Below are positions 1 through 64,000 of a stretch of 64,000 bases of DNA, piece after piece. The notes beneath the pieces were generated by a model. That model did no database searches and was not told the origin of the DNA. It was given only the letters and a program-made list of their open reading frames with translations. The position numbers were made by a program, and so were the translations under genes. The stretch is from Singulisphaera sp. GP187 (GTDB lineage Bacteria; Planctomycetota; Planctomycetia; Isosphaerales; Isosphaeraceae): assembly GCF_900129635.1 (NCBI RefSeq), contig NZ_FSRB01000003.1, positions 434,001 through 498,000 on the forward strand. Direction: 5' to 3'. The stretch's first letter is position 1. Each line of letters begins with the position of its first letter.

Positions 1-418
1 ACGTAATGGGCGATGGCCGGTTCCCTTCCCGATGACCAAGGCCGGTTCCGTCGGTTGAAACATCCCACCGGCATCAATGGGGCTCTTTTCCCGCCGCCGC
101 GTCCAGCCACTTCTGAAGCATCTGGCCAGCACGCTCGTGACGAGCCAAAGCCCGCTCCACGGCGGCCACCGGTAGCGGATCGCTCCCCTGAGCCTGTCCA
201 CGCACGTACTCCGGGAGCGGTGTATCGGGGGATCCGCGCCACGACGGTCTGATGGGAGTGTAGCCAAGGATCGCCGTTTTTTGGTTTAGACACTGGGCTC
301 CACCCCAAGCTAAACTTGAGCGTTTAACTCCGTGACAACACCCATCATTCGGGGCGGGACGGAGTTCTTTCACGGAAACAGTTAACGATCGAATTCGTTT
401 TGCTATTGAACCAATCGC
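1..418. other. Left-edge stretch, no supported gene
   Basis: I see no supported gene here. Short open frames exist on both strands (the longest is 99 codons on the minus strand, 74-373), but none has a recognisable family or a ribosome-binding site. The decamer ggccggttcc occurs twice near the edge (17-26 and 41-50). The promoter of the following gene should lie in the last 150 bases, but I could not pick out a convincing -35/-10 pair. Confidence 0.5.
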
Positions 419-817
419 ATGGCCATCACTCTGACGATACGCGACGAAGGGGTCGGCGGCGTGCCAGTGCAGGAGCAGACGCTGGACGTCCCCGCCGAGC
501 GGATGACGGCCCGGGAGCTAATCCGGAGCCGCGTCTACCAGGAAGTGCAGGACTACAACCTTAGAATGACAGGTCCGTTCCTCGGGCTCGTCCGTCCCGA
601 AAGCGCTGAGCGGGCGCTCAACCGCGCGGGGGCGACGGCCCGGTTCCGGCCGGTCGACTGGAAGAAACAGTTCGAGCGGGCGGTCGAGGCGTTCGAGGCC
701 AACCAGATCCTCCTGCTCGTGGACGACCGGCAGGTCGATTCGCTCGACGAGGAGGTGACTCTCCGCGAGGGTTCCGTGGCGACTTTCCTGCGTCTGACCC
801 TGCTGGTGGGTGGCTGA
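419..817 (+). CDS. Ubiquitin-like (beta-grasp) small protein ending in Gly-Gly
   Basis: A 132-residue protein with no family name that I recognise. Its layout resembles ubiquitin: a first strand (residues 2-9), a second strand (about 19-23), a helix (about 29-44), an insertion of some 50 residues, a strand at 96-101 (ILLLVD), then TLREGSVATFLRLTLLVGG up to the last residue. The end compares well with the ubiquitin tail (ESTLHLVLRLRGG), including a terminal Gly-Gly with no extra residues. It lies 31 bp upstream of a DUF4132 gene and is probably in the same operon. A Gly-Gly end would suit activation by an E1-like enzyme, but no such partner is visible nearby; the ThiF/MoeB gene at 63837 is 63 kb away and probably unrelated. 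No clear ribosome-binding site precedes the ATG. The coding call is sound; the fold is inferred from the pattern only. Confidence 0.7.
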   Translation: MAITLTIRDEGVGGVPVQEQTLDVPAERMTARELIRSRVYQEVQDYNLRMTGPFLGLVRPESAERALNRAGATARFRPVDWKKQFERAVEAFEANQILLLVDDRQVDSLDEEVTLREGSVATFLRLTLLVGG

Positions 818-848
818 CGCGAGATGAGGCGATCCAGGGAGTCGGGCG

Positions 849-3496
849 ATGCCGAAGAAGAAGGCGGCGGAGCAGGTGGCGACGCCCGTCGAGGGCGCGA
901 CCGCGGGCGAGCGCATTGACGCCTTGTTCGCATTCCGGGCGACGTGCAAAACGCTGTCGAGCCTGGCGGCCGATCAATACAAGGAGGGGCGGGCGGTCCT
1001 CAAGGCCGACCCCGAGACGAAGGCGGCGATCGTCCGCGAGATTGCTTCCCGGTTGGAGCCGGGAGGCATGCGGGGGAAGGGCGATGCGACAAGCAACGCT
1101 TCGGGCAAGCTCCTCGAAGACTTGCTGATCGAGACCCTCTACTGGTCGAGGACCGACGAGCCGCCGCGGCGGACTACGTAGCCGGGCTCGCGAAGCCGAC
1201 CCGACTTCTCTACCTGATTTACGTGGTTCAGGACATCATCGGCGATCTCGCCGCCAAGCGCGAGCTTTCCCCGGCCACCCGCGAGGCTGTCCTCCGGATG
1301 GCCTCGATGATCCGCGCGCAGGTCGAGTCCCGCAAGAAGTGGCCGATCTACTTCCACGAGGACGAGCGCGAGGAATGGCTCGAAAACCTGGAGATGGCGC
1401 TAGCCGTCGGTATCCGCCGGCAGTTGGACCCGGGCGAGGCCTGGTCCGACGCCGCGATCGCCGAGATCGAGGGGTTGCCGCCTGGCCCGACCTGGAGCGT
1501 CTGGCTCACATTGGCGGCCCATTGTAAGACGCTCCCGAAGTCCGGCAAGACGACCGAGAAGTGGCTTGCCGCGGCCCGCGAGTTGGTCGAGCGGATCGGC
1601 CCCGACGCCTTCAGACGGGCCGTCCTCCGCTGGTTCCCGCTGGTTGACCGGCCGAGGACCGCACCCCACCCGAACCAGAACTCCTGGGACCCGGACTGGA
1701 CAAACCTGATCCTCCCCGGCCACATCAACGTCCTCCGTGGGCTGGTCTTCCTGTGCGCGGGCCTCGACGACAGGGAGGTCGCCCGGGCGCTGGCGAAGTT
1801 GGCGATCAGCTCGTATCGCAAGCTCCCCGGCGTCGGGCCCAGGCTGGTCTCGCTCGGCAACGCCTGCGTGAGCGTGCTCGGGACGCTGCCGGGGATCGAG
1901 GCGGTTGGCCAGCTCGCCATGCTCAAGACGCGGGTCAAGTTCGGCACGGCGCTGAAGGAAATCGAGAAGGCATTCGACGCCGCCGCGAAGCGTGAAAACC
2001 TCCCGCGCGAGGAGATCGGGGAACTGGGCGTCCCGACCTATGGGATGGAGGACGTCGGCCGCCGCGTCGAGATCTTCGGCGAGTACCGCGCCGAGATGGC
2101 GGCCGACGCACACGGCGACGGCTTCTCGATCCACTGGAGCAAGGCCGACAGTTCGCCGCTTAAGTCGGTGCCCGCGTCGGTCAAAAAGGACCACGCCGAG
2201 GAGTGGAAAGAGCTGCAAGCCACAGCCAAGGACGCCGGCATGATGCTGACCTCCCGGCGCGATGCGCTCGACGCGTCGTACCTCGCCCGCAAGACCTGGA
2301 GCCTCGACGACTGGCGCGAGCGTTACCTCGACCACCCGCTGGTCGGCGTGGTCGCCCGCCGGCTGATCTGGACCTTCACCGACGGTAAGACCTCGCAAGA
2401 CGGGCTGTTCCACAACGGCAGGCTCGTCGACCGCGACGGCCAGGCGCTCAAGCCACCCGGTGGGTCGACGACGGTCGGCCTCTGGCACCCGATCGGCCGC
2501 CCGGTCGACGAGGTGCTCGCCTGGCGCGACCGCCTGGAGCGGCTGGGGGTCAGGCAGCCATTCAAGCAGGCCCACCGCGAGGTCTACCTGCTGGCCGACG
2601 CCGAACGCCGGACGGGGTCCTACTCAAACCGGTTCGCCGCCCACCTCCTCAAGCAACACCAGTTCCACGCCCACTGCGCCGCCCGCGGGTGGAAGAACCG
2701 GCTGAGGCTAGGTGTGGACGACTCCTTCCCGCCCGCGACCCGCCCCTTGTCCGAATGGGGCCTCCGCGCGGAGTTCTGGGTCGAGGGGGTCGGCGATGAG
2801 TTCACCGAGTCGTCCGCCTACCTCTACCTGACCACGGACCAGGTCAGGTTCTACCCGACGGACGCCGCGCAGGCGAAGGCGCACGCCTCGGGGGGTGGCT
2901 ATCAATTCTGGAACGGCGAGGACCGGCCGACCCCGCTGGAGGAGGTGCCGCCGCTGGCCTTCTCGGAGGTCATGCGGGACGTCGACCTGTTCGTCGGCGT
3001 GGCGAGTGTCGGGAATGACCCGAGCTGGGCCGACGGCGGCGCGGGCGGCCAGCACCGCGACTACTAGGAGCGGTTCAGCTTCGGCACCCTCTCGGCCACC
3101 GCGCAGACCCGCAAGGAGGCGCTCGAGAGGATCGTCCCCCGTCTCAAGATTGCCGACCGCTGTTGTTTCACTGATAAGTTCTTGGTCGTCCGGGGCGACC
3201 TGCGGACCTACAAGATCCACCTGGGCAGCGGCAACATCCTGATAGAGCCGAACGACCAGTACCTCTGCATCGTCCCCAAGCAAACGGCCTCGGCCCGGCC
3301 CGACGGCGGAGTCTTCCTCCCATTCGAGGGGGACGCGGTCCTCTCGGTCGTCCTGAGCAAGGCCTTGATGCTCGCCGACGACCGGAAGATCAAAGACGAG
3401 ACGATCACCAGCCAGTTCGATGCAACTGGGTCAACTGACAGGGAGGAAGTAGCCAGGCACTTGATCAGGGAGGGCTGGAAAATTCGGAGAAGCTGA
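849..3496 (+). pseudogene. DUF4132 (MolR-type) protein gene, broken by a frameshift and an in-frame TAG
   Basis: DUF4132 proteins are large proteins of unknown biochemical role; E. coli MolR is the usual reference. The start at 849 has a good site (aggga, 7-8 bases upstream). The first frame is open to a TAG at 1179-1181, but family-like sequence continues in another frame from about 1140 (LVEDRRAAAADYVAGL), so one base change near 1131-1145 splits the gene. The DUF4132 core is clear at about 2560-2700 (PFKQAHREVYLL, then YSNRFAAHLLKQHQFHA). A second lesion is a TAG at 3065-3067 (HRDY-stop-ERFSFG), where a TGG Trp codon is a likely ancestor; the frame then runs on through DLRTYKIHLGSGNILIEPND to a stop at 3494. 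The last ~48 bases lie inside a dispersed repeat, so the natural C-terminus may be altered. It is probably a decayed gene; sequencing errors could explain either lesion. Confidence 0.8.
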
Positions 3497-3572
3497 ACAC
3501 TTGATTGCAGACACCGTTGGACTATCGAGGTCCCCCGAGTTACCTCCTTTGGGAACCTGGCCACCGACTCGA
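3449..3572 (+). repeat. Dispersed ~124-bp repeat, copy 1
   Basis: Imperfect repeat shared with 5099-5220 and 7199-7322. It begins with agccaggcac and ends with cctggccaccgactcga. The core caccgttggac and the stretch tcccccgagt are well conserved. The ends are partly complementary (gccaggc versus a degenerate cctggc). This copy overlaps the tail of the broken DUF4132 gene and lies 3' of it. Confidence 0.85.
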
Positions 3573-4103
3573 CGCCCTTCTGTGAGAAAAGCCCTGCACC
3601 CTCGTTCGTGGCCGGTGGGAGTGACTCCGCGCGGCTTGGGCTTCTGGTAAAGTGCCAGGCCACTGACTCGAGCCGGGCGCGGAACCGTCCCGCGGGGACG
3701 TGGAGCGAGGCCGAATCGGAATCGGGTCGCGGATCGGGCGGCTGTGCCTCATAATGGAGGGAAAGTCGACTTCCTCCATTTCAACCCCTCTGCTACAAGG
3801 TGCGGAATGCCCGGCATCAGAGACGACCGCTCCGGAGCGTCCGCTGCGTCCGAGCAAGGAACTCCGACCCCCCGGCCCGCGGGTTACGTAGCTCCCGAAG
3901 AGCATGACAAGCTTTTGGATCTTGCCGACACCTTGGCGGCAGTCCTGAAGGAGCAATTCGAGGATCCCGTTGCAAGCTTGGCGATTCTCTCGGCCGAGGC
4001 TGGTCGGATGGTGGGTGGCCGCGAGGCGGATCCGGCGGGAGAGGTGGCAAGGACACAGAATGATCCCGGTATTGCCACCTCCGAATCGAGCACAGGAGGT
4101 GCC
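3573..4103. other. Gap between repeat copy 1 and the small protein gene
   Basis: The frame of the next gene stays open upstream to 3744, giving a stretch with residues such as APEEHDKLLDLADTLAAVLKEQ that could be a relic of an N-terminal helical segment. No ribosome-binding site supports a start there, whereas a strong one lies before the ATG at 4104. I therefore treat 3573-4103 as non-coding or decayed. Confidence 0.4.
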
Positions 4104-4385
4104 ATGCCGACCCCGACTGAAACGTCAACTCATCGTCGTCCCTATCACGGGTTCGACGTCGAACGGGCGACGTACGAGCGGATTCAGACCGAGCTCCTCA
4201 AGACGTCCGAGGGCATGTTCGTGGTCATCGTCGGAGATGAGTGCGTCGGCCCGCTGGAGAGCGATGAGGCCGCGGAGCGCGCCGGCTACGAGGCGTTCGG
4301 CCTGGGACCGCTCTACATCAGGCAAGTCCTAGCCGCAGAGCCGCCGGCACTCGTCACCCGCGATGTCGCGATATGCCGAACCTGA
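4104..4385 (+). CDS. Small protein of a retropepsin-linked pair
   Basis: A 93-residue soluble protein with the central pattern LLKTSEGMFVVIVGDECVG followed by AAERAGYEAFG. This resembles short proteins (about 70-100 residues) that bacteria often encode directly before a retropepsin-like aspartyl protease; their function is unknown to me. The ATG at 4104 is chosen because aggaggt ends at 4100. The 3' end overlaps the next start by 13 bp (4373-4385), which suggests translational coupling and a shared role with the protease. Confidence 0.7.
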   Translation: MPTPTETSTHRRPYHGFDVERATYERIQTELLKTSEGMFVVIVGDECVGPLESDEAAERAGYEAFGLGPLYIRQVLAAEPPALVTRDVAICRT

Positions 4386-4813
4386 CGGTCACGGTCGGCG
4401 CCGGCCAGGCCCCGATTCTCGAGTTGATCGTCGGCCCGACAGAGGCGACGATTGAGGCGCTACGGGCAGCCGGCGAACCCATCCCGCTGCCGATCCTGGT
4501 CCCGGCCATGCTCGATACGGGTGCTGGGACATCGCTGCTCGCGCGCCGGATCGCCGAAAAATTGGGCCTGGATCCCGGCGGCGAGCGCATCGTCATCGGT
4601 GTGGGGTCCGAAGGCACCGAGACCGGGGTCGTCTACCGGATCAGGTTGGCGTTCCCGGCCGTCCCGCCGATGCTGTTGGCGTCGACCGTATGCGTCGTCG
4701 CGGTCGAGGACCTGGCCAAGTTCGACGTCGGCATGATCCTGGGCCGCGACCTGCTGAGCCGGTGTGTGCTGCTCTACAATGGTCCCGACGGGCGGTGCAC
4801 GTTCGCGTTCTAA
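4373..4813 (+). CDS. Retropepsin-like aspartic protease
   Basis: A 146-residue single-domain protein of the retroviral-type aspartyl protease family. The catalytic motif DTGAGTSLL has its Asp at residue 48; the second signature hydrophobic-Gly (MILGRDLL) is near residue 122, and a flap-like GVGSEG lies between. The family works as a homodimer with one DTG per chain, which fits this length. There is no signal peptide, so it is probably cytoplasmic. It is coupled to the small protein at 4104-4385. The natural substrate cannot be read from the sequence. Confidence 0.82.
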   Translation: MPNLTVTVGAGQAPILELIVGPTEATIEALRAAGEPIPLPILVPAMLDTGAGTSLLARRIAEKLGLDPGGERIVIGVGSEGTETGVVYRIRLAFPAVPPMLLASTVCVVAVEDLAKFDVGMILGRDLLSRCVLLYNGPDGRCTFAF

Positions 4814-5098
4814 CTCCACGAAAGTGGCGACCAGACAGGGGCGCTACCAGGGGCGCCCCGCCGAAGTCCGGGACGTTCCGGCGGGCATCGGGCAAGGTCA
4901 CAGGATCCAAAGTGGCCAGAAACTTCAGACCATTGCAAACATCCCTAACTGTCAATCCATTCTATAGATTCCGATTAAAATCTTCCCCATAAGACACGTT
5001 ACAATACCCCACATAACCCAAAAGACGTCAATGTTTTCGAACATTAAATCTATCAAATATACCGAGACACTAAATATATTTAGCGGCAGAGCAAACAC
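4814..5098. other. Intergenic stretch with an AT-rich island
   Basis: No gene is supported. From about 4935 to 5090 base composition drops sharply to AT-rich (for example gattaaaatcttcc and aaatatattta), unlike the surrounding GC-rich DNA. The island ends at the start of repeat copy 2. Confidence 0.6.
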
Positions 5099-5220
5099 AG
5101 CCAGGCACTTGACCAGTTAAGGCTGAAAGGTACAGAGAAGCTGGACACTTGACTGCAGCCACCGTTCGACGATCCAGGTCCCCGAGTCACCCGATTTGGG
5201 TGCCTGGCACCGATTGGACG
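5099..5220 (+). repeat. Dispersed ~124-bp repeat, copy 2
   Basis: Same family as 3449-3572 and 7199-7322 and in the same orientation. It is the most diverged in the core (caccgttcgac) but has the best terminal inverted repeat: gccaggcac near the left end pairs perfectly with gtgcctggc near the right end. It lies 3' of the retropepsin gene and 145 bp before the ankyrin gene. Confidence 0.85.
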
Positions 5221-5364
5221 CGAGGCCGCCTTGGAGGAGCCGGCAAAAGATCGTTCTCTTGTCCAGCAGGCAGCCGCCGGATAACCTCGAAACCGAGCCG
5301 GATCGCCACATCTTTTTCCTGGCCGCGGGACATCATCCGAAGACTACAACAACGTGGGGGCGGC

Positions 5365-7062
5365 ATGATCAAGCCACCTGACATCGAAGACGACAACTGG
5401 GAAATCATCGTTGCCGCGGCTACCGGCGATGCTCCCACGCTGCGTCGGCTTCTGAACGGAGACCCTGCGCTGAGCCGACGCGGCTATTTCTATACGCCGC
5501 CGATTCACTTCGCGGTCCGCGAAGGACATGCCGAGATTGTTCAGATGTTGCTCGATGCTGGAGCGGACCCGGAATGGAACGGGTACTATGGCGACAGCTT
5601 GATCGGAATGGCAAGCGAACGCGGCCATGATGCCGTCGTGGCAACTCTCGAGCGGGCTCGCGATCGACAGGGTAGGACCGCGCCGGCTGAGACGCGCCAG
5701 GATCACCCGATTCATCTGGCTGCGGAGACCGGCGACCTTCGACGGGTTCGTGAACTTCTGGATGCGGACCCTCACCTCGTGAATCGTGGGGATCGTGCGG
5801 GAGGCACGCCGCTCCATCGTGCGGTGATCGGAAGGGCGCGCAGCGTTGTCAAACTGCTCCTTGAACGTGGCGCAGACATTCACGCGATAGACGGTTCCGG
5901 CTTGGGGGCTCCCGACGGCCTCAGCCCGCACAACATCCAGGCAATCGATCTCGCGGTCTGGGGTGGACGCGGCAGGAGCGTGCGCCCGCCGAGATGGCAG
6001 AGGCTTCTCGCGCGTTTGCGTTGCTGGATCAAGTCGCGCGGGCGTAGGAAACAACCGACGATGCCCTGCGATGTGAAGACAGCCCGACTGCTGCTGGCGT
6101 ACGGCGCGAACCATGATCTCGCCGTTGCGGCGGCGCTGGGTGACTTCGTCCGTGTCAAGGCGACCCTGGATGAGGACCCGTCGCAGATTCGGGAAGCGCG
6201 GCCGAATGGACGGCGGCCGCTCACAACGGCTGTCGAATTCGGTCACGAATCGATTGCTCGATTGCTCCTCGAAAGAGGAGCAAACCCGGCCTGGCCCGAG
6301 CTCAACGCCGACAAGGGAGGGGCCCTTCACACGGCCGCGCGCGCAGGGAACCGCGCGATGGTTGAACTCTTGTTGTCGCGTGGGGCAGACCCCAACGGTC
6401 ATATCGATTCGGCCGGCAATGCGGTGTGCGCGGCGAAGACGTCGGAGATTCGCGCGTTGCTCGAGGCCCACGGCGGCAGCCTCGATCCCTATGACCTTGT
6501 GTGGAAGGACGAAGATGATGAGGTCATCCGCCGGGTCACGGCGGATCCGAAGTCCGCAGAACTCGGATGTGGGGGTGTCTTCACGGCGGTCGTCACGCGC
6601 GGCAAGCGAGATTTGCTGAAGCGTTTGTTAGACGCCGGTATTCGCGTGCCGCCACTCGTTACCGGATGCCAATCGTATCTGATGGAGCAGCCCGACATGT
6701 TTCGCACGCTGCTGGAAAATGGGATGAATCCGGACACCTGCAACTGGCAGATGCAAACCATGCTGCATCTGTGCTGCAGGGGCGACGGTAGCGGCCGCCC
6801 GGACAAGGCCTCACTCAAATGTGCGGCGTTGCTGCTCGACGCCGGAGCGAACATCCTGGCCAGAGATGACGACTACGGCTCTACACCGCTAGGATGGGCC
6901 GCAAAACACAATCGTCCGGATATGGTGGACTTTCTTCTCGCTCGCGGAGCGAAGACGAATCTTCCGGATGACAAGCCGTGGGCCACGCCGTTAGCGTGGG
7001 CAAAGAGACGCGGGCATACGCAGGTGGCCGAGAAGTTGGTGAGGGCGGGGGCGAAGGGGTGA
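5365..7062 (+). CDS. Ankyrin-repeat protein
   Basis: A 565-residue protein made largely of ankyrin repeats, recognised by units such as TPPIHFAVREGHAEIVQMLLDAG, TPLHRAVIGRARSVVKLLLERG and TPLGWAAKHNRPDMVDFLL. About ten repeat units are spread over the chain, with a basic linker near residues 205-230. There are no catalytic motifs, signal peptide or membrane segments, so a protein-binding role in the cytoplasm is the most that can be said. The frame is open further upstream to 5149, but that part overlaps repeat copy 2, and the first residues that resemble a protein begin at the ATG at 5365. The ribosome-binding site (gggggcgg) is weak. Confidence 0.85.
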   Translation: MIKPPDIEDDNWEIIVAAATGDAPTLRRLLNGDPALSRRGYFYTPPIHFAVREGHAEIVQMLLDAGADPEWNGYYGDSLIGMASERGHDAVVATLERARDRQGRTAPAETRQDHPIHLAAETGDLRRVRELLDADPHLVNRGDRAGGTPLHRAVIGRARSVVKLLLERGADIHAIDGSGLGAPDGLSPHNIQAIDLAVWGGRGRSVRPPRWQRLLARLRCWIKSRGRRKQPTMPCDVKTARLLLAYGANHDLAVAAALGDFVRVKATLDEDPSQIREARPNGRRPLTTAVEFGHESIARLLLERGANPAWPELNADKGGALHTAARAGNRAMVELLLSRGADPNGHIDSAGNAVCAAKTSEIRALLEAHGGSLDPYDLVWKDEDDEVIRRVTADPKSAELGCGGVFTAVVTRGKRDLLKRLLDAGIRVPPLVTGCQSYLMEQPDMFRTLLENGMNPDTCNWQMQTMLHLCCRGDGSGRPDKASLKCAALLLDAGANILARDDDYGSTPLGWAAKHNRPDMVDFLLARGAKTNLPDDKPWATPLAWAKRRGHTQVAEKLVRAGAKG

Positions 7063-7198
7063 GGTGCGGCGGGTCACGTTCAATCGATCCAGCGGCGCCA
7101 CGGTCAGAATTCCCGGCACGGTGGGCGCTCTCGGCATCGAGTCATTGGATGTCGCGACACGAACCGTGAAACTGGCGGCCCTGGACGCGACTGAGCGA
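7063..7198. other. Spacer between ankyrin gene and repeat copy 3
   Basis: The helicase frame is open through this stretch, but the translated residues match nothing in that family. With repeat copy 3 and the 122 bases after it, this forms a 382-bp gap without a supported gene (7063-7444), which must hold the helicase promoter. Confidence 0.45.
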
Positions 7199-7322
7199 GT
7201 AGCCAGGCACTTTACCAGGGAAGACTGGGAGTTCCAGAGAAGCGGGACGCTTGACTGCAGGCACCGTTGGACGATCCAAGTCCCCCGAGTCACCTCCTTT
7301 GGGAGCCTGGCCACCGACTCGA
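7199..7322 (+). repeat. Dispersed ~124-bp repeat, copy 3
   Basis: Very close to copy 1: both share agccaggcact or its near match, caccgttggac, tcccccgagt, acctcctttggga and ctggccaccgactcga. Ends are complementary (gccaggc/gcctggc), and an internal ttgga-cga-tccaa forms a small hairpin. It lies 3' of the ankyrin gene and upstream of lhr, and is the third such copy in the same orientation. Confidence 0.88.
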
Positions 7323-7444
7323 ATCTTTTTCAATTTGGGTACATTTGTTTAGATCCATCTTGCCAGAACGTCGTGTCTGAGGGGACAATTGACGCGGCTC
7401 GTCGCAATTGGCGACGAGCCCGAGGGGGGGTCGGCCTCAACACC

Positions 7445-10400
7445 ATGTCAAGCAACGATGGCCTGGACGGCTTCCTGCCGGTTGTGGCCACCTGGTTTCG
7501 AACCACGTTCGGGGCGCCCACCCCTCCCCAGCAATTCGGTTGGCCGGCGATCGCTGAAGGGCGAAACACACTCATCTTCGCCCCCACCGGGTCGGGCAAG
7601 ACGCTGGCGGCGTTCCTGGCCTGCCTCGACCATCTCTGGCGCACCCCAAGGCGGGCGCCCGGGGCGAGAATCCTCTACATCTCGCCTCTGAAAGCCCTGA
7701 ACCATGACGTCTATCGCAATCTCCAGATGCCGCTCGAGGGGATCGTGGAGACGGCTCGAGCAGCCGAGACCGAACTGGCTCCGCTCTCGATCGCGGTCCG
7801 GAGCGGCGACACCTCCTCGGCCGACCGCCAAAAGCTGGTCCGCAAGCCTCCCGATATCCTGATTACCACGCCCGAATCGCTGCACCTGATGCTGACGAGC
7901 CGAGCCCGCGAGACCTTACGGTCACTCTCTCATGTCATCATCGATGAAATTCACGCCCTTTGCCCCAACAAGCGAGGGGTCTTCCTCGCCCTCTTGCTGG
8001 AACGCCTGGAGGCGATCAACCCCGACGGCTTCGTCCGCATCGGCCTCTCGGCCACCCAGCGCCCGCTCGATGAAGTCGCGCGATACCTCGGGGGGTGCCG
8101 GATCATCCGTGGTCCCGGCACGAAGACCCGCCTCGTACCAAGGCCGGTAACGATCATCGACACGGGACACCGCAAGGAGCTCGACCTCCAAATTCTCGTG
8201 CCGTTCGAACGGCCTGGCCCCGTGGCCCCGGGCACCACCTGGCCGGCCATCGAACGCCGGCTCCTCGAGCTTATTCGCGCGCACCGCTCGACGATCATTT
8301 TCGCCAACAACCGGCGGGTCGTGGAGCGGCTGACCGCGCATCTCAACGAGCATGAGGACGGCCCCAAGACGACCGCAACTGCGTTGGTGCGATCGCATCA
8401 TGGCAGCCTGAGCCAGGAGGAACGGCGGAATACCGAAGAGGCCTTGAAGGGAGGCGAGCTGCAAGCCGTGGTCGCCACGGCGTCGCTGGAACTCGGGATC
8501 GACATGGGGGCGGTCGACCTGGTCTGTCAGGTCGAATCGCCCGGCAGTGTGGCACGGGGGCTTCAGCGGGTCGGCCGGGCGGGTCACGTGGTCGGCCGAG
8601 TCAGCAAGGGGCGGCTCATCGCCAAAACGGCGAGCGACCTCCTGGAATCGGCCGCGCTCTGCCGCGCCATGGTCGGCGGCGCGGTCGAGTCATTGCGAGT
8701 GCCGAACGGCTGTCTCGACGTGCTCGCCCAGCAGGTGGTCGCCTGCGTGGCGATGGATCGCTGGGACGTCCCCGCCCTTTTCGACCTGGTCCGTGGCGCT
8801 TATCCCTATGGCAACCTGGCCCCGTCCGCGTTCGACAGCGTGCTTCGAATGGTCGCGGGCCGGTTCCCCACCGAGACCTTCCGCGACCTCCGTGCCCGGG
8901 TGAGTTGGGACCGAGTCCACAACCGCTTGCACGCTCTGCCCGGCAGCGCGCGGCTCGCGGTGACCAGTGGCGGGACGATTCCGGACACCGGACAGTACCC
9001 CGTCTATCTTGGTAACGAAGGTCCACGGCTGGGCGAGCTCGACGAGGAGTTTGTCTTCGAGCGTCGGGTGGGGGAAACCTTCGTGCTCGGAACCGCCACC
9101 TGGCGGATCGAGGCGATCGAGACCCACCGCGTCGTCGTGGCCAGAGCCGAGGGGCAAGCCGCGATGATGCCCTTCTGGCGCGGCGAGGATTCGGCACGCA
9201 CCCCCGAGCTCGGCGAAGCCGTCGGCGCCCTGAGCCGCGAGCTGGTCGAGCGGCTCGATGACCCGGGGCTCGTCGCCTGGCTTCAGGCCGACTGTCATCT
9301 CGAGCCGGCCGCCGCGGAGTCATTGCGCGATCACGTCGCGCGGCAGGTCAGGGTCGTCGGTGCCGCCCCCGACGACCGCACCGTGATTATCGAGTCGTTC
9401 CGAGATCCAGCCGGCGAGATGGGAGTGGCCGTACTCACCCCGTTCGGCGGCAAGCTTCACCAGGCGTTGAAACTCGCGCTTCAAGGTCGGTTGCGGGAGC
9501 GGCTAGGGATCAGCCTGTCCTGTCTTCACGCAGACGACGGGATCTTGATTCGCCTTCCCCAGAACGACGAGCCTCCCCTCGACGTATTCGACGGCCTGAC
9601 TTCCGAACTCGCCGAGCGCCTGATCCGCGAGGAGTTGGGGGATAGCGCCTTGTTCGGCCTCCGGTTTCGCCAGAACGCCGGCCGGGCGCTGCTGATGCCG
9701 CGCCCCGACCCATCCAAGCGAACGCCCCTCTGGCTCCAGCGGCTTCGGGCCAAGGACCTGCTGCAAGTCGTCCGGCAGCTCCCTGACTTCCCGATCGTGG
9801 TCGAGACCTACCGCGAATGCCTCAATGACGACCTCGATTTGCCCCGCCTCCGGCTCTTTCTCGACCGCGTGGCCTCGGGGACGATTCGGGTGGTGGCGCG
9901 CCGTGGTGAGATCGCGTCGCCGTTCGCCACCGACCTGATCTTTCGCTTCACCTCGCAATTCCTCTATCAGTGGGACGAACCCCGCCACGCCGAGCGGCAG
10001 CCGGGCCGAGCGGCGGTGGACGAGGGACTTCTCGATCCCTTGCTCGACGCGGCGAGCCACGCCCAATGGCTCGACCCGAACGCGATCGGTCAGGTTGAGA
10101 GCCGGCTCCGCGAGATCGGTCGGCCCCCGCGCACGGTCGACGAGATGGCCGAAACCTTGCGACGCCTGGGGGACCTCGCGGCGGGCGACTTGAGCGGCCC
10201 GATGCTTGGTTTCCTGGTCGAGCTTCAAGCGCAAGGGAGAGCCGCGGAAATCGAGTTGGCGAGAACGCTCGAGCCCACGCGCTGGATCAGCGCGGAGGAA
10301 TCGCCCCTTTATGAGTCGGCCTTCGCCCACGAACCCGACGAGGCCGCGCAGGAGACGATTGTCCGGCGGTTTCTCGGCACCCACGCCCTCGTCGGCCTCG

Positions 10401-11845
10401 ACGATCTGCTGGCGCGTTACCCGCTCGGCCCCGCGGCAGCGACCGACCTGCTCGAACGCTGGGAAGAGCAGGGGAGGCTGGTCCGCCTCGAGCCGGCCGG
10501 TGACTCGGGCGAACCGCTCTGGGCCGAGCGGCGAAACCTCGAGGAGGTTCGCCGACTCTCGATGGCGCTGCGACGGCGGGAGAGTGTTGCGGTCGCCCCC
10601 GAGGTCTTCGCCGACTTCGTGGCCCGGCGTCAGCACGTGCATCCCGCCACTCACTGGGAGGGCCAAGCCGCGGTCGGCCTGGTCCTGGAGCAGCTCACCG
10701 GGTTCGCGGCCCCGGCCGACCTTTGGGAAACGGACCTGTTGCCAAGGCGAGTCCGCGACTTCCGCGCGGCCTGGCTCGACGAATTGCTCTCGGCCGGCGG
10801 CTGGTTCTGGCGGGCCGAAGGGGAGACCAAGGGTGAGCCTCGCGTCGGGTTCGCTCCTCGTGACTTCGCGGGGGCCTGGCCCAGCGCTCCGGACGAGGTC
10901 CCCTCACTGACGGACGCCGAAGCCCAGGTCCTCGCCGAACTCGAGCGCCGGGGGGCCTCGTTCGCAACCGACCTGGCCCGGAACCTGGGGCTCGAACCGT
11001 CACGAACCCGGCTGGCACTCGATCGCCTGCTTCGGCTCGGACTGGCCACAAACGACCGCTTCGACCCCCTCCGACCGGGCGGTTCCGCGATCACCGAGGC
11101 CCTTACCCGCGCCGCCGCGGGCCAGCGCACGAGTTTGCAGCGTTCCCGGCCGTCGTTGCGTCGCACCGCCTCAAGTCGTCCCGAGGGGCGGTGGTGGCGG
11201 TTGGAGCCCGTGGACCTGGACCTTGAAACGGGCCAACTCGCCTGGGCGGCGGTCCTGCTCGAACGCTACGGCGTTCTCGCTCGCGAAACGGCCGCACTCG
11301 ACCCATGGTGCCCCCCTTGGCGTGACCTGGCCCCCTGGCTCGCCCGCGCGGAACTCCGAGGCGAGCTCCGTCGCGGCTATTTTGTCGAGGGACTCTCGGG
11401 CGTCCAATATGCGACGCTCGAAGTTGCCGAGGAGTTGGCCAGGATGGCTGGCGACCGCGAATCGGCCGCCGAGTACGTGCTGATCTCGAGCCTGGACCCG
11501 GCCAACCTCTACGGATCGGGAGCGCCTCTCGACATCGACCTGCTCGAAGGCGGAACCGCGCGACTGCCGCGCAATCCGACGAATTTCCTGGTCCTACGCG
11601 ACGGCCGCCCGGTCTTGATCATCGAGGCGGCCGGCAAGCGGCTGACGGGCCTGGCTTCGGCTTCGGAAACGGATCTGCGCGGAGCGTTGGCCTTGGTCCC
11701 CACGCTGGCTGGGCCGGCGCGTCGAGTCTTGAAGGTGGAGAGTTACAACACCCGCCCCGCACTCGAGAGCGCCGCCGCCCCTTGGTTAGCCGAAATTGGG
11801 TTCGTGCGCGATTATCCCGGAATGACGTATTACGCGGGTTGGTAG
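7445..11845 (+). CDS. lhr: Lhr-type ATP-dependent DNA helicase (DEAD/DEAH box)
   Basis: A 1466-residue superfamily 2 helicase, close to the ~1500 residues of long Lhr proteins. It is expected to use ATP to unwind DNA or DNA-RNA hybrids in repair. Seen: Q-motif region PPQQFGWPAI (27-36), Walker A GSGKT (49-53), DEIH Walker B (167-170), motif III LSATQ, and motif VI QRVGRAGH (374-381). Long winged-helix and C-terminal Lhr regions follow and end in a domain with VLRDGRPVLIIEAAGKRL. The frame extends upstream to 7064 through repeat copy 3, but family similarity starts at the ATG at 7445; the ribosome-binding site is weak. It is monocistronic as far as can be seen. Confidence 0.93.
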   Translation: MSSNDGLDGFLPVVATWFRTTFGAPTPPQQFGWPAIAEGRNTLIFAPTGSGKTLAAFLACLDHLWRTPRRAPGARILYISPLKALNHDVYRNLQMPLEGIVETARAAETELAPLSIAVRSGDTSSADRQKLVRKPPDILITTPESLHLMLTSRARETLRSLSHVIIDEIHALCPNKRGVFLALLLERLEAINPDGFVRIGLSATQRPLDEVARYLGGCRIIRGPGTKTRLVPRPVTIIDTGHRKELDLQILVPFERPGPVAPGTTWPAIERRLLELIRAHRSTIIFANNRRVVERLTAHLNEHEDGPKTTATALVRSHHGSLSQEERRNTEEALKGGELQAVVATASLELGIDMGAVDLVCQVESPGSVARGLQRVGRAGHVVGRVSKGRLIAKTASDLLESAALCRAMVGGAVESLRVPNGCLDVLAQQVVACVAMDRWDVPALFDLVRGAYPYGNLAPSAFDSVLRMVAGRFPTETFRDLRARVSWDRVHNRLHALPGSARLAVTSGGTIPDTGQYPVYLGNEGPRLGELDEEFVFERRVGETFVLGTATWRIEAIETHRVVVARAEGQAAMMPFWRGEDSARTPELGEAVGALSRELVERLDDPGLVAWLQADCHLEPAAAESLRDHVARQVRVVGAAPDDRTVIIESFRDPAGEMGVAVLTPFGGKLHQALKLALQGRLRERLGISLSCLHADDGILIRLPQNDEPPLDVFDGLTSELAERLIREELGDSALFGLRFRQNAGRALLMPRPDPSKRTPLWLQRLRAKDLLQVVRQLPDFPIVVETYRECLNDDLDLPRLRLFLDRVASGTIRVVARRGEIASPFATDLIFRFTSQFLYQWDEPRHAERQPGRAAVDEGLLDPLLDAASHAQWLDPNAIGQVESRLREIGRPPRTVDEMAETLRRLGDLAAGDLSGPMLGFLVELQAQGRAAEIELARTLEPTRWISAEESPLYESAFAHEPDEAAQETIVRRFLGTHALVGLDDLLARYPLGPAAATDLLERWEEQGRLVRLEPAGDSGEPLWAERRNLEEVRRLSMALRRRESVAVAPEVFADFVARRQHVHPATHWEGQAAVGLVLEQLTGFAAPADLWETDLLPRRVRDFRAAWLDELLSAGGWFWRAEGETKGEPRVGFAPRDFAGAWPSAPDEVPSLTDAEAQVLAELERRGASFATDLARNLGLEPSRTRLALDRLLRLGLATNDRFDPLRPGGSAITEALTRAAAGQRTSLQRSRPSLRRTASSRPEGRWWRLEPVDLDLETGQLAWAAVLLERYGVLARETAALDPWCPPWRDLAPWLARAELRGELRRGYFVEGLSGVQYATLEVAEELARMAGDRESAAEYVLISSLDPANLYGSGAPLDIDLLEGGTARLPRNPTNFLVLRDGRPVLIIEAAGKRLTGLASASETDLRGALALVPTLAGPARRVLKVESYNTRPALESAAAPWLAEIGFVRDYPGMTYYAGW

Positions 11846-12021
11846 TCGGGCGGTCCGTGAGGGCGGTTTCTCCCGTGCGAGCGACGAAGATTGGGCGAAC
11901 CAGGCGGACAACTACCCAAGCGGTCAGACGTTTGCTAGATTCAGGTTTCGCAACCGGTGACCGGCCCTGGCCATGAGCTGCGGTCGCTGCTTCAGGCTCA
12001 CTTTTCGGAGATAGACCCCAC

Positions 12022-12615
12022 ATGCCACGCGCACGATTCATGACCAACGTTCTTTTCGGAATCACCGCGTTCGTCGGGCTCGGCGCATTGACGATGACGG
12101 CCGCCAACGCCGCCGACGACAAGCCGGTGGTCGTCCTCGACACCACGCTGGGACCGATTACGATTGAACTCGACCATGCCAAGGCGCCGATCACGGTCGA
12201 CAACTTCCTCAAGTACGTCGACGACGGTTTTTACAATAACCTGATCTTCCACCGCGTCATCTCCGACTTCATGATCCAGGGCGGCGGAATGAACGATCAG
12301 ATGCAAGAGAAGCCGACCCGGCCGCCGATCAAGAACGAGTCGGGCAACGGTCTGAGCAACACCCGGGGCACGATTGCGATGGCTCGGACCAACAATCCGA
12401 ATTCGGCGACCGCGCAGTTCTTCATCAACCTGTTCGACACGAATAGTCGGCTCGACACCTTCGGGGGCGGTTATACTGTCTTCGGCAAGGTCACGAGCGG
12501 AATGGATGTGGTCGACGCGATCGCCAAGGTTCAAACCGGTTTCAAAAATGGGATGGACGACGTCCCGCTCAAGCCGATTTACATCAAGAGCGCCAAGCGG
12601 AAAGCCAAGTCCTGA
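12022..12615 (+). CDS. Exported cyclophilin-type peptidyl-prolyl isomerase
   Basis: A 197-residue cyclophilin that catalyses cis-trans isomerisation of prolyl peptide bonds. Residues 1-30 form a Sec signal ending AANA, so the mature protein acts outside the cytoplasm. The catalytic core is complete: [19 protein letters not shown], the active-site run [14 protein letters not shown] with Arg and Phe in place, [19 protein letters not shown], and a late GYTVFGKV. Length is typical of bacterial single-domain cyclophilins with a signal. It lies alone between lhr and the ferredoxin gene. Confidence 0.94.
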
Positions 12616-12770
12616 CCCAATTTCGGCCGGCGGGCGCACGCCGGACTCTCTTGACCCATCCCGGCGTGCGATCTAAGATGACCGGGGTTGCGCGTTCGGA
12701 TTCGCTCCGGACCTCTGGATTCATGATTCTCGCGGTTTGGTGATATCAGGTTCTCTTAGGAGTGTTATGA

Positions 12771-13070
12771 ATGGCTCACATCGTGGCCGAGCCTTGTTTT
12801 GACTGCAAGTACACCGACTGTGTCGTCGTCTGCCCCGTCGATTGCTTCTACGAAGGGGCGCAGATGCTTTACATCAACCCCGAGGAATGCATCGACTGCG
12901 AAGCGTGCGTCCCGGAGTGCCCCGTCGAGGCGATCTTCCACGAAGACAACTTGCCGGACGACTGGAAGGACTTCACCGCGCTGAACGCGGAAGAGGCCCC
13001 CAAGTGCCCCGTGATCAATGAAAAGAAGGACGCTCTGGAAGGCGAGTCTTGCACTCCCGCCAAGAAGTAA
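12771..13070 (+). CDS. fdxA: 7Fe ferredoxin (FdxA type)
   Basis: A 99-residue electron carrier. Cysteines 9, 17 and 50 are placed for a 3Fe-4S cluster and 21, 40, 43 and 46 for a 4Fe-4S cluster. This is the Azotobacter FdI arrangement shifted by one residue; Cys12 and Cys25 are extra. The N-terminus ([17 protein letters not shown]) is typical of the family. A ribosome-binding site (aggag) lies about 8 bases before the ATG. A strong terminator follows at 13110. Confidence 0.95.
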
Positions 13071-13109
13071 AGCCGGACGCACAAGCCGCCAAACCGAAGC
13101 CGACCCTCG

Positions 13110-13140
13110 ACCCCAGATGCTCCTCTGGGGTTTCTTTTTT
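13110..13140 (+). terminator. Rho-independent terminator of the ferredoxin gene
   Basis: Perfect 8-bp stem (accccaga / tctggggt) with a 6-base loop, followed by tttctttttt. It lies 40 bp after the ferredoxin stop codon. Confidence 0.88.
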
Positions 13141-13308
13141 GCGCAAGGGGTGGAGTGGGCAGCCCCGCCAAAGCGACAGGCGCCGACGCTCCCCGACTCC
13201 CCCGCGAAGCCGGCGACTCACCGGTGCAGCCGCTTTCGAACGCGAAACGGGCGAAGCCTGATGGCTCCGCCCGCGAAGACGCAGGTCCGGGGGTTGGCGG
13301 GCGAAGCC

Positions 13309-14268
13309 TTACTTGATCTCGTCGCTCGAAATCGACTCACCGCCCGCCCGGGTCATCAGTTTCAAGAGGACCAGCTTATTGATCTGGCTGGTGACCGTAC
13401 CGACACTGCCGTCGCAGCGTGCGAAGTTTACCAGCCCCGGGTGCTTGCTCGCCCAGTACGACCAGTAGTTCGTCGTGCCGACGGTGATCGGCTTGTTGAT
13501 CGTGCGTCCGAGCAGAGTGCGGACACACGAACTGGGACCATCGCTCCAGTAATTCTTAGGATAAATGACCTCGCCGATGAACATGGTCGAAGTCGTTCCA
13601 TCGGTAATGTCGGCCATGCTCACACTCGAGTTCTTGTAGGCCACCCCGTTGTCGAACTGAGTGCAAGGGGAGGTGGAGAGGTCGAGCGGATTGGTCGGCA
13701 AGGTGGCGGCGTCATTGCACGCGATGTTGCCGTCAGCGGCCGAATTCCCTCGGTAGTCGGACGGCCCGAGTTTGGACGCGGTCGACGTTCCCGACGCCAC
13801 CGCGGTCGCCTTTCGGTTCGAGGGGCAGACGAACGCTTCGATGGTCCGTCGGGTCGCCGTCGTGTTATCAATCGCGGTGGGAGCCAGGTTGAAGTTGATC
13901 TCATTCCAGAGGTTCGTTTGCTCAAGCTTCAAGAGCAACCCCGACGTCAGCCCGTTCCACATGTACGCTTGGCTTGACCACGGCAGGCAGTTGCAGTCTC
14001 CGGCGGAGCAGCCCGAGCTCGCATCCCACTGCGCTTCGTTGCAGAACCATCCCGAGGGAAGGCTTAGAAAAGTATCGTGATACTCCTGTCCGGCCAGCCC
14101 CAATTGCTTGAGGTTATTCTGGCACTTCGCCCGGTTCGCTGCCTCGCGGGCCGATTGAACGGCCGGCATGATCAGGGCGACCAGGACCCCAATAATCGCG
14201 ATGACGACGAGTAATTCGATCAGGGTAAACCCTGTCTTTAACCTCGCGGCTCCCCGGCTTCGGCGCAT
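13309..14268 (-). CDS. DUF1559 prepilin-like protein
   Basis: A 319-residue protein of the large planctomycete DUF1559 family. The N-terminus is a type IV prepilin/pseudopilin signal: a basic leader, then [20 protein letters not shown], where prepilin peptidase would cut before Phe and leave a hydrophobic helix. It continues with the conserved [22 protein letters not shown] and ends with the family's C-terminal RCDGSVGTV motif. The proteins are thought to be surface or secretion-system pseudopilins, but a specific role is not known. A second family member lies at 51568-52623. Confidence 0.92.
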
Positions 14269-14427
14269 CGGTCTATCCCTCTCATAACGACCGGACTGAC
14301 GGCGTCACAATCTCCGACCCTCAAGCCTAACCGATCCACGAAATGAATGCCATCACCCTCTCACGGTTTCAGGTGGGGATGAAACCGCCGTACGCGCACC
14401 ATTCGAGGGCGATGGCGATGAATTCAG

Positions 14428-15060
14428 CTATTTCAATTCGACCGACCAATAGGCGTTGTCGAGGAACGTCTTCCAGCTCTGGTAGCGGCGGTGCGACAGC
14501 TTCAGGCAGAGCGACGGGCTGGTCCGGGGCTGAATCGGTTCCTTGATCAACCGCATGTTGGCCTCCCAGGGAGTGCGCCCGCCTTTGCGGACGTTGCACT
14601 TCAGGCAAGCACAGACGATGTTTTCCCAGTTCGCCAATCCGCCTCGACTTCGGGGCAGGACGTGATCGAGGCTGAGCTCACTGGTCGCGAACCGCTTGCC
14701 GCAGTACTGGCAACGATTGCCGTCCCTGGCAAAGATGTTGCGGCGGTTGAATTTGACCTTCTGCCGCGGGAGCCGATCGTAGGCCAGCAGGCGCACGACG
14801 CGGGGCACCTGGATCTCGAAGTGAACGGTGCGGATGAACTCATCGTCGGGGTGCTTGAACCGAGCCCGAGCCTCGGAAACTTCGCGCCAGCTCTGGAAAT
14901 CGAACGAGGCGTACCGGCCATCGTCCAGCGTGATCACTTCGGCGAGGTCCTTGAAGAGCAGGCAGAACGCCCGCCGGACCGAGATCACGTGGACCGCCAT
15001 GTAAAACTTATTCAGGACAAGGACACTGGCATCGAGGGCGTGACTGGCGCCAAAACTCAT
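14428..15060 (-). CDS. HNH endonuclease family protein
   Basis: A 210-residue protein with a C-terminal HNH domain. Two zinc pairs (CQYCGK and CACLKCN) frame the catalytic region SLDHVLPRSRGG with its His, and the Asn of ANWENIV follows. The first 110 residues form a family-specific domain (FYMAVHVISVRRAFCLLF...) often annotated simply as HNH endonuclease in planctomycetes and cyanobacteria. No mobile-element signs flank it, so a housekeeping nuclease role is possible. It may be cotranscribed with the dehydrogenase gene upstream (15182-16288), 121 bp away. Confidence 0.88.
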   Translation of the reverse strand: MSFGASHALDASVLVLNKFYMAVHVISVRRAFCLLFKDLAEVITLDDGRYASFDFQSWREVSEARARFKHPDDEFIRTVHFEIQVPRVVRLLAYDRLPRQKVKFNRRNIFARDGNRCQYCGKRFATSELSLDHVLPRSRGGLANWENIVCACLKCNVRKGGRTPWEANMRLIKEPIQPRTSPSLCLKLSHRRYQSWKTFLDNAYWSVELK

Positions 15061-15181
15061 GGGCGTGTCTCTCCTCCGAGCGGCAGAAACGGACGTAAGG
15101 GGCCAAGGCGTAAGGCTCGCGGTTCAGACAATGCGCACCTGGGACCAGGTTCGCTGGGCTGGGTCGCCTTGGCCCGTCCGC

Positions 15182-16288
15182 TCACTCGAAGGCGTTACGG
15201 ACAGCCTGGCCGACGTCAGCCGTTTTAGCACGACCACCGAGGTCGGGGGTCTTGGGAGCGCCCGCAGCCAGGACCCGCGCCACTGCGCGTCGGATCCGCT
15301 CGGAGGCGCCGGGAAGTTCCAGATGATCGAGCAGCATCGCCACCGAGAGGATCGCCGCGATCGGGTTGGCAATCCCCTTGCCGGCGATGTCGGGCGCCGA
15401 GCCGTGAACCGGTTCGAACATGCTCGGCGCGGTCCGCGCCGGATTCAGGTTGCCGGAGGCGGCCAGGCCCATCCCTCCTTGAAGCACGGCCCCGAGGTCA
15501 GTGATGATGTCGCCGAACATATTCGTTGTCGCGATCACGTCGAATCGTTCCGGGCTGACGACCATGCGCATGCAGCAGGCGTCGACGTGTTGATAGTCAC
15601 TCTTGATCTCCGGATAGTCGCGGGCCGTCTCGGTGAACGCGCGCATCCAGAGGTCGTGGGCGAAGGTCAAAACGTTGGTCTTGGCCACCAGGGTGACCTG
15701 ACCCAGCAAACCACGTCCCCGTTCCTCCTCGGTGAGCCCCGGATAAGGGCGATCGCGGCCGCGTGACCGTGCCAGATCAAAGGCGTACCGCAGGCAGCGC
15801 TCGACCCCCGCGCGGGTGTTGATCGACGTCTGGATCGCCACTTCCTCGGCCGTCCCTTTCCGGGTGAATCCCCCCGCGCCTACGTACAGGTCTTCGTTGT
15901 TCTCGCGGACGACCACCATGTCGATCTCGTCGGGGCCTTTCCCCTTGATCGGGGTCTCGACGCCCGGGTACAGGCGAACCGGCCGGAGATTGATGTACTG
16001 GTGGAATTCGAATCGAAGGCGGAGCAGGATCCCCTTTTCGAGAATTCCGGGAGCCACGCCCGGATGTCCGACCGCCCCCAAGAAGAGCGCGTCGCATCGC
16101 CTCAGATCGTCGACGACCTTGTCGGGGAGGACTTCGCCCGTCTTAAGGTAGCGTTCCCCTCCGAGGTCGAACGGGACGAGGTCGTAGCGAAACCCCTCGC
16201 GCTCAGCCACGTCAGCCAGAACCGCCAATCCCTCACGGACCACTTCAGGTCCGACCCCGTCTCCGCCGATAACGCCGATCGTGGGCAA
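15182..16288 (-). CDS. leuB: 3-isopropylmalate/isocitrate dehydrogenase family enzyme
   Basis: A 368-residue NAD-dependent beta-decarboxylating dehydrogenase, the length of LeuB. Seen: N-terminal IGVIGGDGVGPEVV, the substrate loop RLRFEFHQYINLRPVRL, the catalytic VRENNEDLYVG, the metal-binding Asp region TTNMFGDIITDLGAVLQGG, and the nucleotide-loop HGSAPDIAGKGIANP. LeuB would make 2-oxoisocaproate in leucine synthesis. The VRENNEDLYVG form also occurs in tartrate/isocitrate-type relatives, so the substrate is not certain. Translation starts at TTG (16288) with gaggagg five bases upstream. No other leucine genes are nearby. Confidence 0.85.
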   Translation of the reverse strand: MPTIGVIGGDGVGPEVVREGLAVLADVAEREGFRYDLVPFDLGGERYLKTGEVLPDKVVDDLRRCDALFLGAVGHPGVAPGILEKGILLRLRFEFHQYINLRPVRLYPGVETPIKGKGPDEIDMVVVRENNEDLYVGAGGFTRKGTAEEVAIQTSINTRAGVERCLRYAFDLARSRGRDRPYPGLTEEERGRGLLGQVTLVAKTNVLTFAHDLWMRAFTETARDYPEIKSDYQHVDACCMRMVVSPERFDVIATTNMFGDIITDLGAVLQGGMGLAASGNLNPARTAPSMFEPVHGSAPDIAGKGIANPIAAILSVAMLLDHLELPGASERIRRAVARVLAAGAPKTPDLGGRAKTADVGQAVRNAFE

Positions 16289-16673
16289 AACCGCCTCCTC
16301 AACCAGGGGACAAACCGAAACTGGGCCACCCGACGTGAGTTGCTTCCAGACGAGATCCGCGGTCGAGCGTGACCAAGCATCTCACGAATAATACTTTAAC
16401 CGCCCCGCGCGCGAGGTTCAAGCGTCACGCAAAGCAGGCTCGCGTCGTACAATTCGAGAGCCGATAGAACCGGAAGTGTGCGTGCTGTCACGGTAAAGAA
16501 AACCGTTGACAACACCGATGCCGACCCCATAGTTTGTTAGGAATAATCTCATTGCGGCACCCGGGGTTCTCCTTTCTTCCGCCGGACGTCTGTCGCTGCC
16601 TGTCTCAGTAATCTCAAACGTCGTCGAATTTTGTTCGATCCCCGTGTTTTGCAGGCACCTGGGAGCCGGCCTC
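16289..16673. other. Divergent promoter region between leuB-like and kinase genes
   Basis: A 385-bp gap between divergent genes. It has no coding sequence that I can support. A candidate promoter for the kinase lies at 16506-16533. Confidence 0.5.
16506..16533 (+). promoter_or_regulatory. Candidate promoter of the Ser/Thr kinase gene
   Basis: ttgaca at 16506-16511, a 16-base spacer, and catagt at 16528-16533. It would leave a leader of about 130 bases before the kinase ATG. Supported by consensus match only. Confidence 0.4.
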
Positions 16674-17960
16674 ATGGCCACGAAGACCGAGAGCAATCCC
16701 CCCGCGAAGGATTCGAAAGGGCTTTCGAGTCTCAACGAATTCAATCTCGAGAAGTCGATCTTGCGCCGTGGCCTGGCCACGCCCGTCGAAATCGAGGCGT
16801 GCAAAGCCCACAAAGCCAAGCTCGCAGCCAAGGATGAGTGTAAGGGACTCCTTGAGATCATGGTCGAGGCGAAAGTCCTGACCAGGAGCCAGTCGGTGCG
16901 CTTGCTCAAGGAGATTGGCGAGACCGCCAAGAAATTCGAGATCCCGGGCTATCAAGTCCTCGAGCGGTTGGGCAAAGGGTCGATGGGCGTCGTCCTCAAG
17001 GCGCGCCAGACGAGCGTCGACCGCATCGTCGCCGTCAAGATCTTGCTTGATGCGCTCGCTCAGAACAAAGAGTTCATCAAGCGGTTCGATCGCGAAGCGA
17101 AGATCGCCGCCAAGCTCTCCCACAACAACGTCGTCAACGCCATCGACGCCGGCGAGGTCAACGGCCATCACTACTTCGTGATGGAGTATGTTGAAGGGGG
17201 GACGATCAAGGATACCCTCGACAAGAAGAACGTGTTCGAGGAGAAGGCCGCCCTGACCATCGTGATGGCGGTGGCCGAGGCGCTGAAGCACGCCCATCAG
17301 CGTGGCCTGATCCATCGCGACATCAAGCCCGAGAACGTGATCCTGACCAAAGACGGTGGGGTCAAGCTCGCCGACCTCGGCCTGGCCCGGCTCACCGCGG
17401 ACGAGAAGTGGGCGATGTCCGAAGCGGGCATGGCGATCGGCACGCCCTATTACATCAGTCCCGAACAGGTGCGCGGGCAGGTGGACGTGGATATCCGGGC
17501 CGACATCTACAGCCTAGGCGCCACGCTCTACCACATGGTCACCGGCCGCGTTCCCTATGACGGGGAGGCCGCCGCGGAGGTCATGCGAAAACATGTCGAC
17601 AAAAACACATTCATTGTCCCTCCCGACCATATCAACACCAAGCTCTCGAGCGGCCTGGGGGTTGTGGTCGAGACGATGATGGCCAAGAACCGGGAAAACC
17701 GGTATCGCAATCCTGACGACCTGATTCTCGACCTCAAGTGCCTGCTCCAAGATGAGAGCCCGATGCTCGCCGGGCAGAAGCCCGACGACCTCGCGACCCT
17801 GGCGGAAGGCGACGTCGGCGACGACACGCGCGGGGCCAGCGAAGCCCAACTGATCGAGATCGCCGGCTACGTCAACGGCCGGCAGCACATGATCCTCGCG
17901 CTCGCGGCGATTCTCGCCCTCTCCGTGATCACCAACCTCGTCATGATCACCACGCGCTGA
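16674..17960 (+). CDS. Membrane-anchored Ser/Thr protein kinase
   Basis: A 428-residue Hanks-type kinase. An N-terminal helical domain (about 20-85) precedes the kinase domain (about 92-355): glycine loop LGKGSMGVVLKA, catalytic Lys122 (VAVKIL), HRDIKPEN with Asp216, DLG in place of DFG at 234, and the activation-segment end GTPYYISPEQVRG. After an acidic linker, one membrane helix (about 402-425, ILALAAILALSVITNLVMI) ends the protein, so the kinase faces the cytoplasm and is anchored by its C-terminus with no external sensor domain. The ATG at 16674 is chosen for the gggag eight bases before it. A 24-bp perfect hairpin follows at 17988. Confidence 0.93.
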   Translation: MATKTESNPPAKDSKGLSSLNEFNLEKSILRRGLATPVEIEACKAHKAKLAAKDECKGLLEIMVEAKVLTRSQSVRLLKEIGETAKKFEIPGYQVLERLGKGSMGVVLKARQTSVDRIVAVKILLDALAQNKEFIKRFDREAKIAAKLSHNNVVNAIDAGEVNGHHYFVMEYVEGGTIKDTLDKKNVFEEKAALTIVMAVAEALKHAHQRGLIHRDIKPENVILTKDGGVKLADLGLARLTADEKWAMSEAGMAIGTPYYISPEQVRGQVDVDIRADIYSLGATLYHMVTGRVPYDGEAAAEVMRKHVDKNTFIVPPDHINTKLSSGLGVVVETMMAKNRENRYRNPDDLILDLKCLLQDESPMLAGQKPDDLATLAEGDVGDDTRGASEAQLIEIAGYVNGRQHMILALAAILALSVITNLVMITTR

Positions 17961-17987
17961 GCCTGACGCGCGGGAGCGGGAGATTCC

Positions 17988-18041
17988 CTGGTGGGCCGTG
18001 CCCACCCTACAAGAGAATGTAGGGTGGGCACGGCCCACCAG
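17988..18041. repeat. Perfect 24-bp palindromic hairpin
   Basis: Arms 17988-18011 and 18018-18041 are exact reverse complements around a 6-base loop (agagaa). The arm contains gtgggccgtgcccaccctac, a motif type that recurs as a REP-like palindrome in many bacteria. It lies 27 bp after the kinase stop and could end transcription or stabilise the mRNA; there is no T-run. Confidence 0.85.
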
Positions 18042-18309
18042 CATTTTGCGGAATCTCGCCGTGGGTTGTCAGCGGGCTCACGCTCGCTCCCACGCCGGTT
18101 TGCTGGCTCGAATCCACGCGCCTGACCGCGAGCCGAGGCCTTCTCAAGTCGAGAGGGCCTGACTCGTCATCGATCCGGCTTCATGATGGAGTCGAGAGTG
18201 GGGAAGGTCCGAGGCAAATCCTGACACCGAGCGGCCAAATTGGGCACCAGGCGGTACTCAACTCAACCTCCCCAAGTCGATCGCCATGCGATCGACCCAC
18301 AAGTCCGTG

Positions 18310-18618
18310 TTAGTTCTTGCTGAAGTCGAACGACCGGAGAAATTCCTTGCCGAGCGGATCCTTGAGAAACTTGCCGTGACAACCCGGGCAGAGGTCGAAA
18401 CGAAAGCCCTTGCGCAGCGGTGTCGCGGCTTCCTCGGCACTGAGTTGCTCGTCACGCTGCAAGAGCTGGGAGACCGCCTCCATGGGATCCTCATCCAGAT
18501 CGTCCTCCGTGATCTCAGTGGGGTCGAAGCCGGGAAAAGCCTCGATTTTGACCACATACCGGGGGTCTCCGCATGCGGTTAGATCCTTACCGCAGAGATC
18601 ACACGTGAAGTGGACCAT
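18310..18618 (-). CDS. Small zinc-ribbon-like protein
   Basis: A 102-residue protein of unknown function. A CDLC pair near the N-terminus and a CPGC pair at about 78-81 are spaced like a split zinc ribbon; the middle is very acidic (EITEDDLDEDP). The frame stays open upstream to 18915 but there runs into the neighbouring coding region; the ATG at 18618 has gaggga ten bases upstream and begins the Cys-containing part. It lies just downstream of the YfhO-like gene on the same strand (14 bp apart) and may be cotranscribed. Confidence 0.72.
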   Translation of the reverse strand: MVHFTCDLCGKDLTACGDPRYVVKIEAFPGFDPTEITEDDLDEDPMEAVSQLLQRDEQLSAEEAATPLRKGFRFDLCPGCHGKFLKDPLGKEFLRSFDFSKN

Positions 18619-18632
18619 CAGCGTCTCATCCC

Positions 18633-21092
18633 TCAGTAATTGGCTGGTGAAGAGCACAAATCCGATTCTAACTCGACGGCTTGAGTCCGTCCAAGCCCGT
18701 CGGCCATAATTCGAGTAGATCGGAACCATTGGGGGACCGTCAAGGCGAAAACCACGGTAATCAAAGCGATCACCGAAGCCGCAATCGCCAACCGAAGCTC
18801 GGGCGGGTCGTACCAAACCTCCAGTCGATGCCGGCCCGCGGGAAGCTTCATTTCCAGAAATGTTTCTCGATATGATCTGATTTCTGCGGGCAGGCCATCG
18901 ACCGTGGCCCGCCATCCTGAATCAAAGATTTCTCGCATAACAATCTGACTATTTTTTTTAAATTCACACTTGCCGCTGATCCTTCCCGGTGCGCGATCGA
19001 GCGCGATCCGAGCGAGGGCCGAGTCGGCCTCGATCCAGGGTGCGCCCTCGAGCCGGGCGACCCAGACGTCGCCCACGCGATCGACCCGCGGAAACGAGCC
19101 CGCGGGAGGCGGCGTGGAACCGACGACCGCTTGAACCGACGCGTCTTCGAGCCGATCGCGGGCGCGGAGGACCCCCTCCCACGTAATCGATCGCCGACTG
19201 GTCCGTGCCTTCGGTCCCGGCTCGTAAAGCGAGGCGAAGAAGGCGAGGTTCCGCGACAGCTCAACTGAGTCATAATTGCGCACGTCGGACAGACCGTATC
19301 GCATCAATACATTAGGAGGCAATTCTTCGCCGATGGCGAGAATCCGGTCGGTCGGTTTCAGCTCACGGCGGAGGTAGGCGATCACCGGGCTGACCGGTCG
19401 GTCATCACTCCGCGCAATCGCCGGGTTCAGCCCGACCCCGAACCCGAACAGGTCGAGCAGCGTCAGACCGACCACGGCCGAGCGAACCAGCGGGCTCGGA
19501 ACCCACCGACGTCGGAGCGATTCCGCAAGTCCGGCCAGCACGAGCAGGTGAACTCCCGCCAGCCCCAGGTAGCGCGGAACGAACGTCAGGGTCGAACGCA
19601 CCTGGCGTTCGGCGCGCGCCAAGTAAACCGCCGGATCCGCGCCCGCGGTCGCCGCCGCGGCCTCTGCGTAATGGTCGGTCGCGCGTTGCCTGAAAAAGGG
19701 TTCGAGGCGCCCGAACCCGGCCGCACCGGCCAGCAGGACCAGGGCAACGCCCCCCCAGACCCAGACCGAGCGCACCCGCTGCCCTTGTTGGAGCCGATCG
19801 AGTCCGATACCCCCGAGCAGAATCAACGAGAAGGCCACCCAGAGGCTCAACCTACGGTTGTCGGTCACTCCGAGCACCGGGAGAGCACGCAGCAGGTTGT
19901 CGACCGGAGGGAGGCGGCAAGCCCCTAGAACGCCGACGATGGCAAGGCTGGCGAGAAACCTGACGTGCGCATTTTCCCGTCGGGCCGACCAAGCCAACGG
20001 CACGAGCCAGATCAAGGTGGCGAGACCGGCGAATCCCCCGGCCGTCTCGTTGAGATTATCCACCCCCAGAGCGCGGCCCAGATGCGGATGACCCCGTCGC
20101 TGACTGCCGAACGCATAGGGGAAAGCCGTGCAGATCGCCCCGAGCACCCGAGGACGGGCGATCCTCCAGGGAGAGTCCCGCTCGCGTTCACGGTCCTCCC
20201 AGACCGGGCTCCGGGTCAAATAGAAGCCGAGCGGGACCACTTCCACCGCCGCGAGCATGATCCCGAGCGTCACTCCCGCGGTCCAATAGACCACCCCGCG
20301 GCGGCAGCCGCTCGATTCCCTTGACGGCTGACCGGCCAACCTGGATTCGTCGATCAGGTCGGTACGAGGCTCGTCCGCCCCCCCGCGTCGGGCCGTGACC
20401 GCGGCCCGCCAGAGCACAAACAGGCCGGCGGCAAGCATGACGTGGGCGCTCGTCTGGACATGCCCGCCCACGAGGACGAGTGCGGTCACGATGCTGAGCA
20501 CTCCGACCCGCCGCGCGGTGGGCTGGCGGAGCACCCGGTCGCCCGACCAGAAGAGCCAGGGCATCCAGACCGCGACGTTGGTCACCGGATAGAGGAGCCA
20601 GACGACGAGGAACCCGCAAAACGGGAACGCGAGGCCGGAGAACCAGCGTCCCCACGGGCCGAAGCCCCAGGATCGGGCGAGCAGGAACATCCCGAGCCCC
20701 GCCACCCACAGCCGCGCGGCCGCCATCCAGGCGTAGGCGTCGGGGAGAGTCCCAACGTAGGCAATCATCTGGAACGGATCGAAAACCGCGCTCTGCCCGT
20801 TGGCCAGGTGGGGCGTGCCGCAACCAGCCCGATCGTTCCAGAGCGGCAGACGACCCTGGCGGATCATCGTGCGGTTGAACTCGATCCAGGGCTGGAACTG
20901 AAGGACAGGGTCCATCAGCAGCCGGTTCGCCGGCTCGTAATCCGCGCCGCGGTGGTCGCGAAAGCTGGCGGAGACGAGCAGGACATCGGCCGAGCTGAGC
21001 ACTTTGCCGCCGAAAAGGGACTCCGCGAAGAATCCGGCGACCAGCAGGGCGAGCACGGCGGAAAAGGCGAGCAGTTCGCGACGCGGCGACAT
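18633..21092 (-). CDS. YfhO-like multi-pass membrane protein
   Basis: An 819-residue integral membrane protein resembling the bacterial YfhO family (GT-C-type, 10-14 membrane helices). Hydrophobic helices run from the N-terminus (LLAFSAVLALLVAGFFAES) through about residue 560. A large extracytoplasmic domain follows, with the family-like FDSGWRATVDG, and one final helix (LAIAASVIALITVVFAL). YfhO proteins act in sugar transfer to wall or lipid polymers; the substrate here is unknown. The ATG at 21092 is preferred over two upstream Met codons because aaggagg lies ten bases before it. Confidence 0.85.
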   Translation of the reverse strand: MSPRRELLAFSAVLALLVAGFFAESLFGGKVLSSADVLLVSASFRDHRGADYEPANRLLMDPVLQFQPWIEFNRTMIRQGRLPLWNDRAGCGTPHLANGQSAVFDPFQMIAYVGTLPDAYAWMAAARLWVAGLGMFLLARSWGFGPWGRWFSGLAFPFCGFLVVWLLYPVTNVAVWMPWLFWSGDRVLRQPTARRVGVLSIVTALVLVGGHVQTSAHVMLAAGLFVLWRAAVTARRGGADEPRTDLIDESRLAGQPSRESSGCRRGVVYWTAGVTLGIMLAAVEVVPLGFYLTRSPVWEDRERERDSPWRIARPRVLGAICTAFPYAFGSQRRGHPHLGRALGVDNLNETAGGFAGLATLIWLVPLAWSARRENAHVRFLASLAIVGVLGACRLPPVDNLLRALPVLGVTDNRRLSLWVAFSLILLGGIGLDRLQQGQRVRSVWVWGGVALVLLAGAAGFGRLEPFFRQRATDHYAEAAAATAGADPAVYLARAERQVRSTLTFVPRYLGLAGVHLLVLAGLAESLRRRWVPSPLVRSAVVGLTLLDLFGFGVGLNPAIARSDDRPVSPVIAYLRRELKPTDRILAIGEELPPNVLMRYGLSDVRNYDSVELSRNLAFFASLYEPGPKARTSRRSITWEGVLRARDRLEDASVQAVVGSTPPPAGSFPRVDRVGDVWVARLEGAPWIEADSALARIALDRAPGRISGKCEFKKNSQIVMREIFDSGWRATVDGLPAEIRSYRETFLEMKLPAGRHRLEVWYDPPELRLAIAASVIALITVVFALTVPQWFRSTRIMADGLGRTQAVELESDLCSSPANY

Positions 21093-21241
21093 AGCTGCAA
21101 TGCCTCCTTGCATCGCTTCGAAGTCGATCCTCCCGGTGTGCAATCGTCAGGAATAGCCGATCGACCGATTTCCTTCAAGTCGAGCTGAGCGGCTTTGAAC
21201 TCGGAAACTCGGCCTCCTCCATTCCATACCCGCCGCTCCGG

Positions 21242-22642
21242 TCAGAAGAGTTCGGCGATCGGCTGGCCCCCCTCAACAACGATCGGGATCGGCCGGCCCT
21301 GGGGATTGACCCAGGAGGCGTTGGGGTCGATTCCGAGGTAGGTGAAAAGGGTCGCGGCGAGATCCTGCGGCGTCACCTTGCGCTGATTGATGCCGTAGCC
21401 CTTGCTGTCGGTCGCGCCGATGACCTGCCCATGCCGGAGTCCGCCGCCGGCGAGAACCATCGACATCACGTGGGTCCAGTGCTCGCGTCCCGCCTCGCGA
21501 TTGATCACGGGGGATCGGCCGAACTCGCCCATCATCACGATGAGCGTGCTCTCGAGCAGGCCGCGCCCTTCCAGGTCGGCGACCAAGGTCGCCAGGGTCT
21601 GGTCGACCCGAGGCAAGAGCGGCTTCAGGCCCTTCTCGATCCCCTTCCAGACGACGTTGTCGCCATGGTGGTCAAAATAGCCCCAGGCGCCACTGACCAT
21701 GACATAGCTCACCCCCGCCTCGACGAGTCGACGCGCCAGGAGGGCTTTCGTTCCAAGACTGTCACGGCCGTAGGCGTCCCGCAGTTTCGGATCTTCCTTG
21801 TCGAGCTGAAACGCACGCTGCGCCTGCCCCGAGCAGACCATGTCGATCGCCTGCCGCGTGTAGCGGTCGACGTGCTCGATCGCCGCGTTGCTATCCACAT
21901 CCGCGCGGAGCTGATCGAACTGCTTCCGGAGCGCTTCACGGCTGGAGAGGCGATCGAGGTTCACCCCTTTGGGGAGCTCGAACCGACCGGAGAGCTCGCT
22001 CCCCTTGACCGGCTCGAAGGCCGCGCCCATGTGCCCCGCGCCCCAGACGTCGGCCTTCCAGCTATCGGCCAGGCCGACGAAAGCCGGCATGTTCGGATCG
22101 TTCGATCCGCGCAACTTCGCGACGATCGAACCCATCGAGGGATACCCACCCCCCTCGCGGTTATCATCGGTCCGCTGCGCCAGCGGGTTCCCCGCCTGCA
22201 TCGTGATCGGTGTGTGGTTGCTCGCCGAGCAATCCATCGAGCGGATCACGGTCAACTTGTCCATGATCGCGGCCTGCCGCGGGAGATGCTCGCAGAACCG
22301 AACCCCCGGCACGTTGGTCGCGATCGAGCCGAACGGGCCGCGGACCTCGCTGGGCGCGTCGGGCTTGGGATCCCACATATCGAGGTGGCTCGGTCCCCCC
22401 GAGAGCCAGAAGACGATCACCGACTTCGGCTTCGAGGCCGGCTTCCCCGCAATCGCCGCTTCGGCCCGGAGCTGAAGGAGTTGCGCGGCCGAGAGCCCGG
22501 CGATCCCGGAAAGGCCCGCCCGCATGAACCAGCGACGCGACGTCGACCCTGCTCCCAACAGATCCCTCGAAGTCGGTCTCCAACCACTGGCACCCCGTCG
22601 ATGGCTGATCTCGTGCGCGTATCCGCCGGCTTGTTCTTCCAT
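21242..22642 (-). CDS. DUF1501 protein with twin-arginine signal
   Basis: A 466-residue protein of the planctomycete-rich DUF1501 family, structurally related to the sulfatase/alkaline phosphatase superfamily. It has a Tat-type signal (SRRWFMRAGLSGIAGLSAAQLL, about residues 34-55), so a folded protein is exported. The family core is clear: SVIVFWLSGGPSHLDMWDPKP, ADSWKADVWGAGHMG, and VMMGEFGRSPVINREAGREHW with late Asp/His-type ligands. DUF1501 genes are often beside DUF1549/DUF1553 cytochrome genes, but those are absent here. Substrate unknown. The ATG at 22642 has gaggga about nine bases upstream. Confidence 0.92.
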   Translation of the reverse strand: MEEQAGGYAHEISHRRGASGWRPTSRDLLGAGSTSRRWFMRAGLSGIAGLSAAQLLQLRAEAAIAGKPASKPKSVIVFWLSGGPSHLDMWDPKPDAPSEVRGPFGSIATNVPGVRFCEHLPRQAAIMDKLTVIRSMDCSASNHTPITMQAGNPLAQRTDDNREGGGYPSMGSIVAKLRGSNDPNMPAFVGLADSWKADVWGAGHMGAAFEPVKGSELSGRFELPKGVNLDRLSSREALRKQFDQLRADVDSNAAIEHVDRYTRQAIDMVCSGQAQRAFQLDKEDPKLRDAYGRDSLGTKALLARRLVEAGVSYVMVSGAWGYFDHHGDNVVWKGIEKGLKPLLPRVDQTLATLVADLEGRGLLESTLIVMMGEFGRSPVINREAGREHWTHVMSMVLAGGGLRHGQVIGATDSKGYGINQRKVTPQDLAATLFTYLGIDPNASWVNPQGRPIPIVVEGGQPIAELF

Positions 22643-22805
22643 CGCCAAATCTCCCTCACGTCAGTTGGCTGATCTGACGGTTCTCTCCCTTGGCTCCTCT
22701 GAGTCTAGCCGCTTTTCTCAACCGCTTCCAGCAATTCTTCAACTTTTATTGGCGCCTCGAGGAACCCAGCTTGAACCCGTTTTGAAATCGTCACACCCTG
22801 GGCAC

Positions 22806-22834
22806 TTGACACCTCAGACTGTTTGTCTTACCCT
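22806..22834 (+). promoter_or_regulatory. Promoter of the blaI-like gene
   Basis: A perfect ttgaca (22806-22811), a 17-base spacer, and a weak -10 (taccct, 22829-22834). A repressor dyad lies inside the spacer and a second lies just downstream, as expected for an autoregulated blaI promoter. Confidence 0.55.
22816..22828. promoter_or_regulatory. BlaI-type operator 1
   Basis: agact-gtt-tgtct, a dyad of the form AGACW-N3-TGTCT lying between the -35 and -10 of the blaI-like promoter. It is centred 25 bp from operator 2. BlaI/MecI repressors bind ACA/TGT-type dyads as dimers. Confidence 0.6.
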
Positions 22835-22840
22835 TTGCTC

Positions 22841-22853
22841 AGACATACTGTCT
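22841..22853. promoter_or_regulatory. BlaI-type operator 2
   Basis: agaca-tac-tgtct, with perfect 5-base half-sites, placed just downstream of the -10 and 17 bp before the start codon. With operator 1 it would give cooperative autorepression. Confidence 0.65.
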
Positions 22854-22869
22854 TTGGGGGACTCACGGG

Positions 22870-23277
22870 ATGGCGAGGAAATCGACGAAGGACGTCACTG
22901 AAGCGGAGTTGACGATCCTGCAAGCGATCTGGGAGCACGGCCCGGCGACGATTCGGCAGTTGGCCGAGCGGGTCTACGGCGAAGGGGGCACGTCTGCCTA
23001 TGCGACGGTGCAGAAGCTGCTGGATCGGCTGGAAACCAAGGGGGACGTGGTTCGTGACCGCGCCGAGAGCGTCCACGTCTTTCGGGCCGCGACCGATCGC
23101 GAGGAGTTGATCGGGCGCAAGCTCAAAGCGGTGGCCGAGACGCTCTGCGGTGGGTCACTGACACCGCTTTTGAGCCACCTGGTTCAGAGAGGGCGGCTTT
23201 CCGAGCAGGAGCGGAGCGATCTCCGGTCCCTGATCGAACGGCTCGACCCGAGCGTCGCGTCCAAGGACCACCCCTAA
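22870..23277 (+). CDS. BlaI/MecI/CopY-family repressor
   Basis: A 135-residue winged-helix repressor of usual family length. The N-terminal wHTH contains LTILQAIWEHGPATIRQLAERV and TSAYATVQKLLDRLETKG, which are hallmark BlaI stretches; the C-terminal half carries the dimer and cleavage region (LLSHLVQRGRLSEQERSDLRSLIERL). It is expected to repress its own promoter through two AGACW-N3-TGTCT dyads and to be inactivated by the M56 peptidase encoded next (19 bp downstream). No beta-lactamase gene follows, so the regulon lies elsewhere. Confidence 0.95.
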   Translation: MARKSTKDVTEAELTILQAIWEHGPATIRQLAERVYGEGGTSAYATVQKLLDRLETKGDVVRDRAESVHVFRAATDREELIGRKLKAVAETLCGGSLTPLLSHLVQRGRLSEQERSDLRSLIERLDPSVASKDHP

Positions 23278-23296
23278 CAGATGAGGGAGGCAGCCT

Positions 23297-25156
23297 TTGG
23301 AAACGTTCCTGCGGGTGGGCCTTGGGAATGCCTTGCTGGCGACGATCCTAGCACTCGGCGCGGCGGGTGCGGGGTGCTTGCTCCGTCGTCGGCCCGCCGT
23401 GCGTCATGGCCTCTGGTTACTCGTGCTCCTGAAGCTCGTCACGCCGCCGCTCTGGGTGATTCCGCTCACGAGTCCCGAACCAACGAGCACGGTTGATGAG
23501 GGGCAAACGTCCTCGAAAATCGAGGCGGACCGCGACACGATCCTTGCCCGATTGATCGCGGCCCGATTGGCCGCCGAGCGTCTTGAGACCGCGTTCGGTC
23601 CCTCCCGGTTACTCCCGTCGATCGATTGGACGCGATGGGCGGCGACGACCTGGCTCACCGGTTCGTTGGTGACGCTGGCCGTGACCGGCCTCCGGATTCG
23701 GCGCTGGAATCGGCTGCTGAGACTGGTGGAGCCCGCCTCGGACGACGTTCAGGAGCAGGTGGAACACCTGGCGAAGCAGATGGGGCTGGCGCGGCCGCCG
23801 ACGAGTTGGTGGTTTCCGGGCCCGGCCGCCCCGATGCTCTGGGCCTTGGGGTGCCAGGCCAGGCTCATCGTGCCGAGCGAGCTCTGGAGCCGTCTCGACG
23901 ATCGGCAACGAATCACCTTGCTCGTTCACGAGCTCGCCCATCTCCGCCGCAAGGACCACTGGGTCCGAGTCGTCGAGCTCGTTGCCACCGCATTCTACTG
24001 GTGGCTGCCCCTGGCCTGGATCGCCCGCTGGGCGCTCCGTGAGGCGGAAGAACAGTGCTGCGACGCCTGGGTGGTCTGGACCTGTCCGGACGCGCTTCGA
24101 GCGTATGCGGAGACGTTGTTGGACACCGTGGATTTCCTCTCAGAGACCGGCCATGCTGCGCCTTTGGCGGCGAGCGGGTTCGGTCACGCCCATCACTTGA
24201 AACGGAGAGTGACCATGATCATGCAAGGGAAAACGCCGCGCGACCTCGGCTGGACCGGCCTCCTGACAATGCTCGGACTCTCGGCGCTGCTCCTCCCGTT
24301 GTCGCCGACCTGGGCTCAGAAGGCCGACGACGAAGATCAAGCCAAATCCGAAGCCGGTGAGGACGTCCAGGAATCCAAGGAAGGGTCGGAACGTTCCGAA
24401 CTGGAGAATCTGAAGCGAAAGCTTGCCGAGGAAACCCGCAGGCTCCAGTCGCTCGAGAAACGCGTCGTCGGGAAAGAGACGGTGACGATCAAGCCGGGCG
24501 AGGGCTCCGCGAAGGAGCAGGGGGAATCCTCCCCGAAGGCCAGCTCCCCCGACGGGAATACGATTATCGAGTTTCGAGCCCACGACCTCAACGCGGCCAA
24601 AACCCTCAAGAGTCGGCCCACCCTCTTTGAAGCGAAGGAACTCCAGTTTCATTTCACCGACGAACACCGGGGTGCCATCGATCGAGAAGTCGCGAGGGCC
24701 AAGGCCGAGGTCGAGCGTGCCCGGGCCCAGCTCCACCGCGCGGAGTCGCAACTGGCAAAGCTTGGAGATGAGTTGAAAACCAAGCAATTCGATCAGGTCG
24801 TCCGCGCCAAGGAGCAACTGGACAAGATTCAAGTCGAGTTGAAAGCCAAGAAAGCCAACGCGAAGGAACTCGAGGAGGATTCCGAGGACTCGGGTGACAA
24901 GGACAAAGTCACGGAGAAGGCTCGGGCCGTAATGGGTATCAAAGGTCGGCCGGCCCTGAATCGTGAGCTGTTCATTGTGCGTGACGTCGAGCGGATCAAG
25001 AAGCTCGAGGATGAGGTACGGCACCTGGTGGAAAAGAAGCTCGCGGTTCAATCTCCCGAGAAAGATCGGCGGATCGCCGACCTGGAGAAGAAGCTGGATG
25101 AGCTCATCGACGAAGTGAAGCACCTCAAGTCCGAGCGTGGTGATTCCAAGAAGTGA
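23297..25156 (+). CDS. BlaR1-like M56 membrane metallopeptidase with coiled-coil C-terminus
   Basis: A 619-residue partner of the BlaI-like repressor. Early membrane helices (residues about 5-60 and 110-130) precede the zinc-protease site HELAH (211-215) in LLVHELAHLRRKDHW and the downstream ALREAEEQCCDAW. Another helix (about 318-335) should lead to the outside. In classical BlaR1 a penicillin-binding sensor comes next; here there is instead a ~280-residue highly charged coiled coil (KAEVERARAQLHRAESQLAKL and similar) up to the C-terminus. The signal is therefore unlikely to be a beta-lactam. The start is a TTG at 23297 with gagggagg six bases upstream. Confidence 0.88.
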   Translation: METFLRVGLGNALLATILALGAAGAGCLLRRRPAVRHGLWLLVLLKLVTPPLWVIPLTSPEPTSTVDEGQTSSKIEADRDTILARLIAARLAAERLETAFGPSRLLPSIDWTRWAATTWLTGSLVTLAVTGLRIRRWNRLLRLVEPASDDVQEQVEHLAKQMGLARPPTSWWFPGPAAPMLWALGCQARLIVPSELWSRLDDRQRITLLVHELAHLRRKDHWVRVVELVATAFYWWLPLAWIARWALREAEEQCCDAWVVWTCPDALRAYAETLLDTVDFLSETGHAAPLAASGFGHAHHLKRRVTMIMQGKTPRDLGWTGLLTMLGLSALLLPLSPTWAQKADDEDQAKSEAGEDVQESKEGSERSELENLKRKLAEETRRLQSLEKRVVGKETVTIKPGEGSAKEQGESSPKASSPDGNTIIEFRAHDLNAAKTLKSRPTLFEAKELQFHFTDEHRGAIDREVARAKAEVERARAQLHRAESQLAKLGDELKTKQFDQVVRAKEQLDKIQVELKAKKANAKELEEDSEDSGDKDKVTEKARAVMGIKGRPALNRELFIVRDVERIKKLEDEVRHLVEKKLAVQSPEKDRRIADLEKKLDELIDEVKHLKSERGDSKK

Positions 25157-25175
25157 ACCCCCGCCAGCTAGCCCG

Positions 25176-25200
25176 GCCGGCCGGTCAACGACCGGCCGGC
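25176..25200. terminator. GC hairpin after the M56 peptidase gene
   Basis: Perfect 11-bp stem (gccggccggtc / gaccggccggc) with a 3-base loop (aac), 20 bp after the stop codon. There is no T-run, so it is a transcription or processing barrier rather than a classical terminator. Confidence 0.5.
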
Positions 25201-25242
25201 AGCGTCCTCGACTTGGCTTCCAATCGGAGGCAAACGGAAAGT

Positions 25243-25287
25243 GTGAACTCCCTGGCTTTCGATGCCGTTGGAAGCCAGGGAGTTCAC
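25243..25287. repeat. 16-bp palindromic hairpin between convergent genes
   Basis: gtgaactccctggctt (25243-25258) is exactly complementary to 25272-25287, around a 13-base loop. It sits between the convergent peptidase and methyltransferase genes and may serve both as a barrier, or be a REP-like element. Confidence 0.7.
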
Positions 25288-25330
25288 GCTCCTCGTTCGC
25301 CTGGAAAAGCTCCCGATCCGCAGACCGCGG

Positions 25331-26524
25331 TCAGGAAACCCGGCAGACGAAACCCTTCAGGTATTCGGTTTCCAGGCAGGAGGCCGAGACCGGGTGATCG
25401 GGGGCCTGGCCGCGTTGCTCGAGGATCTGGATCGACCGGCCCGATAGTTCGGCGAGTTGACCGATCAGGTCGGCGAAGAGGCCACGTTCGACCAGGCCCG
25501 AGCACGAGAAGGTGACGAGCAACCCGTCGGGTTCAAGCACATCGAGCGCGGCCCGATTCAGGCGGAGATAACCCTTCAGGGCGTCTTCGACCCCTCGAGG
25601 GTGGCGGGCAAACTTGGGCGGGTCGCAAATCACGACTCCAAATCGATCGCTGCCCCCACGGATCGTCTCGAGCGCATCGAAGACATCCGCCGATTCAAAC
25701 CGCGCCTTGCCCAGTTGGTTGAGCACGGCGTGATGGCGGGCGACTTCGATCGCGGTCGAGGAACTATCGATCCCGAGCACCGACTCCGCCCCGCCGTGCT
25801 TGAGCGCGTTCAGCGCAAAAGCACCCGTGTAGGTGAACAGGTCGAGGACCCGTTTGCCCTGACAGTACTGGGCCACGGCCCGGCGATTCTCGCGCTGATC
25901 GAGGTAGAAACCGGTCTTTTGCCCGGCTTTCACGTCGACCCAGAAGGTCAGGCCGTTCTCGATGATCTCCACCGGGGCCACGGGTGCGCTGCCGTGGAAC
26001 ACGTCCTCGTGCGGGCGAATCCCTTCCTGTTCGGCGGTCGTCCGATCGGGCCGGGAGAGGATGCCCTCGAGGTCCGGCTCCTGGGCGAGCAGGCCGATCA
26101 GCATCTCCCGCCGCTCGAAGAGGGCGAGGCTCGTGAACTGGACGACCAGCCAGCGATCGTAGCGGTCGACCGTGAGGCCGGAGAGCCCGTCGGATTCGCT
26201 CGCGATGAGGCGATAGGCGGCGTTCGGCCCCCCCAGGTGGAGGACCTCGCGTCTCAGGCGGACCGCGGCCGCGACCGTCTTCGCCCAGAATTCGTCATCC
26301 AAGGGGCCGCCGTCCCAGCGGTAGAGCCGGACCCGGATGGCGCTGTTGGGGTTGAACAGGCCGCGAGCGATGAACTGACCTTCATGACTGAAGACCTCAA
26401 CCTCGGAGCCCGGCTTCGGCTCGCCTTCGACCCTGGCGATGGAGGTCACGAACAACCAAGGGTGACGCGCAAAGAAGGGGCGCGCTCGACGCGGCTTGAC
26501 GATGACTCGGGGAAGGCTGGCCAT
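25331..26524 (-). CDS. rlmI: RlmI-type class I rRNA (cytosine-C5) methyltransferase
   Basis: A 397-residue SAM-dependent enzyme that in E. coli methylates C1962 of 23S rRNA. An N-terminal PUA-type RNA-binding region (VIVKPRRARPFFARHPWLF...) is followed by the RlmI EEHD-like middle (YDRWLVVQF) and the Rossmann methyltransferase: GQKTGFYLDQRENRRAV, motif I VLDLFTYTGAFALNALKHG, and the catalytic motif ICDPPKFARH. The C-terminal FSCSGLV is the family's Cys motif. Length matches RlmI. It is convergent with the M56 gene. Confidence 0.92.
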   Translation of the reverse strand: MASLPRVIVKPRRARPFFARHPWLFVTSIARVEGEPKPGSEVEVFSHEGQFIARGLFNPNSAIRVRLYRWDGGPLDDEFWAKTVAAAVRLRREVLHLGGPNAAYRLIASESDGLSGLTVDRYDRWLVVQFTSLALFERREMLIGLLAQEPDLEGILSRPDRTTAEQEGIRPHEDVFHGSAPVAPVEIIENGLTFWVDVKAGQKTGFYLDQRENRRAVAQYCQGKRVLDLFTYTGAFALNALKHGGAESVLGIDSSSTAIEVARHHAVLNQLGKARFESADVFDALETIRGGSDRFGVVICDPPKFARHPRGVEDALKGYLRLNRAALDVLEPDGLLVTFSCSGLVERGLFADLIGQLAELSGRSIQILEQRGQAPDHPVSASCLETEYLKGFVCRVS

Positions 26525-26726
26525 CTCTGGGATAGTCCTCTGGCAAGAAGTCGGAACGAGGAGGCAATGGAAGTCGGGACCGCCCTTGACCGATCATCGC
26601 TCATCGCGGAACGGATTCGCACTTAAACTTAACTTAACCTAATTGAACTCGCGTGTCGAAGCCTGCGGTTCCCAACGGCGAAGTGGTCGAGTGAACCAGG
26701 GAGCGGTTCAGGGTCGTCGCCCGGCG

Positions 26727-27194
26727 TCACCGCTCGCCTTCGGAGGAACGGCTGGCCGCCTCGAATTCGGCGAGATAGGCCAGGGTTCGCTCGAGCTGAT
26801 TCTTGAGATGGCGGACCCGAAGCATGCTCTTGATCCGACACAACAGTTCGACTTTGTTGACCGGTTTGGTCAGGAAGTCGTCGGTCCCCGCCTGAACGCC
26901 GCGTTCGAAGTCGGACGCTTCGTTGAGCGCGGTGACCATCAGGATCAGGAGATCCTTGGTGGCGGGATTCGCCCGCAGTTTCCGACAGACTTCGAAGCCG
27001 GAGAGTCGCGGCATCATGACGTCGAGCAGCAGGAGGTCGGGTTGGAACTCCGCGACCACGCGCAAGGTATCCTCACCGTCGAACGCGGTTCGAATTTCGC
27101 AGTCGACATCACTGAGGTAAGCCTCGAGCAACTCCACATTCTGGAGGTTGTCGTCGGCGATCACGATTTTCGGGGGACCTTTCGGCTGATCCAA
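26727..27194 (-). CDS. Single-domain response regulator
   Basis: A 155-residue CheY-like receiver: IVIADDNLQNVELLEAYL with the acidic pair, phospho-acceptor Asp in LLLLDVMMPRLSG, the switch Thr in MVTAL, and the Lys in FLTKPVNKVELLCRIKSML. A ~25-residue helical tail (NQLERTLAYLAEFEAA) follows instead of an output domain, so it acts by protein contact. No histidine kinase is adjacent. The gene is divergent from the sigma-factor gene. Confidence 0.92.
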   Translation of the reverse strand: MDQPKGPPKIVIADDNLQNVELLEAYLSDVDCEIRTAFDGEDTLRVVAEFQPDLLLLDVMMPRLSGFEVCRKLRANPATKDLLILMVTALNEASDFERGVQAGTDDFLTKPVNKVELLCRIKSMLRVRHLKNQLERTLAYLAEFEAASRSSEGER

Positions 27195-27524
27195 GGCAGG
27201 GTCTCCTGGGGAGAATCCGACCAGCTGCCCCGAAATCCCTCAAATCAAAAAGGGATGTGTCTTGCAGACTGAGCAGGACGGAAATCGAGTCGGAGTCGCG
27301 GCGGCGTTCTTTCCGCCTGATTTTAACCGGTGTCGCCCCTCGCCGAAACCGGAATTGTAAGCGAACTTCCCCTCAAAAGAGTGTGGATGATGGCGGAGAT
27401 CCGACGACTGTCGCTTGCCGACTCGCGGGAACGTGGTAAAATTGCCAGTAACGCGTTGCTCTCCTGAGAGAGTGGCTCTCTTTGGGACGCGACATGCGCC
27501 CTCTCCGTGCGAGGAGGCTCGTCC
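27195..27524. other. Divergent regulator/sigma intergenic region
   Basis: A 330-bp gap between the response-regulator and sigma-factor genes. No gene is supported. It holds the candidate sigma-gene promoter at 27415-27442. Confidence 0.5.
27415..27442 (+). promoter_or_regulatory. Candidate promoter of the sigma-factor gene
   Basis: ttgccg (27415-27420), a 16-base spacer, then taaaat (27437-27442). The -10 is one base from consensus. It is 83 bp before the start codon. Confidence 0.45.
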
Positions 27525-28103
27525 GTGCCCTTACGTGAGATCGACCGACAGTTGATTGATCGCTGCCTCCGGAAAGAACCCGGGGCGTGGAATGATTTCG
27601 TCGACCGGTACATGGGTCTCATTTACCACGTGATTCATCACGTGTCGCATGCTCGGAGCATCGTGCTTTCGCCGGCAGACATCGAGGATATTGCCGCCGA
27701 GATCTTCCTGGAGATCGTCGACGAAGATTATGCCGCGTTACGCCGCTTTAAAGGAGCGAGTTCGCTCCCGACGTACTTGACCGTGGTCGCGCGGCGGATT
27801 TGCGTCAAAGAAGTCATCAAGCGCCATCGCGAAGCCGAACTGGGCCACATCCAGGCCCATCGGTCGAGCGTTGACGAAGACGCTTCGGGCGAGGCCGAGG
27901 CGATCGCCACCGCGGAGGAGGTCGAGCGAATGCTCGAAACCCTTCCCGAGCGCGACGCCGAAGTCGTCCGGCTCTATCACTTGAAATATCTGAATTATCG
28001 TCAGATCGGCAAACAGCTCGGTATCCCCGAGAATTCCGTCGGTCCCATCCTGGCCAAGGCGCGCAAACGTCTGCGTCGGACGGCCGAGCAACGGACCGGT
28101 TGA
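27525..28103 (+). CDS. ECF-like RNA polymerase sigma factor
   Basis: A 192-residue sigma-70-family factor with region 2 (ADIEDIAAEIFLEIVDEDYAAL, then SSLPTYLTVVARRICV) and region 4 (LPERDAEVVRLYHLKYLNYRQIGKQLGI followed by a helix-turn-helix). Region 3 is absent, as in ECF factors. No anti-sigma gene follows; a terminator closes the unit. The GTG at 27525 is preferred over one six codons earlier because gaggagg lies seven bases before it. Target genes are not evident. Confidence 0.9.
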   Translation: MPLREIDRQLIDRCLRKEPGAWNDFVDRYMGLIYHVIHHVSHARSIVLSPADIEDIAAEIFLEIVDEDYAALRRFKGASSLPTYLTVVARRICVKEVIKRHREAELGHIQAHRSSVDEDASGEAEAIATAEEVERMLETLPERDAEVVRLYHLKYLNYRQIGKQLGIPENSVGPILAKARKRLRRTAEQRTG

Positions 28104-28123
28104 TCGCGAACTGAACAACAATG

Positions 28124-28177
28124 CGGGGAGCACGCGACCAGGCGTTCGTCCGGTTTCGCGTGCTCCCCGATTTTTTT
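28124..28177 (+). terminator. Rho-independent terminator of the sigma-factor gene
   Basis: 13-bp perfect stem (cggggagcacgcg / cgcgtgctccccg) with a 20-base loop and seven T's (28171-28177). Confidence 0.88.
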
Positions 28178-28201
28178 GCGCTGTTCACGCTGAAAAAACA
28201 A

Positions 28202-28278
28202 GCGGGGAGGGCAAGCGCCCTGTCTTTGAAAGCTCACGTTTGGAGCCAACAAAAAGACAGGGAGCGATCAGCTCCCCG
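28202..28278. repeat. Imperfect two-part hairpin
   Basis: cggggag (28203-28209) pairs with ctccccg (28272-28278), and ccctgtcttt (28218-28227) with aaagacaggg (28253-28262). This is an extended interrupted stem between the sigma gene and the convergent lipoprotein gene, and may act as its terminator on the minus strand. Confidence 0.55.
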
Positions 28279-28308
28279 GTCGGCTGTCGATTCAATTCAG
28301 GTCGCTGA

Positions 28309-29463
28309 TCAGCGTTCCATGCTCACGCTCGAGGCTCTCCACCGCGACGAGGCCTCCGGCTTGGCATAGCTCGGTTCCGGGGCGGTGGGCAGAGCAGGGC
28401 CGAGCAACTCGTCACTGAGCGAACCGCGGGTCGACGACAGAGCCACCGGGTCTCGCTCCGTCCGCATCGCTCCGTCGACGCCGAGCGGGACGGGTTCGCT
28501 CAAATGCACGCCTGCCGGCGGGGCGGGAAGTGTCTCACGAAGGGTGGTCGGTCCTTGTGCTTGCTGCTGGGGTGGGTGAGCGCCCGCGAACAGGGTAACC
28601 AGGTTGATCCGGTCGTAACCCTGCCTCGGGTCCTCCACAAAGAGGGCGGCGTACTTGTCCGCCGGGAACTCCTCGTTGATCTTGGTCGAACTTTGCGCGA
28701 ACGCGACTTCCAGGTTGAGACGATCGCGGACCCACTCGAGCTTCATCTTTTTCGGCAGGTAGACCGTCTCTTCAGGGTGGTTCCCATCAGGAACGCTGAG
28801 GTAATCCTCAATGATCGCTCGCGCGATCAGGGTCGAGTCGCCCGCGAAGAGCCGATGCTCCTTGATCCGGCGTGTCGACTCGGAGATGACGACGACCCGA
28901 GTGACTGTTTCGCCCCCCGCGCGGGTCGGGCTGAGGGTCAAAACGAGGGTGTCAGGGTCCTTCCCGCGGGTCACAGTACAGCCTGCGGCTTCATTCTCGG
29001 TGATGACGCGAAGCCCAAGCGCCTCGACAATCCATTCAGGCTGGAGCACGGCGGGAGAGAGAGGCGTCTTACCCGACTCGTCGTAGTCGCAGTAAAAGAT
29101 CGCCTTCTGATCGTTATCTTTGGTCCAGTACCAGAACTTCTCGTCGTTCGAACCGATATCGGCGACATCGCCGCCCGTCGACCTCACTTCGAGCCGGAAG
29201 TTGCGCGGACGCTCGAGGGCGAGATAGCCGTTGGCCGCCCCCATCGGGCGCCGCCCCTTGCTGACCGAGAGCGACGGCTTCGCCGAGATCTTCTCGATCC
29301 GTTCGGCGTTGCGGTTGTGCTCGGTGACGAGAGTCCGCGCCTCGAGTTGCGGCCTCGCAACGACGGGAGCCTGGCGCGCAAGGTTATCGACGCCCGCAGT
29401 CCGGCAGCCGGATTGGACGACGAGTAACAGCGCCGCGAAAGTGACAGGCCGAGCATACCTCAT
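28309..29463 (-). CDS. Outer-membrane lipoprotein with LolA/LolB-like middle
   Basis: A 384-residue protein with a lipoprotein signal (MRYARPVTFAALLLVVQSGC, Cys at 20). The central 200 residues suggest a LolA/LolB-type half-barrel (ANGYLALERPRNFRLEVRS, then EKFWYWTKDN and a long series of alternating strands); the last ~90 residues are Pro/Ala-rich and probably disordered. A role in lipid or lipoprotein handling is an inference from this shape. The gene lies 182 bp from the aminotransferase gene on the same strand. Confidence 0.75.
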   Translation of the reverse strand: MRYARPVTFAALLLVVQSGCRTAGVDNLARQAPVVARPQLEARTLVTEHNRNAERIEKISAKPSLSVSKGRRPMGAANGYLALERPRNFRLEVRSTGGDVADIGSNDEKFWYWTKDNDQKAIFYCDYDESGKTPLSPAVLQPEWIVEALGLRVITENEAAGCTVTRGKDPDTLVLTLSPTRAGGETVTRVVVISESTRRIKEHRLFAGDSTLIARAIIEDYLSVPDGNHPEETVYLPKKMKLEWVRDRLNLEVAFAQSSTKINEEFPADKYAALFVEDPRQGYDRINLVTLFAGAHPPQQQAQGPTTLRETLPAPPAGVHLSEPVPLGVDGAMRTERDPVALSSTRGSLSDELLGPALPTAPEPSYAKPEASSRWRASSVSMER

Positions 29464-29645
29464 ACAGAGTCCTTTCCGGTCGGATCGTCGACCGGCGACA
29501 AGGCAGTCTCTCGAGGGTGCAGCGCTTTGGGGAAGATAGGCCTTGCGACGGGAGGGGGAAGATTACTCCAATCCCCCTCACCGAACAAGCCGGATTCTCA
29601 GTCGCGAAATCGAACCTCTTCCAGGATCGACCACTCCCGACCTGC

Positions 29646-30842
29646 TCATTGACGAAGAAAGGCCTCGAGTGCGTCGAATCCACGTTCGAGCGTGGTCAAA
29701 TCCGTCGCAAACGACAGTCTCGCATAGCCCTCGGCTCCGAACGCCGAGCCCATCACCAGCGCGACGTGGGCGGAAGCGAGCGCCGTCAAACAAAATTCGG
29801 TGTCGTTGGTGATGAGCTTGCCTCCCAGTGTACGACCGAGGTGGGCCGAAATGTTCATGAAGGCGTAGAACGCCCCCCCGGGAGCAATACAAGTCACTTC
29901 AGGCAAGGCGGCAATCCGCTCGAGCACATACGCCCGGCGCTTGGTGAACTGAGACTTCATCGCGACGACCGAATCCTGCGGACCCGTGATCGCCTCGAGC
30001 GCGGCCCACTGGCTGACCGAGCAGGGGTTGCTCGTCTCCTGGCTCTGAATGTCCCCCATGAACTTCGCTACCGGCGTCGGGGCAAGCGCCCAGCCGATCC
30101 GCCAGCCGGTCATCGCGTAGGTCTTGCTGACCCCCGAGATCGTGATCGTCCGCTCGGCCAGACCCGGCCGGAGCGTCGCGAAGCAGGTTGCCTCGGCGTC
30201 GCCATAGAGGAGTTGTTCATAGATTTCGTCGGAGAGTACGCCCACCTGGTCCGATTGCAGCACCGCGTCCGCCAGCGCTTCGAGCTCGGCCCGGGTATAG
30301 ACCACCCCGGTCGGGTTCGACGGGCTGTTGATCATCAGGAGCTTGGTTCGCGGAGTGACGGCCGCCAGGAACTGCTCGGGGGTCAGCTTGAACTCATTGG
30401 CCTCGGTCGTCTGGAGCACGATGGGCGTGGCTCCAGTCAACTTGACCAGGTCGGCGTAGCTAACCCAGTAGGGGGCCGGGATGATCACCTCGTCGCCCGG
30501 ACCACAGACCGCCATCAAGGCATTGTGAATCGAGTGCTTGGCGCCGTTGGAGACGACGACTTGCACGTCCTGAGTCGGCAGGCCGCGGGTCTCCGAATAC
30601 AACTTGGCCAACGCCTGGCGAAGCTCGGGGATCCCCGACGGGGGCGTGTAGTGAGTCTGGCCCGACCGCATCGCCTTCAGGGCCGCCTCTTGAATGTTCT
30701 CCGGCGTTTTGAAATCGGGCTCGCCCAGCGCGAAGTCGAAAACCTCGACCCCCTCGGCCTTCAATCGCTTCGCCGCTCCGGCCATCGCCAGCGTTGCCGA
30801 GGGGGCAATCGCACTCACCCGTTCGGCCAGTGTCAGAGACAT
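29646..30842 (-). CDS. PLP-dependent class I aminotransferase (aspartate aminotransferase-like)
   Basis: A 398-residue fold-type I aminotransferase. Seen: ALGEPDFKTPENI near the N-terminus, the substrate/PLP loop THYTPPSGIPELRQAL, NSPSNPTGVVYTRAEL with the PLP-ring Asn, the PLP-phosphate Tyr region LSDEIYEQLLY, the Schiff-base Lys in SGVSKTYAMTGWRIGW, and the C-terminal Arg in YARLSFA. It most resembles the prokaryotic Ib aspartate aminotransferases. The ATG at 30842 is chosen because caggag lies ten bases before it; the upstream ATG at 30866 lacks a site. Confidence 0.92.
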   Translation of the reverse strand: MSLTLAERVSAIAPSATLAMAGAAKRLKAEGVEVFDFALGEPDFKTPENIQEAALKAMRSGQTHYTPPSGIPELRQALAKLYSETRGLPTQDVQVVVSNGAKHSIHNALMAVCGPGDEVIIPAPYWVSYADLVKLTGATPIVLQTTEANEFKLTPEQFLAAVTPRTKLLMINSPSNPTGVVYTRAELEALADAVLQSDQVGVLSDEIYEQLLYGDAEATCFATLRPGLAERTITISGVSKTYAMTGWRIGWALAPTPVAKFMGDIQSQETSNPCSVSQWAALEAITGPQDSVVAMKSQFTKRRAYVLERIAALPEVTCIAPGGAFYAFMNISAHLGRTLGGKLITNDTEFCLTALASAHVALVMGSAFGAEGYARLSFATDLTTLERGFDALEAFLRQ

Positions 30843-31479
30843 CGCGCCAGTACTCCTGAAAATCAATGCGGATAGGTGCCTGTTGAAACGCGCGGGGGAC
30901 CAGAGCTCATCGCCTCGACTGTTCCCGCCGGCAAGGAGAGGTCGGTCACCGCTCTCTCCTCGATCAATCCTGCTTCCACCCTATCACGGAATCGAAGCGT
31001 CGTCACGCCCTGACTCGAGCGCCTCAACCGATGCGCCAGACACGAAAAACCGCGGATGGGTTCCCGCCATCTTCAGACCATATCTTTACGCCTAAACCCT
31101 GCAGTCGACAAACTCCGATTAACCAGCAAACTTCACCCTAGATCCGCTATTTCTTTTGCCCGCCAAGAATTCGGAATGATAAGATGAGGTAGACCGGTAA
31201 GCGATTCGTTTTGAGCGGGATGTTTCTTGAGAAATCAGGAAGGATACCCTCGGGAATGATCGGTATCGCGGTCGATCATCTTCGGTGCGATTAATTTGGG
31301 CGACAATGTCCCGAATTGTTGCGAGCCGGTGAGTTGGTTTGCTCGTCGACCAGAGGAAATCGGGTGTTTTCGCTCGGAAGGGACGGACCGAGTGGGAACG
31401 TTGACTGGGTGGCGTTCTTGTCTAGGGCGCTTCGTCCTCGGCACCAATGGCTTGGCAATCATTGGGGGTGGGGGAGATC
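30843..31479. other. Divergent 637-bp intergenic region
   Basis: Holds no gene that I can support. It separates the divergent aminotransferase and ketosynthase genes. An inverted repeat, atgatcg (31256-31262) / cgatcat (31273-31279), is a possible operator about 200 bp before the ketosynthase start. Confidence 0.5.
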
Positions 31480-32760
31480 ATGCACCGCGTGGTGGTCACT
31501 GGCATCGGGATTGTGTCACCCAACGGGATCGGTCGTCGCGAGTTCAGCGAGGCGATCGTCGAGGGGCGATCGGGCGTAAGCTTCATTGAAAGTTTCGACA
31601 CGACCGGGCTGGCGATTAAGATTGCCGGCGAAGTCAAGAACTTCGATGTCATGCCGTTTCTCGGCGAGCACAAGAAGAGCGCCAAGCTCATGAGCCGCGC
31701 GGTCCGCTTTGCGGTGGGCGCGGCCGGACTGGCCGTGACCGATTCCGGCCTGGACGTGAAAACGCTCGACCCCTCCCGGTTCGGGGTTTGCATGGGGACC
31801 GGGATCACTCCCATGGACGTGGGCGAGTTGGTCGAACCGATCGCGCGTTCGATCCGCCCCGACGGCTCGTTTGACATGGGGAAATTCGCCCAGGCGCGGG
31901 CGGAGTCGATGTTCCCGCTCTGGCTCCTCCAGCATTTGCCGAACATGGCGGCGTCGCACATCTCGATCCTCCACCACGCGATGGGGCCGAACAACACGAT
32001 CGTCACGGCCTGCGCTGCGGGCACCCAGGCCGTCGGCGAGGCGTTCCGCTTGATCGCGCGGGGCGATGCCGACGTCATTCTCGCCGGCGGCTGCGACAGT
32101 CGGCTCGACCCGCAATTGCTGGTCGCCTATAACGCGATGAAGACGGTCAGCGCCTCGGTACGTTCGCCGGCGGAGGTTTCGCGGCCGTTCGACGGTGAGC
32201 GCGATGGCTTCGTCCTCGGCGAAGGGGCGGCCGTGCTGATGCTCGAGAGCCTGACCCGGGCCAAGCGGCGGCGGGCGACCATCTACGCGGAGATCAAGGG
32301 TTACGGCTCATCGTTCGACGCCTATGGAATCACCCGCCCCGAGCCGGAGGGGAAGGGGGCGGCCATCGCCATGACGGCCGCACTCCGCGAGGCGCGGGTC
32401 GACCACTCCGCCATCGACTACATCAACGCCCACGGCACGAGCACGCGGCTCAACGACCTGTCGGAGACCGTGGCCGTCAAGCGCGTCTTCGGCCATCGCG
32501 CGGGCTCGATCCCGATGAGTTCCCAGAAGTCGATGGTGGGCCACTTGATCGGTGCCTCAGGCGCACTCGAGGCCGCCGCGACGGCCATGTCACTCCAACG
32601 CGGGGTCGTTCCGCCCACGATCAACCAGGCGACCCCCGACCCGGATTGCGACCTCGACTACGTGCCCAACACCGCGCGGGAGATGCCGCTCCGACTGGCG
32701 ATCTCCAACAGTTTCGGGTTCGGTGGCCAGAACGCATCGCTCGTGATGTCACACTTCTAA
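31480..32760 (+). CDS. Beta-ketoacyl-ACP synthase II-like condensing enzyme
   Basis: A 426-residue KAS enzyme of FabF type. It has the full Cys-His-His triad: TACAAGTQAVGEA (Cys), NAHGTSTRLND (first His) and KSMVGHLIGASGALE (Lys and second His), and ends with SNSFGFGGQNASLV. It stands alone, away from the fatty-acid operon that has its own fabF at 62392. It may therefore serve a special lipid or polyketide pathway or be a paralogue of the main enzyme. The ATG at 31480 follows ggggag closely. Confidence 0.92.
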   Translation: MHRVVVTGIGIVSPNGIGRREFSEAIVEGRSGVSFIESFDTTGLAIKIAGEVKNFDVMPFLGEHKKSAKLMSRAVRFAVGAAGLAVTDSGLDVKTLDPSRFGVCMGTGITPMDVGELVEPIARSIRPDGSFDMGKFAQARAESMFPLWLLQHLPNMAASHISILHHAMGPNNTIVTACAAGTQAVGEAFRLIARGDADVILAGGCDSRLDPQLLVAYNAMKTVSASVRSPAEVSRPFDGERDGFVLGEGAAVLMLESLTRAKRRRATIYAEIKGYGSSFDAYGITRPEPEGKGAAIAMTAALREARVDHSAIDYINAHGTSTRLNDLSETVAVKRVFGHRAGSIPMSSQKSMVGHLIGASGALEAAATAMSLQRGVVPPTINQATPDPDCDLDYVPNTAREMPLRLAISNSFGFGGQNASLVMSHF

Positions 32761-32993
32761 AGCCGGTGTGAGAAGGCGTCTCGTGAGATCGTCTTCTCAC
32801 ACACCCCCAAATCCCAAACCCGGCAAGCGCTTCGGAGCGTTCGGCCCCTGTTCCGCCTATCCATCGACATTCCAACTATCTTGCGCATCTCAACGTTTCG
32901 CGACAATCGCGATGACGGATTGTCGATGATCGGCTAACATGCCGCCCGTTGTCGCTCACCCCCCCGAATCTCTTAGGAGCGCGTCCTCCCCTC

Positions 32994-35933
32994 ATGCGCT
33001 TCCGATGGCTCTGGACTGCTGGCTTGCTCCTCGGACTGCTCCCAAGGCTTGACCACCCCGTCGCCGCGGGTGAGGTTCCGGTCCGTGCTTCGACGCAACG
33101 CGCTCGACTGGCGATTCCGGCCGGCTTGCCACGCTATGAGATCGAAGCGCGGCTGGATATCGACCGAAGGCTGGTGACCGCTCGTGAGCGGGTTCGCTTC
33201 ACCAACCGAAGCGCCGTGGCCACCCGCGAACTGGTCTTTCACGTCTACCCTCGCTACCGGATGAAGGAGGAGGACCGGCCGGCGCTCTCCAAAACGCTGG
33301 AAGTGCTCCGGCTCAGTCCCGAAGAGTCGATGGACGCCGACGGACGGCGGATGAACGTCGGCCGGGTCCGGGTGGATGGCCAGTCGGCCCCGTTCGCATT
33401 CGACCCGGAAGTCGATACGGTCATGATTGTCCCGTTGGCGAAGCCGGTTGAGCCGGGGCTGGGGGTCGTCGCCGAGATCGAGTTCAACGTCGAGCTCCCC
33501 GATATCTGGGGCCGGTGGGGACACCATCACGGCCTCACCTACCTCTTGAACTGGTACCCGGTCCTCGCGCACCACGACGACCGTGGCTGGGAGCGAACAC
33601 CTTACGTCCCGTGGCACCAGCCCTGGCACCAGGAGGCTGGCCACTACACCGTCCGGTTCGACACCCCCGAGGGCCAGGTGATCGCCTCCTCGGGCCGGAT
33701 CAGCGAACGCAAACCAGGTGCGCCCGGCCGGCAAGTCTCCACGATCGTGGCCAGCCCGGCGCGTGACTTCGCCCTGGTCTGCTCCGATCGGTTCGAGGTC
33801 CGCGAGCAACAGGTCGGCCCGACGCTCCTACGGGTCGTCTCATTGCCCGAGCACAAGGCCAACGCCGAGAAAGTCCTCGAATACGCGGCCGAGGTCCTCC
33901 CACTTTACGAGCGCTGGTTCGGCCCCTACTTCGATGACGAATTCGAGATCGCCCCCTCGTTTTTCGGCTGGAACGGCAACGAGTGCTCGGGCCTGGTGCT
34001 GCTCGACGACCGCGTCATGCGGGTCCCCTCCTCGGGGGAACGGTACATCGACCACCTCGTGACCCACGAAACGTGCCACCAGTGGTTCTGGAACGTCGTC
34101 GGCACCGACGGATATGCCGAAACGTTCATGGACGAAGGCCTGGTCAACGCATTCACGGCGATCCGCCTCGACGAGAAGTATGGCCGGAACGCCCCCTTGA
34201 TCCACTGGGGGAAAGGCCTGACCTGGCTCCCCACGATCGGCCGAGAAGACCTGCGGCTCTCCGGCTACTACGGCTGGCGCGCCCGGGGCAACAACGGGCC
34301 GGTGATCCAGGACATCAAGTCGATGGGCAACCTGAACGCCTTGTTCAGCCTGGCCTACGACCGTGGCGGCAAGGTGATCGAGATGATCAAGAACCGGCTC
34401 GGCACCGAGCGGTTCTTCGCCTTCTTCCGGAAGATTTACCACGAGTACGCGTTCGAGACGTTCCACTACGCCGACCTGAAGCGCGAGCTGACGGCATTCG
34501 ACCCCAGCTTCGACTGGAATGGCTTCCTCGACGGTTGGCTCGTTGAGCATAAGGACACGGATTGGGCCGTCGAGCACGTCAAGGACACCCCCGCAACCGA
34601 CAATTCCGGCCAGCGCTCCCTGACGGTCGAGCTCAAGCAGACCGGGGAGATGATCGAGCCGACGGTCGTGCTCTGCCGCTGCGGCCCCGACGAGATTCGG
34701 GTGCCGATCTGGCCCGACCGCGGGAGCTACGACATCCCAGGCGGCCACGTCGCCCACGCTCCCAAGGAGGACCGCTGGGTCGTGACGGTCCAGGCTCCCT
34801 CCTCACCGTCGCAGGTGATCGTGGATCCCGACCACGCGCTGCTCGACGCGGTCCCGGACAACAACCGCTGGAAGCCGGAGATCGCCTGGCGGTTCACCCC
34901 GTTCATGACGCCGCTCGACGAATCGTCCCAGTTTCAATCCTATGACCGGACCTCGATCGTCGCCGGGCCGTTCATCGACCAGTACGCCCGCGGCGGTTTC
35001 AAAATCGGCGCCCAGCGCGTGAATCGCTGGCAGGCGACCGTCTGGGCAGGGGCCGAGCCCGCGCTCCGCGAAGCGATCTTCGGCGGCCAGTTCGCCTTGA
35101 TGCAGTTCCCCTGGCCCCACTGGTCGCTGGGCGTCTTCTACGAGGAAGGGCTCTACAACTTCTACAACGACAAGCGGCACTCGGGCGGCCGTGCCTTCTT
35201 GCGGTACCGGTTCCTGGAGACGTCCAGCTTCCTGATCGACGACCAAGGGTTTGCGGAGCTCTACTTCGGCACCGGCAACGAGTTCTGGCAAGGAGACGAC
35301 GGCCGGCCGGTCAACGGCAATCTCAACGCCGTGGGGGGCCGCTACCGCCTGAGTACGCTCTTCCCCTACTGGGATCCGGTCCAGGGCTTCGAGATCGACG
35401 CCACGGCCGAGTACGGCGACCGCTCGTTCGGCTCGGCGGCAACCTACGTGCGGATCGCCGGCGAAGTCGGGATCGTCCGCCCAATCCCAACCTGGTCGGG
35501 CGAGCCCTCCAAGAGTCGAATCGCCGTCCGCCTCTACGGCGGCTACGGCGGTCCCGACACCGTCCCCTTGTTCCGCCTCGGCGGCGGCCGTCGCCTCCGC
35601 GCACTCGACCTGAGCCAGGACGTCGGCAGCTCCGTCTGGCTCTCCACCTTCGAGTGGCGATTCCCGATCTGGCGCGACATCGACCAGGACCTTGCGGACC
35701 ACATCCTCAGCGTCCGCAACCTGCTGGGAGCGGTCTTCTACGACGTCGGCCAGTCGTACCTCCGCGGTGAGTGGAACCCCGTCGTCCACGGCGTCGGCGT
35801 CGGCATCCGGGTCGACACCATCCTCTTCGCCTTCCTCGAACGCGCCAGTCTCCGTGTCGACATCGCCCAACCCGTCGGAGTCGGCACCGGCCACGGCCCC
35901 GTGATCTGGTTTGGGCTGAATCAGGTCTTTTGA
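32994..35933 (+). CDS. M1-family metallopeptidase fused to an Omp85-like beta-barrel
   Basis: A 979-residue exported protein. After a signal peptide (MRFRWLWTAGLLLGLLP..., about residues 1-27) comes an M1 aminopeptidase-type domain: zinc site HETCH (358-362), then 18 residues and the third ligand in MDEGLVNAF (Glu381). The GAMEN exopeptidase motif is replaced by GNECSG, so true aminopeptidase activity is uncertain. From about residue 640 the sequence becomes aromatic, alternating strands with FRLGGGRRLRALDL, STFEWRFPIWR and a terminal FGLNQVF with Phe last, as in Omp85/surface-antigen barrels. This implies an outer-membrane-tethered protease. The ATG at 32994 is preceded by aggag at a longer than usual 15 bases. 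The stop is 16 bp from that of the convergent next gene. Confidence 0.85.
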   Translation: MRFRWLWTAGLLLGLLPRLDHPVAAGEVPVRASTQRARLAIPAGLPRYEIEARLDIDRRLVTARERVRFTNRSAVATRELVFHVYPRYRMKEEDRPALSKTLEVLRLSPEESMDADGRRMNVGRVRVDGQSAPFAFDPEVDTVMIVPLAKPVEPGLGVVAEIEFNVELPDIWGRWGHHHGLTYLLNWYPVLAHHDDRGWERTPYVPWHQPWHQEAGHYTVRFDTPEGQVIASSGRISERKPGAPGRQVSTIVASPARDFALVCSDRFEVREQQVGPTLLRVVSLPEHKANAEKVLEYAAEVLPLYERWFGPYFDDEFEIAPSFFGWNGNECSGLVLLDDRVMRVPSSGERYIDHLVTHETCHQWFWNVVGTDGYAETFMDEGLVNAFTAIRLDEKYGRNAPLIHWGKGLTWLPTIGREDLRLSGYYGWRARGNNGPVIQDIKSMGNLNALFSLAYDRGGKVIEMIKNRLGTERFFAFFRKIYHEYAFETFHYADLKRELTAFDPSFDWNGFLDGWLVEHKDTDWAVEHVKDTPATDNSGQRSLTVELKQTGEMIEPTVVLCRCGPDEIRVPIWPDRGSYDIPGGHVAHAPKEDRWVVTVQAPSSPSQVIVDPDHALLDAVPDNNRWKPEIAWRFTPFMTPLDESSQFQSYDRTSIVAGPFIDQYARGGFKIGAQRVNRWQATVWAGAEPALREAIFGGQFALMQFPWPHWSLGVFYEEGLYNFYNDKRHSGGRAFLRYRFLETSSFLIDDQGFAELYFGTGNEFWQGDDGRPVNGNLNAVGGRYRLSTLFPYWDPVQGFEIDATAEYGDRSFGSAATYVRIAGEVGIVRPIPTWSGEPSKSRIAVRLYGGYGGPDTVPLFRLGGGRRLRALDLSQDVGSSVWLSTFEWRFPIWRDIDQDLADHILSVRNLLGAVFYDVGQSYLRGEWNPVVHGVGVGIRVDTILFAFLERASLRVDIAQPVGVGTGHGPVIWFGLNQVF

Positions 35934-35948
35934 TCTTCCGCCACCCTG

Positions 35949-37253
35949 TCACTCGGCCCCTGAAGTTGGATCCTCCACGGCAATGAGGGCCGCCACCTTC
36001 TCGCCCGGTCGGGTTCGACAGGGGATCAGGCGAAAGTGAAGGACACTCGGCTCGATCCGATAGACGCTGAGGTCGGGTGGGTGGACACAATCCTGTTCCG
36101 TCAGGTGAGCATCCACGGCGCCCGAGTCATACCCACCCAGTTCGACGCGAACGCGCAACGAGCTGGGCGACAGGAGCGCGAACGCCGGGTCAGGGCCGGA
36201 CAGCGTCAATCGCGCCTCCGCGGGGGGGCGATCCTCCAAGCAAAGGTTCGTGGGAATGTTCCGGTACTCGATCGGCACGACGAACGTCTGTTCGATCGTA
36301 TCCCCCTGGCGCGCGAACAGGAACCAGCCCAGCGCGGCGATCGCCAACGATGCGACCTTCAGTCCGGAATGCTGAAAAAGGCGCTTGGCCAACCGGGGCC
36401 GGTGGGTTGCCGGACAATGCTCCGCGAGGAACGAACCGAGGCGAAGCGTCAAGTCAGCGGCCGACGCGATCTCGACCAGCCGCCCATTCTGCGCGAGGCT
36501 AACAATCCCCCGCTCCTCGGAGACGATCAAAATCAAGGCGTCGGTTCGCTCCGACAGTCCGAGACCGGCGCTATGTCTCGTGCCACGCCACTTCCCGTCA
36601 TCGATGTTTTCCGAGAGCGGAAGCTGGGCGCAGATCCGCACGATTTGGCCATCCCGAATCACGATTGCGCCGTCGTGCCCCGGGGAATGAGGATCGAAAA
36701 TGCTCTGCATCAAGCTCGTCTTGATCGGGGCAAGCAGCTCGATCCCTCCGTTCACACAGTGCTCCAACGTCTCATGTCCCTGGAGCACGATCAGCACACC
36801 GATCCGTTGCTCGGCGCTCTGGAAAGCGAGGTCGACGAGCGGTTCGACGTCGTCGCTCGGGTGCCGCGATCGGTTCAGCGCTTGAAACGGACGCCAGTGC
36901 CGCCAGCGCAGAATGGCGCGACGAATGTCCTCTTGAAAGGCGATCGCGAAAACGACGAAAAGCGCCAGGCCCGCGGTCCGCAGGAGCATTTCGGTTAAAA
37001 AGAGCCCAAAGACGCGGGCCACGAAATAGATGCCCACCAAGATGACTGCGCCTAGCAACGGCATTCGGTTCGCGGGCGTTCGCAGCAAGCGAAGCACGCC
37101 GTAGATCAGAACTGAGGCCACCAGGATGTCGACGACCTCCGTGGCATCGGTCACCAACGCTGAGCGGAGGATGGACCAGTCGAAGGTGGTCAAGCGGGAC
37201 TCCAACGGCCAAGATCCATTGATCTCACTCCGAGCTTCGATCCTGATCGACAC
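35949..37253 (-). CDS. Diadenylate cyclase (CdaA/DisA_N) fused to a YbbR (CdaR) domain
   Basis: A 434-residue membrane protein predicted to make cyclic di-AMP from two ATP. Three membrane helices (about 38-105) lead into the DAC domain, with DGA at 194-196 and the second motif at 224-228. The latter reads GTRHS, whereas active enzymes have GTRHR, so the last phosphate-binding Arg is missing. LILIVSEERGIVSLAQNG follows as usual. A fourth helix (about 301-318) comes before a YbbR-like domain (VVPIEYRNIPTNL, LTLSGPDPAFALL, VRVELGGYDSG). In Firmicutes these are separate adjacent genes, cdaA and cdaR. Activity is uncertain because of the altered motif. Confidence 0.85.
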   Translation of the reverse strand: MSIRIEARSEINGSWPLESRLTTFDWSILRSALVTDATEVVDILVASVLIYGVLRLLRTPANRMPLLGAVILVGIYFVARVFGLFLTEMLLRTAGLALFVVFAIAFQEDIRRAILRWRHWRPFQALNRSRHPSDDVEPLVDLAFQSAEQRIGVLIVLQGHETLEHCVNGGIELLAPIKTSLMQSIFDPHSPGHDGAIVIRDGQIVRICAQLPLSENIDDGKWRGTRHSAGLGLSERTDALILIVSEERGIVSLAQNGRLVEIASAADLTLRLGSFLAEHCPATHRPRLAKRLFQHSGLKVASLAIAALGWFLFARQGDTIEQTFVVPIEYRNIPTNLCLEDRPPAEARLTLSGPDPAFALLSPSSLRVRVELGGYDSGAVDAHLTEQDCVHPPDLSVYRIEPSVLHFRLIPCRTRPGEKVAALIAVEDPTSGAE

Positions 37254-37503
37254 CCGGTGGGCCGCTGTCGATTCAACCCGGTCTCGTCGGCTCGTCTCTG
37301 AATTATAGAGGACCCCGTACCAGGAAACTCAAGCCCCGTGGGATCGCGGGCGGAGAATCGATCGCGCCGACGTCCGATCGAAAGAACGCGTCAAGTGTGG
37401 TGGCGAGGGGCGGTCGATTCGGCGGAGGAAGCCGAAAGTGCAGGGGGGGGTCCCCAGGGCCCACGCGTCTCTGGAGTCTCGATCGTGCCCGATGAGCCGA
37501 CCG

Positions 37504-37797
37504 CTAAATGGCTTTGGCCAACACGTCCAGGTCGTGTACGAACAGCGGAGCGGGGATGGGACATCGGGCGATGATCGACCGGTCTGCCAGCAGTTCGGCG
37601 GGGGCCGTCCAGGCCGAGTCGAAGACTTGCGGGTCGGTCCAAAGTGGGATCAACCGGTGATCCCCGCGATCGAGGATCACGGCCACCCCATGGACCGCGC
37701 GAACCGGGTGCGCCACGGCTTCGATGGCAGCCTCAGGGCTGGGGAAGAGCCGGATCCGGTCGACTTGGTCGTCCGACGACGTGGTTGTATAGAGCAT
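37504..37797 (-). CDS. Hypothetical 97-residue protein
   Basis: I do not recognise it. It begins MLYTTTSSDDQVDRIRLF and contains alternating strands and helices (AVHGVAVILDRGDHRLIPLW). There are no membrane helices, Cys pairs or catalytic motifs. It is supported by a good ribosome-binding site (agggag, eight bases before the ATG) and by length. It lies alone, with ~250 bp on one side and ~1.2 kb without genes on the other. Confidence 0.5.
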   Translation of the reverse strand: MLYTTTSSDDQVDRIRLFPSPEAAIEAVAHPVRAVHGVAVILDRGDHRLIPLWTDPQVFDSAWTAPAELLADRSIIARCPIPAPLFVHDLDVLAKAI

Positions 37798-38433
37798 GGC
37801 ACGATCTCCCTGGGCGCAGTTATCAATCGCGGTCCATCAATGCGTAACTTGATCGTGTCGACGGCGAAACCTCAAGCCGGACGCAGCCAGTGTCGGGGAT
37901 CAGGCGATCCGAACCGGCTCATCGGACGGTCCTATGCAACCCGCCGCGCGAGGCGGAGCAAAGGGTCGGCAACGAAACGAAGCGCTGCAACGGACACCAC
38001 CGGTGACTGGTCGCGGCATCGGTGATCGAATCGGTTGAGCAGCGATGGCCACGGAGAGGACGGGCCACGAGCGAAGACCACTCGACGAAATGAATGTAAG
38101 CAAGAACGGCGACCAGGACAAGGGAGGGGTTCAACTCCCTCGCCAAACTCCGTTTCAGAGACCGCGACTCGTGCTTCAACAACGCCCAGGACCAAAGCGA
38201 TCGATGTCATAACGATGCGTTCTACCAAAACCCATGAACCATACGCCCTGTCGAGTTCCCTCTCGCCCGTATGAGCAAAGCTCGCCGATCCGTGGAGCAG
38301 TCCCGGTCCCGCCGTAACGAACCTACGACCTTGGGAATTCGCTCCTGCCGAATCGGTGGATTGATTCTAATAACGTGCGAGTCGGATTAGCAAGTCCAGC
38401 AATCGCTAATATTGACGTGCAAATCCATTCGGA

Positions 38434-38441
38434 GAAAAGAT
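38434..38441. repeat. Left target-site duplication (gaaaagat)
   Basis: The 8-bp word gaaaagat directly borders the left end of the MITE and recurs exactly at 38533-38540 on its right. Confidence 0.75.
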
Positions 38442-38532
38442 GAGTCTGTCGCAAGGAAACCGGGCCGTCTGTCTGCCCTTGAGGTCGAAATTCGCGGGAG
38501 AAGCTCGATCCCGGTATCCTTGCTCCTGTCTC
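38442..38532. mobile_element. MITE-like element, 91 bp
   Basis: Imperfect terminal inverted repeats of ~23 bp (gagtctgtcgcaaggaaacc against gagacaggagcaaggatacc read from the right end, with 15 of these 20 positions matching). Flanked by the 8-bp duplication gaaaagat. No coding capacity, so it would depend on a transposase elsewhere. The 49591-49792 element shares both ends and most of the body. Confidence 0.8.
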
Positions 38533-38540
38533 GAAAAGAT
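38533..38540. repeat. Right target-site duplication (gaaaagat)
   Basis: Exact copy of 38434-38441 next to the right end of the MITE. Confidence 0.75.
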
Positions 38541-38981
38541 CCACGGAATCCTTATTGTCATTGGCGAAGCCGAGTTGCATCAGGTCGCACGTACACGTGA
38601 ACGGCCGGCGTCAACACGACATCCCTCGACGCCTCGATTCCACCGAGGATTGACTCGACCTCCAATCCACGGACGATCGCATCCATGATGTCCCGCCCGG
38701 ACGAAGCATTTTATCACGGGATGCTGTGTTCCAATCATCACTCAAATCCAGGGCGGTTCCGTCTTGGAGGTTGAGCACACCGCACCACGGTAATCGGCTG
38801 GACCAGCACGGAGCAAGACGGCGCGTTGAGGTTCCATGCTCACCCGAGATTCAATCCGAGTCCCGACGGATTCGCTTCTCAACTCTCCGATGATTCTTGC
38901 CTCAGGGTCGTCGCCAACTTTGAAGCCAGCGCTCTCCGGATGCGGAGCCGAGGATTGCTCGATTCGATTGGTCGCGTCTTT

Positions 38982-39011
38982 AAAAAAAAGGAGGCCCACA
39001 TTGGGCCTCCT
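38982..39011 (-). terminator. Rho-independent terminator of the haem-protein gene
   Basis: Perfect 10-bp stem (aggaggccca / tgggcctcct) around a 3-base loop. Read on the minus strand it is followed by a run of T's. It lies 33 bp beyond the stop of the gene at 39045-39581. Confidence 0.9.
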
Positions 39012-39044
39012 GTCGCAATCACGATTGATTGATTCACCACTAAT

Positions 39045-39581
39045 TCATTTAACGGGGACTTCATACCGAATGAACCCAAGCAGTTCACCTTCCTTGGCCC
39101 CATGACAGGATGCGCAGCGCTTCAGCACGGCCGGGACGATCGTCGCGGCGTAGAGCGTCCGCTTCTCCCCTTGGCCGGCAATCTCTTCGTAGTACGGCTT
39201 GCCCGCTTGCATGGCCTTGGCGGCGCGTTTCTCGAAGTCGGTCTTCGGCAGGTTCGCCTCGTTCTGAGGAGCCCCAGAGGCATCGACAAGCTTGGCTTTG
39301 TGCCATCCCTCCTTATCCATCGCGCCGAAGACATCCATGGCGACCTTGATGGCGGGCGGCCCCTCATCGTACCGCTTGGTGACCGAAACTACGGCCGTCT
39401 TGTAGAGCGAATCGAGCATCTTGACCTGGTCACGAGCTCGGGTCACGGCCGGATCTTTCCCGGCCTCATCGGCCCGCAGATTCGTGCCCGAGACCAAGAC
39501 CGCGACGAGCGCCGCGGCCGCCAAGGAGGCCACCAGGCAAACGACGCAATACAGTCGACCGCTTTTCATACCCTTCTGCAT
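39045..39581 (-). CDS. Exported c-type haem protein (DUF3365/Tll0287-like)
   Basis: A 178-residue protein with an N-terminal membrane anchor or signal (YCVVCLVASLAAAALVAVLV). A helical domain with FEKRAAKAMQAGKPYYEEI and a single late CASCH haem site (CxxCH) is the DUF3365 layout, seen in small periplasmic haem proteins and sensor domains. It is probably a redox or gas-binding protein. Directly upstream on the same strand is an Rrf2-type regulator (57 bp apart), so both may form one operon under its control. The ATG at 39581 has ggggag five bases before it; the open frame upstream overlaps other sequence. Confidence 0.85.
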   Translation of the reverse strand: MQKGMKSGRLYCVVCLVASLAAAALVAVLVSGTNLRADEAGKDPAVTRARDQVKMLDSLYKTAVVSVTKRYDEGPPAIKVAMDVFGAMDKEGWHKAKLVDASGAPQNEANLPKTDFEKRAAKAMQAGKPYYEEIAGQGEKRTLYAATIVPAVLKRCASCHGAKEGELLGFIRYEVPVK

Positions 39582-39637
39582 CAGTTCTCCCCTTGCGTTC
39601 TCTTGAGACTTGCCGCACGAATCGTGACACGCGGGTG

Positions 39638-40066
39638 TCACGGACCCTTCAACGTCACGATCCCACCCGTCACCGGCCGGAGCGACTCCAAGGTCACTCC
39701 ATCCAGATAGTCCATCTGCCGCCGTTCCGCCTCGGCCAGCACGCCTCGCAAGGCGCAGCCGGGCTGAATCACGCAGACACCCGGCCGATCCACACACTCG
39801 AGCAGGTGAATGTTTCGCCCCTCGAAGTCGCGCACCACCTCGCCGACCGAGATTCCCGTCGCCTCGCGCATCAACTCGATCCCGCCCCCAGGGCCGCGGA
39901 CGTTTCGCACGTAACCCAGCCGGCCCAACTGGTGCACCACCTTCCCCAGGTGATTGGCAGAGATCCCGTAAAACGCTGCCAGTTCCCCCACCGTCGATCG
40001 CCCCCGTTCCGTGGCCAGGTAGAGCAACGTCCTCAAGGCATAGTCCGTATGAAGCGCGAGTTTCAT
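39638..40066 (-). CDS. Rrf2-family regulator, NsrR-like
   Basis: A 142-residue winged-helix regulator: MKLALHTDYALRTLLYLA, then ISANHLGKVVHQLGRLGYVRNVRGPGGG (recognition helix and wing). Three Cys in CVDRPGVCVIQPGC (C-x6-C-x5-C) suit an Fe-S cluster, closest to NsrR spacing, so nitric oxide sensing is a reasonable inference. It lies upstream of the haem-protein gene on the same strand. An inverted repeat overlapping its own -10 suggests autoregulation. The Met codon at 40066 is chosen because the family N-terminus starts there. Confidence 0.9.
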   Translation of the reverse strand: MKLALHTDYALRTLLYLATERGRSTVGELAAFYGISANHLGKVVHQLGRLGYVRNVRGPGGGIELMREATGISVGEVVRDFEGRNIHLLECVDRPGVCVIQPGCALRGVLAEAERRQMDYLDGVTLESLRPVTGGIVTLKGP

Positions 40067-40095
40067 CCACCCGATCCCCGGCCCGATCGATTGCG

Positions 40096-40116
40096 GTATT
40101 CCTGCACCAAGAATAC
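40096..40116. promoter_or_regulatory. Candidate Rrf2-type operator
   Basis: gtattc (40096-40101), 9 bases, gaatac (40111-40116): a perfect 6-bp dyad. A second, nested one (attcctg 40098-40104 / caggaat 40116-40122) overlaps it. It covers the -10 of the regulator's promoter and lies 30 bp before its start. Confidence 0.5.
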
Positions 40117-40137
40117 AGGAATTGACGGGTAATTCAA
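40110..40137 (-). promoter_or_regulatory. Promoter of the Rrf2 regulator gene
   Basis: Read on the minus strand: ttgaat (40137-40132), 16 bases, tattct (40115-40110). Both hexamers are near consensus. Confidence 0.55.
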
Positions 40138-40443
40138 GATAGTGATTCGTTCCGAGACCGCACACGTTGTAAAATCACCCGTTTTGGGGAGTGGTTTTCC
40201 GAGGCTCAGAATCGAGCCTGCGTATGGGAGCAAGTGGGGGCATGGGGCGTCCGCACTCCCTATTTAAGAGGGCTGAACCGAAGTGGTAGGCGCAGTCAGG
40301 CCGGCGTCAGCTTTTTGACGATTTAAGGCGACTTCGACAAGTCGTCGACGCCGGACGATCCGGTTGTATGATGGCTCGACGGCCAGTCACAGGGATCGGC
40401 CCCGAACGCTTTGCCTCCGCAAGTCAATGAGGATCGACCTGGC
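40138..40443. other. Divergent intergenic region before the permease
   Basis: 306 bp with no supported gene. The permease promoter should lie here, but I could not choose one with confidence. Confidence 0.5.
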
Positions 40444-41823
40444 ATGCTGCGCCGACGCCTTTCGTTATTGCAGGCCGTCAGCCTGAACATGGCGATGATG
40501 GTCGGGATCGGTCCGTTCATCACGATCCCGGAGTTTCTCAAGAAGCTGGACGGGCCGCAGGTCATGATCGGCTGGGTGATCGGCGCCCTGATCGCCCTGG
40601 CCGACGGCCTGGTCTGGAGTGAGCTCGCGGCGGCGTTTCCCGGTTCGGGCGGGACGTTTCACTTCTTCGACGCGGTCTACGGCGAGTCCAGGGCCGGACG
40701 GTTCCTCAAGTTTCTCTTCGTCTGGCAGTTCCTCTTCAGCGCTCCGCTCGAAGTCGCCACCGGGGCGATCGGCCTGGCGCACTACGTCGGCTATCTCTGG
40801 CCGACCCTGAAGCTCACGGCCTGGTCCTGGCAGGTCTCGGTCCCGAGTCTCGGCGGTTTCACCTGGCAGGTTCAGAACGAACAGGTGTTGACGATCGCCG
40901 TGATGGCGGCGATCACCACACTTGCTTATCGCCGGATCGAAGTGGCCGGACGACTCATGGTCGTCCTCTGGGCGGGGATGCTCGCCACCGTCGCCGTGGT
41001 GATCGCGTCCGGGCTCGGCCACTTCAATGCGGCCCAGGCGTTCAACTTTCCCTCGGACGCCTTCACACTCGACCGTCGGTTCGCGATGGGGCTGGGCGCC
41101 GCGGTCGGAATCGCGATGTACGACTTCCTCGGCTACTACCAGATCTGCTACCTGGGCGATGAAGTGGACGACGCCCCCCGGACGATCCCTCGCGCCATCC
41201 TGATCTCAGTCGTTGCCGTCGCCCTCGTCTATTTGACGATGAATGTCAGCATTCTTGGCGTCCTGCCCTGGCAGGAAGTCACCGCGTCGACGCACGTCGC
41301 CAGCGACATGATGCAGCGGCTCTACGGCTCAACCGCCGCGCGAGTCGTCACGATGATGATCATCTGGACGGCGGCGGCCTCCACCTTCGCGGCCTTGCTC
41401 GGCTACAGCCGGGTCCCCTATGCCGCGGCCCGTTCGGGGCACTTCTTCCAAGGATTGGCCCGAACCCACCCGACGGGCCAGTTCCCGCACCGCTCGCTGC
41501 TCCTGATCGCCGGGCTGGCCACGCTCGCCTGTCTGGCCGACCTCGTCACGGTGATCGAAGCCCTGCTCACGTCGCGGATCCTGATCCAGTTCGTCGCCCA
41601 GATCGCCACGGTCTTCTACCTCCGAACCCGCCCCGACCTCCTCGAAAAAATGCCGTTCCGAATGTGGTTCTTCCCACTCCCGGCGCTCTTCGCCTTGGTC
41701 GGCTGGCTCTTTGTGTTCGGCACCTCAAGACCCCAGATCATTCTCTATGGGGTCGGTTCACTCGTCCTCGGCGCGGTCGTTTTCATGGTCTGGAACCGGC
41801 TGGCGGCAAGAGTCATACCTTGA
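40444..41823 (+). CDS. APC-family amino acid permease
   Basis: A 459-residue inner-membrane transporter with about 12 helices. The first helix carries the APC unwinding motif (MMVGIGPFITIPEFL), followed by MIGWVIGALIALADGLVWSELAAAFPGSGGTFHFF. The sixth helix region contains AVGIAMYDFLGYYQ, then GDEVDDAPRTIPRAI, as in LAT/ApcT relatives. It probably moves an amino acid or amine; the substrate is not readable. The ATG at 40444 has tgagga ten bases upstream; an in-frame TTG at 40411 is an alternative. Confidence 0.92.
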   Translation: MLRRRLSLLQAVSLNMAMMVGIGPFITIPEFLKKLDGPQVMIGWVIGALIALADGLVWSELAAAFPGSGGTFHFFDAVYGESRAGRFLKFLFVWQFLFSAPLEVATGAIGLAHYVGYLWPTLKLTAWSWQVSVPSLGGFTWQVQNEQVLTIAVMAAITTLAYRRIEVAGRLMVVLWAGMLATVAVVIASGLGHFNAAQAFNFPSDAFTLDRRFAMGLGAAVGIAMYDFLGYYQICYLGDEVDDAPRTIPRAILISVVAVALVYLTMNVSILGVLPWQEVTASTHVASDMMQRLYGSTAARVVTMMIIWTAAASTFAALLGYSRVPYAAARSGHFFQGLARTHPTGQFPHRSLLLIAGLATLACLADLVTVIEALLTSRILIQFVAQIATVFYLRTRPDLLEKMPFRMWFFPLPALFALVGWLFVFGTSRPQIILYGVGSLVLGAVVFMVWNRLAARVIP

Positions 41824-41926
41824 CCTGAGTTGCATCGCTTGAGACTCTTGTGCATAGCCGGATCATCCCTGAGTCAGGGACCCGGCGCCAGGGGAAGGGT
41901 TGCGCAACGTTGAAGAGGAGATCCGA

Positions 41927-44900
41927 ATGCGGCGTCTGTTTCTGGTGATGACGGGTTTCCTTTGGCTTTCGGCGTCGCCGGCAAGCGCAGAGCTTGAAGT
42001 GGGGGTGGCGCGAGTCGACATCACACCCGACTATCCGATTCGACTCCACGGCTACCTTTCCCGCACCCAGGAGTCGCGGGGCACCGCCCAACGGATCTGG
42101 GCCAAAGGGCTGGCCATCGGCTCGAAGGAGGGGCGCCGCGTCGTCCTCGTCTCGGTCGATAGCCTGGGCGTCCCGTTTGAGATCGTCGACGAAGTCGCGA
42201 AGCGACTCCAGGCAAAGGAACGACTCGCCAAGTCGGACTTCGTCGTGGCCGCCTCGCATACCCATAGTGCGCCCTGCTTGTCAGGAATCGCGCCGAACAT
42301 CTTCGGCAAGAAGATCGCCGACAACGAGCAGGCGACCATCGATCGCTACACCCGCGAGCTGACCGACAACCTCGAACAGGTCAGTCTCGCCGCCCTCAAA
42401 GACCTCCGCCCAAGGCGGCTCGATTGGGCCCAGGGGCAGGTGAACTTCGCCAGCAATCGGCGGACCAAGGGGGGACCGGTCGACCATTCGCTCCCCGTGC
42501 TGAAAGTCACCGACCTCGACGGCAAGGTCTGCGCAATCCTGGTGAACTACGCCTGCCACTGCACGACGCTCGACCCCAACGATAATAAGGTCAGCGGCGA
42601 TTGGGCCGGCTCTGCCCAGGAAGCGATCGAACACGATCATCCCGGCGCCATCGCCTTGACGGTCGTCGGCTGCGGCGCTGACTCGAACCCCCTGAAACGA
42701 CTCGCCGCCGATGGGGCCCAGGTCAACGGCCGCGCCATCGCCGACGAGGTCAACCGGCTCGTCAAGCTCGCCTCGAACGCGAAGCCAGGCGAATCGCCCT
42801 GGCACAGCCTTGAGGCTCCCCCCGTCCCGTCACCTCGCGCGGAGGTGAAGCTTCCCTTCGACACGCTCCCGACTCGCGCGGAGCTCGAAACGCTCGTCAA
42901 GGCCGGAGGCCCTCCCGGCTACAACGCCTCGGTCCAGCGTGCCAAGCTCGATCGCGGCGAGCCGCTCCAGACCGAGGTCAACTATCCGGTCCAGGTCTGG
43001 GCCTTCGGTAACGAACTCGCCATGGTCTTCCTCCCCGGCGAAGTCGTCGTCGACTATGTGCTCCGACTTAAAAAGGACTTTGACCCGGCCAGGCTCTGGG
43101 TCACCGCCTATGCCAACGACGTCCCCTGTTATATCCCCTCCGAACGCATCCTCCGTGAAGGGGGCTACGAAGGGGGCGGGGCCATGGTCTACTACGCGCG
43201 ACCAGCCCGATTCAAACCGGGCATTGAAGACTTAATCATTTCGACAGTTCACAAACTGATGCCGGACGAGTTCCAGGCGAAGCCCAAGGCGGATGCCAAG
43301 GCCAACGATGAAACCCCCAAGGCCAAGTCGACCGAAGACGCCCTGAGCGCCATGCGGGTCAAGAAGGGGTTCCGTGTTGAGCTCGTGGCGTCCGAACCCT
43401 TGATTCTCGACCCGGTCGCGATCGATTTCGGCGGCGACGGCAAGCTCTGGGTCTGCGAGATGCGTGACTACCCCGCCGGGCTGGATGGCAATTATACGCC
43501 GGGGGGCGTGGTCAAGGTCCTTGAAGACCGCGATGGTGACGGCCGTTACGAGACGGGGACGAACTTCCTTGAGGGGTTGCCGTTCCCGACGGGCGTGATG
43601 GCCTGGCGGAAGGGCGTCTTGATCTGCGCCGCACCCGAGATCCTCTACGCCGAGGACACCGATGGCGACGGCAAGGCAGACGTCCGCAAGGTCCTCTTCC
43701 GCGGCTTCGCGACCGAGAACTACCAGGCACGCGTCAACGGCCTCTCCTATAACCTCGACAACTGGGTCTACGGTGCCAACGGACTGATCGGCGGCACGAT
43801 CCACGGCATGGCGACGGGACGCGAGATCAACATCGGCGGTCGCGACTTTCGGATCAAGCCCGACACCGGGACGATGGAACCGGCCTCGGGCCTGACCCAG
43901 CAAGGGCGGATCCACGACGACTGGGGCAATCAGTTCGGCAACACGAACAGCGACTGGCTCAGGCACTATCCGTTCCCCGACCAGTATGCCCTGAGGAACC
44001 CGCGCGTCGCGGCGCCCGGGCCCATGGTCTATGTCGCCCGCGACCCCGACAACGCGCGGATGTATCCCACCAGTCGGACCCTCGAACGGTTCAACATGCC
44101 CGAGAGTGCCAATCGAGTGACCTCGGGATGCGGCCCAACGATCTACCGCGACCATCTGCTGGGCGACGGGTTCACCGGAAATTCGTTCACGTGCGAACCT
44201 GTCCATAACGTGGTCCATCGCGAGGTGCTCTCGGCCGACGGGATCACGTTCGCGAGCCACCGCGCCGAGGACGAGAAAACGTCGGAGTTCCTCTCTTCGA
44301 CCGACAACTGGTTCCGTCCCGTGCAGGCCCGGACCGGACCGGACGGAGCGCTCTGGGTTGTCGATATGTACCGAGCGGTGATCGAGCACCCGCGCTGGAT
44401 CAGCCCGCAACAGCTCGCCACCCTGGACGTCCGGGGCGGATCCGACAAGGGCCGGATCTACCGGGTCTACCCCGAAGGGGAGACTCCGCGTCCCGTGCCG
44501 ATCCTCGACCGCCTGGCGGCTCCCGAACTCGCCAAGCAGCTCGACAGCCCCAATGGCACCCTGCGCGACAACGTCCAGCGCCTCCTGGTCGAGCGTGGCG
44601 ACCGATCGGCGGTGCCCGCGCTCAAGGAAGTCGCCGCGCGCAGCACCCGGCCCGAAGCCCGGATGCAGGCGCTCTGGACGCTCGAGGGACTCAATGCGCT
44701 CGAGGGGGCCGAGATCCTCAACGGGCTGGCCGACAGCCATGCCGGCGTCCGCCGGCAAGCGGTCCGCGTCGCGGAGCGAAGGCTCGGCGACGACGAACCG
44801 CTCGCAAAGGCTATCTCCGCGCTTGCGGCCGACCCCGACCTCGGTGTCCGCTATCAACTGGCGTTGAGCCTGGGCGAGTGGAACGATCCCCGCGCGGGCG

Positions 44901-46579
44901 AGTTGCTCGGCCAGATCGCCTTGCGGGACGGCAACGACATCTGGGTCCGGGGCGCGATTCTCAGTTCGGCCGTGAAGCATCCGGGGCCGATTCTCGCCGC
45001 GGTGGTCTCCGACAAGGCCGATCCCAAGATCCGCTCGGCCATGATCGGCCCGCTGGTGACCACGGCGACCTCCGCGCGGAACGCCGCCGCGATCGCGGCG
45101 CTCGTCGATGCCTTGCCCAAGCCCGCCAAGGGGGAACCGATCCCGTCGTGGTGGCTGGCGCTGGCGGCCGAACTGTTCGGGTCGGGCAACGCCGAGGTCG
45201 GCGACCTCGCCTCCATGCCGTTCATGCAATCGGTCTTCGCTCATGCCCGCCTCGTCGCTCAGGACGAGAAAGGGAAGGCCGACGAGCGTCGGGCAGCCAT
45301 CCGTCTGCTCGGCCACGAGAAGAAGAATCAGGAGGGTGACATCGCCCTGCTGACGGATCTGCTCGCGCCTCGGAATGATTCGGCGATCCAACTCGCGGCG
45401 GTGCAGAACCTGGCGCGTCTCGAGAACCACGACGCCGCCGGCCGCCTGATCGCCACCTGGCCCCAACTCGCCCCCGCGCTCCGTGGGGCCACGATCGACG
45501 GCTTGCTCGCCCGACCGAGCTCCACCCAGGCGCTGCTCACCGCGCTCGAGAGCAAGGCCATCGTATCGGCCGAGATCGATGCCACCCATCGCCAGCGACT
45601 GCTCGCGCAGACCGATCCGGTCCTGCAAGAACGGGCCGAGAAGGTGCTCTCAACGGTTCGACCGCGGGGACGCGCCGAGGTGCTCAACGCCTATCGCCCC
45701 GCATCGGAACAGACCGGCGATCCCACGCGGGGCAAGGTCCTGTTCGGCAAGATCTGCGCGAGCTGCCACAAGTTCGACGGGCAAGGGCACGAGGTCGGTC
45801 CCGACCTGGCGGCCCTGACCGACACCACGCCCGATGCCTTTCTGACGGCGATCCTCGACCCCAACCGCGAGGTCGACGCCCGCTACGCCGGCTACACGGC
45901 CGCCGTGACCGACGGCCGGGTCGTGACCGGGCTGATCGCCGCCGAGACCGGCAACGCGATCACCCTGAAACGCCAGGAAGGGGTGCTCGACGTGATCCTT
46001 CGGGCCGACCTCGAGGAGCTCAAGACGACGGGCCAGTCACTGATGCCGGAAGGACTCGAGAACGACCTCAAGCCCGCCGACCTGTCCGACCTGATCGCCT
46101 ATCTCGCCTCGGGTGCCCGTCGACCCAAGGTGCTCGAGGGGAACCATCCCGAGACGGTCGTGCAGGCAGCCAACGGCAGCCTCCGCCTGAGCGCCGAGAC
46201 CGCCCAGGTCTACGGTCCCACGTTGACCTTCGAGAGCCAGTTCGGCAACCTCGGCCTTTGGCAGAGCGCCGGCGATCACGCCGTCTGGACGGTCCGGGTC
46301 GATCGCCCGACGACGTTCACCGTCGCCATGGAGTGGGCCTGCGCCGACGAATCGGCGGGCAATGCGTTCCTCGTTCGTTCCGACGTCAGCACCCTTCGAG
46401 GAACGGTCGACGGCACCGGCTCGGGAACCTGGTCGCGCTATCGCTCGATCTTCGTCGGCGAAATGGTGCTGGCGGCCGGAACCCATCGGATCGAGTTTCG
46501 ACCGGTGGGCCCGATCCGCAACGCGCTACTCGACCTCAAGGCGGTCACGCTCACGCCTCGTGTGAAGCTGGGGCGTTGA
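41927..46579 (+). CDS. Giant exported fusion: ceramidase-like, PVC-type dehydrogenase, HEAT and cytochrome c domains
   Basis: A 1550-residue protein. Signal peptide 1-18 (LSASPASA). Residues ~19-440 match the neutral/alkaline ceramidase N-domain (VGVARVDITPDYPIRLHGY; the metal-type SHTHSAP; VNYACHCTTL; VGCGADSNP). A charged linker (about 447-470) leads to a PVC-type membrane-bound-dehydrogenase propeller (GFRVELVASEPLILDPVAI, DGALWVVDMYRAVIEHP), then HEAT-like repeats (about 870-1230). A cytochrome c domain has CASCH at 1277-1281 (GKILFGKICASCHKF-type), and a final beta-sandwich (about 1400-1550) looks carbohydrate- or lipid-binding. The substrate is unknown; a periplasmic oxidation coupled to hydrolysis is an inference. 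The ATG at 41927 has aggag six bases upstream. Confidence 0.9.
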   Translation: MRRLFLVMTGFLWLSASPASAELEVGVARVDITPDYPIRLHGYLSRTQESRGTAQRIWAKGLAIGSKEGRRVVLVSVDSLGVPFEIVDEVAKRLQAKERLAKSDFVVAASHTHSAPCLSGIAPNIFGKKIADNEQATIDRYTRELTDNLEQVSLAALKDLRPRRLDWAQGQVNFASNRRTKGGPVDHSLPVLKVTDLDGKVCAILVNYACHCTTLDPNDNKVSGDWAGSAQEAIEHDHPGAIALTVVGCGADSNPLKRLAADGAQVNGRAIADEVNRLVKLASNAKPGESPWHSLEAPPVPSPRAEVKLPFDTLPTRAELETLVKAGGPPGYNASVQRAKLDRGEPLQTEVNYPVQVWAFGNELAMVFLPGEVVVDYVLRLKKDFDPARLWVTAYANDVPCYIPSERILREGGYEGGGAMVYYARPARFKPGIEDLIISTVHKLMPDEFQAKPKADAKANDETPKAKSTEDALSAMRVKKGFRVELVASEPLILDPVAIDFGGDGKLWVCEMRDYPAGLDGNYTPGGVVKVLEDRDGDGRYETGTNFLEGLPFPTGVMAWRKGVLICAAPEILYAEDTDGDGKADVRKVLFRGFATENYQARVNGLSYNLDNWVYGANGLIGGTIHGMATGREINIGGRDFRIKPDTGTMEPASGLTQQGRIHDDWGNQFGNTNSDWLRHYPFPDQYALRNPRVAAPGPMVYVARDPDNARMYPTSRTLERFNMPESANRVTSGCGPTIYRDHLLGDGFTGNSFTCEPVHNVVHREVLSADGITFASHRAEDEKTSEFLSSTDNWFRPVQARTGPDGALWVVDMYRAVIEHPRWISPQQLATLDVRGGSDKGRIYRVYPEGETPRPVPILDRLAAPELAKQLDSPNGTLRDNVQRLLVERGDRSAVPALKEVAARSTRPEARMQALWTLEGLNALEGAEILNGLADSHAGVRRQAVRVAERRLGDDEPLAKAISALAADPDLGVRYQLALSLGEWNDPRAGELLGQIALRDGNDIWVRGAILSSAVKHPGPILAAVVSDKADPKIRSAMIGPLVTTATSARNAAAIAALVDALPKPAKGEPIPSWWLALAAELFGSGNAEVGDLASMPFMQSVFAHARLVAQDEKGKADERRAAIRLLGHEKKNQEGDIALLTDLLAPRNDSAIQLAAVQNLARLENHDAAGRLIATWPQLAPALRGATIDGLLARPSSTQALLTALESKAIVSAEIDATHRQRLLAQTDPVLQERAEKVLSTVRPRGRAEVLNAYRPASEQTGDPTRGKVLFGKICASCHKFDGQGHEVGPDLAALTDTTPDAFLTAILDPNREVDARYAGYTAAVTDGRVVTGLIAAETGNAITLKRQEGVLDVILRADLEELKTTGQSLMPEGLENDLKPADLSDLIAYLASGARRPKVLEGNHPETVVQAANGSLRLSAETAQVYGPTLTFESQFGNLGLWQSAGDHAVWTVRVDRPTTFTVAMEWACADESAGNAFLVRSDVSTLRGTVDGTGSGTWSRYRSIFVGEMVLAAGTHRIEFRPVGPIRNALLDLKAVTLTPRVKLGR

Positions 46580-46737
46580 CGCAATCCTGAGAAGAAACGC
46601 ATTCCGCTTCCATCGTCCGATCGCAGGGCCGGCTCAATCGATCGATTGAGTCGGCCTTGACCCTTTTGGTAAGAAGGGATAGTTTGCCTCGACTTGGATG
46701 GATACGCCATCAAGACTTCCAGAGATTGAGGCGCACG

Positions 46738-47262
46738 ATGCGACGGATCGCGCTTGCGGCCGCGGTATTCTCGGGCATTCAGACCACCGGCTGCATGACG
46801 GCCGGACGGGTCGCCGAACCCGTGATGAGCGCGACGGTATTCACCTACACGGCGGGTCGTGCCACCCAGGATTTCCACTATCCGCCCACGACGCTCCAGT
46901 CGGCGATCACCGGCGCGATGGATGACCTCCGGGTCCACTCGGTTCGGTTGACGCAAGACGGAGGCATGCTCATTTACAACGGATCGACGGCCGACGATCG
47001 TCGCGTCGCGGTGACGATCCGCCCCAACCAGGCCGTCTCGCGGGTCAGCGTCCGAATCGGCTGGTTCGGCGACGAGCCGCTCTCGCGAGCGCTGATGGAT
47101 CGAATCGGAATTCGCCTGGGCGAATTGCCCCCCTCGGCCATCCCCGTCGATCCCCCGAGCGAGCCCGCCTCGAATCCTTACTTCTCGCGTGACGCCGTGC
47201 CCGACTCGGTCATGCTTCGCGACCAGGCCGACGCCATCTACCGCGACACTCCCGTCCCCTGA
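46738..47262 (+). CDS. DUF3568-like lipoprotein
   Basis: A 174-residue lipoprotein with signal MRRIALAAAVFSGIQTTGC (lipobox Cys at 19). The body has a short DUF3568-like core: YTAGRATQDFHYPPTTLQSAITGAMDDL, NGSTADDRRVAVTIRP, SRVSVRIGWFGDEPLSRALMDRI. The C-terminal ~45 residues are Pro-rich. Function unknown. The ATG at 46738 is chosen so that the lipoprotein signal begins the protein; the frame is open further upstream. Confidence 0.8.
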   Translation: MRRIALAAAVFSGIQTTGCMTAGRVAEPVMSATVFTYTAGRATQDFHYPPTTLQSAITGAMDDLRVHSVRLTQDGGMLIYNGSTADDRRVAVTIRPNQAVSRVSVRIGWFGDEPLSRALMDRIGIRLGELPPSAIPVDPPSEPASNPYFSRDAVPDSVMLRDQADAIYRDTPVP

Positions 47263-48354
47263 TCCTCCCGATCCGACGGTCACTCCCACCCAAGCCAGAG
47301 GACGGACGAGACGGCCCTTGGACTTCCCCCAGGCCGTCTTCCACCGGCCAGGGTATCTCCTCGTGGAGGACGAGCCACCGACCTCCAGGCCGTTGGTAAT
47401 GTCCCTCTGGGGCCAGTCCGATTCGAAGTCACCACGCCAGCCTTCCGTGAGCCCCGAGCCCACGCGAACGGGGTCGTGATCCAGCGCTGTTTCAGACGGC
47501 CGACGCACTCGCAAAGTCACGCCATTCGGCATTCTTTGCCGCGTTCGACTCGCTCCGTTGCGCCTCGAATTGGCCTCACTCAGTGCGGCACAGTCACCCC
47601 AAAACGACGAACCAGCGAATTCGTGATTGCAAAGAGGTAGAATTCCCTTGAGTTCTCATCTCTGAATTGAGTGTTGTGTTCGACCTGGTTGAGAACGTAG
47701 CCGGAGCCATCGTGCGATGCGTTCTGCCAAGGCCTCGAACTCACTCAAAATCACCGCGTTTGACCCGCGAAAAATCACTCGTTCTTCGTCGTTTCTGGCG
47801 GCTTTTGAAGGGCCAGCCGCGGCCCGCGACGTCTTTGCCTCCTGCGAAGACGGCTCGCGGGCCGTGTGGCCATTCATCTGAGGAATTCGACTCAGCACAT
47901 GTCCAAGTCTACTTCCTCACGACAAAGGGTCGAACCTGGGGGACGCATCCATGCGACCAGGAGTCGAACCTTATTTTTTCGGACAGAATCCACGCAGCGC
48001 TGGAGACGTGCGTGGCTGGTTACCTAGGTGGGATCAAACATTTCAAGGACAACTGAATCGAACACAACTCGAATGTGAAGCGAAAGGTGTCGTGCTCTCA
48101 GGACGGTCGCCAAAATACGCTGAGATGCCTCGTCCGTCAACCCACTCGCCTCCACTTTTTCCCGAGAACTCTTCAGATCCGAAAGGTCAACATTGATGGG
48201 TAAGGGAGTGAATTCCGTGTGAGTCGAACTTGCTCATGAGGTTGCGGCATTCCGTCGGCGTCGCTGGAACCGCTCGAATAAAGCACTTGCGGTCGACGCG
48301 CCGGGGTGCGATCGTTGGGGACTCCTCCGGGGCACACTTCAGGAAAAAGTCACG
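47263..48354. other. 1.1-kb region without a supported gene
   Basis: Several open frames of 60-130 codons exist on both strands, but none has a family match, a good ribosome-binding site or consistent codon use. The repeated word gtcgaacct occurs at 47930 and 47961. It may be decayed sequence. The 3' end contains the leader of the isomerase gene. Confidence 0.5.
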
Positions 48355-49389
48355 ATGACAGTGCGGATCGGTTTGGATCATTACACGATCGGGCACCGCA
48401 ACCTCTCGGCGGAAGAGACGCTCGAATTTGCCCAAACTCACAGCTTTGACGGCGTCCAGTTTCTCAACCCCGAGTCGATCGATCGGTCGCTGGCCCCCGA
48501 TCGACTGACGGCGTTCCGCCGCCAGGCCGACGAGCGAAATCTTTACCTCGAGGTGGGCCTTCCCTCGCCCAACCCGGTGCGTCGCTCACGGCAAGAGGAC
48601 CGGGAGATTACGGCCGCCGAGCATTCGCGAGACCTGGTCCGGCACATCGAAGCGATCGCGGCGTTGGGCTGCCGGCACGCGCGGGCCTATGTCGGCGACC
48701 GCCATGACCGATTCCGCACGGACGTACGCTGGGAGGTCCAGCGTGCGGCCACGCTCGAGGTCCTGTCGATCCTCACGCCTCGACTCCGCGAACTGGGCTT
48801 ACAGATCGCCCTGGAGACGCACGCGGACCTGACGGTCGACGAGCTGGTCGAAATGATCGACCACCTCGGTCCTGACGTCGCGGGAGTGACGTTCGACACC
48901 GGGAACCTGCTCATGCGGCTCGACGAGCCGATCGCGGCGGCCGAGCGGCTGGCACCTCACGTCCTGGCCACGCACGTCAAGGACGCGATCCTCGGCTTCA
49001 CGCCGCGGGGTCTCTGCTGGCAGGCGCGGCCGATCGGGTCGGGGGTCATTCCCATGCCAGACATCCTGGCCATCCTCATTCACGCCAATCCCCAACTCAC
49101 TCTTTCCATCGAACTTCACCCCAGAACCTACGACCTACCTATCTTCGACAAAACCTGGCTTTCGTTTTTCCCCGCCCTTCGCGCGGACGCACTGGCCGGA
49201 ATCGTCGGCCTCGCCGAACGTTGCCATCGCCGGTTCGCGGAAGGGTCACTCATTCGCCCCGAAGTCGTGGAGGCAATCCCCTGGGCCGACCGTGACCTCG
49301 ATTGGATCGCCAGTTCGCTCGGCTATCTCAGGACGGTCGTTCCCTACCTCGCCCGTTTCGAGGATCGATCCCCGCCTGAATGCGTGTGA
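48355..49389 (+). CDS. Sugar-phosphate isomerase/epimerase-like TIM-barrel protein
   Basis: A 344-residue xylose-isomerase-like TIM barrel. Strand/helix order runs from RIGLDHYTIGHRNLSAEETLEFAQ through LQIALETHADLTVDELVEMIDHL, VAGVTFDTGNLLMRL with the metal-binding Asp, THVKDAILGF, and LSIELHPRTYDL with the late Glu. The Glu (ALETH), Asp (TFDTGN), His (ATHVKD) and Glu (SIELH) positions fit the divalent-metal site of the family. The substrate cannot be assigned. The ribosome-binding site (agga) is weak. Confidence 0.85.
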   Translation: MTVRIGLDHYTIGHRNLSAEETLEFAQTHSFDGVQFLNPESIDRSLAPDRLTAFRRQADERNLYLEVGLPSPNPVRRSRQEDREITAAEHSRDLVRHIEAIAALGCRHARAYVGDRHDRFRTDVRWEVQRAATLEVLSILTPRLRELGLQIALETHADLTVDELVEMIDHLGPDVAGVTFDTGNLLMRLDEPIAAAERLAPHVLATHVKDAILGFTPRGLCWQARPIGSGVIPMPDILAILIHANPQLTLSIELHPRTYDLPIFDKTWLSFFPALRADALAGIVGLAERCHRRFAEGSLIRPEVVEAIPWADRDLDWIASSLGYLRTVVPYLARFEDRSPPECV

Positions 49390-49590
49390 CCGCTCGCTGC
49401 GCTTTACCGACGCATGGTGGTGGGGAGTCGCGTCGGTCGTGGGCAATCCGCGGGAGAAAGCTTCCCGGGTGAAGACCTTTTCCAGGTCGTTTGAAAACAA
49501 CGACTGGAGGGCCCACCGATCGGGAATCACCGAGGCCGACCGCCTCGGTGACCATCCTCAATCACCCCCAAACTCAACACCTTATTCTCT

Positions 49591-49792
49591 GAGTCTGTCG
49601 CAAGGAAATCGGGCCGCCTGTTTGCCCCGGAGGCCGAAACTCGCGGGAGAAACTCGTTCCCACGCTCTGCGTGGGAATACCGTTCTGGCCGCTCTGCGGC
49701 CCCACCCACCGGCGAAGACGACGCAGAGCGTCGCGGACGGCATTCCCACGCAGAGCGTGGGAACGAGATCCCGGTGTCCTGGCTACAGTCTC
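49591..49792. mobile_element. MITE-like element with an inverted-repeat insert, 202 bp
   Basis: Shares both ends with the 38442-38532 element (gagtctgtcgcaaggaaa... on the left; ...atcccggtgtcct.. and cagtctc on the right) and has imperfect terminal inverted repeats. Relative to that copy it carries an extra ~115 bp (49653-49767). No flanking duplication is evident. Confidence 0.75.
49653..49767. repeat. Nested inverted repeat (30-bp arms)
   Basis: Arms 49653-49682 and 49738-49767 are reverse complements at 29 of 30 positions. Each arm holds a near-palindrome of the form ttcccacgc-tct-gcgtggg. It is inserted at the point where the shorter MITE copy reads ctcgatcccgg, so it looks like an element inside an element. 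Confidence 0.8.
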
Positions 49793-50070
49793 GGTTTTTT
49801 ATATTAAAACTCACTTCATCTAAAACCATGCCATCATGGCAGACCCCACAAATCAAGAATTTTCCGAAATCCTACCAAGCATCCTGACCATGAAACAAGA
49901 ATGTATTCATAAACGTTGCATTCAGATTTTATTTTACGTGCAAAGACAAATTGATTCTAAGCCAAATCATCATTCATAAATTCATAATCCAAAAGCAACC
50001 TTCATCCCACAAAACGTTCCGCAATGCGAGCCAACCCGCTCGGACCTATGCGATTCGTCGCGCGGGGACT

Positions 50071-50111
50071 CGTCCGCTCCGAGGGCCGATCCCCGGCCCT
50101 CGGAGCGGACG
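50071..50111. repeat. Perfect 18-bp hairpin
   Basis: Arms cgtccgctccgagggccg (50071-50088) and its complement (50094-50111) around a 5-base loop, 12 bp from the end of the PqaA-like gene. No T-run on either strand. Confidence 0.75.
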
Positions 50112-50122
50112 TGTTTGTGCGA

Positions 50123-51439
50123 TCATTGAGACGGCTGGACGTTCGTCTGGCGGATCTGGGTCGAGAGGTGATACGGGAAGCCGTCGATCTCGTATTCGAG
50201 ATCGGCGAAGAAGGCAATATTCCCGGTTGCGGGAGTGGCCTTATCGATCGTCATCTTCTCTTTCGGCTCCACTGCGGTGGCCGACCATTTCGACTTGCGG
50301 AAGTCGAGAGAGTCCGACGTCGCCTCCCAAACCTGGACCGACTTGGGTGCGGGGGCCGAGTCGACGACAAGACGAAGGCTCCCTTCGTTGTCGTCATGCT
50401 TCCACGAAAACTTCGGGAATGGCTTCTCGCCGATCGAGTGTCGGAACAAGGCGCCGACGGCACTCATGGCGTAATCCCTATGCTGGTCGAGGCCGTGGCC
50501 CGCGTTGGGCAAGTACACCACCCACTTCGAACCGACGAGTTCGTCCCAATAGAGATTCAACGAGTCGAGCGTCCAGTAAGGGTCGTTTGTCCCATTGATC
50601 TGGAGCTTCGGCAGGCGCAGCCGATTGCGATACGTGAACGGGTCGACCATCGCCAGCAGTTCCTTGGCGTTGGGCCGGCTCTCTTTGCCGATCAGGCCGC
50701 GGTCGGTGTAATCCTGGATCTGCTCGCTGAACTTGCCCCCGAAATTCTCGAGCTGATGCTTGTTCTGGGCGTCGAGGTTGAGGGTCGGGATGACCATCGG
50801 CGCGATCGCTTTCACCCGGGGGTCGGAAGCGCCGGTGAGCCAGGTCGTCCAGCCTCGCTTCGAGGCTCCGGTCACGACGAACCGCGTGATCGGCTTGTCC
50901 TTCTCCTTGCCGAACTCCTGCGCGGCGTCCATCGCCCGCACCGCGCTCTTGACCATCGGGAAGAGCAGGGGCCACTCCTCATCCTTGGTTTCGAGGTAGC
51001 GGACGAACGTCTCGGCGATCAGCGTGTCCTCGTTCTTGCCACCGAGCAACGGCTGGTTGGGCACTTGGGGAAGCACGATGACGCGGGCCTGGCAGGCTTT
51101 GGCGAGTGCGAACCCGACGGTGAGATCACCGTCGCGGGGACCATCCCCCACCTTTCCCCCCGTGATGAAGAGCACGGCCGCGTCGGGGTACGCCAATTCT
51201 TTCGGCTCGATAATCGAGAGGTTGTGGGACCAGGTGATCCCTTGCCAGACCTGCGAAGTCAGTTTGATCCAGTGAACCGTTGTCCCGTCCGTCGTTTTCG
51301 ACGACACGAAGTTCCAGGCATAGGCCGGGTCGGCCTTTTTGACGTAGTCGTCGAGCCCGGCCCGCGCGGGAAGAGCCCAGCTCACCGCGAAAGCCAGCGT
51401 CAAGAACGAGGAGAGAAGCCCGCGTTGCATCATCGACAT
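50123..51439 (-). CDS. PhoPQ-activated pathogenicity-related (PqaA-like) exported protein
   Basis: A 438-residue alpha/beta-hydrolase-like protein with a Sec signal (LLSSFLTLAFAVSWALPARA, cut after about residue 26). The family features are VTGASKRGWTTWLTG (nucleophile elbow GASKRG), AIAPMVIPTLN, a DPF region, and LPKLQINGTNDPYWTLDSLNLYWDEL with the late Asp, then NAGHGLDQHRDY with the His. PqaA is known from PhoPQ-regulated genes in enterics, but its substrate is unknown. No PhoPQ-type regulator is nearby. The Met at 51439 is chosen for a ggag about nine bases upstream. Confidence 0.88.
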   Translation of the reverse strand: MSMMQRGLLSSFLTLAFAVSWALPARAGLDDYVKKADPAYAWNFVSSKTTDGTTVHWIKLTSQVWQGITWSHNLSIIEPKELAYPDAAVLFITGGKVGDGPRDGDLTVGFALAKACQARVIVLPQVPNQPLLGGKNEDTLIAETFVRYLETKDEEWPLLFPMVKSAVRAMDAAQEFGKEKDKPITRFVVTGASKRGWTTWLTGASDPRVKAIAPMVIPTLNLDAQNKHQLENFGGKFSEQIQDYTDRGLIGKESRPNAKELLAMVDPFTYRNRLRLPKLQINGTNDPYWTLDSLNLYWDELVGSKWVVYLPNAGHGLDQHRDYAMSAVGALFRHSIGEKPFPKFSWKHDDNEGSLRLVVDSAPAPKSVQVWEATSDSLDFRKSKWSATAVEPKEKMTIDKATPATGNIAFFADLEYEIDGFPYHLSTQIRQTNVQPSQ

Positions 51440-51567
51440 CGAGAAGGCTCCGCAAGGAAAGAGGCAAACCCAAACACCGCCCCCCGCAAACGAACAGCAA
51501 GTCCAGCGGAGGCCCCCATTAAATCGCAACCGGTCCTCCGCCGCACTTCTCTTTTTCTCGCGCGCAC

Positions 51568-52623
51568 TCAAAACGCGTCGGCGCTCAACACCTCTCCCGA
51601 GCCGATCGTGTTGAGACCAATCCACACCGCCTGATTCACCGTATTTTTCACAAACCGCACCGAGCCATCGCCCAACAAGGTGTTCACTCCCCCGGCGTGA
51701 CGGCTCCGTGAGCCTGCGAAGGCTTCACTGTCGCCAGCGCCAGAGTCACAAGGGAGTTGTAGAACAGGCTCACTGGTACAAAAGAGACCCGGGTCATTAT
51801 TGAGGAAGTCGCCACCGGTACCACTGCCGGGTCTAAGACCCAGATAATCTTTAGTGGAGTTCGGGGCGTAGCGAGTCATGAACGACGAGCCTCCCGGTAC
51901 GGTCGTCCACATCGCCCCTCGGATGTCGTTCGGCCCCCCCTGGAGGACCTCGCCGACGAACACGGTATTGCTGGTGCCGTCCGTGATCGAGGCAAAGGTG
52001 GTATTCCCATTATGGCCGAACGCCGAGCGGAGATATTGTGGCCCCAGAGTGCCATCATTGGCCGCCCCCCAACTGGTGTTTCCCCAGCTCGCCGCGTAAT
52101 TGCCCTTGCTCATGATCGGTGCGCTCAACAGGCCGCCCCGGTAGCTCGAAATAATCTGGAACTTGTTCTCGCGGTCGCTCGGGCATTGAAACGACGAAAT
52201 CTTCGTGGCGGACACGGTCGAATTGGCGAAGAACCCGTCGACGATTGCCAACCCCGGTCCGGGCCACCCCTCCGAACCCAAACTATAGTTGAACGAGTTG
52301 GCCAAATTGCCTTGCTCGATCTGAGGCAACATCAAACAGAACCAGGTCGTATTCTGGGCTCCCTGGAAGACCTTGGGAAAATCGGTTGCCGGCTGTCCGG
52401 GTCTGGGCGCCCAGATTCGCCCCGGTGGAATGCAACTATGAACCGAGTTATAGTTATGTATAGCGAGTCCGAGTTGTTTCAGGTTGTTGACGCACTGAAT
52501 TCGCCGGGCGGCCTCGCGCGCCGCCTGGACGGCGGGCAGAAGCAGGGCGATCAGGACAGCGATGATCGCAATCACCACCAACAGTTCGATGAGCGTGAAG
52601 GCCGAACGGCGCAACCCTCTCAT
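51568..52623 (-). CDS. DUF1559 prepilin-like protein (second copy)
   Basis: A 351-residue member of the same family as 13309-14268. Leader [29 protein letters not shown], then [26 protein letters not shown], the mid-protein EVLQGGPND region, and the C-terminal H-X9-DG-type motif ([19 protein letters not shown]). Prepilin peptidase should cut before Phe. The gene is monocistronic. The Met at 52623 is chosen for aggg-type bases six before it; another Met two codons earlier is possible. Confidence 0.92.
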
Positions 52624-53039
52624 AGCCATCTCCCTGCCCGAAGTTGGGGCAAAAAGGATCGGGGGACTCAGACCAGCGTGAAGGCCGGTCCACAGATCAG
52701 AAGATCGTAACGATAGCGAGAAGATGTGTGGCAATTGTCAACGCTAGAATAATAAACGAGGAATGGCGTGGATACCCCCTTCTCGAAACGAAACGGGATT
52801 TATCCGTCTGTGACTGAAAAGAGAATCATCAAGTCAAAAGGTGCCAATTTCGAATTTCCGAGGGAGCCAATTCTGAGTTCAACGATTCCACGCTTCTTCG
52901 CCGATCCTAGGCACGCAACCTGGGCCGACCTCGGCCCCTCCCCGACGACCTGCCGGCCGCGGATCGGAGTTGGGAACCGACTCCCCGAACTCAGCCCCCG
53001 AGTCAAAGTCCGGACTGGTCCTAGCTGGCGACGGGCGAG
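52624..53039. other. Gap before the IS relic
   Basis: 416 bp, AT-richer up to ~52890, with no supported gene. It contains the promoter area of the divergent DUF1559 gene. Confidence 0.45.
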
Positions 53040-53560
53040 GCAATGACCAAGGCCCCGCTGGGCGGCGAGCGGACCGGTAAGAACCCAACCGACTGGGTAA
53101 GCTCGGCACGGAGCGGAGCCTGCTGACGAAGGCCAACGGGGTGCCTGTGGGGCTGGCGGTCGAGGGGGCCAACCGGCACGACAAGAAGCTGGCCGTGGCG
53201 ACGTTCAAGAGCATCCCGGTGGAGCGGCCGGAGCCGACCGCAGAGGCACCACAAGGCATGTGCCGGGAGAAGGGGGGGACGACTACGACGACACCCGGGA
53301 GTTGGTCCAGGAGTTCGGGCTCACCCCCACCTGAGGGTCCGGGGCGAGAAGGCCAAGGTGCGGGAGCAGGAGGCGGGGTTCAAGGCCCGGCGTTGGGTGC
53401 TGGAGCGAACCCAGAGTTCGATCAACCGCTTTCGCCGGATCCTGTTCCGTTGGGAGAAGCCGATGGAGGACGACCTCGGCATGCGACACTTCGTCAGGGC
53501 CTGGATCCGATCGAGATCCTGCGGCCTACTGGGACAGGTACTTCGCTGACATCAACACTT
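53040..53560 (+). pseudogene. IS5-type transposase relic
   Basis: Broken coding remnants spread over several frames: KLGTERSLLTKANGVPVGLAV and EGANRHDKKLAVATFKSI, then DTRELVQEFGLTPHLRV, then KARRWVLERTQSSINRFRRI and LGMRHFVRAW. These match the catalytic half of IS5-family transposases (including the R-W-V-E-R-x-x-x-x-x-N-R-F-R end). At least two frameshifts prevent function. I saw no clear terminal inverted repeats. Confidence 0.75.
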
Positions 53561-53731
53561 AAGCAAGAACCGAGAGAAGAGCGTCCGGCCGTCAGAATCG
53601 TTGGTCCAATTGGCCATGATCCAATTGATGCTTAACTGACGCAAGCCCTCGAAAGCGAATGCCGAGTTCCCCTACTGAAAAACGGCCTATCCCTGCTTTT
53701 GAGACAGTCTCGTACTCGATGACATCGTCCT

Positions 53732-54460
53732 TTACTCCCCTTCGATCGGCTGCTGAGCGTAGACCTTCAAATAGCTCTCATAACGCCCGGGGTGGATTTG
53801 TCCCCAGTAGACCGCGTCCTTGACGGCGCACTGGTCTTCGTGGGTGTGCGAACAACTGGGGTATTTGCAGAGTGGGATGTACGGCCGGAACTCGACGAAA
53901 TGGCCCTCGACTTCACCGGGGTCGACACCCCAGAGCTCAAACTGGCGCAGGCCCGGGGTATCGACGACGTGACCTCCCGACTCGAGACGAATCAATTCGG
54001 CGGTCGTGGTCGTGTGCTTCCCCTTGGCCGTCCAGTCCGAGACCTCGCGGACCCGCAGGGCCAGGCCAGGCTGAATCGCATTCAGAAGCGAGCTCTTACC
54101 AACCCCGCTCTGGCCCGAGAACGCCGTCGTCCCCTCGCCAAGCAATTCCTTGAGTCGAGTGATTCCCTGCCCGCTGGCCGCCGAGGTCACGAGCGTCTCG
54201 TAGCCGAGTTGAGTGTAGAGGCCGATCACCCACTGGAATGGCGCCGTGTCGACGAGGTCGGCCTTATTGAGGATGATGATCGGCCGTACCCCCCCGATCT
54301 CAGCCGAGATCAGGTAGCGGTCGATGAGCGGCAGCTTCAGTCCTGGCTCCGCGAACGCGGAGACGATCAAGACCTGGTCGACGTTGCAGGCAATGACGTG
54401 CTCGCGACGGCGGTAACCACGCGTGATCGTACCCTGCCGCGCCTCGATTTTCTCGATCAT
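53732..54460 (-). CDS. rsgA: RsgA, GTPase part (3' half of a split gene)
   Basis: 242 residues of the circularly permuted GTPase that assists 30S ribosome maturation. Seen: NKADL (G4), GQSGVGKSSLLNAI (G1), the Thr-rich switch TAKGKHTTTT, DTPGLRQF (G3), and the zinc site CKYPSCSHTHEDQC near the C-terminus. The OB-fold is missing; it is encoded in the overlapping upstream frame (54457-54900, 4-bp ATGA overlap). Reading this frame further up gives NAAGEEGMIEKIEARQG, typical of intact RsgA, so a one-base change (likely loss of a G near 54490) split the gene. The overlap could still allow coupled translation. Confidence 0.88.
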   Translation of the reverse strand: MIEKIEARQGTITRGYRRREHVIACNVDQVLIVSAFAEPGLKLPLIDRYLISAEIGGVRPIIILNKADLVDTAPFQWVIGLYTQLGYETLVTSAASGQGITRLKELLGEGTTAFSGQSGVGKSSLLNAIQPGLALRVREVSDWTAKGKHTTTTAELIRLESGGHVVDTPGLRQFELWGVDPGEVEGHFVEFRPYIPLCKYPSCSHTHEDQCAVKDAVYWGQIHPGRYESYLKVYAQQPIEGE

Positions 54461-54900
54461 CCCCTCTTCGCCCGCGGCGTTCCCGGGCGGAACCAGACCC
54501 GGTCGCCGACGGCAATCACGTTGCGCCCGTCGATCGCGAGCGTTTTGAGGATCCGACGGATATGGCAGGCCCAGATGCGACCGTCGTCGTCCTCGACCAT
54601 CGAGAGGAGGCCGTGAACCCGAATCACACGACCGGCGAGGCAGGCCGAGAGATCGACCGACCGGTTCGCCGACGGCTCGGACGCGCCAGGCTCGCCTGGC
54701 TTGGGTTCACCGGCCCCGGTCACGTCCGTGACGATCGTACGATGCCTCGACAGGTCCCCCTTGGCGCGGACGCGCTCGGCGGAGACCGGTTCGGCACGCG
54801 CCAGATCGTCCTGGCGGTAACGACGGGTCAGGTCGTTGGCGCGTGTCCGATTCTGACGATTCTTCTTGAACGCAACCCGGACCTTTTTCTTCTTCGCCAC
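54457..54900 (-). CDS. rsgA: RsgA, N-terminal OB-fold part (5' half of a split gene)
   Basis: 147 residues. A basic start (VAKKKKVRVAFKKNRQNRTR) is followed by an Ala/Glu-rich linker and the OB-fold (GRVIRVHGLLSMVEDDDGRIWACHIR, then VIAVGDRVWFRPG). It ends at TGA inside the ATGA overlap with the GTPase part. Translation is placed at the GTG at 54900, because aaagg lies eight bases before it and the basic stretch is the family N-terminus; an ATG at 54945 is in frame. Together the two parts make a full-length RsgA. Confidence 0.82.
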   Translation of the reverse strand: MAKKKKVRVAFKKNRQNRTRANDLTRRYRQDDLARAEPVSAERVRAKGDLSRHRTIVTDVTGAGEPKPGEPGASEPSANRSVDLSACLAGRVIRVHGLLSMVEDDDGRIWACHIRRILKTLAIDGRNVIAVGDRVWFRPGTPRAKRG

Positions 54901-54914
54901 GTCCGAGGCCTTTC

Positions 54915-54962
54915 TAGATCGCTCCCTTTCGCCTTCACGGTTCAAGGCTAAAGGGAGCGAGG
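54915..54962. terminator. Hairpin between the ACT-domain and RsgA genes
   Basis: cgctcccttt (near 54921) pairs with aaagggagcg (near 54951), with a loop of ~20 bases. No T-run; it is a possible terminator or attenuator of the ACT-domain gene. Confidence 0.4.
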
Positions 54963-54989
54963 CCCCGCTGTCAATTGATGCCGACCGCT

Positions 54990-55433
54990 TCAGCGCGTAT
55001 GGAGCGGCCTGCGGCCCCCTGCGCGATCGATCCCGTTCGACGTCGGCTCATTCAGGACCTGCAAGGCCCGTTTCGAGTTCGACGTCTGAAAAATCCCAAT
55101 CGCCTTGCCCGGTGTGGAGCTCGACGCATACGCATACTCGACGTTGATGTGCTCCTCCGCGAGCCGCTCGAGAATCCGGGCGAGGGCGCCGGGTTGGTTG
55201 TCCATGGGGACCGCGAGGACGTCCGCGCTCGTGAACTCGACACCCAGGGACGTCAGCACCTTCTTGGTCGGATCCAGATCGCTGGTGACGAACCGAAAAA
55301 CGCTCCGTTCGGACTTATCCATGACCGACAGCGCCTTGATGTCGAGCTTCTCGTGAGCCAACGCCGAACAGATCTTGGCCAGGCGGCCAGGCTTGTTTTC
55401 GAGGTAGGCAGTCACTTCGTGGACGAATTCCAT
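54990..55433 (-). CDS. Tandem ACT-domain protein
   Basis: A 147-residue protein with two ACT-type units: EVTAYLENKPGRLAKICSALAHEKLDIKAL (residues ~6-35) and VPMDNQPGALARILERLAEEHINVEYAYA (~75-103), each ending in beta-strand sequence. ACT domains bind amino acids and usually regulate enzymes; without a fused enzyme it may be a free regulator or sensor. There is a ~30-residue basic tail. The ATG at 55433 follows a standard-looking leader. It shares orientation with the RsgA gene downstream. Confidence 0.85.
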   Translation of the reverse strand: MEFVHEVTAYLENKPGRLAKICSALAHEKLDIKALSVMDKSERSVFRFVTSDLDPTKKVLTSLGVEFTSADVLAVPMDNQPGALARILERLAEEHINVEYAYASSSTPGKAIGIFQTSNSKRALQVLNEPTSNGIDRAGGRRPLHTR

Positions 55434-55727
55434 CGAATTGCCTCCAACAGGTCAGGGCCTTAACACAGGCGGACAGATCTCATCCTGAGTTCACTTTCCA
55501 CCGGAAGGGCCGGTGGTCCAAAGGCGTGGCGCCATCGCTCCCAGCGGAGGCAGCCCACGCTCAACGGCCGATCACGCGAAAAACGTGCGCGTTCCATCGT
55601 GGCGGACCTCCCATTCTGGGGCGACGACACCGCGTCGATCTCCGAAAAATGCCAACGCCGCGAATCCCGACAAACTCCAAATCCATCGAGCGGACGAACG
55701 CGTCGACCACCCACCAAACCCCGCGAC

Positions 55728-58121
55728 TTAGCGGCCGGGCGCGGGAGGAGCCGTGGCGCCTGGCGCAGTGCCGGGAGCCGTGGGTGCCGCGGCGCCCGGC
55801 TGCGGCTGCTCGGGCAGCTTGATCCCGGCGGCACCCGCCAGATTCGGAGCCATGCGGCTGCCCATCATCCGAAACACCCTGCTGATCGGCGTTTCCGGAG
55901 CGATCAGGTTGGGGAACGCGGCCCGGCTGATGAACCGCACCTCTTGGTCATCCACGGTCACCGCGGATGACGCGGGAAACATCAAGGCTTTCAGGGCAGT
56001 GTCGGACGGAAGCTTCGCCGGGTCGATCCGGAGTACGAACGGCGTTCCCGCGGTCTTCGCCACTCCATCGGCTCCCGGTGCTCCCGGTGCTCCCGGCCCA
56101 CCGGGCATCGCCCCCGGAGCGCCCGAGGAGGCCGCGGCGGGAGGTGGGATCGACCCCGGCCCTGCGCCTGGCCCTGGCCCTGGCCCCCCACCTGGCCCCG
56201 GAGCGGAGTTCAGCGGGGCGGCCGTTCCGCCCGGACCGCCCGGACCGCCCGCGCCGCCCGCGCCGGCGACCGGCTTGGGTTGATTGAGGACGATCGTCTG
56301 ATTGATCCGTTTCTGCAACTCGCCGGGAAGACTCGCCAGCATCTTGGGAAGATGGTCGCGCGGATCTTCAAGGTGCAGGTAAATCAAGCTTCCTGGGAGC
56401 TGTTCGAGCGCCACTGCGTATTCGTCGGCAGGGATCCAGGAGGCCTCTTTCTTGATCTCAAGCGCCTGCCGCGCCACCTCGGGGGTCGACGCGAAGACCA
56501 GGTGTTTCGAGCCCACCCGGATGGTCGGTCGGAACCCGGCCGGCAACCTCCCGAGCTCGCTCGGAACGTTGAGCACGAACGACTTCACCAGTCCCGGCAT
56601 CATCTTGAATTCCGGGGTCGGCGGCGGCTCGGGCCGTCGTCGTCGCGTCGCGCCGTCGCCGGCCTCGGCGCGGGCATCCGCACCAGCCGGTGCGGCGGCC
56701 GCAGCCGCCGCCTCAGCCGCCGCGGCGGTATCCTGGATCCGGTTCCGAATCTCCTTGTTCACCTCGATCATCAGACTGTCGAGCGCGCGTTCGACCGCTT
56801 CCTTGTTATCAATCTCGAAAATTGCCACGAACCTGGGGAGCGGCGTGGTGCCAAAGACGAGCGACAGCGGGCTCAATCCTCCGCTCGCCGCGTCCGACTT
56901 GGCTGCTGCCGTCGTCGCGGTCGAAGTGGTGGGCGTGGCGGGAGCGAGGTAGAACATGGCCTTGGGGCCAAGGTGAGCGAGGATGTCCTTCCGGAGCTGC
57001 AATCGCGTCTTGGTGCGAATCAACTCTTCCAGCTTATCGAAGCTCTCGCCAACCGCCGGATTCGCTCCCTTCGCCACGCTCGACAGGGTCTCAAACACGT
57101 TTGCCGGCTTCATCGAGACCGCGGTGAACGAGCTGATCCCATCGGGCATCGATAACAGTGTTGTTTTGTCGAAGGTCGGCTGATCGAACAAGGCGAGCAA
57201 CCCCTGACGTGGCGATTTGGCCTTGAGCCGGGCCACGGTCATGATCGCGTCACCCGCGAGCCCCCACCGGAAGTCGACTCGGTCGACACCGCGAATCTGG
57301 AGCTTCTCGAGAAAAAAACTGACCGGCGATTGCGGCTGATTCCAGGTGGCGCTGTCGAGGAAGGCGAGACCAACCGGTTCCATGCCCCCTTCGGGCTTTT
57401 CCAACTCGACGCGGGCGGGGTGCTCGATCGCGTTCGGTCGCTTGCCATCGAGCACTTCGCCGATCACATCGGCGGTCTCGGGGCCGTTCAGCGCGATCAC
57501 GACGTCGTCTTTCTCGACCCACCAGGCCCAGTTCAAGCCCGGTTGGGGACCAGCCATGAGAACGATCTGTCGTCCCTTTTCGCGTTTGGAGACCTGCGGC
57601 TTGACTCCCGGCCCCCCCAGTGTGATCAGGAGCCTGCCGGTGATCGGACGGAGCTCCTTACGGGCCGCGCCTCGCAACACCAAGACCGACGCCCACTTCG
57701 CCGGGTGCTCCGGCACTCCGGCGGCGGCGAATACAAACCCGGACTGAACAAGATTCTCCGCAAGCTTGACGAGCTCGATTCCCGTGACGCGACGGTCAGG
57801 GCGGCTGCTCAGGACCCGCTCGGCAATCTGGGCGCTGACGTCTTCGAGCATCGCCCCCAGCGTGGTCTCGTTGAGCATCTTGTAGGCCGCCGTCTTCTGC
57901 CAGGCTTCCTGGTGGGAGTCGAGCCCGGCGAATTCGGCATAGACGGCGAGGTTGTCGCGCGGCGCGTATCGGGCGAGTGGACTCGTATCGGGCGGAGGTG
58001 CCGCAGCCGCCTTCTTGGCCGATCCCGTCTGCGCAACCAGCGTCGTCGAGAGGCCCGCGAAGAGGGTCAAGACGCCGCACAACCAGCGGAGGAGGCGCAG
58101 ACCGATCGGAAATTGTTGCAC
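55728..58121 (-). CDS. Exported protein of unknown function with Gly/Pro-rich tail
   Basis: A 797-residue protein with a signal (LLRWLCGVLTLFAGLSTTLVA). It resembles large planctomycete hypothetical exported proteins; I cannot assign a role. The ordered part runs to about residue 600 with DNLAVYAEFAGLDSHQEAW and two further repeated-looking strand units. A Gly/Pro/Ala tract lies at nucleotides ~56060-56275 on the opposite-strand reading (PGGPGGPGG, GPGPGPGAGP), then a short final domain. The GTG at 58121 is chosen because aaagga lies seven bases before it; the open frame begins further upstream. Confidence 0.7.
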   Translation of the reverse strand: MQQFPIGLRLLRWLCGVLTLFAGLSTTLVAQTGSAKKAAAAPPPDTSPLARYAPRDNLAVYAEFAGLDSHQEAWQKTAAYKMLNETTLGAMLEDVSAQIAERVLSSRPDRRVTGIELVKLAENLVQSGFVFAAAGVPEHPAKWASVLVLRGAARKELRPITGRLLITLGGPGVKPQVSKREKGRQIVLMAGPQPGLNWAWWVEKDDVVIALNGPETADVIGEVLDGKRPNAIEHPARVELEKPEGGMEPVGLAFLDSATWNQPQSPVSFFLEKLQIRGVDRVDFRWGLAGDAIMTVARLKAKSPRQGLLALFDQPTFDKTTLLSMPDGISSFTAVSMKPANVFETLSSVAKGANPAVGESFDKLEELIRTKTRLQLRKDILAHLGPKAMFYLAPATPTTSTATTAAAKSDAASGGLSPLSLVFGTTPLPRFVAIFEIDNKEAVERALDSLMIEVNKEIRNRIQDTAAAAEAAAAAAAPAGADARAEAGDGATRRRRPEPPPTPEFKMMPGLVKSFVLNVPSELGRLPAGFRPTIRVGSKHLVFASTPEVARQALEIKKEASWIPADEYAVALEQLPGSLIYLHLEDPRDHLPKMLASLPGELQKRINQTIVLNQPKPVAGAGGAGGPGGPGGTAAPLNSAPGPGGGPGPGPGAGPGSIPPPAAASSGAPGAMPGGPGAPGAPGADGVAKTAGTPFVLRIDPAKLPSDTALKALMFPASSAVTVDDQEVRFISRAAFPNLIAPETPISRVFRMMGSRMAPNLAGAAGIKLPEQPQPGAAAPTAPGTAPGATAPPAPGR

Positions 58122-58765
58122 GTGGCGGTCCTTTCGCGAAGACTCGAAAGATGTGGCACGAGTCGAGGCAAACGGCAAGGGGCGGGCTGGTCGAGCCGGA
58201 AGGAGACCTCGGCGGGCGGCGCCCGTCGTCCCGGACCTTTGCTCCTACCATCGAAACGATCCAACTGGCATCGTATGATCGAATTGGCTCCGCGCCAACA
58301 CCCTGCCCATGCCCCTCGAGAAATGTCCGTCGGGGGCTCCCCGAGAACCACATGCCGGCCGGTGATCGGAACCGGGAAACCCGGGAAAATCGAAGCGCCC
58401 CGGGTTCGGCAGGTGAAAACCGAGACCCCGCCGGCGGGCGACGCCAAGCGAGCGTGCCGGTCGGGTTCTGCGACTCGAGAGCGGGAATCGGTGATCGAAG
58501 GACGCTTGACAGTTTTTGAGCCAATACTCTAGGATACTTCGCGCCCGGCCTCAACTGATATGATGAACATCGGATTGGGGCCGAATCCGAGGGGGCTTCC
58601 CGAGCCGGACCAAACCTCGGTACGATTTGGGAAGCGAGCTCCCCAAGGACGCGATCACGCCTTGTGGCGATTGTCTCGGGATGCGGAGGTTGGGCCTCGC
58701 CCCTACCATCCCGCATCCCGATATTGTCTTGATATTTCTCTTGTTTCCGCCTCGGAGATCCCCGC
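58122..58765. other. Divergent 644-bp region before plsX
   Basis: No gene is supported. An rpmF gene, which precedes plsX in many bacteria, is not present. The promoter of the fatty-acid operon should lie in the last 200 bases, but no clear consensus stood out. Confidence 0.5.
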
Positions 58766-59791
58766 ATGCGGATTGCCCTGGACGCGATGGGGGGCGATCA
58801 TGCCCCCGGACCGATCGTCGCCGGCGCCGTTGAAGCCGTCCACGATCAGCCGGGCTTGACCGTCGTTCTCGTCGGCGACCGCGAACGGATCGAGGCCGAA
58901 TTGGCCAAAGCGCCCCAGGCGGACCTCGACCGCCTCCCGATTGTCCACGCCAGCCAAGTCGTTGGCATGGAAGAGAAGCCCGTCGAGGCGCTCCGCAAGA
59001 AGCGCGATAACTCGATCTCGAAGTGCTGGGGCCTGATGGCCAGCGGCGATGTCAAAGCCGTGGTCTCGGCCGGCAACACCGGTGCGATGGTCGGCTCGGC
59101 CCTGTTCAACAACAAGATGTTCTTGCCGGGCGTCCGCCGCCCCGGTATCGCCGCGATCTTCCCGTCGCACCAGGGACCGATCGTGCTGATCGACGTCGGC
59201 GCCAACATGAACGCCAAGGCCGAGGATCTCTACCAGTACGGCGTCATGGGCTCGATCTACGCCGAAACGATTCTCGGCGTCTCCGAACCCAAGATCGGCT
59301 TGCTGAACGTCGGCACCGAAGACGACAAAGGGACCGACCTCACCAAGTCCACCCGCGCGATTTATCAGAAGAGCCCGCTCGCCCATCGGTTCATCGGCAA
59401 CGTCGAAGGACGTGACATCTACGAGGGGCATGCCCGCGTGGTCGTCTGCGAAGGGTTCGTCGGCAACGTCTTGCTCAAGGCGGGCGAAGGCGCCGTCGAC
59501 TTCTTATTCGCGACCCTCAAGCAGGAACTGGCCCGCCTCCTTGGCGTCATGCCCGCCGAAGCGGGTCAGGCCATGGCCTCGGGACTCGGCGCGCTCAAGG
59601 CCCGGTTCGAATACCAGGAATTCGGCGGCGCTCCCCTCCTCGGGATCCGCGGGGCCTGCATCATCTGTCACGGTGCTTCCGGCGCTCGCGCCATCAAGAA
59701 CGCCATTCGGGTCGCGGGCACCATGGCCGAGGACCAGCTCAACGCCTTGATCGTCGAGCAGATCGCCGCCGGCCACATCGCCGAGTCCTGA
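58766..59791 (+). CDS. plsX: Phosphate acyltransferase PlsX
   Basis: A 341-residue soluble enzyme that makes acyl-phosphate from acyl-ACP for phospholipid synthesis. Start MRIALDAMGGDHAPGPIV is diagnostic; VVSAGNTGAMVGSALF, PSHQGPIVLIDVGANMNAK, LLNVGTEDDKGTDL, VVCEGFVGNVLLKAGEGAVDF, and FGGAPLLGIRGACIICHGASGARAIKNAI follow, all conserved. Typical length. First gene of the plsX-fabD-fabG-acpP-fabF run. Confidence 0.97.
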   Translation: MRIALDAMGGDHAPGPIVAGAVEAVHDQPGLTVVLVGDRERIEAELAKAPQADLDRLPIVHASQVVGMEEKPVEALRKKRDNSISKCWGLMASGDVKAVVSAGNTGAMVGSALFNNKMFLPGVRRPGIAAIFPSHQGPIVLIDVGANMNAKAEDLYQYGVMGSIYAETILGVSEPKIGLLNVGTEDDKGTDLTKSTRAIYQKSPLAHRFIGNVEGRDIYEGHARVVVCEGFVGNVLLKAGEGAVDFLFATLKQELARLLGVMPAEAGQAMASGLGALKARFEYQEFGGAPLLGIRGACIICHGASGARAIKNAIRVAGTMAEDQLNALIVEQIAAGHIAES

Positions 59792-59932
59792 AAAGTGAGG
59801 TGAGGTAGAGGCTGGCTCTCGTCGGTTGGATTGGGCCAGGTCAGTTGCGACGTCTGGATTCGTGGGTCGAACCCCATTCCTCCGGAGAAGGATTTCCACG
59901 CGGATGCTCTCGAACTCAAGGTAGATGACTCG

Positions 59933-60844
59933 ATGCCCAAGATTGCCTTCCTCTTCCCCGGCCAAGGAGCACAGACCGTTGGCATGGGCCGCGAGCTCGA
60001 CCACGAGCTCCCGTCGGTGCGTTCCCTGTTCGACCGCGCCACCGAGATCCTTGGCTTCGACCTCCGGAAGATCTGTTTCGAAGGCCCGGCCGAAGCCCTC
60101 GAGTCAACCGACGTCAGTCAGCCGGCCATCTTCGTCGCCAGCCTGGCCGCGTTGGAAAGCTTGAAGCTGAGCCAACCCGACGTGGTCGAAGCCTGTCAGG
60201 GAGCGGCGGGGCTCAGCCTCGGCGAATACACCGCCCTGGTCTTCGCCGGGTCACTCGATTTCGAGACCGGGCTCAAGGTGGTCCGGGCCCGTGGTCAGGC
60301 GATGCAGGCGGCCGCCCTGGCCACGCCGAGCGGAATGACCAGCGTCCTCGGACTCGACGAGCCGGCCATCGACGAACTCTGTCGACGGGTCGCCCCCCAC
60401 GGCCGACTCTGGAAGGCCAACCTGCTCGGTCCCGGGAATATCGTCGTCTCCGGAGAGTCGGCCGCGCTGGCCCAGCTCGAGCCGATCGCCTCGGAGCTCG
60501 GCGCGTCGCGCGTGATTCCGCTCAAGGTCGCGGGGGCGTTTCACTCGGATCTGATGAAACCGGCCGACGACCAGCTCAGCGCGGTCCTGGCCACCGCGTC
60601 GATCGTCGCGCCGCGAATCCCGGTCTACTCAAATGTCGATGCCTCCGCGCATTCCGAGCCCGACGACCTGAGGCGGACCCTGGTCGCCCAGGTGGTCGGC
60701 GGGGTCCGCTGGGAGGACTCGATCCGGCGGATGATGGCGGATGGCTTCGACACGTTTTACGAGGTGGGCCCGGGGCGCGTCCTGACCGGCCTCTTGAAGC
60801 GAATCGATCGCAAGACCGGTTGCACGAGCGTCCCGGCCCGTTGA
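59933..60844 (+). CDS. fabD: Malonyl-CoA:ACP transacylase FabD
   Basis: A 303-residue enzyme that loads malonate onto ACP. IAFLFPGQGAQTVGMGREL opens it. The nucleophile motif reads GLSLGEYTAL, so the catalytic Ser is present but the usual His of GHSLG is Leu. VVRARGQAMQ (Arg for malonate), VSGESAALAQL and VAGAFHSDLMKPA with the catalytic His are in place, and the C-terminus has the VGPGRVLTGL motif. The ATG at 59933 is preferred to a longer open frame (59831) because the family begins at MPKIAF. It starts 141 bp after plsX. Confidence 0.95.
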   Translation: MPKIAFLFPGQGAQTVGMGRELDHELPSVRSLFDRATEILGFDLRKICFEGPAEALESTDVSQPAIFVASLAALESLKLSQPDVVEACQGAAGLSLGEYTALVFAGSLDFETGLKVVRARGQAMQAAALATPSGMTSVLGLDEPAIDELCRRVAPHGRLWKANLLGPGNIVVSGESAALAQLEPIASELGASRVIPLKVAGAFHSDLMKPADDQLSAVLATASIVAPRIPVYSNVDASAHSEPDDLRRTLVAQVVGGVRWEDSIRRMMADGFDTFYEVGPGRVLTGLLKRIDRKTGCTSVPAR

Positions 60845-61016
60845 CGCCGCCCGCGAATCCGCAGCACCAGCCCTCCTCGGTCGTTCCCGTCGCTGGATTG
60901 AGCGCGGAGAGATTGGGGTTGTGGGGGCAAGTCAGCGATGATTATAACGATTCTCAACGTCCCGCCACGGCGAGGTTTTCGGCGAATTTGATCCCCGCAT
61001 GAGGATGGAAGCGAAC

Positions 61017-61790
61017 ATGGCCAGCGGTGATACTCCTTCCGGATGTCGAGTCGATTTGAGCGGTCAGGTGGCGCTGGTGACCGGAGCCTCGCGCGGGATC
61101 GGCCGAGCCATCGCGACCCGTCTGGCGGCCTGTGGCGCCAGCGTTGCGGGCGTGGCCCGGACCCTTGAGGGCCTCGAAGAGACCCTCAAGACAATCCGCG
61201 ACGCGGGGGGGACCGCCGAAGGCTATGCCGCCAACGTCGCCGACTCCGCCGACGTCAACCGGGTCGTCGAAGAAGTCGAAGCGAAATTCGGCAAGATTCA
61301 CGTCCTGGTCAATAACGCGGGCATTACCCGCGACGGCCTGGTCCTCCGCATGGAAGACGACGCCTGGGACGATGTCATCGACACCAATTTGAAGGGGACG
61401 TTTCTCTTCTCCCGAGCGGTTGGCGCCGTGATGATGCGCGGCCGCTACGGGCGGATCATCAACATCAGCAGCGTCTCGGGGCTGATGGGCAACCCGGGCC
61501 AGGCCAACTATTCCGCGAGCAAGGCGGGTGTCATCGGCTTCAGCCGGACGATCGCCCGCGAGCTGGCCGCCCGCAACATCACGGTCAACGTGATCGCCCC
61601 CGGATTCATCACCACCGACATGACCGATGCGCTCCCCGATAAGATCAAGAGCGAGGTCAAGGACCGGGTCCCCCTCCGCAGACTTGGGACCCCCGATGAC
61701 ATTGCCGACCTGGCATGCTATCTTGCCGGGGCCGGGGCAGGCTACCTGACCGGCCAGGTCATCGCCGTCGACGGTGGAATGACGGCCTGA
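61017..61790 (+). CDS. fabG: 3-oxoacyl-ACP reductase FabG
   Basis: A 257-residue SDR enzyme reducing 3-oxoacyl-ACP with NADPH. VALVTGASRGIGRAIATRLA (cofactor loop TGxxxGIG), NNAGIT, INISSVSGLMGNPGQANYSASKAG (catalytic Ser, Tyr and Lys), and NVIAPGFITTDMT are all present. Typical FabG length plus a short N-terminal extension. Two Met codons are possible (60999 and 61017); 61017 is favoured by gagga 11 bases upstream. Confidence 0.95.
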   Translation: MASGDTPSGCRVDLSGQVALVTGASRGIGRAIATRLAACGASVAGVARTLEGLEETLKTIRDAGGTAEGYAANVADSADVNRVVEEVEAKFGKIHVLVNNAGITRDGLVLRMEDDAWDDVIDTNLKGTFLFSRAVGAVMMRGRYGRIINISSVSGLMGNPGQANYSASKAGVIGFSRTIARELAARNITVNVIAPGFITTDMTDALPDKIKSEVKDRVPLRRLGTPDDIADLACYLAGAGAGYLTGQVIAVDGGMTA

Positions 61791-62156
61791 CCGCGGTCAA
61801 CGCGGGATCTGGCTGGGAGCGTCAGGCTCCGGACTCCCGGGTCGAGACTCGACATAAATCGGCGAGCGCTCGCTCCAGGGTGATCCTTCCGTAGACATTG
61901 GGGCCGGGGATTGGTAACTTGAGACGTTTTACAGGATCCACGGCCCGGAAGTTCGAAGCCGAGGCTCTTTCCGACCGATAACTCTGAGGATGCCCTCGAC
62001 ACGTCCCGGCGATTTTAGCCGCCGTGATCCGGTCAGGGGTTTTTCAACGCCACGCCGACGATACGCCTCGGTGCCCGAACGCGAACCGTCATGCCCAGTG
62101 GTGCAACCGGACCCGTCTTGAAAGCTAGCTTAGACCAGAAATCAGGAGGTTCGCCC
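61791..62156. other. 366-bp gap before acpP
   Basis: No gene is supported. acpP may have its own promoter here, but none is clear. It separates fabG from acpP, which otherwise would form one close operon. Confidence 0.45.
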
Positions 62157-62390
62157 GTGTCCGTGGAAGAACGCGTGATCGAGATCGTCAGCGAGCAGAT
62201 GGGGGTAGCCAAGGACCAGGTGACCCGGGAAACCTCATTCGTCAACGACCTGGGTGCCGACTCGCTCGACACCGTGGAACTGGTGATGGAGTTCGAAGAA
62301 GAGTTCGACATCACGATCCCCGATGAAGAGGCGGAGAAGATTCAGACCGTCGGTCAAGCGATCACGTATATCGAGGAACATACGAAGTAA
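62157..62390 (+). CDS. acpP: Acyl carrier protein
   Basis: A 77-residue ACP. The phosphopantetheine site is [18 protein letters not shown], with Ser in the DSL motif; the N-terminus [15 protein letters not shown] and the helix [17 protein letters not shown] are standard. Translation starts at GTG (62157), with aggaggt six bases upstream, not at the longer open frame. fabF starts 2 bases after its stop codon. Confidence 0.97.
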
Positions 62391-62391
62391 T

Positions 62392-63648
62392 ATGGGTAAG
62401 TCACGCCGAGTCGTCATCACCGGCATGGGGGTGGTCACGGCCCTGGGCGACACGCTGGACCGATTCTGGTCGTCGCTCTGCGCGGGCCAAAGCGGTGTCG
62501 GACCGCTATCCCTCTTTGATACGAGCGAGTTCAAGGTCCACTTCGGCGGCCAGGTTCCTGACTGGGATCCCGTTGCGCGGTTTGGGGCTAAGGAAGCGCG
62601 TCACTTGGATCGGTTCGCGCAATTCGCGATGGCCGCCAGCATGTCGGCCGTCGAGGATTCGGGAATCGATTTCGAGCGCTATCCGTCCCACACTTGCGGA
62701 GTGATTATCGGATCGGGAATCGGTGGGCTCACCGAGTTTGAGACCCAACACTCGATCATGCGCGAGAAGGGTCCTTCCCGGATCAGCCCGTTCACGATTC
62801 CCAAGCTGATGGTCAACGCGGCGAGCGGTCAGGTCTCGATCCGCTGGGGCTTGTGCGGACCGAACACGGCCATCGCAACCGCTTGCGCGTCGGCGGCCAA
62901 CGCCATCGGCGACGCGTTCAAACTCATCCAGGCGGGCCTGGCCGACGTCATGATCACCGGCGGCAGCGAAGCGGCGATCACGCACATGGGCCTGGGAGGG
63001 TTCGCTTCGATGCGGGCCTTGTCCACCCGCAATGACGATCCGACTCGCGCCAGCCGTCCCTTCGACCGTGATCGGGACGGTTTCGTCCTGGCCGAAGGGG
63101 CCGGAATCATGCTCCTCGAGTGCGAGGAAGTTGCGCGAGCCCGTGGGGCGCGCATCTATGCTGAAGTGCTTGGGTACGGCATGTCGGCCGACGGGTCGCA
63201 TATCACCGCCCCCGACGAGCAAGGCCGAGGCGCGGCTCGCGCCATGAACCTTTGCCTCAACGACGCACGTGTCGCTCCCGATGGTGTTGATTATATCAAT
63301 GCCCACGGAACCAGCACCGGCCTGGGTGACCTGGCCGAGACTCGGGCGATGAAAAGTGTGTTCGGCTCCCACACCGACCGGCTCCAGATCTCCAGCACGA
63401 AGAGTGAGCTGGGCCACCTCCTGGGCGCTTCGGGAGGGGTCGAGCTGATCGCTTCCGCCCTGGCGATCCATACCGACGTCCTCCCGCCGACGATCAACCT
63501 CGACAACCCGGGCGAGGGCTGCGACCTCGACTACATCCCGAACGTCGCACGCGAAGTCAAGGTCGAGCGGGTCATGTCCAACAGTTTCGGCTTCGGTGGG
63601 CACAACGCCAGCCTCCTGATCGGCCGTTACCGGCCCAGTGACTCCTAA
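62392..63648 (+). CDS. fabF: Beta-ketoacyl-ACP synthase II FabF
   Basis: A 418-residue condensing enzyme. RVVITGMGVVTALGDTLDRFW opens it; Cys in TACASAANAIGDA, the first His in NAHGTSTGLGD, and the Lys/His motif in STKSELGHLLGASGGVE are complete, with the terminal SNSFGFGGHNASLL. The start codon follows the acpP stop by one base, so the pair is coupled. It is a paralogue of the solitary enzyme at 31480. Confidence 0.97.
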   Translation: MGKSRRVVITGMGVVTALGDTLDRFWSSLCAGQSGVGPLSLFDTSEFKVHFGGQVPDWDPVARFGAKEARHLDRFAQFAMAASMSAVEDSGIDFERYPSHTCGVIIGSGIGGLTEFETQHSIMREKGPSRISPFTIPKLMVNAASGQVSIRWGLCGPNTAIATACASAANAIGDAFKLIQAGLADVMITGGSEAAITHMGLGGFASMRALSTRNDDPTRASRPFDRDRDGFVLAEGAGIMLLECEEVARARGARIYAEVLGYGMSADGSHITAPDEQGRGAARAMNLCLNDARVAPDGVDYINAHGTSTGLGDLAETRAMKSVFGSHTDRLQISSTKSELGHLLGASGGVELIASALAIHTDVLPPTINLDNPGEGCDLDYIPNVAREVKVERVMSNSFGFGGHNASLLIGRYRPSDS

Positions 63649-63836
63649 GGCCGGCTTCGGCCCGGTGAATCGCAGGCCAAATGAGTTGGTAGGCTGGGGT
63701 CCGGCTTCGGTTCGGACCCCGGTCTTCTGACCCACGCGCTCGGGTCCGTGAGCGGCCCCCAGCCAACCGAGACACGGGCGAGGCGACGCTCCCCCCTCTC
63801 GGTCGGAACGTACTCCAGGTTAGGCACCACGAGACG

Positions 63837-64000
63837 ATGAACACACCTCCGATCGACCTGCTCGGCGAACGGCCCGCCGCTTCGCCGCTCACCGCCGCCG
63901 AAATTCAACGCTACGCGCGGCATCTCATCATGCCCGAAGTCGCCATGCAGGGTCAGCAGAGGCTCAAGGCCTCCAAGGTCCTCTGCATCGGCACCGGGGG
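63837..64000 (+). CDS. MoeB/ThiF-type E1-like adenylyltransferase (start only)
   Basis: The first 54 codons of a protein whose 3' end lies beyond the window. RYARHLIMPEVAMQGQQRLKASKVLCIGTGG is the N-terminus of ThiF/MoeB/HesA adenylyltransferases, with the start of the Rossmann GxGG loop. Family members activate the Gly-Gly end of ThiS or MoaD. An N-terminal extension of ~24 residues precedes this. Cofactor identity cannot be settled from the fragment. Confidence 0.85.
   Translation, partial: MNTPPIDLLGERPAASPLTAAEIQRYARHLIMPEVAMQGQQRLKASKVLCIGTG

Follow-up and report, generated by a model that had tools for sequence, protein, structure and literature searches.

A conserved bacterial gene pair: a small protein with a terminal Gly-Gly and a DUF4132-DUF7737 protein

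Genes and features at the locus

Within the window, by which we mean the whole stretch of 64,000 nucleotides analysed here from the 10.7 Mb genome of Singulisphaera sp. GP187, a short gene for a Gly-Gly-tailed protein is followed on the same strand by a broken DUF4132 gene (Table 1). An initial annotation had described a 132-residue product terminating exactly at ...LRLTLLVGG, and this was borne out when the open reading frame was read through to its stop codon. Relatives of the small gene occur across genomes, one of them, from another genus, being 77% identical at the protein level, and comparison with the nearest relative gives a dN of 0.16 and a dS of 0.47 (dN/dS about 0.34). Taken together, these observations indicate that the gene is genuine, coding, and constrained. 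No relative of the window protein was found in Pfam, NCBIfam, PADLOC, or the PDB, and the family as a whole has no entry in Pfam, NCBIfam, or PADLOC.

The same annotation placed a DUF4132 gene next in line. The domain assignment stands (Pfam E 2e-47, with DUF7737 at the end of the gene at E 6e-42), but the gene is broken, which had passed unremarked. A frameshift lies between about 1130 and 1181, and homology to the intact protein of a relative (locus L018) runs in one frame over 849-1163 and in another over 1130-3418 (tblastn). No second DUF7737 gene was found in the Singulisphaera genome. The window therefore looks to contain an intact small gene whose partner either has been broken recently or has been misassembled. 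The interspersed repeat that covers the 3' end of the partner gene has 18 matches in this genome. Two further copies, at 5091-5220 and 7193-7322, are 62% and 84% like the copy listed in Table 1, and copies of the repeat are located at or close to the ends of genes.

Table 1. Coordinates of features in the window and, in the last row, of a palindrome in loci from Deinococcus replicons
Feature	Position	Strand	Remarks
Small Gly-Gly-tailed protein gene	419..817	+	132 aa; MoaD/ubiquitin-like by predicted fold
C-terminal Gly-Gly codons (Gly131-Gly132)	809..814	+	TGA stop 815-817 directly after
DUF4132 gene, 5' fragment	849..1181	+	First frame; stop after frameshift; tblastn with intact L018 protein 849-1163, frame 3
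DUF4132 gene, main part	1130..3064	+	Second frame (ORF 944-3067); DUF4132 domain about 2159-2692
In-frame TAG interrupting DUF4132 gene	3065..3067	+	ORF reading and tblastn with intact L018 protein
DUF4132 gene, 3' part	3068..3496	+	DUF7737 about 3101-3415; last residues unlike relatives
Interspersed repeat copy, roughly 130 bp	3443..3572	+	Covers DUF4132 gene 3' end; begins within last codons
TTATGCTATTTACATAA before small gene	L073 7897-7913; L074 7915-7931; L077 7857-7873		3 of 4 Deinococcus replicons

Breadth of the family and conservation of the Gly-Gly tail

Relatives of the small protein were identified in 13 of 45 genomes from the same taxonomic family, in 61 of 398 genomes sampled from the class, and in 20 of 392 sampled from the phylum. 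The family is present in Planctomycetota, Deinococcota, Bacteroidota, Actinomycetota, and Alphaproteobacteria, and hence in at least five phyla. For example, the small gene and a DUF4132 gene form a pair on replicons of four Deinococcus species, Bacteroides finegoldii, Nonomuraea gerenzanensis, and Novosphingobium humi, where the small proteins end in LTALAGG (Deinococcus), VPLVGG (Nonomuraea), TPLKGG (Novosphingobium), and SGRLW (Bacteroides). A phage or viral origin of the small gene was considered and rejected, as it has no relatives among viral contigs or phages.

When 89 genes of the family were translated up to their stop codons, 79 were found to end exactly in Gly-Gly, and the remainder in AGA (three), LSG, SGRLW, VAG, VCC, DRP, or degenerate sequence (two). 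Lack of conservation at this position, which the initial annotation had named as grounds for abandoning its proposal, was thus not observed, and the tail is not a chance feature. The gene tree, built from few columns and with many forks open, divides the family into two main groups. Members of the first end mostly in VGG and are paired with a short DUF4132-DUF7737 protein; those of the second end mostly in AGG and are paired with a DUF5724-DUF4132-DUF7737 protein of 1600-1800 aa. Every gene of the short clade that has a partner ends exactly in VGG, KGG, or MGG. The last glycine is missing despite the presence of a partner in the long group only, in four lineages (AGA twice, LSG, and SGRLW), which implies that a free Gly-Gly carboxylate is not always required. 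In the Bacteroides finegoldii gene (L075, 7980-8396), which has a DUF4132 partner, the chain extends beyond the glycine position. Another locus (L028) holds tandem members at 9180-9584 and 9974-10375 that end in CC and DRP rather than GG, in a genome without DUF7737.

Pairing with DUF4132-DUF7737 genes

A DUF4132 gene is the same-strand neighbour of 81 of the 89 small genes, so that the association proposed from the window alone extends to its homologues. The small gene lies upstream in 71 cases and downstream in 10, and the median distance between the two genes is 22 bp; gene order switches yet linkage is kept, which argues for a functional connection over shared descent alone. Across the 398 class genomes, 56 carry both families, five the small protein only, seven DUF7737 only, and 330 neither (Fisher p 3e-54, uncorrected for kinship). 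In the seven genomes with DUF7737 only, the match sits in short frames of 57-216 aa, which can be read as fragments, decayed genes, or contig ends. In all five genomes with the small gene only (G001, G436, G510, G514, and G680), the small gene has lost its Gly-Gly or is a fragment.

The tail itself follows the partner. Of the 81 genes with a DUF4132 neighbour, 76 retain it, compared with three of the eight genes that have no such neighbour (p 3e-4). These three are found at L130, L171, and L072; the genome of the first (G550) has a DUF7737 gene at another place, and the second is truncated by a contig end in a genome that likewise carries DUF7737 elsewhere. Since retention of Gly-Gly follows the presence of the partner, tail and partner appear to be mutually dependent. 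We conclude that the two genes constitute a real, conserved module that had not previously been linked. Our searches found no literature connecting DUF4132 with a Gly-Gly protein, within a coverage of subscription journals that is thin; three papers mention DUF4132 by name.

The partner proteins of seven relatives match both PF13569 and PF24879, as do the fragments in the window, and no WGR domain was detected in any of them. DUF7737 is absent from all 14 control genomes, E. coli included. In several motifs of the DUF4132 region, Lys, Arg, Glu, Asp, and Gln residues are invariant, but no Cys is, which speaks against a ligase that forms thioesters. Among the invariant motifs of the partner are QPFKQ..RE.Y..T..E, RD.DL, and YxIHLGS. 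Sequence searches of the PDB with the DUF4132 profile and with the small-protein profile returned nothing significant, and beyond synteny at the level of the genus no third conserved gene accompanies the pair. As a candidate defence system the module was rejected: the small protein has no PADLOC match, and a long partner gave one weak match to WGR_XIII (E 0.012).

Pairing and co-occurrence of this kind could also reflect a subunit of the DUF4132 protein whose role is purely structural or regulatory, its tail of small residues only packing into a pocket without ever being activated. That four long-clade lineages with a partner can dispense with the last glycine would fit such a subunit, as would the absence of activation enzymes from the module, but the VGG, KGG, or MGG that closes every short-clade protein with a partner is stricter than packing alone usually needs. 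We regard this explanation as somewhat unlikely, albeit the strongest of the alternatives to the reading preferred below.

Predicted fold of the small protein

The small protein likely adopts a beta-grasp fold of the MoaD type, as judged from a sub-threshold profile match and published modelling of an orthologue. A beta-grasp order of strands and helix had been proposed from pattern alone, and AlphaFold models of the window protein and of one relative both present the order strand-strand-helix-(insert)-strand-strand-strand, but at low confidence (pLDDT 41 and 51). In Foldseek searches the first model had MoaD chains (5mpo, 6jc0, and 3rpf) among its top matches, none of them significant (E > 0.9), and the second gave only weak unrelated matches and no MoaD chain. 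The MoaD/ThiS model PF02597 does not match the window protein; its best E-value, 0.17, was obtained for one member of 35.

Plain hhalign comparison of the small-protein profile gave probabilities of 6% for MoaD and 5% for ThiS. Once a block of 43-45 residues between helix 1 and strand 3 was removed, at an excision site chosen by hand, the MoaD profile aligned end to end with scores of 18-25 (6-33%; best 25.4). A scan of excision sites yielded the best MoaD scores when the removed block started at residues 38-56. Controls reached at most 10.9 with 30 column-shuffled MoaD profiles (global mode) and at most 13.2 with 38 windows of real proteins. The ThiS profile remained negative after removal of the insert. 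Models of the Deinococcus radiodurans orthologue, DR_A0165, are described in PMC9650054 as resembling 5MPO, 3PO0 (SAMP1), 1WGK, 1VJK, 1V8C, and 2L52, structures of MoaD, Urm1, or SAMP1 type, and the protein is termed molybdopterin-synthase related there.

The Deinococcus orthologue and the response to DNA damage

In D. radiodurans, DR_A0165 (SEP068184) ends in ...LRLTALAGG and adjoins the long DUF4132 gene DR_A0166, and the two form a pair orthologous to that of the window. The available text of PMC9650054 presents SEP068184, in contrast, as a stress peptide restricted to Deinococcus and without an RDRM site, and in that text the Gly-Gly tail, the pairing with DUF4132, and the wide distribution are not reported. 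It describes a cytoplasmic protein whose level rises after irradiation and peroxide, which binds Trx1 by pull-down, and whose deletion leads to higher peroxide resistance and catalase activity. Both of the published restrictions are contradicted here. Relatives occur in five phyla, and a palindrome of the DdrO-type RDRM, TTATGCTATTTACATAA, is located about 64 bp upstream of the annotated DR_A0165 start. This site is listed in the DdrO map (PMC8533742), and the palindrome is also found in D. psychrotolerans and Deinococcus sp. D7000. Furthermore, DR_A0166 is induced by mitomycin C in an IrrE-dependent manner (PMC8533742). The DR_A0165-DR_A0166 operon belongs to the DdrO (DNA-damage) regulon.

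SEP068184 has been proposed to act as a small stress regulator through binding to thioredoxin, which would involve no Gly-Gly chemistry. The pull-down of Trx1 and the peroxide-resistant mutant (PMC9650054) are what such a regulator would produce, but among the annotated loci that were read a thioredoxin gene adjoins in D. radiodurans only, the conserved neighbour is DUF4132, and the claim of Deinococcus specificity is wrong. As an account of the family, this is very improbable.

Activating enzymes and the question of conjugation

The initial annotation had asked whether E1-like or JAB protease genes lie nearby, and here the answer was negative. Across 88 loci (1.27 Mb), tblastn with seven ThiF and JAB sequences gave no match outside the queries' own loci, and Pfam models applied to 29 genomes detected no E1-like or JAB gene near the pair. 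The module thus encodes no E1-like enzyme for activation and no JAB protease for deconjugation. Genes of the ThiF family were present elsewhere in all 29 genomes tested, which says little given that 12 of 14 control genomes also have them. The absence of a linked E1 is usual for MoaD as well, with MoeB rarely sitting in the MoaD operon (Iyer 2006), and a single E1 can serve several carriers (PMC3227635).

These observations bear on a further explanation, in which the small protein is a protein modifier, its Gly-Gly activated by an E1 encoded in trans and the DUF4132 protein acting as ligase, main target, or receptor. An exactly terminal Gly-Gly in 79 of 89 genes, a ThiF-family E1 in every genome tested, and precedents for conjugation in archaeal SAMP and bacterial CBASS (PMC2948915 and PMC10097602) point in this direction. 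Against it stand the lack of a linked E1 or JAB gene, the presence of ThiF in most controls as well, the missing invariant Cys in the partner, and a report that DR_A0165 with a C-terminal tag still pulled down the 157 proteins obtained with an N-terminal tag (PMC9650054). Covalent tagging by the small protein is possible, but we consider the modifier explanation unlikely, more so than that of a structural subunit.

Proposed role and relation to known systems

Our findings suggest an undescribed pair of carrier or modifier type, which in Deinococcus is turned on by DNA damage. The reading that we prefer, and hold with about even confidence, is that of a MoaD-like Gly-Gly carrier or subunit dedicated to the DUF4132-DUF7737 protein and, should it be activated, served by an E1 encoded in trans. 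The small protein would be a beta-grasp protein resembling MoaD, carry a helical insert, and leave its Gly-Gly tail free. MoaD serves MoaE, and ThiS serves ThiG; by analogy, the tail most likely docks in the DUF4132-DUF7737 protein and would be used there, either to donate an activated carboxylate (adenylate or thiocarboxylate) or, by docking, to complete the active site. Activation, if needed, may be carried out by a ThiF/MoeB-type E1 encoded at another locus. In Deinococcus the pair is part of the DdrO regulon, and the small protein influences peroxide resistance. Several observations count against this reading: the low-confidence models and the missing PF02597 match, the four lineages that have a partner but not the last glycine, the lack of an invariant Cys in the partner, the success of D. 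radiodurans pull-downs with a C-terminal tag on the protein, and the broken partner gene in the window.

We know of no activity for DUF4132 proteins, which are widespread, and a Gly-Gly tail that is kept with the partner and lost without it offers a direct handle on their function. An unexplained stress peptide and its DdrO-regulated operon are now tied to a general bacterial module, and the question is open to direct testing in the tractable D. radiodurans. A broader proposal is more tentative, and we think it rather less than evenly probable: DUF4132-DUF7737 proteins may form a new class of enzymes dependent on ubiquitin-like proteins, within a two-gene pathway of Gly-Gly carrier or conjugation type that is induced by stress, is distinct from ThiS, MoaD, SAMP, CBASS, and Pup, extends over at least five phyla, and is part of the Deinococcus response to DNA damage.

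Several known systems share features with the module. MoaD and ThiS (PF02597) have the same exact C-terminal Gly-Gly, a gene beside one partner, and an E1 that is usually encoded apart, and the match to the MoaD profile is end to end after the insert is removed; in contrast to them, the small protein has no PF02597 match, is about 132 aa long rather than about 80, has additional residues between helix 1 and strand 3, and is partnered by DUF4132-DUF7737 instead of MoaE or ThiG. Proteins of the MolR/YehI type (WGR-DUF4132) share the DUF4132 domain, whereas the seven partners scanned have no WGR and carry DUF7737. Pup and UBact are mostly disordered and end in GGQ, GGE, or similar, unlike the small protein, which ends at GG and has no Pfam Pup match. 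YukD/EsaB is ubiquitin-like, has no Gly-Gly, and belongs to the ESX locus; the small protein differs in its Gly-Gly and DUF4132 neighbours and in having no Pfam YukD match.

Type II CBASS and the E1/E2/JAB operons (Iyer 2006) resemble the module in a Gly-Gly component of probable beta-grasp type and differ from it in that no E1 or JAB gene lies in or near the small-gene module. Two other observations concern genes of these families in Singulisphaera sp. GP187. The start of a ThiF/MoeB-family gene is found at the very end of the window (63912-64000) and beyond it (G000:C3:497912-498615), where the match is split across two frames. On the same contig, at G000:C3:102000-110000 (L177), a ThiF-like gene is followed by a JAB-domain gene with a spacing that is similar in many related genomes; this is a separate locus and possibly an E1-JAB operon of known type.

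Follow-up and report, generated by a model that had tools for sequence, protein, structure and literature searches.

A gene at positions 32994..35933 (+) of the window, the 64,000-nucleotide stretch of DNA analysed here, encodes a 979-residue protein in which a peptidase of family M1 is followed in the same reading frame by a predicted 16-stranded barrel of the Omp85 superfamily. The combination appears to be previously undescribed. The ten-subfamily classification of Omp85 proteins holds no M1 type (PMC4104836), and no description of an M1-Omp85 protein was found in the openly available full-text literature, a result that does not prove absence. The reading we favour, and consider fairly probable, is that the protein is an outer membrane-anchored, periplasm-facing M1 (amino)peptidase that trims peptides or N-termini, its barrel serving as anchor and perhaps also as gate or sensor.

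The host genome (10.7 Mb in 5 contigs) belongs to the family Isosphaeraceae and lies near Singulisphaera acidiphila. With an in-frame TTG at 32949 included, the open reading frame extends over 32949-35933 (+). The ATG at 32994 is most likely the start, because the S. acidiphila orthologue (94% identity) has an ATG at the matching position and no in-frame start codon 5′ of it. Comparison of the two genes gave dN/dS of 0.10 for the M1 part and 0.05 for the barrel. Residues 1-25 (MRFRWLWTAGLLLGLLPRLDHPVAA; 32994..33068, +) were read by eye as a probable Sec-type signal peptide; AF2 places a helix at residues 2-15, and cleavage regions in relatives are of the classic ...AQ or ...ARAQ type.

The M1 peptidase half and the linker

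Pfam Peptidase_M1 (PF01433) matched residues 297-501 with an E-value of 4e-14, within a catalytic domain assigned to residues 297-520 (33882..34553, +). This domain is preceded by an N-terminal beta domain (residues 45-296; 33126..33881, +; AF2 pLDDT mostly 80-95) and followed by a domain III beta-sandwich (residues 521-611; 34554..34826, +) with strands in the AF2 model. In the full-length AF2 model most of residues 45-400 and 465-610 were modelled well, and Foldseek aligned the M1 half with IRAP/ERAP over ~620 columns (E 7e-22), domain III included. On these two grounds we conclude that M1 domains I-III are all present.

An earlier note, made from the sequence alone, had described an intact HExxH-18-E zinc site, and this description held. 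The HETCH motif occupies residues 358-362 (34065..34079, +), and 18 residues separate it from the third zinc ligand, E381 (34134..34136, +). The catalytic Tyr of M1 peptidases was also located, as Y455 (34356..34358, +) in AYDRGG, the equivalent of YxKG. H358 and E359 are found in 74/79 homologues, H362 and E381 each in 78/79 and Y455 in 79/80; active-site residues are complete in 74 of the 79. With HExxH-18-E and the catalytic Tyr both in place, the protein belongs by its sequence features to peptidase family M1.

The GAMEN motif was said by the same note to be lost. Aligned without gaps against GAMENWG, its equivalent is N-G-N-E330-C-S-G (residues 327-333; 33972..33992, +). The motif is indeed degenerate (NGNEC), with Met and Asn of the GxMEN exopeptidase motif gone, but the functional Glu, E330, is kept in 77/79 homologues. 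In M1 aminopeptidases the GAMEN Glu binds the amine of the substrate; with this residue retained, the further claim that specificity must differ through loss of the motif does not follow. One relative (L106) carries Gln in place of E330 next to an intact zinc site.

Domain III occupies the place where a POTRA domain would be expected. No POTRA was detected when domain III and the linker were compared by hhalign with planctomycete POTRAs (P 0.1%), while a POTRA-POTRA positive control (halves compared) reached 96.8%. The linker is a conserved stretch of 40 residues (DPDHALLDAVPDNNRW...TPLDESSQFQSYDR; residues 612-652; 34827..34949, +). Its N624 and W626 are present in 80/80 homologues, and its mean conservation (0.635) equals the level of the catalytic domain. 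It is long enough to span a barrel lumen, so that its length alone is compatible with surface display.

The Omp85 barrel half

Searches with the window protein alone against Pfam and NCBIfam returned no Omp85 call and no PF01103 match. When PDB sequences were searched by hmmsearch with the barrel profile, no genuine match came up, a nanobody appearing at E 0.44. Profile-profile and fold comparison were therefore needed. A barrel profile built from ~80 sequences matched planctomycete BamA barrels in hhalign with P 95.9% and E 5e-9. A first profile of 22 sequences had given P 92.5% and E 4.7e-7, with P ≤ 0.2% for its reversed, column-shuffled, M1 and domain III controls. PF01103 (Omp85) does match relatives, and in L057 and G026 it exceeds its curated cut-off.

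AF2 modelling of residues 653-979 alone (34950..35930, +) yielded a barrel of 16 strands, which supplies the strand count that the earlier note had proposed to obtain (pLDDT 69, pTM 0.70; 2/5 models converge at such level); in the full-length model the barrel was modelled poorly. The top 50 PDB matches of a fold search with the barrel were all TamA, BamA or Sam50, which disfavours the soluble C-terminal fold that the note had named as a refutation. Hydropathy alternation in the predicted strands was 2.31, compared with 1.23 ± 0.24 in equal-length random stretches of the M1 part (0/2000). The note's Omp85-like barrel ending in Phe was thus recovered by profile match, AF2 and fold matches, as the last ~330 residues.

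No residue-level lid-lock numbering for E. coli BamA was found in the literature, and lid-lock residues were assigned by reference to the CdiB paper, in which the (V/I)RG(Y/F)-(F/G)xDxG lid-lock is reported for all Omp85 structures and a beta-12 Glu for CdiB (PMC7644211). At 26 residues, loop 6, which joins predicted strands 11 and 12, exceeds all other predicted barrel loops in length, and its GGGRRLR869AL (35580..35606, +) falls at the (V/I)RG(F/Y) position. R869 is invariant (79/79 homologues); the following residue is Gly in 57/79 and Ala in 22/79, the window protein having LRAL. In Isosphaeraceae drift has turned the motif into LRAL or HRAL; many other members retain RGF or RGY, canonical forms seen for instance in L057, L058, L101 and L106. 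The putative lid-lock Glu of predicted strand 12 is E887 (35652..35654, +; Glu in 77/79, Asp in 2/79). Predicted strand 13 carries the FxDxG motif as F915-Y-D917-V-G919 (35736..35750, +), with D917 and G919 in 79/79. The C-terminal strand WFGLNQVF (35907..35930, +) is of the beta-signal type and ends in Phe in 77/79 homologues and in Tyr in 2/79.

Of the features that define Omp85/TpsB proteins, the window protein has a C-terminal 16-stranded barrel, predicted with moderate confidence, the loop-6 motif, and the beta-13 motif with the beta-12 Glu; the one feature not found is the POTRA domain, of which at least one is expected. POTRA domains are usual but not universal in Omp85 proteins, non-POTRA subfamilies having been described (PMC4104836). 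By the features tested in sequence and model, the protein belongs to the Omp85 superfamily.

Distribution, genomic setting and inactive paralogues

The M1 part and the barrel share one frame in the ~80 loci read (81 sequences), including that on the complete S. acidiphila chromosome, and the exceptions are fragments, truncated by the end of a contig or by a break in the gene. On this ground the fusion was judged to be neither accidental nor an assembly artefact. The fusion protein was found in 21/45 genomes of the order. The survey of taxa that the earlier note had called for, carried out with the barrel profile, showed it in 126/398 sampled Planctomycetia genomes, which represent 61/186 genera and five families. 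Identity falls to 31-39% in other families of Planctomycetia. Distances for the M1 half and the barrel half correlate at 0.93, and the tree mostly tracks taxonomic families. These data suggest one old fusion inherited mainly vertically, with many losses. The gene is patchy, being absent from most sampled Planctomycetia, and its role is therefore accessory.

A 392-genome sample of the phylum yielded no orthologue outside the class, the one exception being L132, a degenerate M1-like/Omp85 protein that occurs in a single genome and has no HExxH. Other barrel-profile matches there were discarded as Peptidase_MA-like/PD40/Omp85 proteins or ordinary BamA (L134), not M1 fusions. A tblastn search of plasmids matched the M1 half and nothing more.

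An inverted repeat with 13-nt arms (32766..32802) lies just 3′ of the stop codon of the upstream ketoacyl synthase gene; it is terminator-like and suggests that the fusion gene is its own transcription unit. The downstream neighbour is a convergent gene for a CdaA-type diadenylate cyclase, and an amino-acid permease gene is found nearby (40411-41823). No conserved operon partner was found in 13 neighbourhoods beyond close relatives, nor any conserved linkage to bam genes; only the fusion gene itself was common to them. The M1-Omp85 protein thus seems to be self-contained, without conserved neighbours, and would give the Planctomycetes, whose envelope is poorly characterised, a self-contained envelope enzyme.

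In four genomes related to one another (G427, G454, G517 and G541) an intact copy is accompanied by a second one that reads QA-T-C-H in place of HE-x-x-H and so has substitutions at both the catalytic Glu and the first of the zinc-binding His residues. This inactive set comprises L108/L139/L141/L143; L145 is a separate case. A fifth inactive protein (G520) lacks the entire site. The four-genome loss and that in G520 fall apart on the tree, and dead paralogues thus appear from their sequences to have arisen at least twice. All five retain the lid-lock residues. Pairwise comparison within the four-genome set gave dN/dS of 0.05-0.11 for the M1 region as well as for the barrel; the dead catalytic domain by itself gave 0.02-0.07. 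Values as low as those of active copies mark the four-genome paralogues as pseudo-enzymes kept by selection, not as genes in decay. Such strong purifying selection argues that part of the function is independent of peptidase activity. A class-wide family with a peptidase at the place of the POTRA domains and with dead paralogues that occur in nature and are kept by selection offers a clean comparison of the barrel's action with and without catalysis.

Topology, role and relation to known systems

In the mechanism that we propose, the protein would be exported by Sec and its C-terminal 16-stranded barrel would insert into the outer membrane. An Omp85 barrel of 16 strands has its two ends on the periplasmic side, so the M1 domain would be held there, directly under the membrane, a placement that draws on Omp85 topology and on PlpD of Pseudomonas aeruginosa, whose patatin passenger is reported to remain in the periplasm (PMC11116518). 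The case against moving a folded enzyme across the membrane is stronger here than for PlpD, since the M1 enzyme has ~600 residues. At the inner face of the outer membrane, the most likely task of the M1 domain is to trim peptides or the N-termini of proteins, the nature of the substrate being our inference. The barrel would serve as anchor, and its loop-6 lid-lock might make it a gate or sensor as well. The dead but conserved paralogues would imply a separate role for substrate binding and the barrel.

Omp85 barrels are nearly always discussed together with POTRA domains and protein assembly. It is conceivable, if unlikely, that the M1 domain replaces the POTRAs as substrate receiver in a factor for assembly or quality control, one whose clients would be outer membrane proteins or peptides and which would cut those that fail. 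The lack of a POTRA, the resemblance of the lid-lock and beta-signal to those of the assembly factors BamA and TamA, and the retention of the barrel signature in dead paralogues under purifying selection all fit such a factor, and assembly is the conservative default of Heinz and Lithgow for Omp85 subfamilies of unknown function (PMC4104836). However, these genomes encode a separate BamA, the fusion gene is linked neither to bam nor to any other conserved neighbour, and the intact M1 site of most members indicates that catalysis matters. A bolder version, to which we give little credence, is a machine in which the peptidase takes over client polypeptides beneath the outer membrane in place of the POTRAs, the barrel and its loop 6 act on or sense these clients, and the dead paralogues act as pure receptors; if true, assembly or sensing would be coupled to proteolysis within one polypeptide.

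The earlier note had drawn a parallel to type Vd secretion, as PlpD was long labelled, with a protease as cargo. In such an autotransporter the M1 domain would pass through or with the barrel and be displayed on the surface or shed from it as an exopeptidase. The order of N-terminal enzyme, linker and C-terminal barrel agrees with this, the conserved linker could span the lumen, and an M1 exopeptidase could serve nutrition. The architectural part of the parallel stands, but the logic of surface cargo is not supported. Secretion or surface exposure of the passenger is disputed even for the prototype, whose domain is reported to stay periplasmic, and to move a folded enzyme through the barrel of an Omp85 protein was considered highly unfavourable (PMC11116518). 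The predicted topology places the N-terminus in the periplasm, the lumen-closing lid-lock residues are essentially invariant, and the enzyme to be moved is large. We regard surface display as improbable, and return to the periplasmic enzyme as the preferred reading.

We consider it very improbable that peptides from outside enter through the barrel as a pore, with the M1 domain cutting them at its periplasmic mouth: passive pores could matter, S. acidiphila being reported to lack TonB and TonB-dependent receptors (PMC3422733), and the nearby permease would suit such uptake, but loop 6 plugs Omp85 lumens, the lock residues are conserved, and the permease gene is no constant companion of the fusion gene, having been seen in the loci of only two relatives. 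A soluble fold for the C-terminal region, or a barrel unrelated to Omp85, as the missing PF01103 match might suggest, is scarcely credible in view of the above-cut-off matches in relatives, the profile-profile match with clean controls, the fold search, the hydropathy alternation and the invariant lid-lock residues.

Among known systems, the patatin-Omp85 protein PlpD resembles the window protein in being a single exported polypeptide with an enzyme at its N-terminus and a 16-strand Omp85 barrel at its C-terminus (PMC11116518). Unlike PlpD, which has a POTRA, the window protein has none, carries an M1 metallopeptidase in place of a patatin lipase, has a conserved linker of ~40 residues and belongs to a family that is class-wide in Planctomycetia. 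Neither a patatin-like passenger nor a POTRA between passenger and barrel was found in it, PF01433 being the only domain identified, and by the features tested it is outside type Vd.

The protein has PF01433 and no match at E ≤ 10 to PF00149, which we take to be the calcineurin-like metallophosphoesterase family and not a peptidase family. In this it is unlike the Omp85 'Metallo' or 'metalloprotease' subfamily, which is defined by PF00149, and like it in placing a non-POTRA metalloenzyme ahead of an Omp85 barrel (Heinz & Lithgow 2014, PMC4104836). The present family bears on the purpose of enzyme-Omp85 fusions (patatin, metallophosphoesterase, peptidase) and on the question of a periplasmic site of action for the enzymes they carry.

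BamA and TamA share with the window protein the barrel fold, the Arg of loop 6 together with the FxDxG motif and the Glu of beta-12, and a terminal aromatic residue; unlike them, it has an M1 peptidase in place of POTRAs, and the sequence similarity is seen only by profiles. With the M1 aminopeptidases IRAP, ERAP and the cold-active 3cia it has domains I-III, HExxH-18-E, the catalytic Tyr and the GAMEN-position Glu in common, and it differs in the reduction of GAMEN to NGNEC and in the linker and Omp85 barrel that stand in the place of domain IV.

The nearest other non-POTRA type is WD40-Omp85 (PMC4104836), which, like the Peptidase_MA-like/PD40/Omp85 proteins L059 and L135 of Planctomycetota, has a non-POTRA N-terminus. 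In some proteins of these types a gluzincin-like domain with HExxH precedes the barrel, and the barrel profile matches them weakly. They differ from the window protein in that a beta-propeller separates their peptidase-like domain from the barrel, and they are Peptidase_MA-like, not M1; in the window protein no PD40 was found at E ≤ 10. L059 and L135 come from Planctomycetota outside the class Planctomycetia.

Active-site variants of the M1-Omp85 family

In four related genomes the zinc site (HExxH) is destroyed in one set of paralogues of the M1-Omp85 family, in which an exported M1 metallopeptidase is fused to a C-terminal Omp85 barrel (loci L108, L139, L141 and L143). These paralogues are retained under strong purifying selection, alongside intact copies (L109, L140, L142 and L144). 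An independent loss of the zinc site was found in genome G520 (L145). The member from genome G496 (L106) keeps the zinc site and carries Gln in place of the amine-binding Glu at the GAMEN position; it is a natural variant usable for specificity tests of the family.

Other peptidase-like Omp85 fusions

A second, degenerate M1-like/Omp85 type is encoded in genome G077, from a class other than Planctomycetia (L132:146-3025, minus strand). The ORF matches the M1 N-terminal region, lacks HExxH and is fused to an Omp85 barrel (PF01103, E 1.5e-8) with an LRG motif. Single ORFs combining a Peptidase_MA-like domain, a PD40 beta-propeller and an Omp85 barrel were found in Planctomycetota classes outside Planctomycetia. 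HExxH is intact, as HEFTH/HEYAH, in L059:445-3384 (minus strand) and L135:189-3182 (plus strand), and is absent from the L133 and L138 ORFs.

PF00149 is a calcineurin-like phosphoesterase family. For this reason, the name "metalloprotease", given in the Omp85 classification (PMC4104836) to the subfamily that PF00149 underlies, may be misleading.

Additional observations

BamA of the window genome (L001; C5:3131779-3132663 and upstream) is apparently split over two reading frames, with the POTRA part in one and the barrel part in another, due to either a frameshift or an assembly error; the open frame is 546 aa, compared to 1027 aa in S. acidiphila.

The 384-aa product of window 28309-29463 (minus strand) looks exported, begins with a lipobox-like stretch (VQSGC) and gave zero Pfam matches; relatives keep it adjoining the aminotransferase gene.
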